Positions 1 to 64,000 of a stretch of 64,000 nt of DNA are shown here, piece after piece. The position numbers and the translations under genes were made by a program. The stretch's first letter is position 1; each line of letters begins with the position of its first letter. The notes under the pieces are model-generated. The model was not told the origin of the DNA. It did not search any database and was given only the letters and a program-made list of their open reading frames with translations. The DNA is from an uncultured Ruminococcus sp. (lineage in GTDB: Bacteria; Bacillota; Clostridia; Monoglobales; Monoglobaceae). The DNA is taken from positions 1 to 64,000 of the forward strand of contig CACWIG010000002.1 in assembly GCA_902760955.1 (NCBI GenBank), given 5' to 3'.

Positions 1-893
<893 letters not shown>

Positions 894-901
894 TTAATAT
901 A

Positions 902-1408
902 TTAAAAATTTGTTACTTTTCTTATAGTTGAACTTCCCTTTTCAAGGGATACGCTACCTGTTCTGCATATTTCCAAAATTTCAAAGTCGCGCATTAAATT
1001 TATAAATTCGTCAATACGTCTGCTTGTACCTGTAAGCTGTAAAATAAGTGAGTCCTTTGAATAATCCATTATCTTAGCTTCAAAGGCAGTTGTAGCAGCC
1101 ATAATTTCATCTCTTGTGTCCGCATTGTTTGCAAGTTTAATCAACAACAATTCACAGTTAATTGAATCCCCGTCCTTCAACTCGCTTACGGAGCATACAT
1201 CAGGCAACTTATACAGCTGATTTACAAGCTGTTGTTTATTTTGTTCATCACCATCAAAGACAACTGTGATACGTGAATACTCATTTGACTCCGTCTCACT
1301 TACTGTCAATGCACTGATGTTGAACTGACGGCGTCTGAACATACTTGTTACGCGGTTCAATACGCCAAAATGGTTGTTTACAAGCACAGCCACAGTAAAT
1401 CTTGCCAC
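902..1408 (-). CDS. ilvN: Acetolactate synthase small (regulatory) subunit
   Basis: Regulatory subunit of acetohydroxyacid synthase, which carries the valine feedback site and activates the IlvB catalytic subunit in the cytosol. The N-terminal ACT domain (residues 1-75) begins MARFTVAVLVNNHFGVL, the usual family start, followed by the second ACT-like half to residue 168. I chose GTG at 1408: AAGGTGG lies 9 nt upstream and the protein then begins like its relatives; a GTG at 1417 in the same frame would overlap ilvB by 8 bp. It is translationally coupled to ilvB, which ends at 1410. Its length is ordinary for the short Firmicute type. Confidence 0.94.
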   Translation of the reverse strand: MARFTVAVLVNNHFGVLNRVTSMFRRRQFNISALTVSETESNEYSRITVVFDGDEQNKQQLVNQLYKLPDVCSVSELKDGDSINCELLLIKLANNADTRDEIMAATTAFEAKIMDYSKDSLILQLTGTSRRIDEFINLMRDFEILEICRTGSVSLEKGSSTIRKVTNF

Positions 1409-1409
1409 A

Positions 1410-3077
1410 TCAATCACCCACCTTTACAATAATATCATCCATTGAGCCACCAGGAGGAAGCATAGGAAGAACGAACTCGTCTTTGTCGACAGCACAATCT
1501 ATCACATATGGTCCCGAACAGTTAAAGGCGTTTTCCAACGCTTTTTCAAGCTCGGCAACTGAGGCTACCCTCTCGCCATCTGCCCCGAAAGCCTTTGTCA
1601 ACTGAACAAAGTCGGTCTTTCTGTCAAGCACAGTATTTGAATAATGCTTATCAAAGAACAAGGTCTGCCATTGTCTTACCATTCCCAAAACTCCGTTGTT
1701 CATCAACAGAATAACAATTGGAATATTGTATGTAACAGCGGTTGCAAGCTCATTTAAGCACATACCAAAGCTGCCGTCACCTGTGACAAGAACTGTTCTC
1801 TCGCCTGTACCGAAAGCCGCACCGATTGCGGCACCCATACCAAAGCCCATTGTTCCCAAGCCGCCGCTTGACGCAAAGCGTCTTGACTTCTTAAACGAGA
1901 GATTTTGAGCCGCCCACATCTGATGTTGACCTACATCTGTTGCAACGGCGGTATTCTCACCCAAAAACTTGTTCAATGTCTGAATAGCGTTTTTAGGTGT
2001 CAGGCTGTCACGGGTATCTGAATTTTTGACCTCTTCGGCTTTAAACTCTTTGATTTCGTTCTGCCACATAGGCTTTACATCCTCTTTAATCAAGGACAAC
2101 AGCTTTTGAAGTGTCAGCTTTACGTCGCCTCTAAGTCCGTGTGCAGAATTTACTGTCTTTGAAAGCTCAGAGCCGTCAACATCAATGTGAACAATTTTTG
2201 CCGTTGTTGCAAACTTTTCTCTGTTTCCCGTTACTCTGTCATTAAATCTTACACCCAAGGATATTATACAATCCGCGTGATGCATAGCCATCGATGAAGC
2301 ATAGTGTCCGTGCATACCCTGCATTCCCAAAAATCTTTCTGTGTCTGTCGGTATGCCCGAAAGTCCCATCAACGAACAGCCGATAGGTGCATCTATCTTA
2401 TCTGCAAGTGCCAACATTTCCTCCTGTGCCTCTGCGGTAATAAGACCGCCGCCAAAGTAGATATAAGGTCTTTTGGAAGCATTGATACACTCTGCCGCTT
2501 CTTCAATTCTGATATCCTTTGCCGCCTTCTTCTCCTCAGGTTCTTCCACGTTTTTTGGTGCATACTCACACATTGCCATCTGAACATCCTTAGGAATATC
2601 AACCAACACAGGCCCCGGTCTGCCTGATACTGCAAGCTTGAAGGCCTCTCTGATGGTATCTGCAAGATCTTCAACATCACCGACAAAATAATTATGCTTG
2701 GTAATCGGCAAGGTTATACCCGTAATGTCGATTTCCTGAAAGCTGTCTGTTCCTATCTGAGTTGTAGGCACGTTTCCGCATATAGCAACAAGGGGAACAG
2801 AGTCAAGATATGCTGTGGCAATACCCGTAACTAAGTTGGTTGCACCAGGTCCTGAAGTCGAAATAACAACGCCTGCCTTACCTGTTGTTCGTGCATATCC
2901 GTCAGCCGCGTGGGTTGCCCCCTGCTCGTGTGCTGTCAAAATATGAGTAATCTCATCCTGATATTTATACAAAGAGTCATATACATTAATTATCTGTCCG
3001 CCAGGATATCCGAAAACAACGTCACACCCTTGTTCTATTAATGTTTTTACAATTATGTCCGCTCCGGATAAAATCAT
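1410..3077 (-). CDS. ilvB: Acetolactate synthase large (catalytic) subunit
   Basis: Thiamine-diphosphate enzyme that condenses two pyruvates, or pyruvate with 2-oxobutyrate, in the first common step of branched-chain amino acid synthesis. The 555 residues show the three-domain order of the family: TPP-pyrimidine domain with catalytic Glu51 (TAHEQGATHAADGYAR), central domain, and TPP-pyrophosphate domain with the GDGSF motif at 433-437 and the metal-binding NNG at 460-462. ATG at 3077 has AGGGGTGA in front. It lies 19 bp after leuB and overlaps or abuts ilvN. The immediate ilvN neighbour indicates the biosynthetic rather than the fermentative (AlsS) form. Confidence 0.97.
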   Translation of the reverse strand: MILSGADIIVKTLIEQGCDVVFGYPGGQIINVYDSLYKYQDEITHILTAHEQGATHAADGYARTTGKAGVVISTSGPGATNLVTGIATAYLDSVPLVAICGNVPTTQIGTDSFQEIDITGITLPITKHNYFVGDVEDLADTIREAFKLAVSGRPGPVLVDIPKDVQMAMCEYAPKNVEEPEEKKAAKDIRIEEAAECINASKRPYIYFGGGLITAEAQEEMLALADKIDAPIGCSLMGLSGIPTDTERFLGMQGMHGHYASSMAMHHADCIISLGVRFNDRVTGNREKFATTAKIVHIDVDGSELSKTVNSAHGLRGDVKLTLQKLLSLIKEDVKPMWQNEIKEFKAEEVKNSDTRDSLTPKNAIQTLNKFLGENTAVATDVGQHQMWAAQNLSFKKSRRFASSGGLGTMGFGMGAAIGAAFGTGERTVLVTGDGSFGMCLNELATAVTYNIPIVILLMNNGVLGMVRQWQTLFFDKHYSNTVLDRKTDFVQLTKAFGADGERVASVAELEKALENAFNCSGPYVIDCAVDKDEFVLPMLPPGGSMDDIIVKVGD

Positions 3078-3096
3078 TACATCACCCCTTAACTGA

Positions 3097-4188
3097 TTAT
3101 CTTTTTAAATTTTCTATTATGAGCTTGCCGCATTCCTTGCAGCCAACCTTTACGCAGCTTTCCGCATCTTCGCCGTTTGGCATAATATCTGCTGTTCTGT
3201 AACCCTTGTCAAGAAAAGCTGAAACGGCGTTTTCTATTGCGTCTGCCTCACTTGCCATATCAAAGCTGTATCTCAGCATCATTGCCGCAGATAATATGGT
3301 TCCGATAGGATTGGCAGCATCTGTTCCTGCAATGTCAGGTGCGGAGCCGTGAATTGGCTCATACAAACCGCAAGAGGTACCGCCTAAACTTGAAGAAGGT
3401 ATCATACCTATGGAGCCTGTTATCATAGATGCCTCGTCTGATAAGATATCACCAAACATATTTTCTGTTACGATAACATCAAACTGTGCAGGGTTTTTAA
3501 CTATCTGCATAGCACAATTGTCAACCAACATATCCGAAAGCTCAACTTCTGGATATTCCTCAGCCAATTTGTGCATAACCTTTTTCCAAAGTCTGCTTGA
3601 GTCCAAAACATTGCTCTTTTCAACAGAACAGAGCTTTTTACCTCTTTTCATTGCTGTTTCAAAGCCAATTCTGCCTATGCGTTCTATTTCCTTTTCGCTG
3701 TACTTTAATATATCTGTTGCTACGTCCTCTCCGTCAACGCTGTCTGTTCTATGCTCACCAAAATATATACCTCCGATAAGCTCACGTACGATTATAAAAT
3801 CTATGCCCTTGTCAACTATTGACTTTTTCAGCGGTGATGCTGATGCAAGCTGTCCCCAAATCTTAGCAGGTCTGTTGTTGCTGTATACTCCCATACCCGC
3901 TCTCAGGCGAAGGAGTCCTTTTTCAGGACGCATTTCCCCGGGAACATTGTTCCACTTGTCGCCGCCTACGGCACCCAGCAGAACGCTGTCGGAGTTTACA
4001 CACTTTTCAAGCTCTGCCGCAGGGAGAGGGTCTCCCCACTTATCTATTGCACAGCCGCCCATATCAACATCTGTATAGTTAAATGTATGTCCGTATAATT
4101 CAGCAATCTTATCAAGAATCAAAAGTGCCTGTTCAACGATTTCAGGTCCGATACCATCGCCTCTTATTACAGCAATATTCTTATTCAT
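3097..4188 (-). CDS. leuB: 3-isopropylmalate dehydrogenase
   Basis: Oxidatively decarboxylates 3-isopropylmalate to the leucine 2-oxo acid with NAD+. The protein shows the N-terminal [13 protein letters not shown] nucleotide-binding start, the substrate-loop arginines ([11 protein letters not shown]), and the family signature [14 protein letters not shown] near residue 245 followed by [18 protein letters not shown] at 4188 is preferred because AAGGAGG lies 9 nt upstream; GTG at 4194 is in frame but sits inside the spacer. The 3' end of leuD overlaps the start by 8 bp. Operon position between leuD and ilvB supports IPMDH rather than isocitrate or tartrate dehydrogenase. Confidence 0.96.
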
Positions 4189-4681
4189 TTGCACTTTCCT
4201 CCTTCAATGAGGCAAGTAAGCCGCCGCACTTGATTATGTTTTGTATAAATGGAGGGAAGGGCTGAGCCTGATATTCCTTACCCGTTGTTATATCCGTAAT
4301 CTTGCCTGTATCAAAATCGACTTTTACCTCATCATCAGCAGAAATTTCCTCTGCCGCCTGCTCACATTCAAGAATAGGCAAACCGATATTTATGGCATTG
4401 CGGTAGAAAATTCTTGCAAAGCTCTTTGCAATAACACAGCCTGTCCCACAAGTTTTGATAACCAATGGTGCGTGCTCTCTTGAAGAACCGCAACCGAAGT
4501 TCCAGCCTGCAACCATAATGTCACCCTTGTTTACCTTCTTTACAAATTCAGTATCTATATCCTCCATACAATGAAGTGCAAGCTCTTCCGCATTGGGAGT
4601 ATTAAGATATCTCGCAGGAATAATTACATCTGTATCAACATTGTCCGGATATTTAAAAACTTTTCCTTGAGTATTCATCAT
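4181..4681 (-). CDS. leuD: 3-isopropylmalate dehydratase small subunit
   Basis: Small subunit of isopropylmalate isomerase; it supplies the swivelling domain that closes over the [4Fe-4S] site of LeuC. At 166 residues it is the compact archaeal/clostridial form. The conserved substrate-binding segment [10 protein letters not shown] is at about residues 64-73 and the opening [21 protein letters not shown] is typical. Two adjacent ATGs (4681 and 4678) follow GGAGG; the first has a 6-nt spacer. It starts one base after the leuC stop and overlaps leuB, indicating tight coupling. Confidence 0.95.
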
Positions 4682-4682
4682 C

Positions 4683-5942
4683 CTACGCCTCCTTATATTC
4701 TGTAATATATCCCGTCAAGGCACTTGCCGCCGCCGTATACGGCGATGCCAGATACACCTCACTGTCAACGTGACCCATTCTGCCTACAAAGTTACGGTTT
4801 GTGGTAGCAATACATCTCTCGCCTGCCGCCAATATACCCATATAACCGCCAAGACACGGACCGCAGGTGGGAGTGGAAACAACCGCCCCTGCGTCCATAA
4901 ACGCTGTCACGTATCCGCGTTCTACACATTCACGCATTATCTGCATCGTGGCAGGAATTATGATACAGCGAACTCCGTCAGCAATTTTCTTGCCCTTGAG
5001 TATTTTATATGCTGCCTCCATATCCTCCATTCTGCCGTTTGTACAACTGCCTATTACAACCTGGTCAATCTTTATGTCAGATAATGTATCCGCAGGCTTT
5101 GTATTTTCAGGCAAATGCGGACAGCTGACTGTTGGGGTAATCTCAGACAAATCTATGTCGATTGTCTTTTCATATTCCGCATCGCTGTCTGCCTCATAGG
5201 TTACAGGTGTGCGTTCACATCTGTCCTTCATATATTCTATCGTCACATCATCAACGGGGAATATTCCGTTTTTGGCACCTGCCTCTATTGCCATATTGCA
5301 TATACAAAGACGGTCGTCCATAGTCAGATTCTTAACTCCGTCACCTGTGAACTCCATACTCTTATACAAAGCACCGTCAACACCTATCATACCGATTATT
5401 GTCAATATAACATCTTTACCGCTGCAATTTGACGGGAGCTTGCCCGTTAAGTTAAATCTGATAGCAGACGGCACCTTGAACCAAGCCATACCCGTTGCCA
5501 TACCTGCCGCCATATCCGTACTTCCCACACCTGTTGAGAAAGCACCTAAAGCGCCGTATGTACAAGTGTGGCTATCAGCGCCTATAATGCAATCGCCTGC
5601 TGTTACAACCCCTTGCTCAGGCAGAAGAGCGTGTTCTATACCCATCTTGCCCACATCATAAAAGTGGCTTATGCAATGAGAGCAAGCAAACTCTCTGCAT
5701 GTTTTGGATTGCTCTGCCGCCTTAATATCCTTGTTAGGAACAAAATGGTCAAGTACTATTGCAACTCTGTCTTTGTCAAATACCTTATCAAAACTTGCTT
5801 TTTTAAACTCATTCACCGCAACGGGAGTTGTAATATCGTTTCCGAGAACGATATCGAGTTTTGCATTTATAAGCTGTCCTGCCGTAACGCTGTCAAGTCC
5901 TGCGTGAGCGGCAAGTATTTTTTGAGTCATTGTCATTCCCAT
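4683..5942 (-). CDS. leuC: 3-isopropylmalate dehydratase large subunit
   Basis: Aconitase-family subunit that, with LeuD, isomerises 2- to 3-isopropylmalate. Cluster ligands are visible as C300 (GSCTNGR) and C360/C363 (TCGPCLGG); 419 residues match the short archaeal/clostridial branch. I place the start at ATG 5940-5942, six bases after GGAG. The frame extends upstream to a GTG that would add [11 protein letters not shown], but that extension is encoded by a repeated structured element also found before dapF, where the same peptide would be added to an unrelated enzyme, so it is judged non-coding. The element fills the 179 bp after leuA and may control translation here. Confidence 0.95.
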
Positions 5943-6125
5943 AAAAATCTCCATTCCGCCGCCTTGCGTCGGCACAAATAGTAATTAAATTTATCTCTTA
6001 TCCGCAAGGCAATGGAATGATAAGAGATTTTTCGCACATCGCCGTTTCGCATTTTAAATGCGAAAATTTCGGCGGTGCCATTTAATCCGCCGGAGGCATT
6101 AACGTGAAAGGAACTTTCACGTTAA
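5943..6125 (-). promoter_or_regulatory. Structured leader element, copy 1 (leuC)
   Basis: This 183-nt region between the leuA stop and the leuC start matches 60144-60325 upstream of dapF. Read on the minus strand it holds: a 10-bp hairpin (arms 6114-6123 and 6101-6110); an invariant GCCUCCGGCGGA (6097-6086); a helix pairing 6078-6070 with 6044-6034 (GCAC+CGCCG with CGGCG-AU-GUGC, AU bulged) capped by an inner hairpin; a 10-bp stem 6028-6019/6002-5993 whose 16-nt loop (6018-6003) is complementary to 5968-5952; and the Shine-Dalgarno GGAG (5952-5949). The loop-tail pairing would make a pseudoknot that abuts and touches the SD. I recognise no known riboswitch class; ligand and function are unknown. 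Confidence 0.8.
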
Positions 6126-7795
6126 CCCTTTATGTTGTTCATATTACGGAAGGCACTGAGCAGAGCATTCGCACTTGCGTGAATAATGTCTGTGTCGGTT
6201 CCTGCACCCCAGAACACTTCGCCTTCATCATTACGGATACCGATATACGCCGCCGCAACACTGCCCGAACCCTTATCTTTTAAAGTATGTTCGGTATATG
6301 TTTCAAGCAGATAGCTGCTCTTGGTAAACGCCTTTAACGCATTGCTTACCGCATCTAAAGAGCCGTTACCGAAGGCGTGAACTTTTTGTTCTTTTCCGTC
6401 ATATACAAACGTAATATCCGCCTCCATATTTCCGTCCTTATGATAAAAGTCCATATTTGCTATATCAAGCTTTGAAGATTTACGCATATAATTCTCTTTA
6501 AAGATATTATAAACCTCCTCAACCATCAGTTCCTTATGCTCCATATCAGAAATATGCTTACACAAGTAGCTCAAATGCTCACGCATTGGATTAGGAAGAG
6601 CATATCCGTAAACCTGTTCCAACAAATATCCTATTCCGCCCTTACCGCTTTGCGAATTAACACGGATAACGTCTGCATCATAGGTTCTGCTTATATCCTC
6701 AGGGTCTATGGGAATATACGGAACATTCCATTGAGTTGAGTTCTTTTCTTTTCTGTAGTTCATACCCTTTGCAATAGCGTCCTGATGACTGCCCGAGAAT
6801 GCTGCAAATACCAACGCACCTGCATAAGGCGTTCTCTCATAGACGTGCATACCCGTGCATTTTTCATACTTCTTAACAAGGGCAGGCATATCCGAAAAAT
6901 CAAGTTTCGGGTCAACCCCGTGTGAATACATATTCATGGCAAGTGTGATTATATCCACATTACCTGTTCTTTCACCATTACCGAACAGCGTTCCCTCTAC
7001 ACGGTCAGCACCTGCAAGAAGTGCAAGCTCGGTATCTGCAACACCTGTACCTCTGTCGTTGTGAGGGTGAAGTGAAATTGTTACATTCTCACGATACTTC
7101 AGGTTTTCACTCATATATTCAACCTGACTTGCGTAAATATGCGGCAAACTCATTTCAACTGTTACAGGCAAGTTAATAATAACATTGTTATCCTCTGACG
7201 GCTCAAGCACGTCAAGAACTGCGTTACAAACCTCTAATGCATATTCAGGCTCGGTACCTGTAAAACTTTCGGGCGAGTATTCAAATCTGAAGTTGCCCTC
7301 ATATTCTGCCGCAAGCTTTTTAACAAGCTTTGCTCCGTCGACTGCTATCTTTTTTATCTCCTCTTTGGACTTTCTGAAGACCTGCTCACGCTGTGCAACA
7401 CTTGTTGAATTATAGAAGTGTATAATCGCACTTGGTGCACCCTTGCAGGCATCAAATGTCTTTCTGATAATATGTTCACGGCATTGTGTCAAAACCTGAA
7501 CAGTAACATCTTCGGGAATCATATTATTATCTATAAGAGTTCTCAAAAACTCATATTCTGTTTCGCTGGCAGCAGGGAAGCCAACCTCTATTTCCTTAAA
7601 GCCTACCTGCAAAAGAGTTTTATAATATTCAAGTTTTTCATCAAGGCTCATCGGAATGACAAGGCTTTGGTTTCCGTCACGCATATCTACGCTACACCAA
7701 ACCGGTGGCTTTTCAATGTGGTCCTTTTCTACCCATTTCTTATAATTTCCCGGTGCGGGATAATATCCTATATTGTATTTGTTTGCATCCATCAT
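6122..7795 (-). CDS. leuA: 2-isopropylmalate synthase (LeuA2 type)
   Basis: Condenses acetyl-CoA with 2-oxoisovalerate, the committed step of leucine synthesis and the usual target of leucine feedback. The 557 residues include the TIM-barrel signature [10 protein letters not shown] (37-46), the metal-binding HPHND (243-247), the linker, and a C-terminal LeuA dimer/regulatory domain from about 430. The length and the start [12 protein letters not shown] match the yeast/mycobacterial-like LeuA2 group rather than the 510-residue E. coli type. ATG 7795 overlaps the ridA stop (ATGA), showing coupling. The stop codon runs directly into the hairpin that opens the structured leuC leader. Confidence 0.96.
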
Positions 7796-8178
7796 ATAAC
7801 CCCTCCTATTTCTGCAATAACCTCTATTTCCAACAACGCATTTTTCGGCAAAGCCTTAACAGCCACGCAAGAGCGTGCAGGCTTTCCTGTAAAATGTTTT
7901 GCATATTCCTCATTAAACTCGGCAAAATCTGACATATCACTTAGAAAACATACTGTCTTGACCGTGTTTTCAAGGGAGCTTCCAGCCTCCTCCAAAACAG
8001 CCTTCAAATTCTCGCAGACACGTCTTGTCTGTTCGGTTATGGTTTCTCCCACCATTTCGCCTGTTTCAGGGTTTAGCGGAATTTGTCCCGAAGTAAAAAC
8101 CATATTTCCTACAACAACCGCCTGTGAATACGGACCGATTGCCGCAGGTGCTTTCTCTGTGTGTATTTTACTACTCAT
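7792..8178 (-). CDS. ridA: RidA family enamine/imine deaminase
   Basis: RidA hydrolyses the reactive enamine/imine intermediates that PLP enzymes such as threonine dehydratase release, protecting other PLP enzymes. The sequence shows IGPYSQAV near the N-terminus, [13 protein letters not shown], and the catalytic-arginine segment [13 protein letters not shown] ending in IEVIA. ATG 8178 is six bases after GGAGGGAG; the frame extends upstream without a ribosome site. It sits directly between ilvA, its substrate-producing partner, and leuA, with which it overlaps by 4 bp, so co-expression with IlvA is built into the operon. Length 128 residues is normal. Confidence 0.95.
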
Positions 8179-8194
8179 ATTAATCTCCCTCCAT

Positions 8195-9385
8195 TTATAC
8201 GATTTTAAAACCTTTATCACGCAACGTCTGTGTTATCAACCTTACGTGGTCGTAATCTCTTGTTTCCATCTGAATTCTAAGGAAGCATCCGTTTACGCTT
8301 TCCGTGTTACCTCTCTCGTGGTGGACACTTGTTACATTTCCGCCGCACTCAGCAATAATTCTTGAAACATCCATCAGCTGTCCCGGCTTATCTATAAGCT
8401 CAATCATCAGACTCGATGACCTTCCCGATGTCAAAAGTCCGCGATTGATTACCCTTGACAGACTTGTAACATCAATATTTCCGCCCGATACAACGCTAAC
8501 AACACGCTTGCCCTTTAGCTGAAACTTATCAAACATAACAGCCGCTACCGCAGCAGCTCCTGCACCTTCGGCAATCATCTTCTGACTTTCTATCAATGCA
8601 AGAATGGCTGACGAAATCTCATCATCTGTCACAGTTGCAATATCGTCAACATACTCACTTACGATATTAAAGGTATTTTCACCCGGTTGCTTAACCGCAA
8701 TACCGTCGGCGATTGTCTGAACTTCATTCAGGCATTGTATCTCGTTGTTCTTTATGGAATTAAACATACTCGGTGCACCCGACGCCTGAACCCCGTATAT
8801 CTTTATGGAAGGTCTGATTTGCTTAACTGCATATGCAATTCCCGAAATCAATCCGCCTCCGCCTACGGGTACAACTATTGCATCAATGTTGTCAATATCA
8901 TTTAGTATTTCAAGAGCGATTGTTCCCTGACCTGCGATTACGTTTTCGTCATCAAATGGATGAACAAAGGTATAACCTTCGCTTTCTTTAAGCTCCAAAG
9001 CCTTTTGATAAGCGTCATCATAACAACCCTCTACCAAGCAAACCTCTGCGCCATAGCCCTTTGTTGCCTCCACTTTTGAAATCGGTGCGCTGTCAGGCAG
9101 ACATATCAAAGACTTTATTCCATTTTTAGCCGCCGCAAGAGCAACCCCTTGTGCGTGATTGCCTGCAGAACAGGCTATAACACCTTTTGCCTTTTCTTCA
9201 TCAGACAGCATTGCAATCTTATATGCTGAACCTCTGACCTTAAAGGAGCCTGTGATTTGCAGATTTTCAGGCTTTAGATACAACTCGCAATCAGGAGCTA
9301 TGCCATAGGAACGCACTAAGGAAGTCTCTCTGATAATATTGCGTAAAACTGTTTGTGCGTCAAAGACTTTATCCAAAGTCAACAT
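8195..9385 (-). CDS. ilvA: Threonine ammonia-lyase
   Basis: PLP enzyme converting threonine to 2-oxobutyrate, the entry step of isoleucine synthesis. Of 396 residues, the catalytic domain carries the PLP lysine K49 in GSFKVRG and the phosphate-cup VGGGGLISG; a single ACT domain occupies about 325-396, so it is the short one-ACT form, shorter than E. coli IlvA. ATG 9383-9385 follows AAGGATGG. An in-frame ATG at 9448 was rejected because it lies inside the T-box terminator hairpin. Biosynthetic rather than catabolic use is inferred from being first gene of the leu/ilv operon and from the T-box. Confidence 0.95.
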
Positions 9386-9426
9386 AAAAATACCATCCTT
9401 ATCGTAATATTTATCAAAACTCTGAG

Positions 9427-9471
9427 AAAACAAAAACACCCATCTCAAAGCCTAAAACTTTGAGACGGGTG
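9427..9471 (-). terminator. T-box-controlled terminator before ilvA
   Basis: On the minus strand a 14-bp stem (arms 9471-9458 and 9450-9437, one G-U) with a 7-nt loop is followed by UUUUUGUUUU. The upstream arm shares CUCAAAG with the T-box antiterminator, whose 5' arm UUUGAG precedes the UGGUACC bulge, so the two structures exclude each other. Confidence 0.93.
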
Positions 9472-9708
9472 TAATACTCTTTACACTCGCGGTACCACTC
9501 AAATTGCAGATACAAAACCTGCCACCTCTTCGAAGTCTACCAACCTCTATGCACTAACGTAGCATTCACGAGAACCCCTAATATTTATTTTCAGGGAACC
9601 AGCTCAGAAGTGAGAGGCCATTGAGAACAACCCATACCGATTTGCAGCAACCATCGGCTCTCTTCAAAGTTTTATCCTCGACCGTCTTCGTCACAGCCTT
9701 TAATTATT
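9427..9708 (-). promoter_or_regulatory. T-box riboswitch, probably leucine-specific
   Basis: The leader ahead of ilvA has the T-box sequence GAGUGGUACCGCG at 9500-9488. The antiterminator is UUUGAG, bulge UGGUACC, then GCG and GUGUAA pairing with UUACAC, CGU and CUCAAA. Stem I is recognisable (GUGACGAAGACG start, apical CCGAU/AUCGG hairpin, UCUGAGC end). At the place where the asnB T-box of this window has AAC, this one has CUC (9614-9612) followed by A, a leucine codon. The bulge UGGU pairs with an acceptor ending ACCA, as expected for tRNA-Leu. Uncharged tRNA would let transcription enter the operon. The specifier assignment is by alignment with the second T-box, not by a full fold. Confidence 0.92.
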
Positions 9709-9714
9709 GTTGAT

Positions 9715-9743
9715 ATTATACTATGACATCATAGAATTGTCAA
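9715..9743 (-). promoter_or_regulatory. Sigma-A promoter of the ilv-leu operon
   Basis: TTGACA (9743-9738), 17-bp spacer, TATAAT (9720-9715): a full-consensus vegetative promoter placing the transcript start near 9708, just before the T-box leader. Confidence 0.9.
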
Positions 9744-9836
9744 TATATTTTTCGCTAAAAATTCACCTTTTTTCAATAAAAAAATTATACATATTATATA
9801 TTATGATGTAGGCGACTTCAAATATTCGCTCGTGTG

Positions 9837-9899
9837 TTTCGGGACATCGAGGACGCCGTCCCGTACAAATTCGGCAGGAGCAAACCCCTGCCCCACAAT
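9837..9899. repeat. REP-like palindromes, two units
   Basis: Two short GC-rich palindromes in tandem: one of the 'GGGACATCGAGGACGCCGTCCC' class (given here as GGGACATCGA + GGACGCCGTCCC) ending TACAA, and one of the GGCAGGAGCAAACCCCTGCC class. The second class also occurs twice inside the transposase remnant at 56.2-56.4 kb. The rest of 9744-9926 is AT-rich with nothing else recognisable. Confidence 0.75.
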
Positions 9900-9926
9900 A
9901 CAAGAAAGGCAAATCAATTTGTTGCA

Positions 9927-9956
9927 CAAAAAATCAGCCTCCCGCAGGAGGCTGAT
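9927..9956 (-). terminator. Terminator of the LRR/SGNH surface protein gene
   Basis: Perfect 10-bp stem ATCAGCCTCC/GGAGGCTGAT (9956-9947 and 9942-9933) with a 4-nt loop followed by six U on the minus strand, 12 bp after the stop codon. Confidence 0.92.
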
Positions 9957-9968
9957 AAACTTATGTCA

Positions 9969-12900
9969 CTAATTTTTAAAGCCCATACTGTATATGTACA
10001 ATGCACACTTATCCATATCAGGAGTTACTTCGACAGCTGTTATTGTTTCCGTCACATCTGATATATCAAATACATAATTACGCATTCCTTTTTCTAACGG
10101 CAAACTCTTTGTATTCGTACCGCTTGCCGTAGTATACTTGAACAACAAATTCTTTCCGCTTATTGCACCCTCAACATTAATCTTTACAGTAAACTTAGTG
10201 TAAGCACTGCCGTCGATACTGATATCCTCTGCTGATACTGATGCACCTGTAGAGCCTGCTCCGCCGTCTGCCGAAAGGAGTGCAACATAACCTGATCCAT
10301 TCTCTTCAATACGTGTAACATTAAAACCATTGAACTTAACCTTAGCAGACATATCTTCAGGGTATGTATCAATATACGGCTCAACATATTCGCCGCCTGT
10401 ATAGCTAAAGCCCGGTAAATAGCCGTAATCTTCATCATACTCCGTTGTTACATCATTGTTTGCAGGTATTTTCTTTAAAATCTCATCCTTTGCTGCACGG
10501 AAGATGGTATCTGCAATTGCCTTATGTCCAAGATCGCCGGGATGTGTTCTGAATTCAACATCTCTGTTCATTGACCGGTCATAGTCAGGATAATCTGCAA
10601 ATGCATAATAGGGGTTTGACTCTTGAGCTACACCGCCGAGGTCGTGTATAAATGTAACATCTGCTACAGTGAAACCATATTTTTTAGCCTCAGGTACTCC
10701 GATTATATCTTTAGTAAATGCAGGAACAAAAATTACAACAGGATCATAGTTTGCGTTTGAATCTGCCGCATTAACCTCATCAATAGTGTCTCTAACCATT
10801 TTAAATAAAATATCATAGAATTGACTCTTTAATTCTGAATCGTTAACCGGTATATTACCGCCTAAGCAAAATGTAATAACGTTTGGCCTGGTATATTGTA
10901 TAACGTTTTTCATTTGGATATAATCAGAAGAACTTGTATATGTTTCTTCTGTCGCCGAGCCGTTACACAATCTTTCATATGCCGAATGATTTTCATCTAA
11001 AGCGATTACATTGCAATCAAAGTTATCCATCATATTCTTCTGGAACTGACGGAAATAATCCTTCTCCCAGCTTGTTGCTGCCATACCCCAAATACCTTCG
11101 GCTTGCCAACCATAGAATGGACTATGACGTAAATATGAATGTCCTACTGCATAGTACTTAATATTACGCTTATCACCCTTTAAGTCATATGCATCTGTTG
11201 AAGGTGCAGCACCGCTTGTGTTCTGCCATACAAATACCTTTACATTTTGGTCATCTGCTACTGTTATACCATCAAATGTAACTTCCTGTAACAAGCTGTT
11301 TGTAAAGTCAAAACCTTTGTCGACGGTATCAATCTTTGCCAAGGTATCATTGCTGTTGTATACTGCACAAATAACCTTAACGCTCTCGCCGTCAGCCGAC
11401 TTATTAAAGCCATAAGCTCTGCTGCGAAGGTTGGCAGTAACACCGCTATCGCTTGTTTCTACTTTGTCAATCATTATCTGTGTATCAACATCTGTAGATA
11501 TTTTGAAGTTATATGAGTTTGCAAACATACCAAGTATACCTGTTGATGCCGCATATTCCTCGTTAGCTGTAAATATTGTAAGATTTGGGTTCTCGGCAAT
11601 AACATCTTCTCTTGTTGTTGCAATCAGGTAAAATGGATTGAACTGTTCAAGCTCACTTCCGAGAATAACAAATTCTTCAATTCCTGCACAGCCATCAAAT
11701 GAGCCGTTGCCACCGCCTATAATCTTCTGAAGTTTTGAATTTTCTGTTGTGCGTATAGATTTGAGGTTTGTCTGTTTTCTAAAACAACGGTCAATAATCG
11801 TAACTCCGTCAGGTATCTCTATCTCTTTAACCAAAGTTGTTGTAGGCAACAATCCGCGAACTCTGCCTGTCAAATTATCTGACAAATGCAGCTTTTCAAG
11901 CTTACTGCAATTGTAGAAGATAGAGTAATAGTGACCCCAGGTTTCGTCATTAATCGGTTCATTACACTTAACAGTACCATCTGCGTTTGCTTCGGCATAA
12001 CCATTTTTTTTATTGCTTGCTTGTCTACCCATAATACGTTCTATTGTATCCGGCATATAGAATTCAGTAATATTACTCTGATCTTTGAACAAATGAGGCG
12101 CATTTGTGTCTTTTATGTTTTGACGTCCTTCGCTGTCTTTTGTAGTGGGATCCAACGGCCAACGGCCTTCGTCATACATAAGTGCAGTTACAGTGTAACC
12201 ATCAATTTTATCCGCCATATATACCACACCCGAAAGTGATGTTCCGCTCTTTACACCTGTAACAGCACATTTCTTGTTTTCTTCATCAAGTACATAATAG
12301 TCAAAGTTGGTTGCATATACCTTTTGAACATTAACGCCTTCCATTGCTGCTATTTGATTTGCTACACTGTTTTGGCTGGCATTTCCATATATATTTTCAA
12401 CTGTAGTTGTTTTGAACGAGCTGGTGTTGGTAGGTATAAATGCATTTTTGTCAACTGCTGTAATATTATCAGGGATAACCAAGTAGTCAATTGTACAGCT
12501 TCTGAATGCATTTTGCGGAATTTTAGTAAACCCTGCGTTTGTAGGCAATTCAATAGTTTTGAGGTTATGACAATTTGTGAACAAAGAACCTCCTACTCCT
12601 GAATTAGTAAGATTTGCAGGCAAGTGCACATACTCAATTGTTGAATAATTATAAAAATTGTTGTATCCAAAATATGTAATATTGTCAGCAAAGACAGCAT
12701 TAACAAGCTTTGTACTTACCAAAGCCGAATCGCCAATTCTTGTCACTTTGTTATCTTCCGCAAAGTTTATAGCTGTTATTTTGGAAGCATAACCACTACC
12801 AAATATCTCTCCTTTCCAGGCATCCCTTGCCTTTACAACTGCTTCATTTTCCTTTATATCAGCAGAGATTATCTCGCCGTCACCATTTGAGTCATATATT

Positions 12901-13223
12901 GCATCATCTTTAAAGAAAGCACTGTTAGCTATTTCAACAATGTCATAAACTTTTTCATCAATAGTAACAGTAGTAGGTATTATAAGCGTGTCAATAGTGT
13001 CGTAATTCTCCTCTGTCAAACTTACTATTTTTGCTGTACCGTTAGCTTCTTCTGTAGGCTCATCGATAGTCTGATAGTAAAAATCACCAGCCTTTTTGAA
13101 ACCAGCATTTTTAAACCCTTCCAGCAAGCTGGATGTTGTTTCGTCTGCAAATACCACTGTCATTGTTGATACAAGCATACAAATAACAGTAATAAGTGCA
13201 AAAATCTTTTTAAATTTTTTCAT
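9969..13223 (-). CDS. Secreted LRR_5/BspA-like protein with SGNH hydrolase domain
   Basis: A 1084-residue exported protein. ATG 13223 follows AGGAGTG; residues 1-27 are a signal peptide (KKFKK, hydrophobic core, FADE cleavage region). Residues 60-570 carry BspA-type leucine-rich repeats (units such as TAINFAEDNKVTRIGDSAL and KEIEIPDGVTIIDRCF). Residues 688-918 look like an SGNH esterase: block I is GHSY with S696 instead of the common GDS, block III is LGGN (N790), block V is DLGH (D897, H900). The last 120 residues resemble a beta-rich carbohydrate-binding domain. No SLH, LPXTG or transmembrane anchor is seen, so it is probably released or wall-associated. An esterase acting on plant or host glycans is inference; substrate unknown. 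It stands alone between its own terminator and a MITE. Confidence 0.85.
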   Translation of the reverse strand: MKKFKKIFALITVICMLVSTMTVVFADETTSSLLEGFKNAGFKKAGDFYYQTIDEPTEEANGTAKIVSLTEENYDTIDTLIIPTTVTIDEKVYDIVEIANSAFFKDDAIYDSNGDGEIISADIKENEAVVKARDAWKGEIFGSGYASKITAINFAEDNKVTRIGDSALVSTKLVNAVFADNITYFGYNNFYNYSTIEYVHLPANLTNSGVGGSLFTNCHNLKTIELPTNAGFTKIPQNAFRSCTIDYLVIPDNITAVDKNAFIPTNTSSFKTTTVENIYGNASQNSVANQIAAMEGVNVQKVYATNFDYYVLDEENKKCAVTGVKSGTSLSGVVYMADKIDGYTVTALMYDEGRWPLDPTTKDSEGRQNIKDTNAPHLFKDQSNITEFYMPDTIERIMGRQASNKKNGYAEANADGTVKCNEPINDETWGHYYSIFYNCSKLEKLHLSDNLTGRVRGLLPTTTLVKEIEIPDGVTIIDRCFRKQTNLKSIRTTENSKLQKIIGGGNGSFDGCAGIEEFVILGSELEQFNPFYLIATTREDVIAENPNLTIFTANEEYAASTGILGMFANSYNFKISTDVDTQIMIDKVETSDSGVTANLRSRAYGFNKSADGESVKVICAVYNSNDTLAKIDTVDKGFDFTNSLLQEVTFDGITVADDQNVKVFVWQNTSGAAPSTDAYDLKGDKRNIKYYAVGHSYLRHSPFYGWQAEGIWGMAATSWEKDYFRQFQKNMMDNFDCNVIALDENHSAYERLCNGSATEETYTSSSDYIQMKNVIQYTRPNVITFCLGGNIPVNDSELKSQFYDILFKMVRDTIDEVNAADSNANYDPVVIFVPAFTKDIIGVPEAKKYGFTVADVTFIHDLGGVAQESNPYYAFADYPDYDRSMNRDVEFRTHPGDLGHKAIADTIFRAAKDEILKKIPANNDVTTEYDEDYGYLPGFSYTGGEYVEPYIDTYPEDMSAKVKFNGFNVTRIEENGSGYVALLSADGGAGSTGASVSAEDISIDGSAYTKFTVKINVEGAISGKNLLFKYTTASGTNTKSLPLEKGMRNYVFDISDVTETITAVEVTPDMDKCALYIYSMGFKN

Positions 13224-13430
13224 AATAAACACTCCTATATTTAATAATTTTAATTATATTTTGTTTTTAATATATTAGCATTGATTATATATTTACGTAA
13301 TAATTGTATCATAAATAATTCAAAAATGGTATGTCTAATCTTTTTATTTTATGTCTATTTCTTTTATTTTGAAAAAATTTTTTAATTTTTATGCATTTAT
13401 TCAAATAAATTCGCAAGAGAGTCGAGAATT

Positions 13431-13578
13431 AGCCCTCCTTGCGTAAAGGAGGGTGGCACACGCAGTGTGACGGGAGGATCGGCGATATGCGTAGATTGTG
13501 CACAAATTATATGTTGTGGCTCATAGTAACCGATCCCTCAGTCAGCTATCGCTGACAGCTCCCTTTACGCAAGGGAGC
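13431..13578. mobile_element. MITE-like element with 8-bp target duplication
   Basis: A 148-bp non-coding element whose two ends are imperfect inverted repeats of about 50 bp (left CCCTCCTTGCGTAAAGGAGG..., right in inverse CTCCCTTGCGTAAAGGGAG..., both running on to GATCGG). It is flanked by the exact direct repeat CGAGAATT at 13423-13430 and 13579-13586, as expected for a target-site duplication. It has no gene and would need a transposase in trans. Confidence 0.8.
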
Positions 13579-13602
13579 CGAGAATTTGCCGCATCCTCAT
13601 AA

Positions 13603-13763
13603 ACGGGACGATGTGGGCATCGTCCCCTACAAATTCAAAATAATTTCTCATTGCAATCGGGATTGGCGATTGTATGGGCTTTGGGCAATTATTCATTAAA
13701 ATTATTTTGAATTTTGGACAATCGCAGGTGTGTTTCGGGACGTCGGGGACGCCGTCCCCTACA
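13603..13763. repeat. REP-like palindromes around a small inverted-repeat element
   Basis: Palindromes at 13603-13633 (GGGACGATGTGGGCATCGTCCC) appear here as GGGACGATG + TGGGCATCGTCCC, and at 13735-13763 as GGGACGTCGG + GGACGCCGTCCC. Both end in CTACA. Between them lies the first copy of the AAATTCAAAATAATT inverted-repeat element. The same palindrome type recurs at 9.8, 14.9, 29.8-30.0 and 38.0 kb. Confidence 0.75.
13631..13714. mobile_element. Inverted-repeat element, copy downstream of hydE
   Basis: An 84-bp element with inverted ends AAATTCAAAATAATTT...AAATTATTTTGAATTT, inner sequence CATTGC / GCAATTATTCAT. A second copy with the same ends lies at 14860-14964, so hydE is bracketed by the pair. 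Confidence 0.7.
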
Positions 13764-13787
13764 GATGTAATTTTAATATTTCTATAT

Positions 13788-14819
13788 TTACTTAATGGCA
13801 TCTCCACGTTCCGATACAATCTCGTAACCCACAGATTTAACACGTCTTTCCAAACAGCCTCTACACTCCGCCGCTTCCTCTCCCGTACATATTTTGTTAT
13901 CGTACAAATCGTACAGCTTTCTTGACTTCACAGGCGACAGATTTGGCATAACAACATTTGCACCTGCTTTCAACCCAAGTTCTCTGCCCTGTGGATGAAT
14001 TGTTCCAAGTGCGGTAGTTGCAGGCAACAATACTTTAGGGAAGGTCAATCTCAAAACAGACAACATTCGCAGAGTCATCTCGCAAGTTCCCGACTCAAAA
14101 TTTGCAAATGGGGTGTCCTTATGCCTTATAAAAGGGCCTATCCCTATCATATCAGGCTTAAGCTTCTGCAAAAAACGAATATCGCTTACTAAATTTTCTG
14201 GTTTTTGATAAGGTGAACCAACCATAAAACCGCTACCTGTCTGATATCCGATTTCCTTTAAATTAAAAAGACATTCCTTTCGTTTTGCCAGGCTCATATT
14301 TTCAGGATGCAGTTTTGCATAATGTTCTTCTTCGCTTGTTTCGTGCCTTAACAAATATCTGTCCGCACCTGCATCAAACATCTTCTTATAGCTATCATAA
14401 CTTCTCTCACCAAGGGACAATGTTATTGCACATTGGGGATATCTGTGCTTAATCTCTTTTATTATTTCACACATTACATCATCTGTGTAATAAGCATCCT
14501 CTCCGCCCTGCAAAACAAAAGTTCTGAACCCAAGTTCATAACCATTATCACAGCAAGCATAGATATCTTCTTTAGACAAACGATAACGCTGAGCATACTT
14601 GTTTGACTTTCTTATTCCGCAATACAGACAATCGTTTTTGCAATAATTGGAAATCTCAATCAAACCACGCAAAAAAACCTTCTTGCCATAATACTTTTGC
14701 CTTACCTCGTCTGCGGAATTATATAAATATTGTATATCTATATCCTCGGTAATCAATTTTAAATATTCATTATCAGATAGATTGTTTTCATTTTTAAGTT
14801 TATCTATTATGCTTCTCAT
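13788..14819 (-). CDS. hydE: [FeFe] hydrogenase maturation radical SAM protein HydE
   Basis: Radical SAM enzyme that helps build the H-cluster dithiomethylamine bridge for [FeFe]-hydrogenase. The radical SAM cluster motif CX3CX2C is seen as CKNDCLYC near residues 60-67 within IEISNYC...CGIRKSN; the C-terminal CX7CX2C (C..AEC RGC) matches the auxiliary-cluster cysteines described for HydE. 343 residues is the family length. ATG 14819 follows AAAGGCGG; an earlier in-frame ATG at 14834 has no good ribosome site. No hydF, hydG or hydrogenase gene is in the window, and the gene is flanked by MITE-like repeats. BioB/PylB relatives are less likely because of the C-terminal cysteine pattern. Confidence 0.9.
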   Translation of the reverse strand: MRSIIDKLKNENNLSDNEYLKLITEDIDIQYLYNSADEVRQKYYGKKVFLRGLIEISNYCKNDCLYCGIRKSNKYAQRYRLSKEDIYACCDNGYELGFRTFVLQGGEDAYYTDDVMCEIIKEIKHRYPQCAITLSLGERSYDSYKKMFDAGADRYLLRHETSEEEHYAKLHPENMSLAKRKECLFNLKEIGYQTGSGFMVGSPYQKPENLVSDIRFLQKLKPDMIGIGPFIRHKDTPFANFESGTCEMTLRMLSVLRLTFPKVLLPATTALGTIHPQGRELGLKAGANVVMPNLSPVKSRKLYDLYDNKICTGEEAAECRGCLERRVKSVGYEIVSERGDAIK

Positions 14820-14859
14820 ATATCCGCCTTTCATAAAGTGTTGTAATCATGCAAATTAT

Positions 14860-14964
14860 AAATTCAAAATAATTATTCATTGCTGTTTGGCTTTACGGGA
14901 CGTCGAGGACGCCGTCCCCTACATATAGGCATTGGCAATTATTCAATAAAACTATTTTGAATTT
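14860..14964. mobile_element. Inverted-repeat element, copy upstream of hydE
   Basis: Same inverted ends as 13631-13714 (AAATTCAAAATAATTATTC...; right arm in inverse AAAATTCAAAATAGTTTTATT...) but with a REP-like palindrome (14895-14923) nested inside. It occupies most of the 270-bp gap between hydE and ftsZ. Confidence 0.7.
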
Positions 14965-14999
14965 TCGATTCCCCTACGTATGGTACAAATTGTAAATAC

Positions 15000-15032
15000 A
15001 AAAATAACGCAGCCTCATACCGAAGCTGCGTT
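15000..15032 (-). terminator. ftsZ terminator
   Basis: Stem AACGCAGC/GCTGCGTT (15032-15025 and 15013-15006) with AUUUUUG after it on the minus strand, 58 bp beyond the ftsZ stop. It closes the division cluster. Confidence 0.88.
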
Positions 15033-15089
15033 AAATAGCTTACAACTGTAATTCACAGATAAAATTCCGACTATTCTTACAGCGAATGT

Positions 15090-16238
15090 CTATCTGTTTC
15101 GACGAAGGAATACAGGAACATCAATTCCGTCATCTTCACCAAACTTGTTAAAAGCACCTGTAGGCTTGTCCGCAGGAGCATTATTACCCTGAGCATTAGG
15201 TGAAGCGGTAGCGCCTGATGCACTCTTTCCGTTTCCAAATCTGCTTAAAAAGCTGTCAAATGAAGAATCATTGTTTGACGGCACATTGCCTTTAAAGCCT
15301 GTAGCAATAACCGTAATCTGAATTTCATCGCCAAGACTCTCGTCAACGATAGCACCGATTATGATGTTTGCATCATCATCAGCAGCCTCCTCAACAAGTT
15401 CAGCCGCAGTCTTAACTTCAAGTATACCTAAATCAGCACCACCTGTAACATTGAGGATTACACCCTTTGCGCCTTCAATTGTTGTTTCAAGCAGTGGGCT
15501 ATGTATAGCCTTTTTAGCAGCCTCTTCCGCACGGGTCTCGCCGCTTGCACGTCCGATACCCATATGAGCAAAGCCTGTATCCTTCATAATTGTCTTGATA
15601 TCCGCAAAGTCAAGACTGATAAGACCGGGACGGGAAATAAGGTCTGATATACCCTGAACACCCTGTCTTAAAATATCGTCTGCCATACGGAACGACTCAG
15701 TAAGCGGAGTTCTGTTTTCAGCAACCTCAAGAAGCTTATCATTAGGGATTACAACCAAGGTATCTACTGCACCCATAAGGTTGTTAATACCCTCGTTACT
15801 GTTGTTCTGTCTTACCTTACCTTCAAACCAGAAAGGCTTTGTAACGATACCTACTGTCAAAACTCCCATTTCCTTTGCAATCTCTGCAACGATAGGAGCA
15901 GCACCTGTACCTGTACCGCCGCCCATACCTGCTGTAACGAACACCATATCAGCGCCCTTGATAGCCTGTGCGATTTCGTCACGGCTTTCCTCTGCTGCTT
16001 TTCTTCCGATTTCGGGAACGGCACCTGCACCAAGTCCCTTTGTAATCTTTTCACCTATCTGAATTTTCTGTGATGCAGCAGACAATGTCAAATCCTGTTT
16101 ATCGGTATTTACCGCAATGAACTCGACACACTTAACATCTGCCTCTATCATTCTATTTACGGCATTATTACCGCCGCCGCCTACACCTATAACTTTAATT
16201 TGTGCAGGATTAGTGTTTTCTGTATCAAATTGGAACAC
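15090..16238 (-). CDS. ftsZ: Cell division GTPase FtsZ
   Basis: Tubulin-like GTPase that polymerises into the Z ring at midcell. Of 382 residues, 12-312 are the GTPase core with [11 protein letters not shown] (20-30) and the tubulin signature GGGTGTG (106-112); a low-complexity linker rich in N, A and G follows, and the end [13 protein letters not shown] is the conserved C-terminal peptide that binds membrane anchors. GTG 16238 follows AGGGGGAAAA. It has its own promoter in the 207-bp gap after ftsQ and a strong terminator. The usual FtsA anchor is not adjacent; SepF or FtsA must be elsewhere. Confidence 0.97.
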
Positions 16239-16364
16239 TGTTTTTTCCCCCTATCTATATTGCAGATTGAAGTCCTTTTATATGCTTGTCCATATGCGTA
16301 CAAACACTCTAAGACCTCTCCGCTTTAATTTCGACACGACTGTCTATAATATACCTCTTCGTAT

Positions 16365-16392
16365 ATTATACCACGAAATTTTATTTTGTAAA
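16365..16392 (-). promoter_or_regulatory. Promoter of ftsZ
   Basis: TTTACA (16392-16387), 16-bp spacer, TATAAT (16370-16365) in the ftsQ-ftsZ gap, giving ftsZ transcription independent of the cluster. Confidence 0.8.
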
Positions 16393-16445
16393 GATTATTT
16401 TCAAACTTTTTAAAAAAATGTTACATTTTTGTTACACAGAGTATT

Positions 16446-17585
16446 CTATTCTTCATCATCATCTATATTCCTCACGCCGTTTGACCGAGCATCATCAGTA
16501 TCGTTTTGGCTTTCCTCGCTCTCTTCATCATCACTGACTTTTTTCTCACTGCTTTCCGTTGTTTCCTCGTTTGAAGAGCTTGTTGAAGTCTTTTTTTTTT
16601 CAATGACACGCTGCTTGCCGTCCTCGCGAGGTCTGACATATATGTCGTCGCCTGTGTAATCGAGTATTGCTACCTCATACGCAGAAATCTTATTGTTTAT
16701 AACCTCTGCCATAAACTTTGCTCTGTAATCTATATTGTCAGCATCCCCCAGCATAATGTCAAGTCTGTTTTCTATTATCAGCCTTATATTCATTAAATCA
16801 GTTACATCAAGATATGTGGATTTTTGCAATAAACCGCTGTTTTGAAGTGCAACGCAAATAGCAATCAACTTATCCAACTTATCCTCGTCACCGCATTTAA
16901 CTTTTTTTCCTTCCGTTGCCTCAGACAGCTCTATTCCCGATATTAACGGAATATTCATTATATTAATATCTGCCGTCTGTTCTCCGTTATCAGATTGGCT
17001 TTCCTGTTCGCCCTCTTCAACATTTAAATTATCGCTCTCTGTATCTTCATCATCTTTTTCACTATCTTCAGATGCGTTATTCTCTGAACTGTTTTCCTCA
17101 TTCTTTTGAACTTCATCATTAAACTTCGGCGTATAGGCTTGAGTAATTTTAGTCACCAAATCGTCCTTTTCGCATTTAACAACAATTTTTTCAGCGTCCA
17201 ACGCAACAATCTCATTATTTATGGGAATATAAGCGAGCGGTGCTCTCTCCTCTACCGATATGCATATGCGATTAGGGAAAACCCTCTGTATCTTAACGCT
17301 TTTCACCATAGGCATTTTATCTATATTTCTGCTTGCCTTCCCGATATGTGTTAAAAATATATTCTTGCCTGTCTGAAGCTGTGCGGCATTCATTATGTCC
17401 TCCGTCTTTATGTTGACATTTCCCTCGCAGTATACTTCGGCAACATTAAGTCCCGGTGCCATTAACGCACCTGCCGCAGCAACTGTCAGAACAAGAACCG
17501 TTATTAATATTCCAAGCCGTGCCGAAAACGGCATTCTGCTTTGTCTGCTTCTTTTAGCTGTTCTTCTTTTGTTGCTCCTGCTCAC
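16446..17585 (-). CDS. ftsQ: Cell division protein FtsQ/DivIB
   Basis: Bitopic divisome protein bridging early and late division proteins. A short basic cytoplasmic tail (SRSNKRRTAKRSRQSR) precedes one membrane span at about 24-43, then a POTRA domain at 48-115 (VAEVYCEGNVNIKTEDI) and the FtsQ beta domain. Two features are unusual: an acidic, Ser/Asn/Glu-rich insert at about 160-205 interrupting the extracytoplasmic domain, and a Glu/Ser/Asp-rich C-terminal tail of about 45 residues. GTG 17585 is chosen because AGGAGG lies 8 nt upstream; ATG 17603 and TTG 17609 are in frame, the last overlapping the murA stop. Identity is by POTRA plus position between murA and ftsZ. Confidence 0.88.
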   Translation of the reverse strand: MSRSNKRRTAKRSRQSRMPFSARLGILITVLVLTVAAAGALMAPGLNVAEVYCEGNVNIKTEDIMNAAQLQTGKNIFLTHIGKASRNIDKMPMVKSVKIQRVFPNRICISVEERAPLAYIPINNEIVALDAEKIVVKCEKDDLVTKITQAYTPKFNDEVQKNEENSSENNASEDSEKDDEDTESDNLNVEEGEQESQSDNGEQTADINIMNIPLISGIELSEATEGKKVKCGDEDKLDKLIAICVALQNSGLLQKSTYLDVTDLMNIRLIIENRLDIMLGDADNIDYRAKFMAEVINNKISAYEVAILDYTGDDIYVRPREDGKQRVIEKKKTSTSSSNEETTESSEKKVSDDEESEESQNDTDDARSNGVRNIDDDEE

Positions 17586-17605
17586 TTTTTTATCCTCCTG
17601 CATAC

Positions 17606-18856
17606 TCAAATTCTCCGTATATCAGCACCTACACCTGATAGTACAGCCTCTATATTTTCATAGCCTCGGTCTAAATATTCAACACCTTTTACTATTGTTC
17701 TGCCTTCCGCCGCGAGTCCTGCAGACACCAAAGCGGCTCCGCCTCTTAAGTCTGCGGCTGCAACCTCTGCCCCGTTTAGACTGCCTACACCTTTTATTAA
17801 AACAGAACATCCATCTTTTTGAATATCTGCTCCCATTCTCATCAACTCGTCCGTAAATCCAAATCTGCTGTCAAATATTGTTTCGTTAATCTTAGAACAA
17901 CCATTTGCAACCGTCAACACAGAAGTAAGAACAGGCTGTATATCTGTCGGAAACCCCGGATACGGCAAAGTCTTTAAAGATGGAATACACAAAATTTTTT
18001 TGTCAGAGGAAACTCTCATTCCATCATCATAAGTTGTAACATCACAGCCTAACCTTCTGAGAACAGCAACGAAAACTCTGAGATGCTCTGCCTCTGCCTC
18101 TTTTAAAAATACATTGCCGCCGCACATTGCAACTGCACAACCATATGTTGCGGCAACAATTCTGTCGGGCATAACCCTGTACTCACAGCCGCAAAGCTTG
18201 CACCTTGGGCATATTCTTATTGTGTCTGTGCCTGCACCACGTATATCCGCACCCATTTTATTCAGAAAATTTTGCAAATCTACAATTTCGGGCTCCCTTG
18301 CAGAGTTTATTATTTTTACCTCCGCATTACCTGCGGCACACAAGAGCATAATATTTTCAGTTGCACCTACGCTGGGATACAGAAGAGTTATATCATTTGA
18401 CAACACCTTGTCTATTCTGCAATTTATAAATTCGCCGTCTTCGTAAATTTCAGCACCTAATTTTTTAAAGGAGTCAATATGTATATCAATGGGTCTTTCG
18501 CCGAGTCTGCAACCTCCCGGACGGCATATGGCCGCCTCTTTTTTCCTTGCAAGCATAGGACCTAAAAACATAACTGAAGAACGCATTTTCTTCATCAACA
18601 CCCTCGGAATTTTACAATTATCTGCATCTGCCGCACAAATAACGGCAGTTCCGTTTGCATACTGTGTTCTGCACCCTAAACCATCTAAAATTTCAAGTGC
18701 TGAAGCCACATCCGATATATCAGGACAATTATGTATTATACATTCTTTATCGGTCAGCAATGTTGCCGCCATAATCGGGAGGACAGAGTTTTTACTTCCC
18801 TGTGTGCGTATTTCACCGCACAAATGTTTTCCTCCGTTTATTTCAAATCTACACAC
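17606..18856 (-). CDS. murA: UDP-GlcNAc 1-carboxyvinyltransferase (MurA, cluster copy)
   Basis: Transfers enolpyruvate from PEP to UDP-GlcNAc, the first committed peptidoglycan step. The enolpyruvyl-transferase fold is clear: GSKNSVLPIMAATLL near the N-terminus with the K/N substrate pair, and the catalytic cysteine C116 in RPGGCRLGERP, so fosfomycin-type chemistry is retained. 416 residues from GTG 18856, which follows GGAGGT by 6 nt; the upstream in-frame GTG lies within that ribosome site. It takes the place where many Firmicutes have murB or murD. A second, more canonical MurA lies at 38969-40252. Confidence 0.93.
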   Translation of the reverse strand: MCRFEINGGKHLCGEIRTQGSKNSVLPIMAATLLTDKECIIHNCPDISDVASALEILDGLGCRTQYANGTAVICAADADNCKIPRVLMKKMRSSVMFLGPMLARKKEAAICRPGGCRLGERPIDIHIDSFKKLGAEIYEDGEFINCRIDKVLSNDITLLYPSVGATENIMLLCAAGNAEVKIINSAREPEIVDLQNFLNKMGADIRGAGTDTIRICPRCKLCGCEYRVMPDRIVAATYGCAVAMCGGNVFLKEAEAEHLRVFVAVLRRLGCDVTTYDDGMRVSSDKKILCIPSLKTLPYPGFPTDIQPVLTSVLTVANGCSKINETIFDSRFGFTDELMRMGADIQKDGCSVLIKGVGSLNGAEVAAADLRGGAALVSAGLAAEGRTIVKGVEYLDRGYENIEAVLSGVGADIRRI

Positions 18857-18933
18857 TTTACTACCTCCGTTCACATCATATTAAGTATAAATCTCTGCAT
18901 TATTGATATATGATGTAAAGGCGGTTTGTGTGA

Positions 18934-20040
18934 TTAAAGCAAACTCATAATTTCATTGTAAATTATTTCTGCCGAGTTAGGAACGCCCATCTTTGCGGAA
19001 GCTTTTTTCATATCCGCAAGTTTTGCTGAACTTCCTACTATGTTTTCAACTTCTTTTTCAATCCTATCGCTGTTTAACTCACTCTCAAGAATAACCTTTG
19101 CACCACCCCCGTTTTCAATGGCACGTGCATTGTGTTCCTGATGGTTATCTGTAACATATGGTGACGGAACAAGAATTGCAGGCTTGCCTATGGCAGTTAA
19201 CTCTGCCAAAGTGCTTGCCCCTGCCCTTGATATAACAAGGTCTGCCGCATTCATCGCAATGTCCATATCATATATGTATTCCGATATAGTGATGTTTTTA
19301 TATCTTTCAATATTAACTCCATTGTCCTTCAATCTGTTTATTACTTTATCGTACTGATTTAGCTTACCCGTACCCATAAGTATTTGATATTTTTCGCTGT
19401 CTGCAATTTTAGATATCCAATCCGCAACTGCCCCATTGAAATCTCTCGCACCCAAACTACCGCCGAATATAACTATAAACGGTCTGCTGTCCAATCCCAA
19501 CTTTCTTCTCGCCGCAAAAGACTCCGACTCAAGTATAGACGGTCTTACGGGGTTGCCTGTAAAAACAACATTTTTGCACTTAGGCAAATAATTTTTTGCC
19601 GCCTCTATTCCCACAGCAACTCTGTCAACATATTTAGATAATATTTTTGTGGTAATTCCAGGGAAGGCATTTGACTCGTGAACAAATGTAGGAATTTTCA
19701 TTTTTGCCGCAGCGTAAAGTACGGGTCCGCAAACATATCCGCCTGTACCTACCACAATATCAGGCTTAAAGTCCTTTATAATCTTTTTCGACTTAGCCAC
19801 AGCCGCAGGTATTTCCATAAGCGTCTTTACTGTACCCATACTCAGCTTTCTTTCAAAGCCGTGAACTTTTATCAGTTCTAAGTCATAACCGCTGTGCGGT
19901 ATCAGACTGACCTCAAGCCCCTCATTTGTCCCTACAAATTTTATCTCTGTATCCTTATTCTCTTTACAAATATAGTTAGCTATGGCAAGTGCAGGGTTTA
20001 TATGTCCTGCCGTGCCTCCTCCTGCAAACAATATTTTCAA
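18934..20040 (-). CDS. murG: Lipid II synthase MurG
   Basis: Membrane-associated GT28 glycosyltransferase that adds GlcNAc to lipid I. The opening ILFAGGGTAGHINPALAIA is the family glycine-rich loop, VGTGGYVCGPV and the donor site segment ISRAGASTLAELTAIGKPAILVPSPYVTDNHQ are complete. The start is TTG 20040 behind AGGGGGT. 368 residues, 11 bp after ftsW. Confidence 0.96.
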   Translation of the reverse strand: MKILFAGGGTAGHINPALAIANYICKENKDTEIKFVGTNEGLEVSLIPHSGYDLELIKVHGFERKLSMGTVKTLMEIPAAVAKSKKIIKDFKPDIVVGTGGYVCGPVLYAAAKMKIPTFVHESNAFPGITTKILSKYVDRVAVGIEAAKNYLPKCKNVVFTGNPVRPSILESESFAARRKLGLDSRPFIVIFGGSLGARDFNGAVADWISKIADSEKYQILMGTGKLNQYDKVINRLKDNGVNIERYKNITISEYIYDMDIAMNAADLVISRAGASTLAELTAIGKPAILVPSPYVTDNHQEHNARAIENGGGAKVILESELNSDRIEKEVENIVGSSAKLADMKKASAKMGVPNSAEIIYNEIMSLL

Positions 20041-20051
20041 GATAATACCCC

Positions 20052-21263
20052 CTATATCGGCAGTTTGGATTGCCGAGAAACATTTAAGACTATACCCATC
20101 TCCGTCATCGTTATGGAAAGGGCAGTACCTCCGTAGCTGAAAAACGGTAACGGCATACCTGTAACAGGTATTGACGCCGTAACAACCGCTATATTAATCA
20201 ACGCCTGAAGTGTTACAATACCAACTATACCTACCACCAAAAACATTCCGAATAAGTCAGGTGCCTTTGCCGCTATTTTAATTCCGCGAACCAACAGCAA
20301 TATAAACAGGATTATAAGTAAAGCCGCACCGATAAGTCCTAACTCCTCGCACAATACCGAGAAAATAAAGTCGTTATGGGGTTCGGGTAAAGACAAAAAC
20401 TTCTGTCTGCTTTGTCCAAGACCTACACCGAAAATTCCGCCCGAGCCTATGGCATACAGAGATTGAGCAATCTGCCAACCGCTTCCCTGCATATCTGCAA
20501 ACGGGTCAAAAAAAGTTGTAACTCTCTCTAATCTGTATGGCTCTATCATAATCAGCACCACTATACCAAGTACCGCAGGCACAGCAATCTCTATAAAATG
20601 CTTTATAGGCGTTCCCGCAACAAACAACAATAGCATTGCAGTAAGTCCAATCAATATAATACAAGAAAAATGCGGTTCTAACGCTAACAAAAATACATAC
20701 AGACCCAACAGCAAAAGATAAGGCAGAAAGCCGTTTTTAAAGGTTTTTAAATCCTTTTGTCCCGACGGCCTGCTTAAATTATACGAAAATAATATTATTA
20801 TTGCAATCTTCGCTATCTCAGACGGCTGAAAGCCAAACAGCCATCTGGTTGCACCATTTACAGTAGTACCAAGTCCAGCGACAACAAGCACAAGCAACAC
20901 CGCACAGACGCCATACAACGCTCCTGCAATTTTTCCGCCATATATATGGTAGTCAATTTTAGAAGCCAGGTACATTCCCACAGCACCCAAGGCTATTCCC
21001 ATAAGCTGATTTTTAACAAAGTAAAGAACATTGCCATAATCAGAATATGCTTTTGCACTTCCTGCACTGAACAGCATTATTATTCCGTATGCAAGAAGTA
21101 TTATAACTATTGCAAGAAAAAAATAGTCAGGGGTCCCTTTAACAGACCTTAAATATTTTATAAAAGTATCAAAACGGCTACCGTTTTTTCTTTTATTGAC
21201 ACTTGCACTTTTAGCGGTCGTTCTTCTGTTATTATTTCTGATGTTATTCCTGTTGCTTTCCAT
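20052..21263 (-). CDS. ftsW: Septal peptidoglycan glycosyltransferase FtsW
   Basis: SEDS-family polymerase that makes septal glycan strands with its partner class B PBP. After a basic Asn/Arg-rich N-tail of about 45 residues, ten hydrophobic segments can be followed, with NGATRWLFGFQPSEIAK, EPHFSC and the C-terminal GMPLPFFSYGGTALS signature. It lies between mraY and murG, and a class B PBP is in the same cluster, which supports FtsW over RodA or SpoVE. Confidence 0.92.
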   Translation of the reverse strand: MESNRNNIRNNNRRTTAKSASVNKRKNGSRFDTFIKYLRSVKGTPDYFFLAIVIILLAYGIIMLFSAGSAKAYSDYGNVLYFVKNQLMGIALGAVGMYLASKIDYHIYGGKIAGALYGVCAVLLVLVVAGLGTTVNGATRWLFGFQPSEIAKIAIIILFSYNLSRPSGQKDLKTFKNGFLPYLLLLGLYVFLLALEPHFSCIILIGLTAMLLLFVAGTPIKHFIEIAVPAVLGIVVLIMIEPYRLERVTTFFDPFADMQGSGWQIAQSLYAIGSGGIFGVGLGQSRQKFLSLPEPHNDFIFSVLCEELGLIGAALLIILFILLLVRGIKIAAKAPDLFGMFLVVGIVGIVTLQALINIAVVTASIPVTGMPLPFFSYGGTALSITMTEMGIVLNVSRQSKLPI

Positions 21264-21292
21264 ACAGCTTCCCCCGTTATATAATTATTTTT

Positions 21293-22279
21293 CTATCCGA
21301 AGAAGTACATAAGAGCACACAAAACCGCAGTAACCGCTGTAAATACTGCGACAATCTTAGTTTCCTTCCAGCCGCACATCTCAAAATGATGATGTATCGG
21401 ACTCATTTTAAATACTCTCTTTCCCGTTGTTTTAAAGGATATAACCTGAATTATAACCGACAGTGTTTCTATCAGATACACTAACCCTACAATGATAAGA
21501 GCCAATGGCTGTTCAAGAAGTATTGCCATTCCGCTGACAGCACCGCCGAGAAACAGCGAACCCGTATCACCCATAAAAACATTTGCAGGAAATTTGTTGT
21601 ATATCAAAAAGCCCAACAAACTTCCAACCAATATTGCCGCAAACAGAGCAACCGTTCGATTTGGAAAACTGCCGAACTCCGCAAACAGCATAAAGAATAC
21701 CGCAACCACAATCGTGATACAAGTTGCCAAGCCATCAAGACCATCTGTGAGATTTACGCTGTTTACCGTTGCGAGAATTACCAAAACAGCAAGCGGAATA
21801 AATGCAAACCCTATATCAAAGGCAAGGCTTGTAAACGGAATTCTGACCTCTGTGCTGATACCCTCGCCGTATACAGCCCAGCAAACAAACACTATTGCCG
21901 CAATTAGTTGCATCAAGAATTTCTGTTTTGCAGTAAGACCTAAGTTTCTCTTAAGTATAACCTTGATATAGTCATCTATAAAACCGATAATTCCGTATAA
22001 TACGGACACAGCAATCAGTAAAAACATTGTGGAATCGCAAGGCATATCTATGCCCGTCAATACGCTGATGGTATAGCACAAGGCAATCATAATTATGATA
22101 GCTCCGATAAAGATAAGTCCGCCCATTGTAGGTGTTCCCGACTTTTTGGCGTGCCACTTCGGTCCTTCCTCACGTATTTCCTGACCGAATTTAAGTCGTC
22201 TCAGCACAGGAATTATAAAAATTCCCAATACCGCCGAGATAATAAACCCACCAATTCCGCCAATTAATAATCCATACAT
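21293..22279 (-). CDS. mraY: Phospho-MurNAc-pentapeptide transferase MraY
   Basis: Integral membrane enzyme making lipid I from UDP-MurNAc-pentapeptide and undecaprenyl phosphate. About ten membrane spans in 328 residues; catalytic motifs are FIDDYIKV (Asp pair), NLTDGLDGLA, MGDTGSLFLGG and the C-terminal PIHHHFE. ATG 22279 follows GGAAGGATTG. The next gene on the strand is ftsW; the murD normally found at this junction is absent. Confidence 0.96.
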   Translation of the reverse strand: MYGLLIGGIGGFIISAVLGIFIIPVLRRLKFGQEIREEGPKWHAKKSGTPTMGGLIFIGAIIIMIALCYTISVLTGIDMPCDSTMFLLIAVSVLYGIIGFIDDYIKVILKRNLGLTAKQKFLMQLIAAIVFVCWAVYGEGISTEVRIPFTSLAFDIGFAFIPLAVLVILATVNSVNLTDGLDGLATCITIVVAVFFMLFAEFGSFPNRTVALFAAILVGSLLGFLIYNKFPANVFMGDTGSLFLGGAVSGMAILLEQPLALIIVGLVYLIETLSVIIQVISFKTTGKRVFKMSPIHHHFEMCGWKETKIVAVFTAVTAVLCALMYFFG

Positions 22280-22313
22280 AATTACTCAATCCTTCCCTTG
22301 CGAATAAGTAAAT

Positions 22314-23699
22314 TTATTTCATATTGTCTTCCATAAAATATGCGATTTCTTCAAGGTGCATACTCCTCGATGCCTTTAAAAGCATAACGTCATTTTCTTT
22401 AAGTATATTTGGCAATGCACGGCAAGTTTCCTCAATGGTTGCAAACGAGAATATATTTCTCTCCTCCATACCTGCCTCCATTGCCCCCTTTGCAATCAGC
22501 TTTGCTCTCTCTCCCACAGTTATCAGACAGTCAACATTAAAGTTTGGTATAATCTTTCCCGTGTTCAAATGTTCTCTCTCAGATATTGTGCCAAGCTCCA
22601 TCATATCACCAAGACACGCAATTTTCCTGTCGCCTGCCTCACTCAGCTTCAATATTTCAAGTCCCGACTTCATAGATGTGGGATTTGCGTTATAGCAATC
22701 CTTTATAACTGTATATTTGCCGATTTTGATAGCGGCTTGTCTTAATCCCACAGGGATAAACTCTCGTATGCCGTCAATAATTGCACTGACAGGAACATTG
22801 TACTTCATACCCACCAGAATAGAGGATAGAGCATTATACACGTGGTGTCCCCCCGGAACGCTTATCTCCGCCTTGTAATCCACTCCGTCAGAGCAAAATG
22901 TAAACTCGGTGTTTTCAGCATATGTCTTAATATCTTCTGCCACAAGGTCACACTTTTCATTTTTTATTCCGCCATACAGCGTCTCAAAATCAAGAGTTCC
23001 GTTTATACCCCACAGCATATCATCATCACCGTTTAATATAACTGTTCCGCCATCCGATAAGCCTTCAAGCGCTTCAAGCTTAGCTTTTAATATTCCCTCG
23101 CGGCTGCCTAAATTCTCAATATGCGAAACACCGACATTTGTTATGACAACAGTATCAGGTTTTACCGCCGCAGTTATTCTTGACAGCTCGCCAAAATGGT
23201 TCATACCCATTTCGATTACTGCCATCTCGTGTTCTTTATTCAATCTGAACAAGGTGTGCGGAACGCCTATCTCATTGTTAAAATTGCCCTCTGTCACAAG
23301 AGTGTTGTATTTTTGGGCAAGCACACAGCCTATCATAGAGCGTGTAGATGTTTTTCCCACACTTCCTGTAACCGCAACGATTGGAATTCTCATTTTTCTT
23401 CTGTACTCGCCTGCCAAATCAAGAAGAGCCTGCGATGTATTATCCACAAGTATAAGCGGAAGTCCGTCAGCTACGTTTGCCCCTCTTTCGGCAATACAGC
23501 AAACAGCGCCTTTTTCTACTGCTGATGGAATAAATTTATGTCCGTCAGAGTTTTCACCCTTGAGAGCAAAAAATAATGCCCCATCATCAATAGTTCTTGT
23601 ATCTGTCGAAACGGAACTGACCATTGTTTCAGAGTCGCAGTTTACAAGCTCGCCGTTTAATACCTCGGCAACCATTCCAAGATTAAATATACTTTCCAT
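22314..23699 (-). CDS. murF: UDP-MurNAc-tripeptide D-alanyl-D-alanine ligase
   Basis: Adds D-Ala-D-Ala to the UDP-MurNAc-tripeptide. Three Mur-ligase domains in 461 residues: substrate domain to about 95, ATPase domain with VTGSVGKTSTRSM P-loop and EGNFNNEIGVPHTL, and C-terminal domain with DCYNANPTSMKSGLE. ATG follows GGGGATAG. Located 22 bp after murE, as in most Mur clusters. Confidence 0.95.
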   Translation of the reverse strand: MESIFNLGMVAEVLNGELVNCDSETMVSSVSTDTRTIDDGALFFALKGENSDGHKFIPSAVEKGAVCCIAERGANVADGLPLILVDNTSQALLDLAGEYRRKMRIPIVAVTGSVGKTSTRSMIGCVLAQKYNTLVTEGNFNNEIGVPHTLFRLNKEHEMAVIEMGMNHFGELSRITAAVKPDTVVITNVGVSHIENLGSREGILKAKLEALEGLSDGGTVILNGDDDMLWGINGTLDFETLYGGIKNEKCDLVAEDIKTYAENTEFTFCSDGVDYKAEISVPGGHHVYNALSSILVGMKYNVPVSAIIDGIREFIPVGLRQAAIKIGKYTVIKDCYNANPTSMKSGLEILKLSEAGDRKIACLGDMMELGTISEREHLNTGKIIPNFNVDCLITVGERAKLIAKGAMEAGMEERNIFSFATIEETCRALPNILKENDVMLLKASRSMHLEEIAYFMEDNMK

Positions 23700-23721
23700 A
23701 TAACTATCCCCTTTTACCGCA

Positions 23722-25173
23722 TTAGTCGCCTTGTATATTCAAAAGCTTTCTTACGATTTCTCTCTCATCAAAATCAATTGTTCTGTCAGCAAGAATTTGA
23801 TATGTTTCGTGACCCTTTCCCGCAAGCAACACGATATCGTTTTTCTTTGCGTGATCCAAAGCAAACTCAATAGCCTCAAATCTGTTTATAACAACAGTGT
23901 ATTCACAGTTGCCGTCTTTTACGCCCTCAACAACCTGCTCAACTATCTGCTCAGGGTCCTCACTTCTCGGATTGTCGCTGGTGACAACGCAATAATCCGA
24001 AAGTGCCGCCGCAATCCTACCCATTTTGGGACGTTTGGTCTTGTCGCGGTCACCGCCGCAACCAAACACGGTTATAATTCTGCCCTTACAAAAGCCACGT
24101 ATTGTACTTATAACATTGTAAAGTCCGTCAGGCGTATGTGCATAGTCTATTATAACACTGAAGTCTTTGCCTGTTTCAACTACTTCAATTCTGCCTTTTA
24201 CCCCTCTTGCATTTCTCAAACCTGCAACGGCATCCTCCATAGGAATGCCCACAGATACCAGACAGGAAAGTGCAGTAAGTGCATTATATACCGAGAACTT
24301 GCCAGGAATTCCTAATTCAACACCAAACTTTTTGTTATCATATGTCACATCAAAGGAAATCCCTTTTTCTGACAGAGCAACATTTGACGCTCTCATATCA
24401 CATTCTTTTTCTATGCCATATGTCAGCATCTTATCACACTTTGAAACGCCCAGCAAATAATCGGACGCTTCATCATCTCTATTTACAACACCCGACTTGG
24501 AAATAGTATATAAAATTCCCTTGGCGGCAATATACTTTTCCATAGTTTCGTGGAAGTCAAGATGGTCCTGGGTAATGTTGGTGAATGCACCTACATCAAA
24601 TCTGCAAGCTGCCACGCGGTCAAGCACCAATGAATGAGAAGACACCTCCATAACCACATAGTCAGCACCTTTATCGGCCATCTGTGAAAATAACTGCATA
24701 AGTTCCAACGAATCAGGAGTTGTATGTTGCGACGGAATAACCTCTGCACCTATCATATTCTGATTTGTTCCTATCAAGCCAACACGCTTACCCATTGACT
24801 CAAGAACCGATTTAATGAGATATGTTGTTGTGGTCTTACCATTTGTCCCCGTAATTCCGATAAGTTTAAACTTTCTTTCGGGATGATCATAGAAGGTAGC
24901 CGACATTAAAGCGAGGGCAAGCCTTGTGTTGTCGCATATAACGCAGGTTACGCCAAGCTCACTCATATCACGTTCTGCAATAATAGCAACCGCACCTCTT
25001 GCAACTGCGTCTGCCGCATATTTGTGTCCGTCTGTCTTAAACCCTGTAATACAAACAAACGCATTACCTGGTCTTACCTCCATAGAATTAAATGCTATGC
25101 CCGTAATATTAAGCTGTGTTCCGCCTATAATATTTTTCGATTCAACATCAACAAGTAAATCAGCAAGTTTCAT
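23722..25173 (-). CDS. murE: UDP-MurNAc-Ala-Glu:meso-DAP ligase
   Basis: Adds the third stem-peptide residue. P-loop GITGTNGKTTTTYL is near residues 107-120; the specificity motif DNPRSEDP near 405 is the form that binds meso-diaminopimelate rather than lysine, in accord with dapF and dapL at 58-60 kb. ATG 25173 is preferred (AGAGG nine bases upstream); ATG 25179 is in frame but only three bases from the ribosome site. 483 residues, normal length. Confidence 0.96.
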   Translation of the reverse strand: MKLADLLVDVESKNIIGGTQLNITGIAFNSMEVRPGNAFVCITGFKTDGHKYAADAVARGAVAIIAERDMSELGVTCVICDNTRLALALMSATFYDHPERKFKLIGITGTNGKTTTTYLIKSVLESMGKRVGLIGTNQNMIGAEVIPSQHTTPDSLELMQLFSQMADKGADYVVMEVSSHSLVLDRVAACRFDVGAFTNITQDHLDFHETMEKYIAAKGILYTISKSGVVNRDDEASDYLLGVSKCDKMLTYGIEKECDMRASNVALSEKGISFDVTYDNKKFGVELGIPGKFSVYNALTALSCLVSVGIPMEDAVAGLRNARGVKGRIEVVETGKDFSVIIDYAHTPDGLYNVISTIRGFCKGRIITVFGCGGDRDKTKRPKMGRIAAALSDYCVVTSDNPRSEDPEQIVEQVVEGVKDGNCEYTVVINRFEAIEFALDHAKKNDIVLLAGKGHETYQILADRTIDFDEREIVRKLLNIQGD

Positions 25174-25198
25174 TTTCATTTACCTCTTTCATATATGT

Positions 25199-27469
25199 TT
25201 AATCAGCACCAACTTCTGAATAAGAAAAATCAAGTGTAACAACCGTTCCAGGTTCGACTATTGTTCCTGCCGCAGGGTTTTGTGCCGAACATACTGCAGT
25301 GCCTGAACCCGACACACCCTTGACTCTTGCATTTAAGCCTGAGCTTACTATGGTAGCAGCGGCCTCAGATGCACTCATATTCTTAACATCAGGAATTGTT
25401 ATATTACGTGATATCTCCGTACCGTCCAAATAAACAACAACTGTAGAACCTGTGGTAAGTCTTGTGTGTGCCTTTGGAATTTGATCGGTTATAACCTTTC
25501 CTGTTCCCTTTGTCCTGATTTCAAAGCCTGCTTCCTTGAATACCTTTTGTGCCTCTTCTACTGACTTGCCTGAAACATCAGGAACTTCAACCTCAACAAA
25601 CTTCTTCTCGTCCTCGTTATATTTAGGTTCAACGCCGATGTACTGCAAAGTTTCCTCTAAAATATTCTTTACTACAGGTGCTGCAATGACACCGCCGTAA
25701 TACGGCATATCGTCTGCCGGTTGGTCAAGGATTACAAGACAGGCTACCTTTGGGTCATCTGCGGGGGCAAAGCCTATGAATGATGCAACATAATTGCCGT
25801 TTCCACGCGGAATTTTCTCTGATGTACCTGTTTTACCTGCAATGCGGTAGCCTGCAATATATGCATTTTTACCGCCGCCCTTTGATACAACAGACTCAAG
25901 TATTGAGCACATTGTTCTGCTTGTTTCCTCTGATATTACCTGTCTGACCTTTTCAGGTTCTTTCTTCTCTATAACAATATTGTCAGAATTGACTATTTCC
26001 TTCACCAGATGCGGTTTATACAAAGTTCCGCCATTTGCGATTGCACTTACAGCAGTTATCATTTGAAGAGGCGTTACAGTGATAGACTGTCCGAATGATG
26101 ATGTAGCCAAGTCTACCTCTGTAAAATTGCTTTCCACAAAACCAACACCTGCTGTTTCGCCAGGAAGCTCTATTCCTGTCTCCTCAAAAAAACCAAACGC
26201 ACGGATATTTTTCAAAAATTCTGTTCTTCCGATTTTCTGACCGATAGAAATAAAAGCAGGGTTGCAGGAATTTTGTACTGCCTCAGCAAAAGTCTGATGC
26301 CCGTGTCCCGAACGATTTGCACAATGTATTAAATGCGGTCCTACCTGCACCGAACCTCCGCAGTTAAATGAGTCGGACAAGGTACAGGAGCCTGTTTCCA
26401 GAGACGTAGATGCTACAACCGATTTGAATGTAGAACCAGGCTCATACGAATCAACAACCGCCTTGTTTCTTCTGACAGTTTGAATAGCCTGATTGAACTT
26501 TGTTACATACTCCATTCCGTTAAGACTTTTAAGTTCTTCTTTGATATTTGGATTTTTTTCTTCTATTGCCTCAGTTATTTCAAAGGGAGCATTCAGGTCA
26601 TAGTCAGGCTTGGTCGCCATAGCCAAGACTTCGCCCGTATTTACATCCATAACAATCGCAGCCGCACCCTCTTCAAGTTTATTGGATATACGTGCCTGCT
26701 CTAAGTGCTTTTCAACATAGCTCTGTATAACCTCATCAATAGTTAAAACAACGCTGCAACCATCCTGAGCCTCAATATAGCTTTCGTAATCGTTCCCAGA
26801 TTCTATTCCTGCTGTATCTCTGGTGGACACAACTCTGCCGGGAATACCGCTTAACTGATTATCAAAGACACTCTCTATTCCCTCAAGGCCTTGATTATCA
26901 TCACCGACAAAGCCAATAACGTGTGACGCAAGATTATTATACGGATAATACCTCTTTACATCATCCACAAAGCTTACGCCCGACACCTTCTTCTGCTCTA
27001 AATATGTTCTTACCTCATCAGCCTTATCCTTGTCTACCTTCTTTTTGATATACTCAAAACTGCTTTGTTTATTTACTTTATTTGCAACATCCTGACTGTC
27101 AAGCTCTAATATTCCCGCAATATCATCCGCAAAGGTTTGCACCGATAAAGATACCTTCTCTAATGATGTCCTAAGATTTTTAGGGTCTATGCTTATTGTT
27201 TCCACAGACGTATTGCTGGCTAATACCTTATAGTTTCTATCATAGATTTTGCCACGCTTTGCACGAACAGTATTGTCACTTGTCTGTTGTTCCAAAGCGG
27301 CTCTGGATAATTCCTCACCCTTGATAATCTGGTGCCACGCCGTACGCAGTATAAGAACTGCGAACAAAATAGTTGCCGCAGCCATTATGATTATTACTCT
27401 CTTTCTGTGAATAGGTCTGCTGCCCGACACAAAGTTATCGGACAATTTAGGTCTACGATTTTCACTCAC
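25199..27469 (-). CDS. Class B penicillin-binding protein (PBP2/SpoVD type) with two PASTA domains
   Basis: Monofunctional D,D-transpeptidase paired with FtsW for septum or spore cortex synthesis. One N-terminal membrane span (about 24-43), dimerisation domain, transpeptidase with active Ser346 in STFK (346-349), SCN (401-403) and KTGT (546-549), then two PASTA domains at about 628-685 and 692-751. Two PASTAs resemble B. subtilis PBP2B; SpoVD usually has one, so the vegetative or sporulation role is open. GTG 27469 lies six bases after AAGAGGTG; a further GTG at 27478 overlaps that ribosome site. Third gene after ftsL and rsmH in the cluster. Confidence 0.92.
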   Translation of the reverse strand: MSENRRPKLSDNFVSGSRPIHRKRVIIIMAAATILFAVLILRTAWHQIIKGEELSRAALEQQTSDNTVRAKRGKIYDRNYKVLASNTSVETISIDPKNLRTSLEKVSLSVQTFADDIAGILELDSQDVANKVNKQSSFEYIKKKVDKDKADEVRTYLEQKKVSGVSFVDDVKRYYPYNNLASHVIGFVGDDNQGLEGIESVFDNQLSGIPGRVVSTRDTAGIESGNDYESYIEAQDGCSVVLTIDEVIQSYVEKHLEQARISNKLEEGAAAIVMDVNTGEVLAMATKPDYDLNAPFEITEAIEEKNPNIKEELKSLNGMEYVTKFNQAIQTVRRNKAVVDSYEPGSTFKSVVASTSLETGSCTLSDSFNCGGSVQVGPHLIHCANRSGHGHQTFAEAVQNSCNPAFISIGQKIGRTEFLKNIRAFGFFEETGIELPGETAGVGFVESNFTEVDLATSSFGQSITVTPLQMITAVSAIANGGTLYKPHLVKEIVNSDNIVIEKKEPEKVRQVISEETSRTMCSILESVVSKGGGKNAYIAGYRIAGKTGTSEKIPRGNGNYVASFIGFAPADDPKVACLVILDQPADDMPYYGGVIAAPVVKNILEETLQYIGVEPKYNEDEKKFVEVEVPDVSGKSVEEAQKVFKEAGFEIRTKGTGKVITDQIPKAHTRLTTGSTVVVYLDGTEISRNITIPDVKNMSASEAAATIVSSGLNARVKGVSGSGTAVCSAQNPAAGTIVEPGTVVTLDFSYSEVGAD

Positions 27470-27499
27470 CGCTAACACCTCTTGTATAAATTCAAAATA

Positions 27500-27529
27500 T
27501 GCCGTCCGAATTCACAAGGTCGGACGGCA
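27500..27529 (-). terminator. Hairpin between ftsL and the PBP gene
   Basis: A 10-bp stem TGCCGTCCGA/TCGGACGGCA (27529-27520, 27509-27500) followed on the minus strand by UAUUUUG. It sits in the 86-bp gap inside the cluster. The weak U-tract suggests attenuation or a processing site rather than a full stop. Confidence 0.5.
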
Positions 27530-27555
27530 CCCGTATTAGTATATTCAAATTAATT

Positions 27556-28146
27556 CTATTTTAAAACCCTAAAAGCATTTACAAGTGTTCCCGATACACC
27601 TGTCAACGCACCTGATGACGTATTCGGTATCGTTCCATCTCCGCCTTCATCTCCCATATCCATATCTATATAGAATATTTGATATGATTGGGGTTTCATC
27701 ATTCCTAAATTTTCTTTTGCATATTTTTCGATTTCATTCATCTCAAACTGCTTGTCTATTTTAGCTTGTGCCGCTTGATTTGACGCTAATATCTCATTTC
27801 TCTGCGACTCTAATTCCTTTATTTGCTGATTACAGCTCAGTATTATGCCATATCTGTATAAAACCGTAATACAAAGAATAAACAATACTCCTGCAAGCAC
27901 AACAACCCTTGTAATTTTTGCCCTGTCTGCCCTTGCCTTTTTGTCAGCCTTTGAACGATTAGGTATTTTTTGAGCATCAGGCGTTGTCTTTGGATTGACG
28001 CTTGGTCTTGGATATCTGACAGGAATATCATAAGCCGTACTGCTTGTTCCTGTGTACATTCTGTCACTATATACTCTGTCACTGCTGTATAAATTACGTG
28101 AATTATATGTATAACTGTTGTTTTTGTATTTCGCAGGTGCAGGCAC
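27556..28146 (-). CDS. ftsL: FtsL-like divisome protein
   Basis: Small bitopic protein that with DivIC/FtsB and FtsQ activates FtsW and its PBP. A long basic, Tyr/Ser/Pro-rich cytoplasmic region (about 75 residues) precedes one membrane span at about 79-102 and a short coiled coil (CNQQIKELESQRNEILASNQ), ending in a Gly/Ser/Thr-rich tail. Sequence identity with named FtsL proteins is low by nature; the call rests on topology and on the invariant slot between rsmH and the PBP gene. GTG 28146 has AAAGG nine bases upstream; ATG 28155 is the alternative. Confidence 0.8.
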   Translation of the reverse strand: MPAPAKYKNNSYTYNSRNLYSSDRVYSDRMYTGTSSTAYDIPVRYPRPSVNPKTTPDAQKIPNRSKADKKARADRAKITRVVVLAGVLFILCITVLYRYGIILSCNQQIKELESQRNEILASNQAAQAKIDKQFEMNEIEKYAKENLGMMKPQSYQIFYIDMDMGDEGGDGTIPNTSSGALTGVSGTLVNAFRVLK

Positions 28147-28165
28147 AGCTCTCATCCTTTCATAT

Positions 28166-29101
28166 TTATAGTTTTTCTATCACCCTCAGCTTTGCACTAT
28201 GGGCTCTGAAGTTTTTGTTCAACTCTTCATTGGTTGCAACTATCGGTTTGCGATTAACCAATTTTACAACAGGCGTTTTCCCACACACACATATGGGAAA
28301 ATCCTTAGGACATACACACCCTGATGCCAGCTCTGAAAAAGCATTCTTAACAATTCTGTCCTCAAGGGAGTGAAATGTTATAACTGCCAATCTGCCGCCA
28401 GGCTTTAAGCAGTCGACAAAATCTTTTATAGCATCTTCAAGTCCGTCAAGCTCACTGTTGACCTCTATTCTGATGGCCTGAAAAGTTCTCTTTGCGGGAT
28501 GCTTGTCCCCATATCTCTCAGAGGGAGGAAATGCGGCTTTTATTATCTCGGAAAGTTCAAGTGTTGTTTCTATGGGCTTTACGTTTCGTCTTTCACATAT
28601 TTCCCTTGCAATCCTTCTTGCATATCTATCCTCGCCGTACTTGAATATTATATCAGCAAGTCTTGCTTCATCATATGTATTGACAACAAGATATGCATCT
28701 TTATCAGCACTTTTATCCATACGCATATCAAGCCTTGCATCTGCGTTATAGCTGAAACCTCTCTCAGCAGTATCCAACTGATATGAGGAAACCCCCAAAT
28801 CAAGAATAGCTCCGTCAAGTGCCTCAATGTGCATTTCGGATAAAATGCTTTTAATATTGAAAAAGTTATTATGTGTAAGCACAATATTGCACTTATAATC
28901 TGAAAGTCTTTCCTTTGCCGCAGACAAAGCATCTTCATCACGGTCAATGCCGATAAGTGTACCTTTTTCAGACAATTTTGAGCAAACATACGAGGAATGT
29001 CCGCCGCCGCCTAAGGTTCCGTCAGCATACGTTCCGTCAGGTACGACTTTTAACAAATCAACACTTTCGTCAAGCAGAACAGATATATGTTTAAAATTCA
29101 T
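28166..29101 (-). CDS. rsmH: 16S rRNA (cytosine1402-N4)-methyltransferase RsmH
   Basis: SAM-dependent methyltransferase modifying C1402 in the ribosomal P site. HISVLLDESVDLL opens the protein; DGTLGGGGHSSYV forms the SAM loop, GIDRDEDAL the acidic end of strand 2, and DLGVSSYQLD the catalytic motif; the C-terminus ends NFRAHSAKLRVIEK as in the family. 311 residues; 11 bp after mraZ, ATG behind GGAGGGC. Confidence 0.96.
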   Translation of the reverse strand: MNFKHISVLLDESVDLLKVVPDGTYADGTLGGGGHSSYVCSKLSEKGTLIGIDRDEDALSAAKERLSDYKCNIVLTHNNFFNIKSILSEMHIEALDGAILDLGVSSYQLDTAERGFSYNADARLDMRMDKSADKDAYLVVNTYDEARLADIIFKYGEDRYARRIAREICERRNVKPIETTLELSEIIKAAFPPSERYGDKHPAKRTFQAIRIEVNSELDGLEDAIKDFVDCLKPGGRLAVITFHSLEDRIVKNAFSELASGCVCPKDFPICVCGKTPVVKLVNRKPIVATNEELNKNFRAHSAKLRVIEKL

Positions 29102-29112
29102 ATTCTGCCCTC

Positions 29113-29544
29113 CTATAATCCAATACTCTTTGCAATACTCGAAACCTTGTCCATATCGATTTTGTTATCAGAATATTTCTTCCAATTATCAAGACTCCAA
29201 ATTTCAACCTTTGTATGCTCGCCGACAACGACAATCTCCTTTGTCAATCCTGCATCTTTGCGTATATCGGGAGGGATAACGGCACGCCCCTGTGTGTCAA
29301 GTGCACACTCAGCCGAATGTGAATGAATATATCTCATCATCATTGCTCTATCTTCTGGGGCAATCTGTGCAACACGTTCCATAAACACATTCCATTGTTC
29401 TACAGGATATACGTTTACACAATTCTCATCAAACACTGCACCAAAGGCGACAACAAAGGTTTCGCCAAGTGAAGACCTGAATTTAGCAGGTATGTTTACT
29501 CTGCCTTTCGCGTCAATGTTTTGTTCATATATACCGGTTAACAC
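29113..29544 (-). CDS. mraZ: Transcriptional regulator MraZ
   Basis: AbrB-fold repressor of the division and cell wall cluster and first gene of the operon. Two SpoVT/AbrB-like halves in 143 residues, each with the DxxGRxxxP pattern (DAKGRVNIP at 11-19 and DTQGRAVIP in the second half). GTG 29544 lies 8 nt after AAGGAGG. A 10-bp-phased repeat array typical of its operator lies directly behind the promoter, so autoregulation is likely. Confidence 0.95.
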   Translation of the reverse strand: MLTGIYEQNIDAKGRVNIPAKFRSSLGETFVVAFGAVFDENCVNVYPVEQWNVFMERVAQIAPEDRAMMMRYIHSHSAECALDTQGRAVIPPDIRKDAGLTKEIVVVGEHTKVEIWSLDNWKKYSDNKIDMDKVSSIAKSIGL

Positions 29545-29600
29545 ATTTGCCGCCTCCTTTCACAGCCGAATTTACAGATATAAATCAGGCAAAGAGTTAT

Positions 29601-29650
29601 ACAATTCATTTAATGCATTTCGATACATTTCAATCCATTTCTCTCCACCT
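29601..29650 (-). promoter_or_regulatory. MraZ-box-like direct repeats
   Basis: Downstream of the -10, minus strand, consecutive 10-bp units read (GG)TGGAGAGAAA, TGGATTGAAA, TGTATCGAAA, TGCATTAAAT, TGAATTG. Exact 10-bp phasing of TGN units just after the promoter is the layout known for MraZ DNA-binding repeats. Units differ from the E. coli TGGGN consensus, so identity as the operator is inferred. Confidence 0.72.
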
Positions 29651-29656
29651 TTTATC

Positions 29657-29685
29657 ATTCTAATACATTTATACGAAAAAGGCAA
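29657..29685 (-). promoter_or_regulatory. Promoter of the mraZ cluster
   Basis: TTGCCT (29685-29680), 17-bp spacer, TAGAAT (29662-29657), followed directly by the 10-bp repeat array. Confidence 0.75.
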
Positions 29686-29774
29686 GACTTTTTTTGAAAT
29701 TTTTTTAATTTTTTTTTACAATTTCTTTATAAATTAAATTTTTTAAAACAATATTTGACATAAAAGGTATTTTA

Positions 29775-30014
29775 CAGGACGATGTGGGCATCGTCCCCTA
29801 CAATTTGTGCACTAAATTATACGTTGAGAATTACGTTCTCAAATAACGGGACGTCGGGGACGCCGTCCCCTACAAATTTAATTTTCATATATTCTATATT
29901 TGTTCGCATATTGTGGAACGTCATAAATGCCGTCCCCTACAAATATGCAACAAATTGCCTATTTGGCAAATACGCAAACAATCACGTGTAGGGTTCGGCG
30001 TCCCCGACGAACCG
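29775..30014. repeat. Cluster of four REP-like palindromes
   Basis: Units at 29775-29802, 29845-29875, 29912-29945 and, inverted, 29986-30014, sharing the core GGGACG..GCCGTCCCCTACAA or its inverse TGTAGGG...; spacers are AT-rich and non-coding. They fill the gap between the mraZ promoter and the accA terminator. Confidence 0.75.
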
Positions 30015-30055
30015 CAAAATGCCGACAAATATACAACAAATTGCCCAATTACGAC

Positions 30056-30090
30056 AAAAGGCAGAAACGAAGTTAATCGTTTCTGCCTTT
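30056..30090 (-). terminator. Terminator of the fatty acid operon
   Basis: A 14-bp perfect stem AAAGGCAGAAACGA/TCGTTTCTGCCTTT (30090-30077, 30070-30057), 6-nt loop, with the U residues at the end of the 3' arm, 23 bp after accA. Confidence 0.9.
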
Positions 30091-30112
30091 AATACACACT
30101 TATTATACTTTA

Positions 30113-30889
30113 TTATAATTTGCCTATGTTTCTGTACTTTTGATATCTTTTTTCAAGAAGTTCATCTATCGGCATATCTTTTAATTCAGACAGCTCTGCC
30201 AATATCTCACACTTTAGATTATCGCAAATTTCGTCATAAGACATATTTTCTTCTTCGATAACCTTATCTGCAACATCAAAGTTATATAAATCATTAGCTG
30301 TAAGCTTTAACGCCTCTGCCGCCTCGTCTGCCTTGGCAGAGTCCTTCCAGAGAATACTTGCACAACCCTCAGGCGAAATAACAGAATATACTGCGTTTTC
30401 AAGCATAATTATGGAATCGGCAACCGACAAAGCAAGAGCACCGCCGCTGCCGCCTTCGCCTGTAACAACAGAGATTATCGGTGTTTTTAAGGTCATCATT
30501 TCCATCAGATTTTCTGCAATGGCAAGACCCTGACCTCTCTCCTCAGCACCCATTCCGCAATACGCACCTGAGCTGTTAATTATACAAATAACAGGTCTGT
30601 TGAACTTTTCTGCCTGCTTCATAAGCCTTAATGCTTTTCTGTAACCCTCGGGGCTTGGACAGCCGAAGTTCCTTTTTATTCTTTCGTTTACGTCGTTGCC
30701 GCGTTCCATCGCAATAATGGTAACAGGCATATCGTTCAGAAAACCGATACCGCCGACAATTGCTCCGTCATCAGAAAATCTTCTGTCGCCGTGGAACTCA
30801 ACAAATTTAGTTATCATTCTGTTTACAAAAAACGCTCCCGACGGACGATTGCTATTTCTGGCTTTTAAAACTTTTTCATATGCACCCAT
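30113..30889 (-). CDS. accA: Acetyl-CoA carboxylase carboxyltransferase subunit alpha
   Basis: With AccD forms the carboxyltransferase half that moves CO2 from biotin to acetyl-CoA, giving malonyl-CoA. 258 residues of crotonase-like fold: ITKFVEFHGDRRFSDDGAIVGG, the oxyanion-hole segments GAYCGMGAEERGQ and GEGGSGGALALSVAD, and PEGCASILWKD. The protein is the short Firmicute type lacking a long N-terminal helix region. ATG follows GGGAGG, 13 bp after accD. The biotin carrier and biotin carboxylase partners are not in this operon. Confidence 0.96.
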   Translation of the reverse strand: MGAYEKVLKARNSNRPSGAFFVNRMITKFVEFHGDRRFSDDGAIVGGIGFLNDMPVTIIAMERGNDVNERIKRNFGCPSPEGYRKALRLMKQAEKFNRPVICIINSSGAYCGMGAEERGQGLAIAENLMEMMTLKTPIISVVTGEGGSGGALALSVADSIIMLENAVYSVISPEGCASILWKDSAKADEAAEALKLTANDLYNFDVADKVIEEENMSYDEICDNLKCEILAELSELKDMPIDELLEKRYQKYRNIGKL

Positions 30890-30902
30890 AATAATCCTCC
30901 CA

Positions 30903-31700
30903 TCAGCAACTGTGTAATTTGAGAATGTTTGAAATTGTGTACTTTAACTTTTCTCTTTTCTCAATTATATCAACAAATCCGTGCTCCTGCAAAAACTCCG
31001 CTCTCTGAAAGCCCTCAGGAAGTTTTTGTCCGATTGTCTGCTCTATAACTCTTGCACCTGCAAATCCGATAAGAGCATTGGGCTCGGCAATAATGATATC
31101 GCCCTCCATTGCAAAGCTGGCTGTAACACCGCCTGTTGTCGGGTCTGTAAGAACAGTTATATATAGCAATCCTGCATCACTATGTCGTTTTACTGCTCCG
31201 CTTACCTTTGCCATCTGCATAAGGGAGTATATTCCCTCTTGCATTCTCGCACCGCCTGAAGTCGTAAAACCAACTACGGGCAGTTTCTTCTCTGTTGCCA
31301 TCTCAAAGGCACGGGTAATCTTTTCACCAACGACTCTGCCCATACTTCCCATCATAAACTCAGAGTTCATAACAAAAATAACAAACTTTTGTCCCGCAAT
31401 CTCTGCGACACCATATACAACCGCTTCTTTAGAGTTGCTTGTCTTTGTAGCTGTCTTTAATTTTTCATCATAGTTGGGGAAGTTCAAAATATTTTCACTT
31501 GTCAAATTTGCGTCAATTTCCTCAAATTTATCACATATCATCACCAAGCGTTCTCTCGGTGTCATTCTGAAATATTCGCCGCAGTTGGGGCATATCATAG
31601 AATGTTTAACCAGCTCCGAATATGTATAACTTCTTCCGCATTTTTTGCAGACTTTATTTTCTTTTTCACCATACAGTGACTTAAAAAAATTTCCAATCAT
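30903..31700 (-). CDS. accD: Acetyl-CoA carboxylase carboxyltransferase subunit beta
   Basis: Beta subunit of the carboxyltransferase. A zinc ribbon at about 18-40 ([13 protein letters not shown]...CPNCGEYF) identifies AccD; the crotonase-like core contains [20 protein letters not shown] and [16 protein letters not shown]. 265 residues. ATG behind AAGGAG, six bases after fabZ. Confidence 0.96.
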
Positions 31701-31706
31701 ACCGAT

Positions 31707-32126
31707 TTACTCCTTATCAACAATAGCAAATGAAAACTCAGCCGAGATTGCCAACTTGCCGTTAACGTATCCCTTTCCCGATGCAAAATAGAAAGGCTTA
31801 TATTCCCTTGTAATCTTACATTCTGTTTCAAATACATCGCCAGGTTTTACAGGGTTTTTGAACTTGACCTTGTCAAGACCTGTAAAAAACGGCAATGTGT
31901 CGCCCTTCAAGCCTTCCGAAAGGCATACACAGACTGATTGTGCAAGAATTTCACACAAAATCACTCCAGGAACCACAGGTTCCCCTGGAAAATGTCCGTT
32001 TAAGAAGAATTCATCTCCCACTATTTTTTTCTTACCGTGAGCAACGCCGTCAACAAGTTCAACCTCGTCAATCAAAAGCATATCATCACGATGGGGAAGA
32101 ATTTTCATAATTTCTTCTTTGTTCAT
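31707..32126 (-). CDS. fabZ: 3-hydroxyacyl-ACP dehydratase FabZ
   Basis: Hot-dog-fold dehydratase of the elongation cycle. Substrate-pocket start ILPHRDDMLLIDEV, catalytic His in GHFPGEPVVPGVILCE with the following Glu, 139 residues. AAGGAGG ribosome site. In relatives accB lies before this gene and accC after it; here both flanking gaps are only 5-6 bp. Confidence 0.95.
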   Translation of the reverse strand: MNKEEIMKILPHRDDMLLIDEVELVDGVAHGKKKIVGDEFFLNGHFPGEPVVPGVILCEILAQSVCVCLSEGLKGDTLPFFTGLDKVKFKNPVKPGDVFETECKITREYKPFYFASGKGYVNGKLAISAEFSFAIVDKE

Positions 32127-32131
32127 CAGCC

Positions 32132-33361
32132 CTATACCTCCTTAAAGGCAACGCAAGCATTATGTCCGCCAAAGCCCAAGGAAATCGAAAGAGCCAAATC
32201 AACATCTGTTTGCTTAGCCTTGTTTGGTGTATAATCCAAATCACATTCCTCGTCAGGAACTTTATATCCGATTGTGGGCGGAATAATATTGTTGTTTAAG
32301 GCAAGCACAGACGCTATTGCCTCAACCGCACCTGCGGCTCCCAACATATGTCCTGTCATAGACTTAGTTGAACTGATGTGTACCTTGTATGCATCCTCGC
32401 CAAACATTTTCTTTATTGCGTTTGTTTCTGTCTTATCATTCAAAGGTGTGCTTGTTCCGTGTGCATTAATATAAACATTTGACGGATTATATTCACCGCT
32501 GCTCCTCAAAGCCTGTTCTATGGCGTTGGCACCGCCCACTCCATCAGGAGCAGGAGCAGTTACGTGATATGCGTCACAGGTACTGCCGTAACCTGTAATT
32601 TCTGCAAATATTTTGGCACCTCTGTTTACAGCGTGCTCATATTCCTCCAGGACAAGTGCACCTGCACCCTCACCCATAACAAAACCGCAACGCTCTTTAT
32701 CAAAGGGAATTGATGCTCTGTCCTTATCGTCTGACTCGCACAATGCCATACAGTTTATAAAACCTGCAAAACCCAAAGGATTTATAGATGCCTCTGCACC
32801 GCCTGCAATTACAGCGTCTGCATATCCATCTTTAATTGCACGATAACCCTCACCTATACAGTTTGAACCCGTAGCACAAGCAGTCACAATTGACAGACAC
32901 GGACCCTTTGCACCATATTTAATTGCGATGTTACCTGCCGCAATGTTTGAAATCATCTTCGGTATCATCATAGGTGATACACGCTTTGGTCCGCGGTTTA
33001 ATAAATTATTATACTCGCTGATAATTGTGTCAAAACCGCCTATACCTGAGCCAAAGTATACACCTAATCTTTCACTGTCAACAGCCTCTGTAATTCCGCT
33101 TTGTCTAACCGCCTGTTCTGCGGCACTAACTGCAAACTGAGAGAATTTGTCAAGCTTACGTGCCTCGCCTTTTTCCATATACTCGCTTGGGTCAAAATCC
33201 TTAACCTCGCCTGCAAGTGTTGCCTTAAATTCAGAAGCATCAAACAAAGTAACCTTGTCAATTCCGTTCTTTCCTGAAACAAGTCCGTTCCAGAAATCCT
33301 CAATATTATTTCCGACGGGAGATATTACTCCCATTCCTGTAACTACAACTCTCTTGCCCAT
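32132..33361 (-). CDS. fabF: 3-oxoacyl-ACP synthase II (FabF)
   Basis: Condensing enzyme elongating acyl-ACP with malonyl-ACP. Thiolase fold with the Cys-His-His triad seen in TACATGSN, NAHGTSTPLND and KSMTGHMLGAAGAVEA. 409 residues, starts VVVTGMGVISPVGN as the family does. ATG follows GGATAAGGAAG; 21 bp after fabG. Confidence 0.96.
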   Translation of the reverse strand: MGKRVVVTGMGVISPVGNNIEDFWNGLVSGKNGIDKVTLFDASEFKATLAGEVKDFDPSEYMEKGEARKLDKFSQFAVSAAEQAVRQSGITEAVDSERLGVYFGSGIGGFDTIISEYNNLLNRGPKRVSPMMIPKMISNIAAGNIAIKYGAKGPCLSIVTACATGSNCIGEGYRAIKDGYADAVIAGGAEASINPLGFAGFINCMALCESDDKDRASIPFDKERCGFVMGEGAGALVLEEYEHAVNRGAKIFAEITGYGSTCDAYHVTAPAPDGVGGANAIEQALRSSGEYNPSNVYINAHGTSTPLNDKTETNAIKKMFGEDAYKVHISSTKSMTGHMLGAAGAVEAIASVLALNNNIIPPTIGYKVPDEECDLDYTPNKAKQTDVDLALSISLGFGGHNACVAFKEV

Positions 33362-33382
33362 ACTTCCTTATCCTCCATATAT

Positions 33383-34117
33383 TTATATGGCAAGCCCGCC
33401 GTCAACTCTGATAACCTCACCTGTTATGTAATCCGATGCAGAATCAGCTAAGAACGCCGCTAAATTTGCAACATCCTCGGGACTGCCCATTTTTTTCATA
33501 GGAATATTATTTATAACAGCCTCATTTTCCTTAAATGCTTCTGTCATATCTGTTTCAATAAACCCTGGTGCAATGGCATTACAGCATACATTTCTGCCTG
33601 CCAGCTCTTTGGCAACCGTCTTTGTCAAACCAATAACGCCTGCCTTAGATGATGAATAATTCCCCTGACCCGGGTTTCCGATAATACCTGAAACAGAACT
33701 TAAGTTAATTATCTTTCCGTATTTTTTCTTCATAAAGTTTCTGTAACAGTGCTTAATCATATTGAAAGCACCTTTCAGATTTACGTCGAGAACAGAGTCA
33801 AAATCCTCTTCTGTCATTTGAAGAACAAGCTTATCACGGGTAATTCCTGCATTATTCACCAGAATATCAATTCCGCCAAACTCGTCTATAATTTGCTTAA
33901 CGACAGTTTCGCTCTCGGCGTAATCTGAAACGTCACATTTATACGACTCACACCGTACACCAAAACCTATTATATCTTGCTTTACAAGATTAGCTTTTTC
34001 TTCGCTGCCGCAATAAATAATTGCAACATCTGCACCCTCACGGGCAAGCTTTAAAGCAATAGCCTTGCCTATTCCTCTTGAGGCACCTGTCACAACTGCT
34101 GTTTTTCCATTAAGCAT
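33383..34117 (-). CDS. fabG: 3-oxoacyl-ACP reductase FabG
   Basis: NADPH-dependent SDR reductase. TGASRGIGKAIA cofactor motif, NNAGITRD, catalytic Ser (SSVSG) and YSSSKAG (Tyr/Lys), and the C-terminal DYITGEVIRVDGG. 244 residues, overlapping fabD by 8 bp. Confidence 0.96.
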   Translation of the reverse strand: MLNGKTAVVTGASRGIGKAIALKLAREGADVAIIYCGSEEKANLVKQDIIGFGVRCESYKCDVSDYAESETVVKQIIDEFGGIDILVNNAGITRDKLVLQMTEEDFDSVLDVNLKGAFNMIKHCYRNFMKKKYGKIINLSSVSGIIGNPGQGNYSSSKAGVIGLTKTVAKELAGRNVCCNAIAPGFIETDMTEAFKENEAVINNIPMKKMGSPEDVANLAAFLADSASDYITGEVIRVDGGLAI

Positions 34118-35030
34118 TTTCCTTCACCGCCTCTACTGTCTTTTGCAAGGTTTCTGCATCTTCAACAGAATATATATTCACATCTGTTGAAATCTTCTTT
34201 ATAAGGCCGCATAAGGTTTTACCCGCTCCTGCCTCTATAAAATCGGTATAACCATCAGCAATCATTTTTTCAATTGTGTCTTTCCATCTTACTGAATTGT
34301 TCATCTGCTTTGATAAAGTAGAATATACATCATCTCCGTAAGGTGACGCATCATAGTTGGAATACACAGGGATCTCAGGTGCTTTGAAATCAATGTCACT
34401 TATGTAATCGGCAAATTCAGCCGCCGCATCATTCATATACGGTGAGTGAAAAGCCGCACTTACAGCCAAGTCAATCACTCTTGCGGAATATTCCTTCGCC
34501 TTTTCCTTAAATGCCGCTACCGCCTCTTTAGAGCCTGCAATCACTGTTTGAACAGGCGAGTTATAATTTACGGGATAAAGGTCGTCTATCTGCTCGCAAA
34601 TTTCCTCTATGGTTTTGCTGTCCAGCTTTAACACAGCCGCCATAGCTGTATCACACTTTTCAGCAGCCGTCTGCATAAACATACCTCTGTTTGTCACTAT
34701 CTCAAAGCCCTTTTCAGGTGTGTATGCACCTGCATATGCAAGTGCCGCAATTTCTCCTAAAGAAAATCCCGCAACACCATCTGCCTCTATGCCTTGCTCA
34801 CGCAATGCAAGAGCCGCACATAAGTCAACCAAGTATAAGCAGGGCTGAGTGTTCTTGGTTTTGTTAAGCTCCTCTGCCGCTCCGTTAAAGGACAGCTCCA
34901 ATGTTCCCTGGCGGAACTTTTCAGCCTCATCATACAACTTCTTCGCAGCAGCACTGCTTTCATAAAGTGATTTACCCATTCCGGGATACTGTGCTCCCTG
35001 TCCCGAAAAAACAATAGCTAATTTACCCAT
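34110..35030 (-). CDS. fabD: Malonyl-CoA:ACP transacylase FabD
   Basis: Loads malonate on ACP. VFSGQGAQYPGMGKSLYE opens the protein; the nucleophile elbow is GFSLGE, with Phe in place of the usual His before Ser, a common variant; the second catalytic His is in SAAFHSPYM. 306 residues, 13-bp overlap with fabK and coupled to fabG. Confidence 0.95.
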   Translation of the reverse strand: MGKLAIVFSGQGAQYPGMGKSLYESSAAAKKLYDEAEKFRQGTLELSFNGAAEELNKTKNTQPCLYLVDLCAALALREQGIEADGVAGFSLGEIAALAYAGAYTPEKGFEIVTNRGMFMQTAAEKCDTAMAAVLKLDSKTIEEICEQIDDLYPVNYNSPVQTVIAGSKEAVAAFKEKAKEYSARVIDLAVSAAFHSPYMNDAAAEFADYISDIDFKAPEIPVYSNYDASPYGDDVYSTLSKQMNNSVRWKDTIEKMIADGYTDFIEAGAGKTLCGLIKKISTDVNIYSVEDAETLQKTVEAVKENA

Positions 35031-35962
35031 TTGTATGCTCCTTTCAGAAGTTTCTCCGCTTCAACGCATACTTCCTCAATGATTTCTTTTGCAGGCTGTT
35101 CTTTTGTAACTAACCCGGCAACCTGGCCTGCGAGGAAACATCCCTTTTCAGCGTCGCCCGATACAGCAGCAAGTCTTAATGTACCAACCGCCATCTGCTC
35201 TAAATCGTCATCAGAAATTGAACTGTACTCCGCCTTTGAATATGCTCTTGAAAACGGTGTCTTTATACTTCTGACAGGATGTCCCAATCTTTTACCGGTT
35301 ACAATTGTTGAAATATCCGAAGCCTTAATAATCTTTTCCTTATAGGTTTTATGAACATTACATTCCTCAGCGACTAAAAACCTTGTGCCCATCTGAACAC
35401 CGCAAGCACCAAGCATAAAAGCCGCCGCCATTCCTCTGCCGTCAGCAATACCGCCTGCCGCTATAACAGGGATATTTACCGCATCACAGACCTGAGGAAC
35501 AAGTGCAATAGTAGTGGTATCACCAACGTGACCGCCTGACTCTCCGCCCTCTGCGATTATCGCAAATGCGCCTGCTCTCTCGACCATTTTGGCAAGAGCA
35601 ACTGATGCAACAACAGGAATAACTTTTATTCCTGCCCCAACCCAAAGTTTCATATACTTAGACGGATTGCCTGCACCTGTTGTTATAACTGCCACGTGTT
35701 CATCAGCCAAAAGCTGTGCTACCTCATCTGTATAAGGACTCATCAGCATAACATTTACACCAAAGGGTTTATCTGTCAACTGACGTGCAATATTAATTTG
35801 TTCTTTCAGATATTCCGCATTCATATTCATTGCAGATATGATACCAAGTCCACCTGCATTAGAAACAGCCGCCGCAAGTTCACCATCTGCAATATGCGCC
35901 ATACCACCTTGAAACACGGGATATTGTATCCCGAGTTCTTCACACAATTTAGAAGATAGCAT
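35018..35962 (-). CDS. fabK: FMN-dependent enoyl-ACP reductase II (FabK)
   Basis: Reduces enoyl-ACP with a flavin; it is the triclosan-tolerant alternative to FabI. NMO/FabK-type TIM barrel: QGGMAHIADGELAAAVSNAGGLG, AEGGESGGHVGDTTT, PVIAAGGIADGRGMAAAFMLGA and QMGTRFLVAEEC. 314 residues. Its place between acpP and fabD, as in streptococci, argues for FabK rather than nitronate monooxygenase. Confidence 0.94.
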   Translation of the reverse strand: MLSSKLCEELGIQYPVFQGGMAHIADGELAAAVSNAGGLGIISAMNMNAEYLKEQINIARQLTDKPFGVNVMLMSPYTDEVAQLLADEHVAVITTGAGNPSKYMKLWVGAGIKVIPVVASVALAKMVERAGAFAIIAEGGESGGHVGDTTTIALVPQVCDAVNIPVIAAGGIADGRGMAAAFMLGACGVQMGTRFLVAEECNVHKTYKEKIIKASDISTIVTGKRLGHPVRSIKTPFSRAYSKAEYSSISDDDLEQMAVGTLRLAAVSGDAEKGCFLAGQVAGLVTKEQPAKEIIEEVCVEAEKLLKGAYKWVN

Positions 35963-35965
35963 ATC

Positions 35966-36187
35966 TTACTCCTTATTGCTCTCAATGTAAGCTACCAAAG
36001 ACCCAACTGTGTTACCGATTTCAGCAACAGGGATTTCCATTCCGAATTCGTCCTCAAGTTCCATCATAACTTCAACAGTTTCCAATGAGTCAATGCCTAA
36101 ATCTTCAAATGTTGTCTCCTCGTTGATAGAAGTTGTGTCCATATCCAAGTGTTCTCCAAGTACCTCTTTTACCTTTTCAATAATCAT
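35966..36187 (-). CDS. acpP: Acyl carrier protein
   Basis: Carries acyl chains on 4'-phosphopantetheine. 73 residues; the modified serine lies in DLGIDSLETVEVMMELE. ATG 36187 follows GGAGGAATT; the frame is open further upstream but without a ribosome site and with non-ACP sequence. Between fabH and fabK. Confidence 0.95.
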   Translation of the reverse strand: MIIEKVKEVLGEHLDMDTTSINEETTFEDLGIDSLETVEVMMELEDEFGMEIPVAEIGNTVGSLVAYIESNKE

Positions 36188-36231
36188 TTTAATTCCTCCA
36201 AAATTTAATAATATAATAATAAAATAATTTT

Positions 36232-37185
36232 TTACCACTTAATAATGCAGGTAGCACTTGAAAGTCCGCCGCCAAACGCTGTCATAGCGATTATGTCGCC
36301 TCTTTTCAAGTCACCCGTACGATTTAACTCGTCAAGAGCCATCGGTATGCTTGCCGCAGATGTGTTACCGTACTTTTCAATGTTCACAAAGAACTTTTCC
36401 ATCGGCAAACCCAAACGCTTGCTTGCAAACTGAATAATTCTTATATTAGCCTGATGAGGAACAACATATTTTATATCATCAACCGACAAACCTGCTTTTT
36501 CTGTTATCTCCTGAATTTCAGAAGTAATAGTATTTACAGCAAACTTAAAGGTTTCCTGTCCGTCCATAAAGACGTGTGCCGCCTCAGTTTCCTTGTTGTA
36601 GTAAGGCGAGGCGTCTGTTCCCGACGGAATTTTGATCACGTCATCACCACCATAGGTAGCAATCTTAGACTCTAAATATCCGTCGCCTTCCTCCAACACT
36701 GCGGCACCTGCACCATCACCGAAAATTACGCAGGTTCCCCTATCATTCCAATCGATAATTCGGCTCATTCTTTCACTGCCGACAACCAAAGCCTTTTTCA
36801 CCTTTCCTCTGGCAAAGAAGCCTGCCGCCGTATCTATGGCAAACAAAAAACCGCTGCAAGCTGAGTTTACATCAAAGGCAGGACACTTTGCACCTAACAG
36901 TTTTTGAATGGTTCCTGCCGCAGTCGGACATATGGTGTCATTACTGATTGATGCAACTATAATCAAGTCCAATTCCTCAGGCTTGACATTGCTCATCTCA
37001 AGGGCGTTTAACGCCGCCTTATATCCCATCTCAGCCGCACTCTCATCCGTAGAAATATGCCTTTCGGATATTCCCACACGCTGTTTTATCCATTCATCAG
37101 ATGTATCAATAACTTCAGCTAAATCAAAATTTGTTACCACTTTTTCAGGAACATAACTGCCTGTTCCGATAATTCTAAAACTCAT
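36232..37185 (-). CDS. fabH: 3-oxoacyl-ACP synthase III (FabH)
   Basis: Starts fatty acid synthesis by condensing acetyl-CoA or branched acyl-CoA with malonyl-ACP. Catalytic Cys in NSACSGFLFAID, His in VPHQANIRI, Asn in KYGNTSAASIP. 317 residues, ATG behind GGAAGAAG. First enzyme gene after the MarR-type regulator. Confidence 0.96.
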   Translation of the reverse strand: MSFRIIGTGSYVPEKVVTNFDLAEVIDTSDEWIKQRVGISERHISTDESAAEMGYKAALNALEMSNVKPEELDLIIVASISNDTICPTAAGTIQKLLGAKCPAFDVNSACSGFLFAIDTAAGFFARGKVKKALVVGSERMSRIIDWNDRGTCVIFGDGAGAAVLEEGDGYLESKIATYGGDDVIKIPSGTDASPYYNKETEAAHVFMDGQETFKFAVNTITSEIQEITEKAGLSVDDIKYVVPHQANIRIIQFASKRLGLPMEKFFVNIEKYGNTSAASIPMALDELNRTGDLKRGDIIAMTAFGGGLSSATCIIKW

Positions 37186-37240
37186 AACAACTTCTTCCTT
37201 CTACATATTTTAACTTTTGGCTTTTAACACAATTTACAAC

Positions 37241-37699
37241 CTATTGTTTGTTTTCATCATTCAGGTACGCATTAATATTATTGGCAATAGTCCTCAGAGA
37301 ACGATACATTGTTGTTCTGTCCTCGTCCTCAACATTTGTCAAACTGAACATATCTACGTATTTACAAATCGCATCTTCAATACGTGCAGCTTGTTCATTG
37401 CCCTTTTTTGTCAAAACTGCAGGCGTGTTATACTTCTTTCCGCCATCGTGATTGGGGTAGTGTATATACCCTTTTTCATACAGTCCTGCGTAGGTCCTCG
37501 ACACAGCTGACTTGCAGACATTGTTAATCTCGCTCATTTGAGAAACTGTCAAGCCCTCACTATACCGAGATAAATAAAACAAGTACATCGCATCTCCACC
37601 GTTTAGTCCGTGTGCGTTCATCACTTCGTTTTTTATCTGTTCTATTCCCTTACTGATTATAGTTATATTCTTCGTAAAGTTTATAAATCGTTGTAACAT
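37241..37699 (-). CDS. MarR family regulator at the head of the fab operon (FabT-like)
   Basis: Winged-helix regulator of 152 residues. The recognition region is LTVSQMSEINNVCKSAVSRTYAGLYEKGYI, followed by the wing with HDGGKKYNTPAVLTKKG. It lies 55 bp before fabH, exactly where streptococci and enterococci carry fabT, whose product with acyl-ACP represses fatty acid genes. I infer the same job but sequence alone does not prove FabT orthology. Two sigma-A promoters precede it, one with a 20-bp palindrome on its -35, a good candidate for its operator. Confidence 0.85.
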   Translation of the reverse strand: MLQRFINFTKNITIISKGIEQIKNEVMNAHGLNGGDAMYLFYLSRYSEGLTVSQMSEINNVCKSAVSRTYAGLYEKGYIHYPNHDGGKKYNTPAVLTKKGNEQAARIEDAICKYVDMFSLTNVEDEDRTTMYRSLRTIANNINAYLNDENKQ

Positions 37700-37758
37700 A
37701 AAAACACCCTAACACATCAACACAAATAATTCATTTCCATATTCTTATAGCAATGCAT

Positions 37759-37788
37759 ATTATAACAATGGTTATTATAACATATCAA
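37759..37788 (-). promoter_or_regulatory. Proximal promoter of the fab operon
   Basis: TTGATA (37788-37783), 18-bp spacer, TATAAT (37764-37759). The spacer and -10 contain two TTATAA hexamers around AACCATTG, a symmetric arrangement that could bind a dimeric repressor. Confidence 0.7.
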
Positions 37789-37795
37789 CAGAAAA

Positions 37796-37906
37796 TCCAA
37801 AGGATTTTCATACCACAACAACGCAGCACACCACAGGTGTTGCGGAGTGTTATGTTCAAATGTTCTCTCAGGCATCAAAATCTTTGATTTTGTTTATGCC
37901 GTGAGG
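37796..37906 (-). promoter_or_regulatory. Structured leader between the two fab promoters
   Basis: On the minus strand, three hairpins can be drawn between the distal and proximal promoters: CUCA..GGCA..CAAAAUC with GAUUUUG-AUGCC-UGAG; ACACC/GGUGU within GCA..UGC; and GAAAAUCC/GGAUUUUC. No U-tract follows, and no known riboswitch is recognised. Confidence 0.45.
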
Positions 37907-37908
37907 TT

Positions 37909-37941
37909 ATTATACCATACGCTTGTTGACAAGTCAACAAG
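37909..37941 (-). promoter_or_regulatory. Distal fab promoter with palindromic operator
   Basis: TTGACT (37937-37932), 17-bp spacer, TATAAT (37914-37909). The perfect palindrome CTTGTTGAC-TT-GTCAACAAG (37941-37922) covers the -35, so a bound dimer would block polymerase. Confidence 0.75.
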
Positions 37942-37998
37942 TTTTTTTGTCATTTTTTGCTTATTTACAACTTATTCACATTTTTGTGCCTAAACGCA

Positions 37999-38149
37999 AA
38001 AATGGGGCTGTTAAAAAAGTACCTTTCGGGACATCGGGGACGCCGTCACCTACAATGTATTTTGCATGATGCTTAAATTTCACACAAAATGTAGGGTTTG
38101 GCGGTTTCCGACAAACCGCTGTGTCATACTTTTTTAACAGTCCCATTTT
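37999..38149. mobile_element. Element with 23-bp terminal inverted repeats
   Basis: Ends AAAATGGGGCTGTTAAAAAA+GTA (37999-38021) and its inverse at 38127-38149 with one mismatch enclose two REP-like palindromes (38026-38056 and 38090-38122). It has no coding potential. No target duplication is evident. It fills the gap between walJ-type hydrolase and the fab promoters, and its long hairpin may also stop transcription. Confidence 0.65.
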
Positions 38150-38162
38150 AATTCTATTACGA

Positions 38163-38945
38163 TTAACGGCAACGGCCTATGGTATTTCTCTCCGCAACGC
38201 AAAGAGTCAAATCACGGCCGACCTTTATATCAGCCTGGTCGAGGGCAAGTTCAACAGTTTTAAGGGCAAGCTTCGGATAGTTATTTTCCTCGCTCAAGTG
38301 ACCGAGAAGAATATTCTCCGTTCCCAGCTTCACTAAAAATTCCGCCGCTTTTCCTGCGTCGTCATTTGAAAGATGTCCATACTTTCCGCGTATTCTGCGT
38401 TTAAGTTGCATAGGGTATCTGCCTATTTCCAGCATATTGACATCGTGATTTGCCTCTAACAAAACAGTGTTACTTTTTTTGACAGCCTCAAACAAATCTT
38501 TTTTAAGTTCCCCAATATCAGTTGCAACCGAAACCTTTTCACTGCCATTTACAAAGCTGTATCCCACAGGGTCAGCCGCATCGTGCGGTATAGAAAAAGG
38601 GTTTACACCTATATCGCCGATTTCAAAATCTTTATCGGTATCGAATACCCTTTGCAATTCGTTGCTGTATGCACCTATCTGCTCTGACATTGCTTGCCAG
38701 GTTTCTGCATTTGCCCAAACAGGAAGGTTATATCTCCTCATCATAACACCCACACCCATAATATGATCGTTGTGTTCGTGTGTTATAACGATGCCGTCAA
38801 GCTCATCAGGGGATATATCTATTGACTTTAGCGAATTTTCGATTGTTTTGCCACTAACGCCGCAATCCACCAATATTTTTGTTCTCTCTGTAAAAACTAA
38901 AGCCGCGTTGCCGCGGCTTCCGCTTCTTAACGAAACTATTTCCAT
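38163..38945 (-). CDS. MBL-fold metallohydrolase, WalJ/YycJ type
   Basis: Cytosolic metallo-beta-lactamase-fold protein of 260 residues. Metal site THEHNDH near 55-61, further histidines in PHDA and LLEANHD, and the late GHLSEENN. The opening SLRSGSRGNAALV is typical of YycJ/WalJ, which is linked with cell wall and DNA metabolism near walRK in other Firmicutes; here its neighbour is a murA gene (23-bp gap), suggesting co-transcription with cell wall synthesis. The substrate is unknown. Confidence 0.85.
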   Translation of the reverse strand: MEIVSLRSGSRGNAALVFTERTKILVDCGVSGKTIENSLKSIDISPDELDGIVITHEHNDHIMGVGVMMRRYNLPVWANAETWQAMSEQIGAYSNELQRVFDTDKDFEIGDIGVNPFSIPHDAADPVGYSFVNGSEKVSVATDIGELKKDLFEAVKKSNTVLLEANHDVNMLEIGRYPMQLKRRIRGKYGHLSNDDAGKAAEFLVKLGTENILLGHLSEENNYPKLALKTVELALDQADIKVGRDLTLCVAERNTIGRCR

Positions 38946-38968
38946 TATATCACCATTTTATACACGGT

Positions 38969-40252
38969 TTACACCGCATTGCTTTTGTTGTCGTCAACGG
39001 TTCTTCTGGCAATCTGAGCCCCAAGACTTTTAAGTTTTAACTCTAAATTTTCGTATCCTCTGTCAATATACTTAAGATTATAAATTTCAGTAACGCCTTT
39101 TGCCATAAGTCCTGCAATTACAAGTGCCGCCCCTGCACGCAAATCTGTTGCGTACACAGGTGAACCTTGCAGATGCTCACAGCCTTCAACCGCCGCAACT
39201 CTGCCGTCAACACTTACCTTTGCACCCATACGATTTAACTCATCTACATACTTAAATCTGTTGTCCCACACGTTTTCAGTAACAAGGCTTGTTCCCTTTG
39301 CAACTGTAAGCAAAGTCAAAATCTGCGGCTGTAAATCAGTAGGAAAGCCAGGATAGGGCTGAGTTTTTACGTTAGCACTTTTTAAATTTCTGTCATCCAT
39401 ATGTATACGAATGGCATCATCATATTCCTCAACAATAACTCCCATTTCCTCAAGCTTAGCACTTAAAGATTCCATATGCTTCGGAATAATATTTGTAATA
39501 GTAACATCACCGTGTGTAGCCGCCGCCGCAATCATAAAAGTACCTGCCTCAATCTGATCGGGAATTACACTGAACTCACCACCGTGAAGTTCTTTTACAC
39601 CTCTGATTTTAATAACATCTGTACCTGCGCCCTTGATATTTGCACCCATACAGTTTAAGAAATTTGCAACATCAACAATGTGTGGCTCTTTTGCGGCACT
39701 TTCGATTACTGTAAGACCCTCTGCCATTGTGGCAGCAAGCATAATATTAATGGTGGCACCAACAGATACCACATCAAGATACACAGAATCACCCACAAGT
39801 TTGTCGGCTCTTAAATCGACAAAGCCGTGGTCAACCTCTACCTCTGCACCTAAAGTCTTAAAGCCTTTAATATGCTGGTCAATAGGTCTGACACCAAAGT
39901 CACAGCCGCCAGGCATACCTACCCTTGCACGTGAAAATCTGCCGAGCAGAGCACCCATAAGATATGATGATGCCCTTATACGGCGGACAGTTTCGTAGTC
40001 CGCCTCATATTTATTAAGATTGGTGCAATCAATTTCAACCGTACCCTTATCAATAAAGTACGCACTTCCGCCGAGCCCCTGAATTATGTCAAGTAATACA
40101 TCGATGTCACTTACGTGAGGAACATTATCTATTATGCATTTTCCTTTTACAAGAATAGAAGCCGCCAAAATAGCAACAGCAGAATTTTTCGCTCCGCTTA
40201 TTTCTACTTCGCCGCTGAGTTTCGCTCCCCCTAATATTACCATCTTTTCCAT
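38969..40252 (-). CDS. murA: UDP-GlcNAc 1-carboxyvinyltransferase (second MurA)
   Basis: Second MurA in the window, 427 residues, with K22-N23 in GAKNSAVAILAAS, catalytic Cys117 in MPGGCDFGVRP, and DLRAGAALVIAGL near the C-terminus. It has its own promoter and is followed by the WalJ-type gene. Low-GC Gram-positives commonly carry two active MurA enzymes; both here keep the catalytic cysteine, so neither looks degenerate. ATG follows GAGGGTGGG. Confidence 0.94.
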   Translation of the reverse strand: MEKMVILGGAKLSGEVEISGAKNSAVAILAASILVKGKCIIDNVPHVSDIDVLLDIIQGLGGSAYFIDKGTVEIDCTNLNKYEADYETVRRIRASSYLMGALLGRFSRARVGMPGGCDFGVRPIDQHIKGFKTLGAEVEVDHGFVDLRADKLVGDSVYLDVVSVGATINIMLAATMAEGLTVIESAAKEPHIVDVANFLNCMGANIKGAGTDVIKIRGVKELHGGEFSVIPDQIEAGTFMIAAAATHGDVTITNIIPKHMESLSAKLEEMGVIVEEYDDAIRIHMDDRNLKSANVKTQPYPGFPTDLQPQILTLLTVAKGTSLVTENVWDNRFKYVDELNRMGAKVSVDGRVAAVEGCEHLQGSPVYATDLRAGAALVIAGLMAKGVTEIYNLKYIDRGYENLELKLKSLGAQIARRTVDDNKSNAV

Positions 40253-40323
40253 AGAGATATTCCCACCCTCGGATTTATTCTATATATTGTGTTTTCGTAC
40301 AATAAGTCATTCTAAATATAGTC

Positions 40324-40352
40324 ATTATACCAATAATACATTAATAATGCAA
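40324..40352 (-). promoter_or_regulatory. Promoter of the second murA
   Basis: TTGCAT (40352-40347), 17-bp spacer, TATAAT (40329-40324). The remaining 40353-40568 up to the amidase gene is AT-rich; no other recognisable element. Confidence 0.78.
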
Positions 40353-40568
40353 GCATTATTTTAAAAATGTTGTCCACAAACAATGGTATTCCTTATGTAA
40401 TACCATACAATACACCGATTTTTGCTATTATATGTTATATTGTACCATATTGATATTACATATAGGTTACCATAATATTAAATCTTGTCAAAACATTTTG
40501 TCCGACCTTGCATATTATGTAAACAGGGGTAGCTTTTAAATTTAAACAAATAAAAAGGAAGTGATTAG

Positions 40569-41126
40569 ATGGCGACAAAAATATTTGTTGATGCAGGTCA
40601 CGGCGGCACAGACCCCGGTGCAGTGGGCAACGGCGTCACCGAAAGCTATGTAAACTTAAGCGTTGCGGTTCAGTTGGCAGAGCTTTTAAGAGATGCAGGA
40701 TATGAAGTTAAATTATATCGCAGTACCAACAGCGAAAATGTATTGCCCGGCAAAAGTGCTGACTTGACCAACAGAGCAAGAATGGCAAATCAGTGGGGCG
40801 CTGACTATTTTGTCAGCATACACACCAACAGCTCACCCAACCCTGCCGCAAACGGCTTTGAAGCGTATATCTATCGCCTTGGCAATGCCGCTCAGCCTCT
40901 TGCCGAGTCCATTGTAAAATCATTTGTAGCTCGGCTGGGTTCAAAGGATAACGGAGTCAAGGCGGCTAACTTTGCTGTTCTCCGTCAGACAGATATGCCC
41001 TCAGTTCTGTTGGAGCTTGGCTATTTAAGCAATCCTACCGAGGCTCTGAACTTAAACAGTCCTGCTTGGCAAACAGCGGCGGCTGAAGCAATATTTGCAG
41101 GTATATACAACTATGTAAAACCTTAA
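40569..41126 (+). CDS. N-acetylmuramoyl-L-alanine amidase (Amidase_3)
   Basis: Zinc amidase cutting the bond between MurNAc and the stem peptide. Zinc ligands H11 (DAGHGGTDPG), E25 (TESYVN) and the His of SIHTNSS, and catalytic Glu in LLELGYLSN, are all present in 185 residues, so only the catalytic domain is made. There is no signal peptide, wall-binding domain or membrane span, which fits a mother-cell lytic amidase of the CwlC kind or an enzyme released by lysis; no phage genes are nearby. It is one of the few plus-strand genes, with AAAAAGGAAGTG before ATG. Confidence 0.9.
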   Translation: MATKIFVDAGHGGTDPGAVGNGVTESYVNLSVAVQLAELLRDAGYEVKLYRSTNSENVLPGKSADLTNRARMANQWGADYFVSIHTNSSPNPAANGFEAYIYRLGNAAQPLAESIVKSFVARLGSKDNGVKAANFAVLRQTDMPSVLLELGYLSNPTEALNLNSPAWQTAAAEAIFAGIYNYVKP

Positions 41127-41137
41127 AGACAGCAAAT

Positions 41138-41168
41138 GGGCTGTTGCTTTTAGTGCAACAGCCCTTTA
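41138..41168. terminator. Terminator between amidase and araC genes
   Basis: A 10-bp stem GGGCTGTTGC/GCAACAGCCC (41138-41147, 41155-41164) followed by TTTATAAT on the plus strand; it overlaps the last codon of the convergent araC gene, so it may serve both directions. Confidence 0.75.
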
Positions 41169-41966
41169 TAATCTGGATTTTTTCACAGAAGATGGGTTTT
41201 TGTCTAACAGTTTTTTGAACATTCGTGAAAAGAAGGCAGGGTCATTAAATCCGCATGCATAGCTTGCATCGCCTATTGCCATGCCGTTTGAAATCATCTC
41301 GGCGGCATTGTTGCATCGTACACGGTTAAGGAACAAGACAAAGGTTGTACCTGTGACTTTCTTGAATTTCTTTGTGAAATAATGCTTACTTAAACCTGCA
41401 ACCTTTGCCGCATCGTCTAAGGTGATATTTTTATTGTAGTTATCGTATATATATTGTATAACATTAGCTATTTCATTAAAATTATCCTCTTTAATCTCGT
41501 TTTGTTCAGAATGATTTTTGTAAAGTTCATATAGAAATAATAAAACGTCAATACGTGTTTTCGTTATATCAATTTCGTCAGATGTAAAATCTGAGACTGC
41601 ATTTTTAAATAATTTTCCCGCATACGTATCATTTGTTAGATGTATAAAAGATGTGGTTGACAGGTCAATGCCGTTTTCAATACAAAAATCATATGTAGCA
41701 ATGATACAGTAGTATTCTATCGTATCATCTGTAGAAAACATATGAATTTCATCAGGGTTTACGGCGATTATATCACCTGGATGCCATTCATATGTTTTAC
41801 CTGCAACAATAGCCTTACCATGACCGTCCACACATAAAAGGAGCTCTATGTTTTTATGCCAATGTGGATAAAGTGAGTTATATCCATTCAATTTGTGATA
41901 ATGAAATATAAATGGGAAAAGTTTATTCGTCAACTTATCATGATTTTCATATATACCTATATGCAT
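41166..41966 (-). CDS. AraC family transcriptional regulator
   Basis: 266 residues: an N-terminal cupin-type sensor (HWHKNIELLLCVDGHGKAIVAG, about 35-75) and a C-terminal pair of helix-turn-helix units from about 165 (DDAAKVAGLSKHYFTKKFKKVTG... and DASYACGFNDPAFFSRMFKK). ATG 41966 follows AAAGGAGG; an upstream TTG in frame overlaps that site. It is divergent from a sugar isomerase and a Gfo/Idh dehydrogenase and most likely controls them in response to a sugar or sugar acid. Confidence 0.92.
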   Translation of the reverse strand: MHIGIYENHDKLTNKLFPFIFHYHKLNGYNSLYPHWHKNIELLLCVDGHGKAIVAGKTYEWHPGDIIAVNPDEIHMFSTDDTIEYYCIIATYDFCIENGIDLSTTSFIHLTNDTYAGKLFKNAVSDFTSDEIDITKTRIDVLLFLYELYKNHSEQNEIKEDNFNEIANVIQYIYDNYNKNITLDDAAKVAGLSKHYFTKKFKKVTGTTFVLFLNRVRCNNAAEMISNGMAIGDASYACGFNDPAFFSRMFKKLLDKNPSSVKKSRL

Positions 41967-42111
41967 ATCTATCCTCCTTTCCTGACCAAAAGACAATATA
42001 ATCCAAAAAAACCGTAATATATATCATTGAAATGTAGGTTCTGTCATTATATAATATAATTGTTTATAAGTCAAGACAATGTAAAGAAATTATAGAGAGG
42101 ATATTTTTATT

Positions 42112-42960
42112 ATGAAAATTGGAGTGTGTCTTAGGTATAATGATGTGAATACTGTGGAGTATCAAGTCAGGAATGTAAAAAATGCAGGCTTTAACTCTGT
42201 TCAGTTAATTGCATGGAACCATAATATTATGACAAAGGATAATGCTCAAATAATCAAGCCATACTTTGAAAAATATGGTGTGGAAATCTCGGCATTATGG
42301 TGTGGCTGGGAAGGTCCTTCTGTGTGGAATTTCTATGAGGGCTATAAAACACTTGGCCTTTTGCCTGAGGAGTACAGAGAGACGCGAATTAAAAATCTGT
42401 GTACGGGCAGTGATTTTGCGAAACACCTTGGTGTCACAGATTTAGCAACGCATATGGGTTTTATACCTGAAAATCCATATGATGCTCAGTTTGGCCCAAT
42501 GTGCGATGCAATAAGAAGAGTGGCGGAGTATTGTAAGTCAAACGGTCAGTTTTTGTTATTTGAAACGGGGCAGGAGACACCTGTTGCGATGCTAAGATGT
42601 ATTGAAACGGTCGCTACAGACAATCTTGGTATAAATCTTGACACTGCAAATCTTATTCTTTACGGAAAGGCTAATCCTGTTGATGCACTTGATGTATTTG
42701 GCAAATACATCAGAAATATACACGCAAAGGATGGAGTTTATCCGATAAATGGACATAATTTAGGTGAAGAAAGGAGAATAGGTGACGGCAAGGTTGATTT
42801 TAGGGGTTTATTTATTAAGCTCAAAGAGCTTGGTTATGACAGTTACGTTACTATTGAGCGTGAGATAAAGGGAGAAAAGCAACTTAAAGATATTGAGTAT
42901 GCAAAGGTTTATTTGGAAAATATTATTACAGAAATCTACGGAGGGGATGCTTTATGTTAA
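42112..42960 (+). CDS. Sugar phosphate isomerase/epimerase family protein
   Basis: Xylose-isomerase-like TIM barrel (AP_endonuc_2 family) of 282 residues. Metal site residues appear as Glu in LLFETGQE, Asp in INLDTANL, His in NIHAKDG and Glu in VTIEREI. Such proteins isomerise or epimerise free or keto sugars; those next to Gfo/Idh/MocA dehydrogenases often act on inositol or oxidised sugars. Substrate unknown. ATG after GAGAGGAT, divergent from araC; its 3' end overlaps the next gene by 7 bp. Confidence 0.88.
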   Translation: MKIGVCLRYNDVNTVEYQVRNVKNAGFNSVQLIAWNHNIMTKDNAQIIKPYFEKYGVEISALWCGWEGPSVWNFYEGYKTLGLLPEEYRETRIKNLCTGSDFAKHLGVTDLATHMGFIPENPYDAQFGPMCDAIRRVAEYCKSNGQFLLFETGQETPVAMLRCIETVATDNLGINLDTANLILYGKANPVDALDVFGKYIRNIHAKDGVYPINGHNLGEERRIGDGKVDFRGLFIKLKELGYDSYVTIEREIKGEKQLKDIEYAKVYLENIITEIYGGDALC

Positions 42961-43901
42961 AAGTTGGGTTGGTAGGAGTAGGCGGAATATCAGGTGCGCA
43001 CATTCCAGGATGGGAAAATATGAAAGAGGCGGAATTGGTTGCAATATGCGATATAAGGCCTGAACGGATGGACAAATACACGAATTACAGAAAGTATACA
43101 GATTTTGATGAAATGCTTGACAAAGAAGAAATTGATATACTTGATATATGCTTGCCGACATATCTCCACGTGGATTTTGCGGTTAAAGCAATGGAAAAGG
43201 GTATAAATGTAATATGCGAAAAACCGATTTCATTAAAAGAAGATGATGTTAAGCGGGCATATGATACCGCAGAGGCTAATAATGTTAAGTTTATGATTGC
43301 ACAGGTTTTAAGATTTTGGCCTGAGTACGAGTTCGTTAAGTCATGCTACGAAACGGGCAAGTACGGCAAGCTTCTTTCGGGCGTGATGAGTAGGCTTGGT
43401 TCGATGCCAAAATGGAGCTTTGATGATTGGATGAGGGATGTAAACCGAAGTGGACTTGTACCATATGATTTGCATATACATGATCTGGATTTTGTTGTAT
43501 GGGCATTTGGAAAACCGAATAATGACACAATGCGTCGTGCAAAGAAAGAAAATCAGGATTATATAGCAGGTATATATGATTATGATGATTTCTTTATTAT
43601 GGTTGAGTCTTTGTGGTGTGCATCATCTGATTTTAAATTTAAATCAGGTTTTCGTTTTCAATTTGAGGATGCTCTTTTGGAATACAATGATGCAAAACTA
43701 ACGATTTATGAAGCTAAAGGCGAGACTGTTATGTTTAATGTGTCCGATGGTAAATCAATGGGGGATATAGGCTTACCGTCAACAAACGCATACGAAAACG
43801 AAATTGAGTATTTTATGAACTGCGTTTTAGAAAATAAGCCTGCTGATAAAGTGAAACCACAAGAACTTTCGGATGTTATAAATATACTGAAAAAATTCTA
43901 A
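42954..43901 (+). CDS. Gfo/Idh/MocA family oxidoreductase
   Basis: NAD(P)-dependent sugar dehydrogenase of 315 residues. Rossmann motif VGLVGVGGISGAH, cofactor-binding EKPISLK with the usual Lys, and the HDLDFVVWAFG segment carrying the catalytic-site His/Asp. ATG is six bases after GGAGGGGATG and overlaps the isomerase stop, so the two are coupled. The pair suggests oxidation of a sugar followed by isomerisation, controlled by the divergent AraC regulator. No transporter is in the cluster. Confidence 0.92.
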   Translation: MLKVGLVGVGGISGAHIPGWENMKEAELVAICDIRPERMDKYTNYRKYTDFDEMLDKEEIDILDICLPTYLHVDFAVKAMEKGINVICEKPISLKEDDVKRAYDTAEANNVKFMIAQVLRFWPEYEFVKSCYETGKYGKLLSGVMSRLGSMPKWSFDDWMRDVNRSGLVPYDLHIHDLDFVVWAFGKPNNDTMRRAKKENQDYIAGIYDYDDFFIMVESLWCASSDFKFKSGFRFQFEDALLEYNDAKLTIYEAKGETVMFNVSDGKSMGDIGLPSTNAYENEIEYFMNCVLENKPADKVKPQELSDVINILKKF

Positions 43902-44041
43902 GAATCAGATATACATTTGTATGGGCAAATGCAGTGTATGAAAGAAAGTCTGTAAATTCAGATCTTCTATGATAATTACTTGATTAAATATAGCCGCAAA
44001 CACGCTATCGGCTATGGTATAGTTATACCACGAAATTTTAA

Positions 44042-44086
44042 GCATATCAAGAGAAGGTGTGAAATTCACACCTTCTCTTGATATGC
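44042..44086. repeat. Perfect 45-bp palindrome
   Basis: Arms GCATATCAAGAGAAGGTGTG+AA and its exact inverse, 22 bp each, about a single central A. It lies between convergent genes but lacks a U-tract on either side, so a bidirectional transcription barrier is possible but not certain. The rest of 43902-44123 holds a smaller palindrome TGGTATA-GT-TATACCA near 44014-44029. Confidence 0.7.
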
Positions 44087-44123
44087 AGTAAAGAAAAATG
44101 CTCATTTGCAACAACCCTCAATA

Positions 44124-44369
44124 CTATAAAACTTCTTTAAGTGCCTGGGCAAGCTGAGCAGGGCAGGAGGTTCCTCTGCCGTTGCAATCTATTCCGTCCA
44201 GCAAATCAATAACCTTTTTGACTTCCATACCTTCGACCAACTTTGAAATACCCTGTGTATTTCCGTTGCATCCACCATTAAAAACAACATTCTTAACTAT
44301 CTTTCCATCTGTTTCAAAGGTGATGTATCTTGAACAAGTCCCTCTTGTTTTATATTCATAGCTTTGCAT
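44124..44369 (-). CDS. TSCPD domain protein (TIGR03905-like)
   Basis: A small protein of 81 residues with the TSCPD-type fold seen at the C-terminus of B12-dependent ribonucleotide reductases. Conserved points are GTCSRYITF, NGGCNGNTQGI and the closing CNGRGTSCPAQLAQAL; four cysteines could bind metal or be redox-active. Function unknown. ATG 44369 follows GGAGG; an upstream in-frame TTG overlaps it. It starts 17 bp after the PPi-PFK gene and is presumably co-transcribed. Confidence 0.85.
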   Translation of the reverse strand: MQSYEYKTRGTCSRYITFETDGKIVKNVVFNGGCNGNTQGISKLVEGMEVKKVIDLLDGIDCNGRGTSCPAQLAQALKEVL

Positions 44370-44386
44370 AAGTTTTACCTCCAATA

Positions 44387-45607
44387 TTATTTTAACTTCA
44401 TATGAATCGGCAAACCATCTTTCAATATGGGAGTAACCTCACCATAGATTAAAGGTCTGCAATATTTAATAAACTCATCCGAAACATAAGTTCCGTCATT
44501 AATTATCCACTCCTGAGGAATTGTTTTCTCCAAATTAGCACAACATTCAATGTCCGCAGTTTCTATTCTGTATGAATATGGATTGTCCGACTCTCTTATA
44601 ATAACAGCCATCTCAGCAGTTCTGTTATTCTTAGAGGCGGCAACCGCCATTGCACCTGCATCAAAAGATTCGTCTATATCCTGTTTTGACAGCAAGTGTG
44701 CCGCACATCTTTGAGGTGTGTTAATCTCTATGCCTCTCGCTTTTACGCCTAAGCTCTTCCCGAGATGTTTAGCCAAAAACTGTCCCATTCCCGACATAAT
44801 CTTGTGTCCAAAGGCGTCAAGTTCTGCGTGAACTGAACCGCTGTTTGCAACATAATCACCATTTTTATCGCGCAACGCCTCTGACACCGCGATAACAACA
44901 GTATTCTTTTTTTCTAACAGCTCTTTTGTTTTTTGAACACACTTCTCTAAATCAAAGCTTCTTTCGGGCAGATAAATCATATCCACCCCACAGCAATCCT
45001 CACCTTTGGCAAGTGCACTTGCCGCCGTAAGCCAGCCTGCGTTTCTGCCCATTATCTCGATAACTGTTATTGACTTTATATCATATACAGAGCTGTCGCA
45101 TATTATTTCTTTAACAGTGGTGGCAATATATTTTGCGGCACTTCCAAATCCAGGGGTGTGATCTGTGACTGCCAAATCATTGTCCACTGTCTTGGGAACA
45201 CCCATAAAGCTGATATCGCTGTTTATCTCTTTGGCATATGCCGAAAGCTTTGCAACTGTATCCATCGAATCGTTACCGCCAATATAAATAAAATGTTTTA
45301 TGTCAAGCTCAGCAAACAAATCAAATAGCTTTTCATATACCGCTTTGTCCTCAGCCATATCAGGCAGTTTATATCTGCAACTGCCAAGAGCAGATGATGG
45401 AGTTTGTTTTAATATCTCAATATCCTTTTCGGTTTTGAGATATTCGCTTAAATCAATATACTTACCATCAAGCAATCCTTTTATACCGCCAATCATACCA
45501 TATACCTTGGTATCAGGATATTTTACACCTTCACAGTATGCACCTGCAAGACTTGCATTTATTGCCGCCGTCGGTCCGCCTGATTGACCTATAATTATAT
45601 TTCCCAT
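44387..45607 (-). CDS. pfp: Pyrophosphate-dependent 6-phosphofructokinase
   Basis: Phosphorylates fructose-6-phosphate at the committed glycolytic step. The segment YIGGNDSMDT has Asn-Asp where ATP enzymes have Gly, and GVPKTVDNDL has the Lys typical of PPi users, with HTPGFGSAAKYIA and EIMGRNAGWL as further family marks. 406 residues. The phosphoryl donor call is from these two motif positions and not from data. AAGAGGTATG ribosome site; a terminator for rpoC lies just upstream. Confidence 0.9.
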   Translation of the reverse strand: MGNIIIGQSGGPTAAINASLAGAYCEGVKYPDTKVYGMIGGIKGLLDGKYIDLSEYLKTEKDIEILKQTPSSALGSCRYKLPDMAEDKAVYEKLFDLFAELDIKHFIYIGGNDSMDTVAKLSAYAKEINSDISFMGVPKTVDNDLAVTDHTPGFGSAAKYIATTVKEIICDSSVYDIKSITVIEIMGRNAGWLTAASALAKGEDCCGVDMIYLPERSFDLEKCVQKTKELLEKKNTVVIAVSEALRDKNGDYVANSGSVHAELDAFGHKIMSGMGQFLAKHLGKSLGVKARGIEINTPQRCAAHLLSKQDIDESFDAGAMAVAASKNNRTAEMAVIIRESDNPYSYRIETADIECCANLEKTIPQEWIINDGTYVSDEFIKYCRPLIYGEVTPILKDGLPIHMKLK

Positions 45608-45626
45608 ATCATACCTCTTATAACCA

Positions 45627-45665
45627 AAAATCCATTTATGCTCAAGTGAGTCATAAATGGATTTT
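45627..45665 (-). terminator. rpoC terminator
   Basis: A 14-bp stem AAAATCCATTTATG/CATAAATGGATTTT (45665-45652, 45640-45627), 11-nt loop, UUUUUGGUU after it on the minus strand, 12 bp beyond rpoC. Confidence 0.88.
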
Positions 45666-45676
45666 AAAGATTTTAT

Positions 45677-48600
45677 TTAACCTATACTACCAATTGAATC
45701 TTCATCAATGGAAGCATCCTCATTGTTATCAGTTCCGCCGTATGCAGGATAAACCTCAATATCATTATAAGTGCTTATGCCTGTTCCTGCAGGAATGAGC
45801 TTACCTATAAGAACATTCTCTTTAAGGCCAACCAACGGATCCTTCTTACCCTTAATAGCCGCATCAGTAAGAACACGTGTTGTTTCCTGGAAGGAAGCAG
45901 CCGACAAGAATGAATCGGTAGCAAGTGCCGCCTTGGTAATACCCATAAGCTGAACTGAGAACTCAGCAGGCTCTTTGCCCTCGGCAATCATTTGATTATT
46001 GATGGCTTCAAGCTCATACATACTGATAAGCGAACCTGTAAGCAATCCTGTATCTCCTGATTTTTCAATCTTAACCTTACGCATCATTTGACGAACAATA
46101 ACCTCAATATGCTTATCGTTGATATCAACACCCTGCAATCTGTACACACGCTGTACTTCCTGAATAAAGTAATTCTGAACAGCGGTAGAACCCAATACTG
46201 CAAGGATATCGTGAGGATTAATAGAACCCTCTGTAAGCGGAGTACCTGCTTCGATTTCCTGGTCGTCACGAACCTTAATTCTTGAACCGAAGGGAATCAT
46301 ATAAGTTGCAGACTCTCCTGTGATTTCATTCATAACAACGATTTCACGCTTGTTAGATATCTCGGTAATACGAACCTTACCTGCAATCTCAGAAATGATA
46401 GCAACACCCTTAGGTTTTCTTGCTTCAAACAACTCCTCGACACGTGGGAGACCCTGTGTGATATCGTCACCCGCAACACCGCCTGCGTGGAATGTACGCA
46501 TTGTAAGCTGTGTACCAGGTTCACCGATTGACTGAGCGGCAATAATACCAACTGCCTCGCCTACATTTACAGGTGTAGCATTTGAAAGGTTATGACCGTA
46601 ACACTTAGCACATACACCAACCTTACTGCGACACTTAACAACAGAACGAATTTTAACTTCTTTAATTCCTGCTGCAACAATTTCGTGTGCTTTTACAGCA
46701 TTTATCATTTCATTTTCAGCAATAATCAGCTCACCTGTTGCAGGGTTTACTATATCCTCTGTAACAGTTCTGCCCTCAAGACGATCCTCAAGTGGCTCAA
46801 TTATTTCGTTGCCGTCTCTGATATCGCTAACGATAATACCATCTCTTGTTCCGCAATCCTCTTCACGAACGATAACATCCTGAGATACATCAACCAAACG
46901 ACGTGTCAGGTAACCTGAGTCAGCAGTTCTGAGAGCTGTATCGGTAAGACCTTTACGAGCACCGTGAGTAGAAATAAAGTACTCAAGTACGGTAAGACCT
47001 TCACGGAAGTTTGAACGGATAGGAATTTCGATTGTACGTCCCGATGTATCAGCCATAAGACCACGCATTGCGGCAAGCTGACGCATCTGGTTAACACTAC
47101 CACGGGCACCTGAATTAGCCATCATATAAATCGGGTTAAGCTGTCTGAGGTTATCCATCATCGCATCTGTTACCTGATTTGAAGTTTCACTCCAAATGGA
47201 AATAACGTGACGATGACGTTCTTCATCAGTAAGCATACCTCTGCGGTATTTCTTCATTACCTTATCTACGCGTTCTTCTGCCTGAGCAAGCAGTTCTGCT
47301 TTTTCCTCAGGAATTTGCATATCATCTACGCAGACAGTAACTGCACCGATTGTGGAATATTTGTAACCCATAGCCTTGATATCATCAAGGAGTGTTGCAG
47401 TCTCTGTAATACCGTGTATCTTTATAGCTGCATTAATTATTTTACCAAGCAACTTTTTGTCAACACCAGGCTCAACATTATCGTTTATAGCAACCTTAGC
47501 GGCAGGCTTTTTAAGGACATTGTCACCAATCTCCAAATCAAGCTGATGCTCAGGGTCGCTTCTATCAACAAAGCCTAAATCCTGCGGAATTTTTTCATTG
47601 AATATCAATCTTCCGACAGTTGCATCTATCATACCTGTCTTTTCAACACCATTTACTGTTTTGGTAACACGAACCTTAATGGGAGCGTGAAGCCCAACAG
47701 CCTTATTGTTATATGCAAGGACAGCTTCTTCAACATCAGAAAATACCTTGCCTGTACCTACTTCAGTATCGTCTTTAAGTGTCAGGTAATAACTACCCAA
47801 AACCATATCCTGTGTAGGAACTGTTACAGGCTTTCCGTCCTGAGGCTTAATCAAGTTGTTTGCAGAGAGCATAAGAAATCTCGCTTCTGCCTGAGCCTCA
47901 TTTGATAACGGAAGGTGAACAGCCATCTGGTCACCATCGAAGTCGGCATTGAACGCTGTACATACGAGCGGGTGGAGCTTGAGTGCCTTACCCTCTACAA
48001 GAACAGGCTCAAACGCCTGAATACCAAGTCTGTGAAGGGTTGGTGCACGGTTGAGCAAAACAGGATGGTCAACGATTACCTCCTCAAGAACGTCCCATAC
48101 CTCAGGACGTACACGCTCTACCATACGTTTAGCAGATTTGATATTGTGTGCCAAGCCATCTGATACAAGTTTCTTCATAACAAACGGCTTGAACAATTCA
48201 AGTGCCATCTTCTTAGGCAATCCGCACTGATAAATCTTAAGTTCAGGACCTACAACGATAACCGAACGTCCTGAATAGTCAACACGCTTACCCAACAAGT
48301 TCTGACGGAAACGTCCCTGCTTACCCTTAAGCATATCGGAAAGAGATTTGAGCGGACGGTTTCCCGGTCCCGTAACAGGTCTGCCGCGGCGACCGTTATC
48401 GATAAGTGCGTCAACTGCCTCCTGCAACATACGTTTCTCGTTTCTTACAATAATTTCAGGAGCATCTAAATCCAAAAGACGCTTTAATCTGTTGTTTCTG
48501 TTTATAACTCTGCGGTACAAGTCATTTAAGTCAGACGTAGCAAAACGTCCGCCGTCCAGCTGTACCATAGGTCTAATTTCGGGAGGGATAACAGGCAAAA

Positions 48601-49288
48601 CAGTTAAAATCATCCATTCGGGCTTGTTACCTGAGTGCAAAAATGCCTCAACTACTTCAAGTCTGCGGACAGTACGGATTTTCTTCTGTCCCTTTGCCCC
48701 CTCCAAGTCTGCCTTGAGTTCTTCGTAAAGAGATTCAAGGTCTATGTTCTGGAGCATTTCAAGGACTGCTTCCGCACCCATACCTGCTTTGAACATATCT
48801 CCATACTTTTCATAGTATTCTCTGTATTCCTTTTCAGACAAAATCTGATTTTTCTCAAGAGTTGTCTTTCCAGGGTCAATTACCACATATGCGGCAAAAT
48901 AAAGAACCTTCTCAAGTGCACGGGGTGACATATCAAGGATAAGACCGAGTCTGCTGGGTATACCCTTGAAATACCATATATGCGATACAGGAACAGCAAG
49001 TTCTATGTGTCCCATACGCTCACGACGAACCTTTGAGCGTGTAACCTCAACGCCGCAACGGTCACATACCACGCCCTTATAACGCACTCTCTTGTACTTA
49101 CCGCAGTGACATTCCCAATCCTTCTGCGGTCCGAATATACGCTCGCAGAACAAACCGTCTCTCTCAGGTTTTAATGTTCTGTAATTTATAGTTTCAGGTT
49201 TCTTAACTTCGCCTCTTGACCACTCCCGTATTTTTTCGGGAGAAGCAAGTCCGATTTGAATAGCATCAAAATTCTGATATTCACTCAT
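45677..49288 (-). CDS. rpoC: RNA polymerase subunit beta'
   Basis: Catalytic subunit of RNA polymerase. 1203 residues with the zinc-binding [20 protein letters not shown] (about 60-80), the Mg-binding [12 protein letters not shown] of the active centre, bridge-helix and trigger-loop regions ([19 protein letters not shown]), and a second Cys-rich site ([13 protein letters not shown]). No large lineage insert is visible. It follows rpoB after an 89-bp gap and ends the transcription unit. Confidence 0.98.
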
Positions 49289-49377
49289 ATTGAACTACCT
49301 TTCCGGCTCACAAATTCACATATCCGTCTGCCGTGAGCTTGACAGACAGTTATCATCAAAAACCTTAATTCAGCCGA

Positions 49378-52300
49378 TTAGAACATATCCTCATCATCAA
49401 TATCGTCAATGTCCTCTTCTTCGGCAATGGTATCAAGTGATTCAATTCCTTCAGCATCAAGATAATCAACATCATCTTCATCTCCGCCAAGGATTGCACT
49501 TATAACACTGTCATCATCGCCGAGTATATCGTCAAGTTCATCAACTTCATCATCTTCGACAAGAATATTATCGTCGTCTTCAGAGAAGTCGTGCTTATTA
49601 ATTAATTCGTCATCCTCTACACCTGCAATATTTACCTGCAAATCTGAATCTTCGTCATCAATGGATTCACGAAGCTCAATTTCATTGCCATCTTTATCAA
49701 GAACCTTCATATCAAGCAACAAGCTCTGAAGTTCTTTAATAAGAACTTTAAATGACTCAGGAACGCCAGGTTCGGGAACATTGTCACCCTTAACGATTGC
49801 TTCGTATGTCTTAACACGTCCTACAACGTCATCTGACTTAACAGTAAGAATTTCCTGCAAGGTATAAGAAGCACCATAAGCCTCAAGTGCCCAAACCTCC
49901 ATCTCACCGAAACGCTGACCGCCGAACTGAGCTTTACCGCCGAGTGGCTGCTGAGTAACGAGAGAGTAAGGACCTGTTGACCTTGCGTGGATTTTATCGT
50001 CTACAAGGTGGGCAAGCTTCAGATAATGCATATATCCGACGGTTACAGGATTGTCAAACGGCTCACCTGTACGTCCGTCATACAGAATAGTCTTACCTGT
50101 CTTATCAAAGCCTGCCTGCTCAAGAGCCTCAACAATATCATCCTCGTTAGCACCATCGAAAACAGGTGTGGCAATCTTCCAATTGAGAGCTTTTGCCGCT
50201 CTTCCGAGATGCACCTCAAGTACCTGACCGATATTCATACGCGAAGGTACGCCCAACGGGTTCAATACAATCTGAAGCGGTGTACCATCAGGCAAGAATG
50301 GCATATCCTCCTCAGGAAGAATTCTGGAAACGACACCCTTGTTACCGTGACGTCCAGCCATCTTATCGCCGACAGATATCTTTCTCTTCTGTGCGATATA
50401 ACATCTTACAACCTGTGTAACCCCAGGCGGTAATTCGTCGCCGTTAGCACGGGTAAACACCTTAACATCAACGATAATTCCGTATTCACCGTGAGGAACA
50501 CGAAGTGAAGTGTCACGAACCTCACGTGCTTTTTCACCGAAGATAGCTCTGAGCAATCTCTCCTCAGCCGTAAGTTCAGTTTCACCCTTAGGTGTAACCT
50601 TACCTACAAGGATATCACCTGCTTTAACCTCTGCACCGATGCGGATAATACCTCTCTCGTCCAAATCACGGAGTGTATCTTCGCCCACATTCGGTATATC
50701 TCTTGTAATTTCCTCAGGGCCGAGCTTTGTTTCTCTTGCTTCGCTTTCATATTCTTCTATATGGATAGATGTAAATACATCATCTTTAACAAGCTGTTCG
50801 CTGATTAAAACAGCATCCTCGTAGTTATAACCTTCCCAGGTCATAAATCCGATAAGGATATTACGTCCGAGGCCGATTTCACCATTGTTTGTAGATGGTC
50901 CGTCAGCAATTATATCGCCCTTGCAAACCTTTTCACCCTCTTTAACGATAGGTCTTTGGTTAATACAGGTTCCCTGGTTGGAACGGGCAAACTTGGTAAG
51001 TTTATATCTGTTTAACTGATGATTTTCGTCCTTGATAACGATTTCGGTAGCCGACACCTTATCAACAACACCGTCTTCTTTAGCAAGAATACATACACCT
51101 GAATCCTTTGCCGCTTTGTATTCCATACCTGTTCCGACAATCGGAGACTCAGGCATAAGAAGCGGAACCGCCTGACGCTGCATATTAGAACCCATCAAGG
51201 CACGGTTAGCATCGTCATTCTCAAGGAATGGTATCATAGCGGTAGCTATTGACATAACCTGTCTCGGAGATACGTCCATATAGTCTACGCGGTCAGGTGT
51301 CACCTCGATAAACTCATCCTTAAATCTTGTTACTATCTTTTTATTTATAAATCTGTCGTTTTCATCAAGAGGCTCATTAGCCTGTGCAACAAAGAAGCCG
51401 TCCTCCACGTCAGCCGTCATATAGGTAACGTCCTTTGTTACGATGCCGTTTTCTTTGTCAACTCTGCGGTACGGAGTTTCAATAAATCCGTATTCGTTCA
51501 CCTTTGCAAATCCGCTGAGGGAGTTGATAAGACCGATGTTAGGTCCTTCAGGAGTCTCAATAGGACACATACGACCATAGTGAGAATGGTGAACGTCACG
51601 AACCTCAAAGCCTGCACGCTCACGGGAGAGACCGCCAGGTCCCAACGCAGATAATCTTCTCTTATGTGTCAACTCACCCAATGGGTTAATCTGATCCATA
51701 AACTGTGACAACTGTGATGAACCGAAGAACTCTTTTATGGCAGATGTAACAGGTCTGATATTAATTAAATTCTGAGGTGTTACAACGTCCATATCCTGTG
51801 TTGTCATACGCTCACGTACGGCACGTTCCATACGAGAAAGACCGATACGGAACTGATTTTGCAAAAGCTCACCAACGCTTCTGATACGACGGTTGCCCAA
51901 GTGGTCGATGTCGTCTACGTTGCCTACCCCCAATGCTAAGTTACCTACATATGAGATAGATGCAATAATATCGTCAATCAATATATGTCTCGGAATAAGC
52001 TCATCACGCTTGTCATAGAGAGCCTGCTTGAATTCATCAGAATTCATATCAGGATATTCTTCCATAATTTCTTTGAGAACTATTCCGCGAACTCTCTCGT
52101 AAATTCCGTATTCACGAGGATTATAGTCAACATAGTCACGGAGGTCAACCATACCGTTTGATATAACCTTTGTCTTTTTGCCGTCAACATCAAGAACAAT
52201 ATCATTAACCCACGCCTTTTCGAGAGCGAGAGCTGTTTCCTTTGTAATAACGTCACCCTCGGCAACAATAAGCTCACCTGTTTCAGGGTCAGCGATAGTC

Positions 52301-53172
52301 TGAGCCGAAACAAAACCGCAAATACGATTTGACAATCTCAGCTTCTTATTGTACTTAAATCTTCCGACTCTTGCCATATCATAGCGCTTAGGGTCAAAGA
52401 AAAGGTTTGTAATAAGAGATTGAGCGCTTTCAACCGTAGGCGGTTCGCCCGGGCGGAGCTTTCTGTATATCTCAAGAAGACCGTCGTCTGTGCTCTTTGT
52501 CGTATCCTTTTCCATTGTCACCATAAGTCTTTCGTCTTCGCCGAAAAGCTCGGTAATCTGTGCATCTGTACCGAAGCCAAGGGCACGGATAAGAACTGTG
52601 ACAGGCATTTTTCTGTTACGGTCAATTCTTACATAAAATACATCATTGCTGTCTGTTTCGTACTCGAGCCAAGCACCTCTGTTAGGAATAACCTGAGAAG
52701 AGAACAGCTTTTTGCCGACCTTATCATATTCCTGTGAATAATAAACGCTTGGCGCACGAACAAGCTGAGACACGATAACACGCTCAGCTCCGTTTATGAT
52801 AAATGTACCCGAAGGAGTCATAATAGGGAAATCACCCATAAAGATTTCCTGTTCCTTGATTTCACCGGATTCCTTATTTATAAGGCGAACTTTAACGCGA
52901 AGCGGTGCCGCATATGTCGCGTCTCTCTCCTTACATTCCTCTATGTCATACTTTGGATTGTCATCCAGATGGTAATCAACAAACTCAAGAATAAGATTTC
53001 CCGCATAGTCCGTAATGGGCGATACGTCGTGAAAAACTTCCTTAAGGCCCTCTTCCAGGAACCAATTATAAGAGTTTACCTGAATTTCAATCAGATTGGG
53101 CATCTCCAGAACCTCATTAATTTTGCCGTAGCTCATACGAGTATTCTTACCCAGTTTCACAGGATGTACCAT
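49378..53172 (-). CDS. rpoB: RNA polymerase subunit beta
   Basis: 1264 residues. The rifampicin-binding region reads [20 protein letters not shown]+[11 protein letters not shown]; the positions equal to E. coli D516, H526 and S531 are wild type, those equal to N518 and S522 are Ile and Gly. The last 95 residues form a strongly acidic Asp/Glu tail (for example [14 protein letters not shown]) beyond the usual end of beta. ATG 53172 follows TGAGGTG; an in-frame GTG at 53184 is part of that site. It has its own consensus promoter, and ribosomal protein genes rplJ/rplL are not upstream. Confidence 0.97.
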
Positions 53173-53433
53173 AAAACCGCTCACCTCATCAAAATATTTT
53201 TCTGAAAAAAATGTGAAAAATTATTGCGCCGTATTTTTTATCGACAGAACCTTAAGCCTTGTCCTGCAATACCCGAAAAATAACGTTTTTACAAGTATTT
53301 AAGACGCGGTAATCATTAACACTTGATTAAATCCAAACAATGTGTTAAAATAGGCAATGGGTTGTTAAAAACAATCGTTTTTTTCTGCCTAAAAAAGAAA
53401 ATACGCAAACTTTCGCACTATAAACAGATATCA

Positions 53434-53462
53434 ATTATACCATTTAATTTTATTCTTGTCAA
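53434..53462 (-). promoter_or_regulatory. Promoter of rpoBC
   Basis: TTGACA (53462-53457), 17-bp spacer, TATAAT (53439-53434): full consensus, start near 53427, leaving a 5' leader of about 255 nt to rpoB. I see no convincing structure in that leader. The gap is shared with the divergent glycosidase gene. Confidence 0.9.
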
Positions 53463-53530
53463 GAGATTATTTTGCATTTTTCGCAATTTGAAAATTAAAA
53501 TGTGTATATTTAAAAAAGGAATGATTTTAA

Positions 53531-56116
53531 TTGAAAAAAATACTCTCTGTTTTTCTTGTAATATTATTATTAGGAACAAATGCATATGCAGATGTCTTAG
53601 GCACACACATCTCATCATCACGTAAAGAACTTTCTCCGGGTACAACCTTTTATACAAACGTCTTTAACAATTCAAGCGTAGGCAAACAGACAGAGCATTA
53701 CTTTGAATACATACCAAACAATATGACAATCCCTGCACTGACAAATGGTTGGACGGCTTACGGCAAACGCACTTTGACACAAGCCAACAACATTCTTATC
53801 CAACAGGGCTACAATCCCGTGGCAGGTATGAATGCCGACTTCTTCTCTTTTCAAACAGGCGTTCCTATGAGCAACACAATAATAGACGGCAGAATTTTTA
53901 CCGCTGACTCTTCGTGGCTTCCCGCCATTGGCTTTAAAGACGACGGCACAGCCTTTATCGGAACCCTGCCTATCAGCACTACTGTCACCACTGATGACGG
54001 CTCATCATTTATAGTGGAATGTATCAACAAATACCGTCAGCCCTATGCCTTATACTTGTTCAACAAAGACTTTGCCGACAACACCCATTCACCAGGCTGG
54101 GGCAGAGATGTGGTGCTTGGCAATGTATCAGGAGATTTTAAACTTGGCGGAACAGTAACAGCAACCGTTGAAAGCATTTCCGACAACGACGGCTCTGTAC
54201 CAATCCCCGACGGCAAGCTGATACTCAGTGTATCGGCAGATGCCGCACAGGAACTAAAAGACAGATTAAACTGCCTCACCCCGGGCACTAATATCACAAT
54301 ATCTACAACGGCAGAGCAAGACAGCGATATTTGGAATGGTATTCGATATGCCGTAGGCGGAACAGGAGGAAAACTGCTCACAGACGGACAGCTTGACTAT
54401 GTTGACGAAAGTGCCGCTCCCCGCAGTGCAGCGGGCGTGCGAGCAGACGGAAGTATAATTTTTTATACCATTGACGGCAGACAAACAAATTACAGCTACG
54501 GAGCAAGAAAAGAAACCGTTGCAAGACGTCTGCTTGAATTGGGTTGTACTGATGCTATAAACTTAGACGGCGGCGGTTCAACCACCATTGGCTACGCAGA
54601 GCCGGGAAGCAAAGAATTTAAGGTTGCCAACTCCCCATCAGACGGAGCGCAAAGAAGCTGTGCAAACTTTTTGTTTGTCCTAAACCTTTGTCAAGCTGAC
54701 GGAATTCCGTACTCACTTTCCCTTGACAACTACGGAACAGCACTTCTCGCAGGTGCAACAACGAAAATAAATGCATCTGCACTTGACCGCTCCTTTGGAT
54801 ACGCAGACTTAAACAATGGTGTTACCTTCTATATAGAAGATGATGCAGACACTCCTGATATAAACGGAAGAAAATCTGTAATCACCGACGACGGATATAT
54901 CACCGCATACGGAAACGGCGATATTTATGTAGGTGCGTACAGCGGTGATGCCTACGGCTCAACAATGGTCACAAGCGTTCAAACCCCCGAAAACATAACA
55001 ATATATAATTCGGACGCAGGCTATCAGTTAAACGAAATCGTGCTGGGTCCTAAAGAGACCGTACAATTAGATGCAGTAAGCATCTGGTACGGCACAACTC
55101 TTATTTCCGACAGCTCCTGTTATAAATGGACAGTTGTCAGCGACAATGCATCTGTAGGCAATGTAAATTCAGATGGATTTTTCTCAGCTTCAGACAATGA
55201 CGGTGCAACGGGAAAGCTGGTTGTCAACGCAGGCCTTTGCGTCACCGAAATTCCAATACGGATTTCAGGCGGAGGCTCGGAGGATAATAATATTTCATAT
55301 CCTCAAATAAGCGGTGAAATTTATAATAATACATTTAATGGAAATATAAACGGCAATAATATAAAGAAAGACAATATATCCATAACCATAGACGGCGATA
55401 GAACCGATTTTGATTATGAAGATGTTTCGGGCAATATCTCTTTTAATATAAATGACGGCGAAACCGACTATCACAAAATCGGTGTATTTGTAACTGCCGA
55501 CAGCGGTGCCTCTTCTATGAAGTTTTTTGAAACATCAAATATATCCTCGGTACAAAACAAGTTCCGCGACACCGATAACCATTGGGCAAAGGGATATATT
55601 TCATATCTCTCGGATTGCGGAATAGTGAACGGAAGTCTGGAGGGCGATGAAATATTCTTCCGCCCCGACAGGCATATGACAAGAACAGAATTTGCCATAA
55701 TGCTGTGCAATTATTTGAATTTAGATACAGACTCTTATTCTGATGTTGAGCTTCCGTTTATAGATAAAGATGAAATTCCTTGGTGGGCAGAAAACAACGT
55801 TAAGGCAATATACAGCTTAAACATTATGCAAGGTCAGCTTGGTCAATACGGCGTTTCCTTTAACCCAAACGCCAACATCAACAGAATGGAATTTGCCATT
55901 GCTCTGAACCGCCTGTTACCAAAAGGTCTTAAGTCAGAGCCTATATATTCAACTGATAAAGACGATATTCCATTCTGGGCAGAGGACAGTATGCGTGTTA
56001 TCTTCGCACAGGGCATTATGACGGGCTACCCCGACGGAACGCTTAGACCCACACAAAGCGTAACCCGTGCCGAAGGCGTTAAAATGCTGTTCAACATAAT
56101 CGGCACAGGCAAATAA
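53531..56116 (+). CDS. Secreted phosphodiester glycosidase (NAGPA domain) with three SLH domains
   Basis: 861 residues with signal peptide (1-21: KKILSVFLVILLLGTNAYAD). Residues 60-390 form the NAGPA-like phosphodiester glycosidase domain, with the DGGGST motif near 345 and GMNADFF early; this family removes phosphodiester-linked sugars from glycans or wall polymers. A middle Ig-like or beta region follows (400-690). The C-terminal 160 residues are three SLH domains (for example RDTDNHWAKGYI...MTRTEFAIML; PNANINRMEFAIAL; PTQSVTRAEGVKML), which tether the protein to wall polysaccharide. The start is TTG 53531, ten bases after AAGGA; no ATG is in frame nearby. Wall-anchored glycan or teichoic acid trimming is inferred. 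Confidence 0.9.
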   Translation: MKKILSVFLVILLLGTNAYADVLGTHISSSRKELSPGTTFYTNVFNNSSVGKQTEHYFEYIPNNMTIPALTNGWTAYGKRTLTQANNILIQQGYNPVAGMNADFFSFQTGVPMSNTIIDGRIFTADSSWLPAIGFKDDGTAFIGTLPISTTVTTDDGSSFIVECINKYRQPYALYLFNKDFADNTHSPGWGRDVVLGNVSGDFKLGGTVTATVESISDNDGSVPIPDGKLILSVSADAAQELKDRLNCLTPGTNITISTTAEQDSDIWNGIRYAVGGTGGKLLTDGQLDYVDESAAPRSAAGVRADGSIIFYTIDGRQTNYSYGARKETVARRLLELGCTDAINLDGGGSTTIGYAEPGSKEFKVANSPSDGAQRSCANFLFVLNLCQADGIPYSLSLDNYGTALLAGATTKINASALDRSFGYADLNNGVTFYIEDDADTPDINGRKSVITDDGYITAYGNGDIYVGAYSGDAYGSTMVTSVQTPENITIYNSDAGYQLNEIVLGPKETVQLDAVSIWYGTTLISDSSCYKWTVVSDNASVGNVNSDGFFSASDNDGATGKLVVNAGLCVTEIPIRISGGGSEDNNISYPQISGEIYNNTFNGNINGNNIKKDNISITIDGDRTDFDYEDVSGNISFNINDGETDYHKIGVFVTADSGASSMKFFETSNISSVQNKFRDTDNHWAKGYISYLSDCGIVNGSLEGDEIFFRPDRHMTRTEFAIMLCNYLNLDTDSYSDVELPFIDKDEIPWWAENNVKAIYSLNIMQGQLGQYGVSFNPNANINRMEFAIALNRLLPKGLKSEPIYSTDKDDIPFWAEDSMRVIFAQGIMTGYPDGTLRPTQSVTRAEGVKMLFNIIGTGK

Positions 56117-56210
56117 ATAAAACGACAGAAGAAACAAATCGTTCAACATCGGGTGCGTATTTTATCACGATATGCGTAAAAGACAAAAAACAATTATTAT
56201 CAAAAATAAT

Positions 56211-56236
56211 CGTAGGGCAGGGGCTTGCTCCTGCCG
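56211..56236. repeat. REP-like palindrome inside transposase frame, unit 1
   Basis: GTAGGGCAGGGGCTTGCTCC+TGCC, same class as the second unit at 9.87 kb, here read in frame within the transposase. Confidence 0.75.
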
Positions 56237-56371
56237 AAAACCAATTAACCCAATATGGTAATGTCGCAAAAGAACAAATAGAATTATTGGAAAACCGATA
56301 TAACGGAATTAAAATTGATAAATATGTGATAATGCCTAATCATATACACATTTTAATTTCCTACGAAACAG

Positions 56372-56398
56372 CGGCAGGAGCAAGCCCCTGCCCTACAA
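56372..56398. repeat. REP-like palindrome inside transposase frame, unit 2
   Basis: CGGCAGGAGCAAGCCCCTGC+CCTAC, inverse orientation to unit 1, again keeping the frame open. Confidence 0.75.
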
Positions 56399-56593
56399 TA
56401 TCCGACATAATATGTGCATTTAAGTCCACAACAACAATATTGTGCAAAAAACAAGGGTTAAATGAAAAGCATTTATTTCAATCATCATTCTATGTCCACA
56501 TTATCCGTGGCGAAAAGGATTATCAAAAAATATGGGAATATATAGATACAAATGTGATAAGATGGAATAAAGATTGCTATTTCAACGATTAAA

Positions 56594-56621
56594 AGCGGGG
56601 CGATTCGTAAACCGCCCCTAC
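56594..56621 (-). repeat. REP-like palindrome, possible purF terminator
   Basis: GGGGCGG..CGCCCC type hairpin 28 bp beyond the purF stop; on the minus strand CUUUUAA follows, so it could end purF transcripts. Confidence 0.55.
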
Positions 56622-56648
56622 AAACACGCAAGGGAGCCTTGGGTGGCA

Positions 56649-58076
56649 TCAACCTTCGCTTATTTTATTTTCAAATCTGCTCTTTTGAGTAAACTTGGGT
56701 ATCTCTGTGGGATATTTGCCGTCAAAGCAAGCGGTGCAAAATCCGTCATTGGTTTGAGTCAACGCAAGTTTTTTGGTATTTTCTATACTTAAGAACACCA
56801 AACTGTCGGCTCCGACTATCTTAGCGACTTCTTCAACCGAATGATGTGATGAAATCAGATTTTCTTCCGAGTCTATGTCTGTGCCGTAATAACACGGATG
56901 TAGAAACGGCGGAGCAGAGATACGCATATGAATTTCTGCCGCACCTGCCTCACGCAAAAGTTTTACTATTTGAGCACAGGTTGTTCCCCTTACAATCGAG
57001 TCATCAATAAGAACTATACGCTTGCCGTCCACAACACTTTTTAGCGGATTCAGCTTTATACGCACTTGATTAAGACGGTTATCCTGCCCTGGCGAAATAA
57101 AAGTTCTGCCTATATATTTATTTTTTATCAGTCCGATTTCATATGGAATACCTGACCTCTTTGAATATCCTACTGCCGCATCAAGTCCCGAATCAGGCAC
57201 ACCGATTACAACATCAGCATCGGTGGGCTGTTCTTCGTACAAATATTCCCCTGCTTTTACTCTCGCATTGTGGACACTTACACCATCAATGACAGAATCG
57301 GGACGTGCAAAGTATATATATTCAAAAACACAAGTGCTTTTAGGCACAGTGTTGCAATGCTCCTCTATGCTTTTTATTCCGTCTTTGCTGAATATAACAA
57401 TTTCGCCAGGCTTAATATCTCTGATAAATTTTGCACCCACCGAGTCCAACGCACAGCTCTCTGATGCAACTATATATGTTCCGTCAGGCATTTCACCATA
57501 GCACAACGGATGAAAGCCGTGCTTATCACGGACAGCAATCATTTTGGCAGGCGACATAACAAGCAGAGAATACGCACCCTTTAAACGATACATTGTTTTG
57601 CATACGGCTTCTTCTATGCTCTTTGACTTTATTCTCTCTTGTGTAATAGTATATGAGATTACCTCTGTATCGGAAGTGGTGTGAAAGATTGAACCGTTTT
57701 CTTCAAATTCACATCTCAACTCGTAGGAATTTGTCAAATTTCCGTTATGTGCCAACGCCATTCTGCCCTTACTGTGATTTACAACTATGGGCTGTGCGTT
57801 ATTTCTGTCGTTTGTACCTGTTGTTGCATATCTGACGTGGCCTATTGCCATATTACCCTTGCCCAAAGCCCTGAGGTTGTCTGCCGAAAAAACATCACAT
57901 ACAAGTCCTAAGTCCTTGTATGTGCTAAAAACTCCATCATCATTTACGGTTATACCGCAGGACTCCTGACCTCTGTGCTGAAGTGCATAAAGTCCTCGGT
58001 ACACTATGCTTGATACATCTGTTGTATTTTCTGCAAACAGTCCAAAAACACCACATTCCTCTTTAATATCAGCCAT
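56649..58076 (-). CDS. purF: Amidophosphoribosyltransferase
   Basis: First enzyme of purine synthesis, moving glutamine nitrogen to PRPP. The propeptide MADIKEE precedes the nucleophile in CGVFGLF; ALQHRGQES and the PRPP site VLIDDSIVRGTT-type segment (RIVLIDDSIVRGTT) are present. Cysteines in STCVFEYIYF, HPCYYG and FCTACFDGKYP match the [4Fe-4S] ligands of the B. subtilis enzyme, so it is the oxygen-sensitive, processed type. ATG 58076 is chosen as it gives the usual short propeptide; TTG 58094 and GTG 58085 are in frame. It follows dapL closely, an unusual partner for a purine gene. Confidence 0.95.
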   Translation of the reverse strand: MADIKEECGVFGLFAENTTDVSSIVYRGLYALQHRGQESCGITVNDDGVFSTYKDLGLVCDVFSADNLRALGKGNMAIGHVRYATTGTNDRNNAQPIVVNHSKGRMALAHNGNLTNSYELRCEFEENGSIFHTTSDTEVISYTITQERIKSKSIEEAVCKTMYRLKGAYSLLVMSPAKMIAVRDKHGFHPLCYGEMPDGTYIVASESCALDSVGAKFIRDIKPGEIVIFSKDGIKSIEEHCNTVPKSTCVFEYIYFARPDSVIDGVSVHNARVKAGEYLYEEQPTDADVVIGVPDSGLDAAVGYSKRSGIPYEIGLIKNKYIGRTFISPGQDNRLNQVRIKLNPLKSVVDGKRIVLIDDSIVRGTTCAQIVKLLREAGAAEIHMRISAPPFLHPCYYGTDIDSEENLISSHHSVEEVAKIVGADSLVFLSIENTKKLALTQTNDGFCTACFDGKYPTEIPKFTQKSRFENKISEG

Positions 58077-58095
58077 CGTATTCACCGCTTTCAAA

Positions 58096-59283
58096 TTATT
58101 TTTTGAGCTTATCTTCTATTCTCTTTAATGCTTCCTTTGTTCTTTCAATATTGCCAAAGCCTGACAGACGGAAGTAACCCTCGCCGTTTTCGCCAAAGCC
58201 TGCTCCAGGTGTGCCGACTATATTACATTCTTTTAATAAGAAGTCAAAGAAATCCCAGCTCTTCATATCCGACGGGCACTTGAGCCATATATACGGACTG
58301 TGTTTTCCGCCATAGTATTTAATACCTAAGCTGTCAAAGGTTTGCATCATATTCTCTGTGTTTGTTCGATAATAGTTTATGTTTTCACAAATCTCGCTAT
58401 ATCCCTCATCAGTAAACACAGCGGCAGCGGCTCTTTGAACAACGTAAGATACGCCGTTAAACTTGGTTGACTGTCTGCGTTTCCACATATCAAGAAGCTT
58501 CATTCCGTCGGCTTCAAGCTCTTTTGGAATAACAGTATAACCGCATCTCACACCCGTAAAGCCTGCTGTTTTTGAGAATGAGCAAAACTCTATTGCACAC
58601 TTTCTTGCACCTTCTACCTGGAAAATACTTCTCGGCAGTTCTATGTCCGATATGAACATCTCATATGCGGCATCATAGAGTATAACAGAATTGTTTGCAA
58701 GTGCAAAGTCAACCCAAATCTTTAACTGTTCCTTGGAGTACACCTCTCCCGTAGGATTGTTAGGTGAACAAATATAAATTATATCTGCCTTGTCCTTCTC
58801 TGTGGGCATTGGCAAAAATCCGTTTTCTGCATTTGCAGAAATAAATTTTACCTCTCTGCCTGCCATAATATTAGTATCAAGGTAAACAGGATATACAGGG
58901 TCGGGAATAAGAACTGTGTTATCCGTATCAAATATATCTAAGATATTTGCGGTATCCTCTTTGGCTCCGCAGGTAACTATTATCTCTGAGGTATCAACCT
59001 CTACACCTATATGCTTGCTGTAATGATACTTGATTGCATCAAGCAAAAAGTCCTCGCCAAAACTTTCGGGGTATCCGTGGAAAGAATTGATATCGCTCAT
59101 TTCCTCTGATGCGGCAATCATCTCTTTAACTGCCGATTTGCAAAGGGGAAGGGTGACATCACCTATTCCCATACGGATTATGTCAGCATCAGGATTTTCT
59201 TTCTTGTACTTTTCTGTGCGTTCGGCAATATTTTTAAAAAGGTATGAGGGTTTTAAATTCAGATAATTTTTATTAATTTTCAT
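58096..59283 (-). CDS. dapL: LL-diaminopimelate aminotransferase
   Basis: Converts tetrahydrodipicolinate directly to LL-diaminopimelate with glutamate, the short DAP route found in Clostridia, chlamydiae and plants. Class I/II PLP aminotransferase of 395 residues; IIRMGIGDVTLPL start, SPNNPTGEVYS, and PLP lysine in CSFSKTAGFTGVRCGYT. It is next to dapF, which acts on its product. ATG behind GGAGG. Confidence 0.95.
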   Translation of the reverse strand: MKINKNYLNLKPSYLFKNIAERTEKYKKENPDADIIRMGIGDVTLPLCKSAVKEMIAASEEMSDINSFHGYPESFGEDFLLDAIKYHYSKHIGVEVDTSEIIVTCGAKEDTANILDIFDTDNTVLIPDPVYPVYLDTNIMAGREVKFISANAENGFLPMPTEKDKADIIYICSPNNPTGEVYSKEQLKIWVDFALANNSVILYDAAYEMFISDIELPRSIFQVEGARKCAIEFCSFSKTAGFTGVRCGYTVIPKELEADGMKLLDMWKRRQSTKFNGVSYVVQRAAAAVFTDEGYSEICENINYYRTNTENMMQTFDSLGIKYYGGKHSPYIWLKCPSDMKSWDFFDFLLKECNIVGTPGAGFGENGEGYFRLSGFGNIERTKEALKRIEDKLKK

Positions 59284-59294
59284 AATTTCCTCCG

Positions 59295-60143
59295 TTAAAT
59301 ATTAATACTTCCCGAAAATACCGTGACAGCTCCGCCTGTCATAGTAATTCCGTTTTCACCATAGCTAATTGTCAAATCTCCGCCTCTTAAGGTGACGGTG
59401 ACATCTGTGTCCATTTCGCAAAGTCCGCATTTACAAGCGGCGGCAACAGATGCACAAGCACCTGTTCCGCAGGCAAAGGTTTCGCCGCTTCCTCTCTCCC
59501 ATACACGCATTTCAAGATGAGTATTGTCAATCTTTTTGATAAATTCCGTATTAACTTTTTCAGGGAATATTTTGTCATTCTCTATCTTTTTGCCGACTGC
59601 CTCAATATCAAAATTCCATATATCAAAATCGTCGGGGACAAAGATTACACAGTGAGGATTACCCATACTTACACAGGTTATTGTTCTGTCCTCTCCGCCC
59701 ACAAAAACTTTTTTATTGATAATCGGCTTATCTCCGTTGTCGATTACAGGAATTAGTGCAGGCTCGTAAACGGGAATACCCATATCTACTGAGGCACTGC
59801 AATCCTCGCCGTCAAAATGCAAATTAATTGTTTTTATTCCCGAAAGAGTTTCAATCTTAAGGGGGTTGTTTAAGCTGATTTTGTTATCGTGAACAAAGCG
59901 TGCCACACAACGTATTCCGTTGCCGCACATTTTACCCTCACTTCCGTCTGCGTTGAACATACGCATTTTTGCATCTGCAACGCTTGATGGGCAGACGATA
60001 ATAAGACCGTCTGCCCCTATGCCAAAGTGCCTGTCAGATACTGTAACCGCAAGCTCGTTTGGATTTTCTATATTATATTCAAAACCGTTAACATAGACGT
60101 AGTCATTGCCACACCCGTGCATCTTGGTAAAATTCAAATCCAT
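59295..60143 (-). CDS. dapF: Diaminopimelate epimerase
   Basis: Interconverts LL- and meso-DAP with two cysteines acting as acid and base. Both are visible: MCGNGIRCVARF and ETFACGTGACASVAA; the start FTKMHGCGNDYVYV is canonical. 282 residues from ATG 60143, six bases after GGAG. Upstream GTG 60176 would add [11 protein letters not shown], identical in its first ten residues to the possible leuC extension; it arises from the shared leader element and is judged non-coding. The element (60144-60325) separates it from asnB. Confidence 0.96.
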   Translation of the reverse strand: MDLNFTKMHGCGNDYVYVNGFEYNIENPNELAVTVSDRHFGIGADGLIIVCPSSVADAKMRMFNADGSEGKMCGNGIRCVARFVHDNKISLNNPLKIETLSGIKTINLHFDGEDCSASVDMGIPVYEPALIPVIDNGDKPIINKKVFVGGEDRTITCVSMGNPHCVIFVPDDFDIWNFDIEAVGKKIENDKIFPEKVNTEFIKKIDNTHLEMRVWERGSGETFACGTGACASVAAACKCGLCEMDTDVTVTLRGGDLTISYGENGITMTGGAVTVFSGSINI

Positions 60144-60325
60144 AATAATCTCCATTCCGCCGCCCTGCGTCGGCACAAATAGTAATTAAATTTCTCTTAT
60201 CCGCAGGGCAAGGAATGATAAGAGATTATTACGCCCATGTGCGTTTCCGAAGGCTTGCCGAGGAAAATTTCGCACGGGCAATTAATTCCGCCGGAGGCAT
60301 AACGTGAAATGAACTTTCACGTTAT
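60144..60325 (-). promoter_or_regulatory. Structured leader element, copy 2 (dapF)
   Basis: A 182-nt homologue of 5943-6125. On the minus strand: 9-bp hairpin (60323-60315/60309-60301), GCCUCCGGCGGA, helix 60279-60271 with 60243-60233 (GCCC+GUGCG with CGCAC-AU-GGGC, same AU bulge), an inner hairpin of unrelated sequence, stem 60224-60217/60201-60194 with a 15-nt loop (60216-60202) complementary to 60169-60153, and SD GGAG (60153-60150). Compared with copy 1 the helix changes four base pairs, all compensated (A-U to C-G, C-G to G-C twice, G-C to U-A), and the loop-tail pairing has one (U-A to C-G). Confidence 0.8.
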
Positions 60326-60338
60326 GCTCCATTCCTTT

Positions 60339-61916
60339 TTATTTTCCGCTGTCGCCATAGTTCGAGAGAACTCGTGCCGACGGGTCATTTACATCACAGC
60401 CCTCCCAAGCCTTGTTGGGCATCCAGAAGTCAACAACCATTTCACTTTGATTTGGATAATACTTTTCAAAGATTTCACGATATAAAAGGGACTCCTTGGT
60501 GAACGGAACTGCGTGTGTATATTTCTGTATTTTTTCAGCGTATTCGCTGTCGGTGTAGTAGTTCTTAGCGTATTCCTGAAGATACCACACCATTGAATGT
60601 CCCACAGCATCCGAAAATGCCGCCTTTTCACGATACAAAATATCGTGGGGGAGATAGTCACCCTCAAAAGCGTGACGGAGCAAGTATTTACCCTTGCCGT
60701 ATTTGTTAAGTTTCTTTTCGGGGTCGATTGACATTACGTATTCAACAAAATCCAAATCACCGAAAGGTACACGTGCTTCCAAAGAGTTTACGGATATACA
60801 TCTGTCTGCACGCAGAACATCATACATATGAAGCTCTCTGACTCTCTTTTGCGACTCCTTTTGAAATTCCTCGGCAGATGGAGCAAAGTCGGTGTACTTA
60901 TAGCCAAACAATTCATCAGAAATCTCGCCTGTCAACAGAACTCGAATATCGGTGTTCTCGTGTATATATTTACATAAGAGATACATACCCATGCTTGCAC
61001 GGATAGTTGTAATATCATATGTGCCAAGCAGGTGAATTACATCATCAAGAGCCTCTAAAACATCGTCCTTAGTAATGATAACTTCTGTGTGGTCACTGCC
61101 GATATAGTCGGCAACCTGCTTTGCGTATTTTAAGTCAATGGCGTCCTCGCTCATACCGATTGCAAATGTTCTGATAGGCTTATCACTCTTTCTTGCGGCA
61201 ACTGCACATACCAGCGAAGAATCAAGACCACCTGAGAGAAGATAACCAACCTTTGCATCTGCCACAAGTCTTTTTTCTATGCCCGCAACAAGTTTGGTAT
61301 GAATTTTATCGCATATTGTTTCTAAATCGTCATAGCAAACCTCTTTAACGGCTGTCATATCACGATAGCATACAAATTTTCCGTCCTTGTAATAATGACC
61401 CGGGGGGAAGGGCATTACTTTATCGCATATGTCAATAAGGTTTTTCGCCTCGCTGGCAAAAACAATAACACCGTCTTTATCATAGCCGTAATATAAAGGT
61501 CTGATACCAATGGGGTCACGTGCGGCAATAAACCCGCCTGTCTTTGCATCATAGATTATCAATGCATATTCCGCGTCCAACTTTCCAAACATATCCGTGC
61601 CGTACTCCTTATACATAGGAAGAAGTATCTCGCAGTCAGAGTCGCTTTTAAAGGTATATTTAGCGGAAAGCTCCTTCTTTATTGCATCAAAGCCATAGAT
61701 TTCACCATTGCAAACAACATAGCTTCCGTCTAATTCAAAGGGTTGCATACCTGCTTCGGTAAGTCCCATAATAGCCAATCTGTGAAATCCCAGAAGGCCG
61801 TTGCCTGTGTCGATAATTCTCGAATCATCAGGACCTCTTGAAATAGTCCTTTCAAATCCTTTCTTAAACAAATCAAGAGTGGCACTGCTGCCACAATATC
61901 CCATAACAGAACACAT
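60339..61916 (-). CDS. asnB: Asparagine synthase (glutamine-hydrolysing)
   Basis: Makes asparagine from aspartate and glutamine. N-terminal Ntn glutaminase with nucleophile Cys2 (MCSVMGYCGSSA), RGPDDS and CNGEIYG; C-terminal synthetase with PP-loop SGGLDSS and GEISDELFGY. 525 residues. ATG 61916 puts Cys at position 2, with GGAGG nine bases upstream; an in-frame TTG at 61931 lies in the ribosome site. An Asn T-box precedes it. It reads through into dapF. Confidence 0.95.
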   Translation of the reverse strand: MCSVMGYCGSSATLDLFKKGFERTISRGPDDSRIIDTGNGLLGFHRLAIMGLTEAGMQPFELDGSYVVCNGEIYGFDAIKKELSAKYTFKSDSDCEILLPMYKEYGTDMFGKLDAEYALIIYDAKTGGFIAARDPIGIRPLYYGYDKDGVIVFASEAKNLIDICDKVMPFPPGHYYKDGKFVCYRDMTAVKEVCYDDLETICDKIHTKLVAGIEKRLVADAKVGYLLSGGLDSSLVCAVAARKSDKPIRTFAIGMSEDAIDLKYAKQVADYIGSDHTEVIITKDDVLEALDDVIHLLGTYDITTIRASMGMYLLCKYIHENTDIRVLLTGEISDELFGYKYTDFAPSAEEFQKESQKRVRELHMYDVLRADRCISVNSLEARVPFGDLDFVEYVMSIDPEKKLNKYGKGKYLLRHAFEGDYLPHDILYREKAAFSDAVGHSMVWYLQEYAKNYYTDSEYAEKIQKYTHAVPFTKESLLYREIFEKYYPNQSEMVVDFWMPNKAWEGCDVNDPSARVLSNYGDSGK

Positions 61917-61931
61917 ACTAAATTCCTCCAA

Positions 61932-62173
61932 AAATAAAATTCAGCTATATCCATAGGGCAAGTGCTGTAACCTGCGGTGCCACCTATTTTTATACTAACG
62001 GCTTCTGTCAAAGCCTTGCTAACTGACGTGTAGCATAACGGCGTGCCTACTTGAGCAACTGCTCTTTCGGTTTGCAGCTCATTGGGTGTTATTCATACGG
62101 ACTCTGCTATATGGCTCTCACCATCCCATACTCGCTGTGAGCGAACTTCCGTATTACTTATCCCAATTCAAAC
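61932..62173 (-). promoter_or_regulatory. T-box riboswitch for asparagine
   Basis: Stem I: base GUUUG/CAAAC (62173-62169, 62074-62070), then UUGGG/CCCAA (62166-62162, 62086-62082) across a kink-turn-like internal loop, then AUACGGA/UCCGUAU. The specifier loop reads GAAU-AAC-A with AAC (62090-62088), an Asn codon, facing AUAAGUA. The antiterminator is AUAGG, bulge UGGCACC (T-box 61985-61974), GCAGG pairing CUUGC and CCUAU. The bulge UGGC matches an acceptor ending GCCA, as in tRNA-Asn. No strong U-tract terminator is seen before the SD, so control may be translational. It begins only 11 nt after the amt stop. Confidence 0.92.
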
Positions 62174-62183
62174 GCTTTTAAAA

Positions 62184-63911
62184 TTATTCAACATCCTGAA
62201 GTGCGTCGTAGCCTTCTTCGCCTGTTCTTACTTTAACTACGTTCTCAACATCATATACGAATATCTTACCGTCACCGATATGACCCGTGTACAATGCCTT
62301 CTTTGCAGTTTCAATAACCGATCTTACAGGAATCTTACTTACTACTATGTCAACCTGAACCTTAGGCAAGAGATTTGTTTCAATCGGAACACCTCTGTAG
62401 TATTCAGGCTTACCCTTCTGCTGTCCGCAACCCATAACGTGTGAAACTGTCATACCTGTGATGCCAAGTTTAATCATTGCGTTCTTAAGGGTGTCAAAAC
62501 GTGACTCCTTACATACGATTTCAATCTTTGTGAACTTAGGAGCGCCATCAGCCTTCTCAAATGTCGGAACCTTTTTAACCTCAACTGCTTCGGCTACAGG
62601 AGTATCACCTGTAACAACAACTGTTTCTTCGCCGTAGTCTGCATACTTTTCAACAGATGCAACAAAGTCAGGATATGCACTCGGCAAGCCGTGTTCTGTT
62701 GAGTCAAGACCCATAATTTCTTCTTCAGGAGTTACTCTGAGTCCGTGGAACTTCTTAATCAATGTAAATGCAATCAGCATCATAATGGCTGTATATACAC
62801 CAACAGCTACAACGCCGAGAACCTGAATGCCGAAGAGTTCAAATGAACCTGTGTAGAAAAGACCTTCCAAACCTGCAGGAGCATCAGGATTAGCCAAAAG
62901 GCCAACAGCGATTGTACCCCAAACACCATTTGCCATATGTACACCAACAGCACCGACAGGGTCGTCAATGTGGAGCTTTAAGTCAAGGAACTCAACAACG
63001 AATACAACCAATATACCTGAAACAATACCTACAACAGATGCGCCGATTGCATCCAAAGCATCACAACCTGCTGTAATACCTACAAGACCTGCAAGAGATG
63101 CGTTAAGACACATTGAAACATCAGGCTTACCATTCTTAACCCAAGTATAAATCAAAGTTGTAACAGTTGCAACAGAAGGTGCAATAGTCGTTGTCAAGAA
63201 GATAGATGCCAGCTCTGACGGAGATGTAGCAGCAGCACCGTTAAATCCGTACCAACCGAGCCAAAGAATGAACACACCAAGTGCACCTAATGTAATTGAG
63301 TGACCAGGGATAGCATTAACCTTAGTAACCTTACCGCTCTTGTCCTTAACGTACTTACCAATTCTTGGGCCTAAGATGCAAGCACCAACAAGTGCTGCGA
63401 TACCGCCGACCATATGAATTGCACAAGAACCTGCGTAATCGTGGAAACCCATCTGTGAAAGCCAGCCGCCACCCCAAATCCAATGTGCTTCGATTGGGTA
63501 TACAATAAGTGAAATAATACCTGAGTAAATACAGTAAGCTGAGAACTTTGTTCTCTCTGCCATTGAACCTGAAACGATAGTTGCGGTTGTTGCACAGAAT
63601 ACTAAGTTAAATACAAATGTTGATGCACCTGTGAAAGAACCGTCTTCAGGGCTTGCAATAAAGTTTTTAAAGTTTGCCCACAAGTCCAGGTTAGGCTTAC
63701 CGATAAGTCCCATCAATGTATCCTCGCCCATCATAATTGTATAACCGAGCAGAGAGAATACGATTGTACCAATACAGAAGTCCATTAAGTTCTTCATTAT
63801 AATGTTGCCTGCATTCTTGGCTCTTGTAAAGCCTGTCTCAACCATTGCAAAGCCTGCCTGCATCCAAAATACTAATGCTGCACCAATTAAAAACCAAAAT
63901 TCTACTGTCAT
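62184..63911 (-). CDS. amt: Ammonium transporter fused to a PII (GlnK-like) domain
   Basis: 575 residues in two parts. Residues 1-395 are an Amt/MEP/Rh channel with about eleven membrane spans; the pore twin histidines are H166 (AIHMVGG) and H325 (GVHMANG). After a 60-residue linker, residues 460-575 are a PII domain with TGMTVSHVMGCGQQKGKPEY+YRG T-loop and GDGKIFVYD B-loop motifs. Amt and GlnK are normally separate, with GlnK plugging the channel. The residue equal to the uridylylation site Tyr51 of E. coli PII is Ile510. ATG 63911 after AAGGGAGTTG. It precedes the Asn T-box and asnB, a nitrogen-assimilation grouping. Confidence 0.93.
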   Translation of the reverse strand: MTVEFWFLIGAALVFWMQAGFAMVETGFTRAKNAGNIIMKNLMDFCIGTIVFSLLGYTIMMGEDTLMGLIGKPNLDLWANFKNFIASPEDGSFTGASTFVFNLVFCATTATIVSGSMAERTKFSAYCIYSGIISLIVYPIEAHWIWGGGWLSQMGFHDYAGSCAIHMVGGIAALVGACILGPRIGKYVKDKSGKVTKVNAIPGHSITLGALGVFILWLGWYGFNGAAATSPSELASIFLTTTIAPSVATVTTLIYTWVKNGKPDVSMCLNASLAGLVGITAGCDALDAIGASVVGIVSGILVVFVVEFLDLKLHIDDPVGAVGVHMANGVWGTIAVGLLANPDAPAGLEGLFYTGSFELFGIQVLGVVAVGVYTAIMMLIAFTLIKKFHGLRVTPEEEIMGLDSTEHGLPSAYPDFVASVEKYADYGEETVVVTGDTPVAEAVEVKKVPTFEKADGAPKFTKIEIVCKESRFDTLKNAMIKLGITGMTVSHVMGCGQQKGKPEYYRGVPIETNLLPKVQVDIVVSKIPVRSVIETAKKALYTGHIGDGKIFVYDVENVVKVRTGEEGYDALQDVE

Positions 63912-64000
63912 TTTAAATCAACTCCCTTAATAATGCACATATATTTTACTTAATTTATTTTTTATCTTACACCGAATAACAAATCACCGTATGTGGGGAA

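What the first reader, a model, noticed from the sequence alone, without database searches (positions are those of the whole stretch)
60144..60325. Second copy sits mid-operon before dapF and gives two unrelated enzymes the same false N-terminus
In both copies a GTG in the element is in frame with the gene and would add [10 protein letters not shown] to LeuC and to DapF. Enzymes of different folds sharing ten residues shows the extension is leader RNA, not protein. Both elements start within about 15 nt of the upstream stop codon, and both interrupt an operon whose first gene is under a T-box. An alternative is a structured mobile element (IS200/IS605-like or MITE) that inserts between genes and brings its own GGAATGGAG ribosome site.
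Basis: partly seen in the sequence, partly recalled or inferred. Interest (0 to 1): 0.7.

Follow-up and report, generated by a model that had tools for sequence, protein, structure and literature searches.

The report
Mobile element inserted before start codons
The repeated stretch in front of leuC and dapF is a small mobile DNA element that inserts between a gene's ribosome-binding site and its start codon and supplies a replacement ribosome-binding site; its full-length relatives are IS110 transposons whose predicted guide RNA contains the start codon's complement, an RNA-guided way of landing next to genes.

Summary
Two ~180-nt, 82%-identical elements precede leuC and dapF, and the shared in-frame [10 protein letters not shown] is not protein: element-free orthologues start at the ATG. 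It is not an ordinary riboswitch. The genus carries tens of copies per genome, up to 97% identical, before unrelated genes. 65 of 68 copies end directly before a start codon and 3 before a tandem second copy, all in sense orientation. Orthologous empty sites show insertion between the old Shine-Dalgarno (SD) sequence and the ATG; the element's end supplies GGAATGGAG as a new SD. The ends are shared across Clostridia, including with complete IS110-family transposons of Lachnospiraceae. In these, a non-coding internal loop reads CAT-NNN-AATC and matches the flank CAT(start codon)-NNN in 11 of 12 copies (permutation P<1e-5), the signature of an IS110 bridge-RNA target guide. Enterococcus/Lactococcus relatives (44-48% identical) show the same pattern. 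The window elements are therefore best read as non-autonomous relatives of start-codon-targeting IS110 elements, and themselves carry a segment covarying with the flank (42 of 53). Unresolved: the helper recombinase in this genus, the exact crossover, and the effect on translation (the predicted leader fold buries the new SD).

The parts
60147..60324 (-). Copy before dapF: ~178-nt non-autonomous element (TAACGTGAAAG ... GGAATGGAGATT)
60300..60324 (-). Left end (LE) hairpin TAACGTGAAAG-TTC-ATTTCACGTTA; its 3' arm plus the following TGCCTCC is complementary to old SD + LE
60222..60230 (-). Guide-like segment AATAATCTC, reverse complement of the right junction GAGATT-ATT; covaries with the flanking triplet across copies
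60150..60158 (-). Replacement ribosome-binding site GGAATGGAG at the element's right end (RE)
60161..60178 (-). In-frame GTG region that creates the false MPTQGG extension
60327..60335 (-). GGAATGGAG directly upstream of the element: SD left of the insertion, identical to the element's own end (possible remnant of an earlier copy)
59295..60143 (-). dapF (diaminopimelate epimerase), true start ATG 60143-60141
60339..61931 (-). asnB, upstream gene (Asn_synthase, GATase)
61951..62181 (-). T-box leader of asnB (89 bits, just under Rfam cut-off)
5946..6124 (-). Copy before leuC: ~179-nt element, variant interior
5949..5957 (-). Replacement ribosome-binding site GGAATGGAG of the leuC copy
4683..5942 (-). 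leuC (aconitase family), true start ATG 5942-5940
6122..7795 (-). leuA, upstream gene; its stop codon TAA is the first three bases of the element
9458..9703 (-). T-box leader at the head of the ilvA-ridA-leuA-leuC operon

Best explanation
The feature is a non-autonomous mobile element related to a clade of IS110-family transposons that insert into the few bases between a gene's Shine-Dalgarno sequence and its start codon. Complete relatives encode a DEDD/Transposase_20 recombinase and a bridge-RNA-like non-coding region. One strand of an internal loop in that region (CAU-NNN-AAUC) contains the complement of the start codon plus the adjacent three bases, so insertion is inferred to be RNA-guided to start codons. 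The end left next to the ATG carries GGAATGGAG at the proper spacing, so the host gene keeps a ribosome site and the insertion can be tolerated even before essential genes. The window copies lack the recombinase, keep both ends, and contain segments complementary to both junctions; they are inferred to be moved in trans by a recombinase not seen in this assembly. The [10 protein letters not shown] extension is a by-product of the element's end. Shown: repeat family, position rule, empty sites, shared ends, guide/flank covariation. Inferred: the IS110 mechanism acting on the window copies, their own guides, translation from the new SD.
For: (1) Repeat family: 14 to 39 matches (E<=0.001) in four of five genomes of the genus and 12 in the fifth, up to 97% identical between loci. 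(2) Position: of 68 distinct copies with a right end, 65 lie directly before an ATG/GTG and 3 before a tandemly inserted copy (and inspection of its six unclassified rows). In Clostridia at large, 98 of 117 exact right-end matches have ATG exactly 3 nt downstream, 91 of them with an ORF >=50 aa or running off the contig, against 0.6% of positions by chance. (3) Orthologous empty sites: G002 aaaaaggagcaaaa|ELEMENT|ATTTATG versus G000 aaaaaggagcaaaacattATG, 97% identical flanks; three more sites at 85-91%, and leuC in G004. (4) IS110 relatives of 69-97% protein identity carry the same ends: both ends in L310-L313, left end only in L314 (Pfam). (5) Guide/flank triplet match 11 of 12, permutation mean 2.4, none of 200,000 reaching 11. 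RNAalifold puts this strand in an internal loop between conserved stems, the layout described for bridge-RNA target loops (PMC11208160). (6) 44-48% identical Enterococcus/Lactococcus IS110s also abut start codons with guide-like matches of 9-10 of 10. (7) In the window-type element the internal triplet complements the flank in 42 of 53 copies, permutation mean 27, maximum 38.
Against: No intact IS110 of this clade was found in the window's genus; only decayed IS110 fragments without these ends. The guide-like segment of the window-type element lies on the opposite strand to that of the complete IS110s, so homology of the guides is not shown. Complementarity to both junctions also allows an intramolecular RNA helix, and the predicted leader fold buries the new SD (unpaired probability about 0). 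Covariation with the left (old SD) flank is weak (P=0.005). Core dinucleotide and exact crossover are unresolved. Empty sites come from other species, not sister strains, so whether the flanking triplet is target-derived or element-carried is not fully settled.
Confidence: 0.8

Rival explanations
1. A cis-regulatory leader (riboswitch or attenuator) whose helix masks the ribosome site of leuC and dapF; the copies form a regulon.
For: Strong conserved fold: 44 consensus pairs, 15 with two-sided changes, 97.6% of cells paired in 38 copies. The SD is fully paired in both window copies. Always sense-oriented directly before a start codon. Both window operons are amino-acid operons under T-boxes.
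Against: Copies up to 97% identical before unrelated genes; presence/absence at orthologous sites; minimal 50-nt versions and many interior types keep only the ends; no Rfam match; the same ends bound complete IS110 transposons. A regulatory side-effect after insertion is not excluded.
Confidence: 0.1
2. IS110 elements merely prey on a pre-existing repeat (as IS621 does on REPs); the repeat itself is moved by something else.
For: IS110 sits inside what would be the LE-RE hairpin loop; the window genus has the repeat but no intact IS110.
Against: The IS110 RNA carries a sequence matching the flank outside the repeat (CAT-NNN), covarying in 11 of 12 copies. Relatives down to 69% identity all have the ends, and 44-48% relatives in Bacilli abut start codons with different end sequences.
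Confidence: 0.07
3. IS200/IS605-type, REP/RAYT-type or another transposase mobilises the element.
For: End hairpins without terminal inverted repeats; a Y1/RAYT gene lies in the window at 56.1-56.6 kb.
Against: That RAYT is bounded by GTAG-type REPs, not by these ends; two of five genomes that carry the element have no Y1 match; no Y1 protein was seen between LE and RE.
Confidence: 0.03
4. The GTG start is real and the element adds ten residues to the protein (as palindromic elements do in Rickettsia genes).
For: Open frame and in-frame GTG in both copies.
Against: DapF orthologues in other genera and LeuC in G004 start at the ATG with no extension; the G003 dapF copy lacks the GTG-PTQ segment; spacing variants put the frame out of register; the GTG has no SD of its own.
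Confidence: 0.01

Closest known systems
IS110-family insertion sequences with bridge RNA / seekRNA (IS621, ISEc21; PMC11208160, PMC11187229)
   Same: Recombinase with DEDD_Tnp_IS110 and Transposase_20 domains; long non-coding region upstream of the gene; RNA internal loop whose sequence matches the insertion site; no target duplication seen.
   Different: The known examples read target sets such as REP sequences or other specific sites; here the guide contains the complement of the start codon, the end carries a replacement SD, and abundant recombinase-less miniature forms exist. Neither paper's main text mentions non-autonomous forms, and 'start codon' appears only in a methods sentence.
IS1111-group elements
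   Same: Subterminal inverted repeat (GTGTGAAAG ... CTTTCATTAC) and RNA-guided target choice.
   Different: In IS1111 the guide RNA lies downstream of the recombinase gene; here the non-coding region is upstream, as in IS110.
Mycobacterial interspersed repetitive units (MIRU), from memory
   Same: Short repeats inserted in sense orientation at translation start/stop junctions inside operons.
   Different: Not sequence-related as far as known to me; no transposase known. The paper library gave no text to check against.
REP/RAYT elements
   Same: Dispersed non-coding hairpin repeats mobilised in trans by a resident transposase.
   Different: REPs carry GTAG/CTAC and lie in intergenic space generally; these lie only at start codons and carry an SD.

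Membership tests
IS110 family (complete relatives in Lachnospiraceae) | Recombinase with DEDD_Tnp_IS110 and Transposase_20 domains | tested here: met
   PF01548 79 bits, PF02371 71 bits
IS110 family (complete relatives in Lachnospiraceae) | Non-coding RNA region with an internal loop complementary to the target | tested here: met
   CAUNNNAAUC in an internal loop, 11/12 match to flank; RNA expression not tested
IS110 family (complete relatives in Lachnospiraceae) | Recombinase-RNA complex recombines donor and target at a shared core dinucleotide | not testable with these tools
   needs experiment; core (TA or AT) not resolved from junctions
IS110-derived miniature element (window copies) | Ends homologous to the IS110 ends | tested here: met
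   ATTACTATTTGTGCCG ... GGCGGCGGAATGGAGATT identical between the two types; LE TAACGTGAAAG vs TAGTGTGAAAG
IS110-derived miniature element (window copies) | Mobile: present/absent at orthologous sites, near-identical dispersed copies | tested here: met
IS110-derived miniature element (window copies) | Helper recombinase of the same clade in the genome | tested here: not met
   only decayed IS110 fragments in the genus; assemblies 80-98% complete
Riboswitch / known cis-regulatory RNA | Match to an Rfam family | tested here: not met
   none for the element at E<=1 (only T-box, tRNA, cobalamin elsewhere)
IS200/IS605 or RAYT/REP element | Y1 transposase linked to the ends; GTAG/CTAC motif | tested here: not met

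The most novel reading that the evidence does not exclude
A clade of RNA-guided transposons (IS110 type) has a guide containing the complement of the start codon, so that any gene's translation start is a target, and its end doubles as a ribosome-binding site that replaces the one displaced. Small recombinase-less derivatives keep their own guide RNA, spread by tens of copies, and may turn each captured gene into a translationally switchable one because their RNA folds over the new ribosome site.
Probability: 0.45. Interest if true: 0.87.

Novelty: new variant of a known kind. Interest (0 to 1): 0.77.

Why it matters
IS110 bridge RNAs are programmable recombination systems; a natural lineage whose guide contains the start-codon complement would show how such a system can have nearly every gene as a target while sparing the host, by handing back an SD. 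It would explain a large dispersed repeat family in gut Clostridia and a source of wrong start-codon annotation (identical false N-termini on unrelated proteins). It would also supply naturally occurring mini-donors, possibly with in-built guides, and makes one question directly testable: whether guide changes redirect insertion to other translation starts.

Tried and rejected
Rfam on the window and on five types of copies: nothing for the element. Y1 transposases in the genus: the two IS200-like genes are in G001 only, and the RAYT in the window has its own GTAG repeats; rejected as mobiliser. Three contigs ending inside an element looked like an autonomous version, but the joined sequence is an unrelated ~290-bp MITE with terminal inverted repeats. 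Regulon idea: downstream genes are functionally unrelated. I first took the IS110s to be invaders of the repeat's hairpin loop; reversed after finding the guide that matches the outer flank. A GGAGG-containing stem in the IS110 RNA was considered as an SD-reading guide; its register with real flanks is poor, so it is not claimed. IS110 genes in genomes carrying the window-type element and in the wider order: other IS110 clades with other target sites. Phage collection: no IS110 match of this clade.

Full report
What is there. On the minus strand of the window two related stretches lie directly before leuC (5946-6124) and dapF (60147-60324). Both begin TAACGTGAAAG, both end GGAATGGAGATT, and both are followed by three bases and the gene's ATG (TTT in the leuC copy, ATT in the dapF copy). 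They align at 82% identity. A GTG within the right end is in frame with each gene, so ORF callers give both proteins the start [10 protein letters not shown]. The upstream genes are leuA (its stop codon TAA is the first three bases of the element) and asnB (stop 15 nt upstream). The operons read T-box-ilvA-ridA-leuA-[element]-leuC and T-box-asnB-[element]-dapF-aminotransferase.

The extension is not protein. DapF orthologues from other genera of the family start at the ATG, with no in-frame MPTQGGG upstream (L337, L339, L350, L356, L357). LeuC in congener G004 starts MGMTMTQ right after an ordinary ribosome site. In G003 the dapF element is a 90-nt version that lacks the GTG-CCG-ACG-CAG segment altogether.

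It is a mobile repeat. The window's own genome has six near-complete copies and about ten truncated ones; four congeners have 12 to 39 matches each, up to 97% identical at different loci. Of 68 distinct copies that retain the right end, 65 end directly before a start codon and the other three run into a second copy inserted in tandem (with its six unclassified rows checked by eye). Genes behind it include HPr, PurA, Frr, RecJ, TrpF, RnfD, NAD kinase, glycosyltransferases and SLH proteins (named from their N-terminal sequences), so it is not a regulon. Joined flanks of twelve filled sites were searched in the genus: empty orthologous sites exist. The clearest is aaaaaggagcaaaa|ELEMENT|atttATG in G002 against aaaaaggagcaaaacattATG in G000, with 97% identical flanks. 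The old SD stays to the left of the element, the ATG to the right, and the element's GGAATGGAG takes over the SD position.

It is Clostridia-wide. Of 117 distinct matches 98 have ATG exactly 3 nt downstream, and 91 of those open an ORF of at least 50 codons or run off the contig, against 0.6% expected per position. An extended right-end pattern occurs in 9 of 391 Clostridia genomes and never in the reversed control. Interiors vary greatly, down to 50-nt minis; the two ends are constant.

Complete relatives are IS110 transposons. In a Roseburia plasmid and in prophage contigs the same two ends enclose an IS110-family transposase gene (DEDD_Tnp_IS110 and Transposase_20). Relatives at 97, 95, 82 and 72% protein identity have both ends; at 69% the left end is present and the right end is missing. 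I first read these as IS110 copies that had invaded the repeat. The deciding observation is in the non-coding region upstream of the transposase: it contains CAT-NNN-AATC, and the flank outside the element reads CAT(start codon)-NNN followed by the element's AATC. The triplet agrees in 11 of 12 independent copies, with permutation mean 2.4 and no permutation of 200,000 reaching 11. One further copy (L360) agrees. RNAalifold places CAUNNNAAUC on one strand of an internal loop between two conserved stems, the layout of a bridge-RNA target-binding loop, whose left guide is identical to the left target (PMC11208160). A guide that reads the flank outside the repeat means the repeat's outer ends are the transposon's own ends. 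Enterococcus and Lactococcus relatives of 44-48% identity, with different end sequences, also sit against start codons (one of them GTG) and carry CATATTTATA-like segments matching 9-10 of 10 flank bases.

The window-type element. It has no transposase. Its fold is strongly supported: 38 copies, 44 consensus pairs, 15 with two-sided changes, 97.6% of cells paired. An internal segment NNN-AATCTC...CATTCC...GCCCTGC is complementary to the right end plus the flanking triplet, and the triplet covaries with the flank: 42 of 53 exact, permutation mean 27.3, maximum 38 in 100,000. A second segment following the left-end hairpin (TGCCTCC) is complementary to the old SD side; covariation there is weaker (P=0.005) but exact in individual copies such as L031, L033, L038 and L087. 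I read these as guides that the element still carries. They lie on the opposite strand from the IS110 guide, and the same complementarity would let the mRNA fold over the new SD and start codon (SD unpaired probability about 0 in both window copies). So a regulatory side-effect, or a purely structural reading, remains open.

Mechanism, marked by status. Shown: dispersed repeat; position between SD and start codon; replacement SD; empty sites; shared ends with IS110; guide/flank covariation in the IS110 copies and triplet covariation in the window-type copies. Inferred: RNA-guided insertion; trans-mobilisation of the window copies; translation from the new SD. Not found: an intact helper in the genus, where only decayed IS110 fragments without these ends were seen in assemblies 80-98% complete. 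Not resolved: the core dinucleotide (TA or AT).

Known versus new. By its recombinase and RNA layout the complete element is an IS110 family member. What differs from the characterised members is the target (the translation start itself), the ribosome site carried in the end, and abundant recombinase-less forms. The two primary papers do not mention non-autonomous forms in their main text, and the held literature gave no description of this repeat, although much of the literature is not held there. I therefore call it a new variant of a known kind.

Noticed in passing
G000 and congeners (e.g. L201 1501-1790, L207, L192): A separate ~290-bp MITE with terminal inverted repeats (TAGGGTGAAAGTATAAAACCGAACC ... 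GGTTCGGATTTGTACTTTCACCCTA), 20 matches in the window's genome; in three G003 contigs it sits inside the hairpin of the start-codon element.
   Followed up: partly
window 56130-56620: A RAYT-like Y1 transposase gene (Pfam Y1_Tnp) that contains REP-like palindromes (GTAGGGCAGGGGCTTGCTCCTGCC and its inverse) inside its reading frame and a REP at its 3' side.
   Followed up: partly
L317, L318, L320, L323, L328, L330: Other IS110-family transposons of this order lie next to GTATAAT-like sequences (cctGGTATAATG, cGTATAATATA), as if another IS110 clade targets promoter -10 boxes.
   Followed up: no
window 6122-6124: The stop codon of leuA is supplied by the first bases (TAA) of the inserted element.
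   Followed up: partly
L184 949-1301; L002; L044; L083; L223: Tandem elements: a new copy inserted directly after an older copy's GGAATGGAG, so the element's own SD can become a target.
   Followed up: partly
window 61951-62181: T-box before asnB scores 89 bits, just below Rfam's gathering cut-off of 93, so default annotation would miss it.
   Followed up: yes
L231, L224, L230 and other G294/G343/G060 copies: A different ~170-nt interior (rod-like hairpin AAGCGGCGCATCTCGCCC...GGGCAATCTGCTTGCTT) between the same ends, unrelated in sequence to the window type.
   Followed up: no
L126 3987-4240, L067, L057: A ~240-nt interior type in Lachnospiraceae (GGCTCACA..GTGAACC, CACCTGCACATCAACA..GGGTGGGTGCATCTGA) between the same ends, without transposase.
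   Followed up: no
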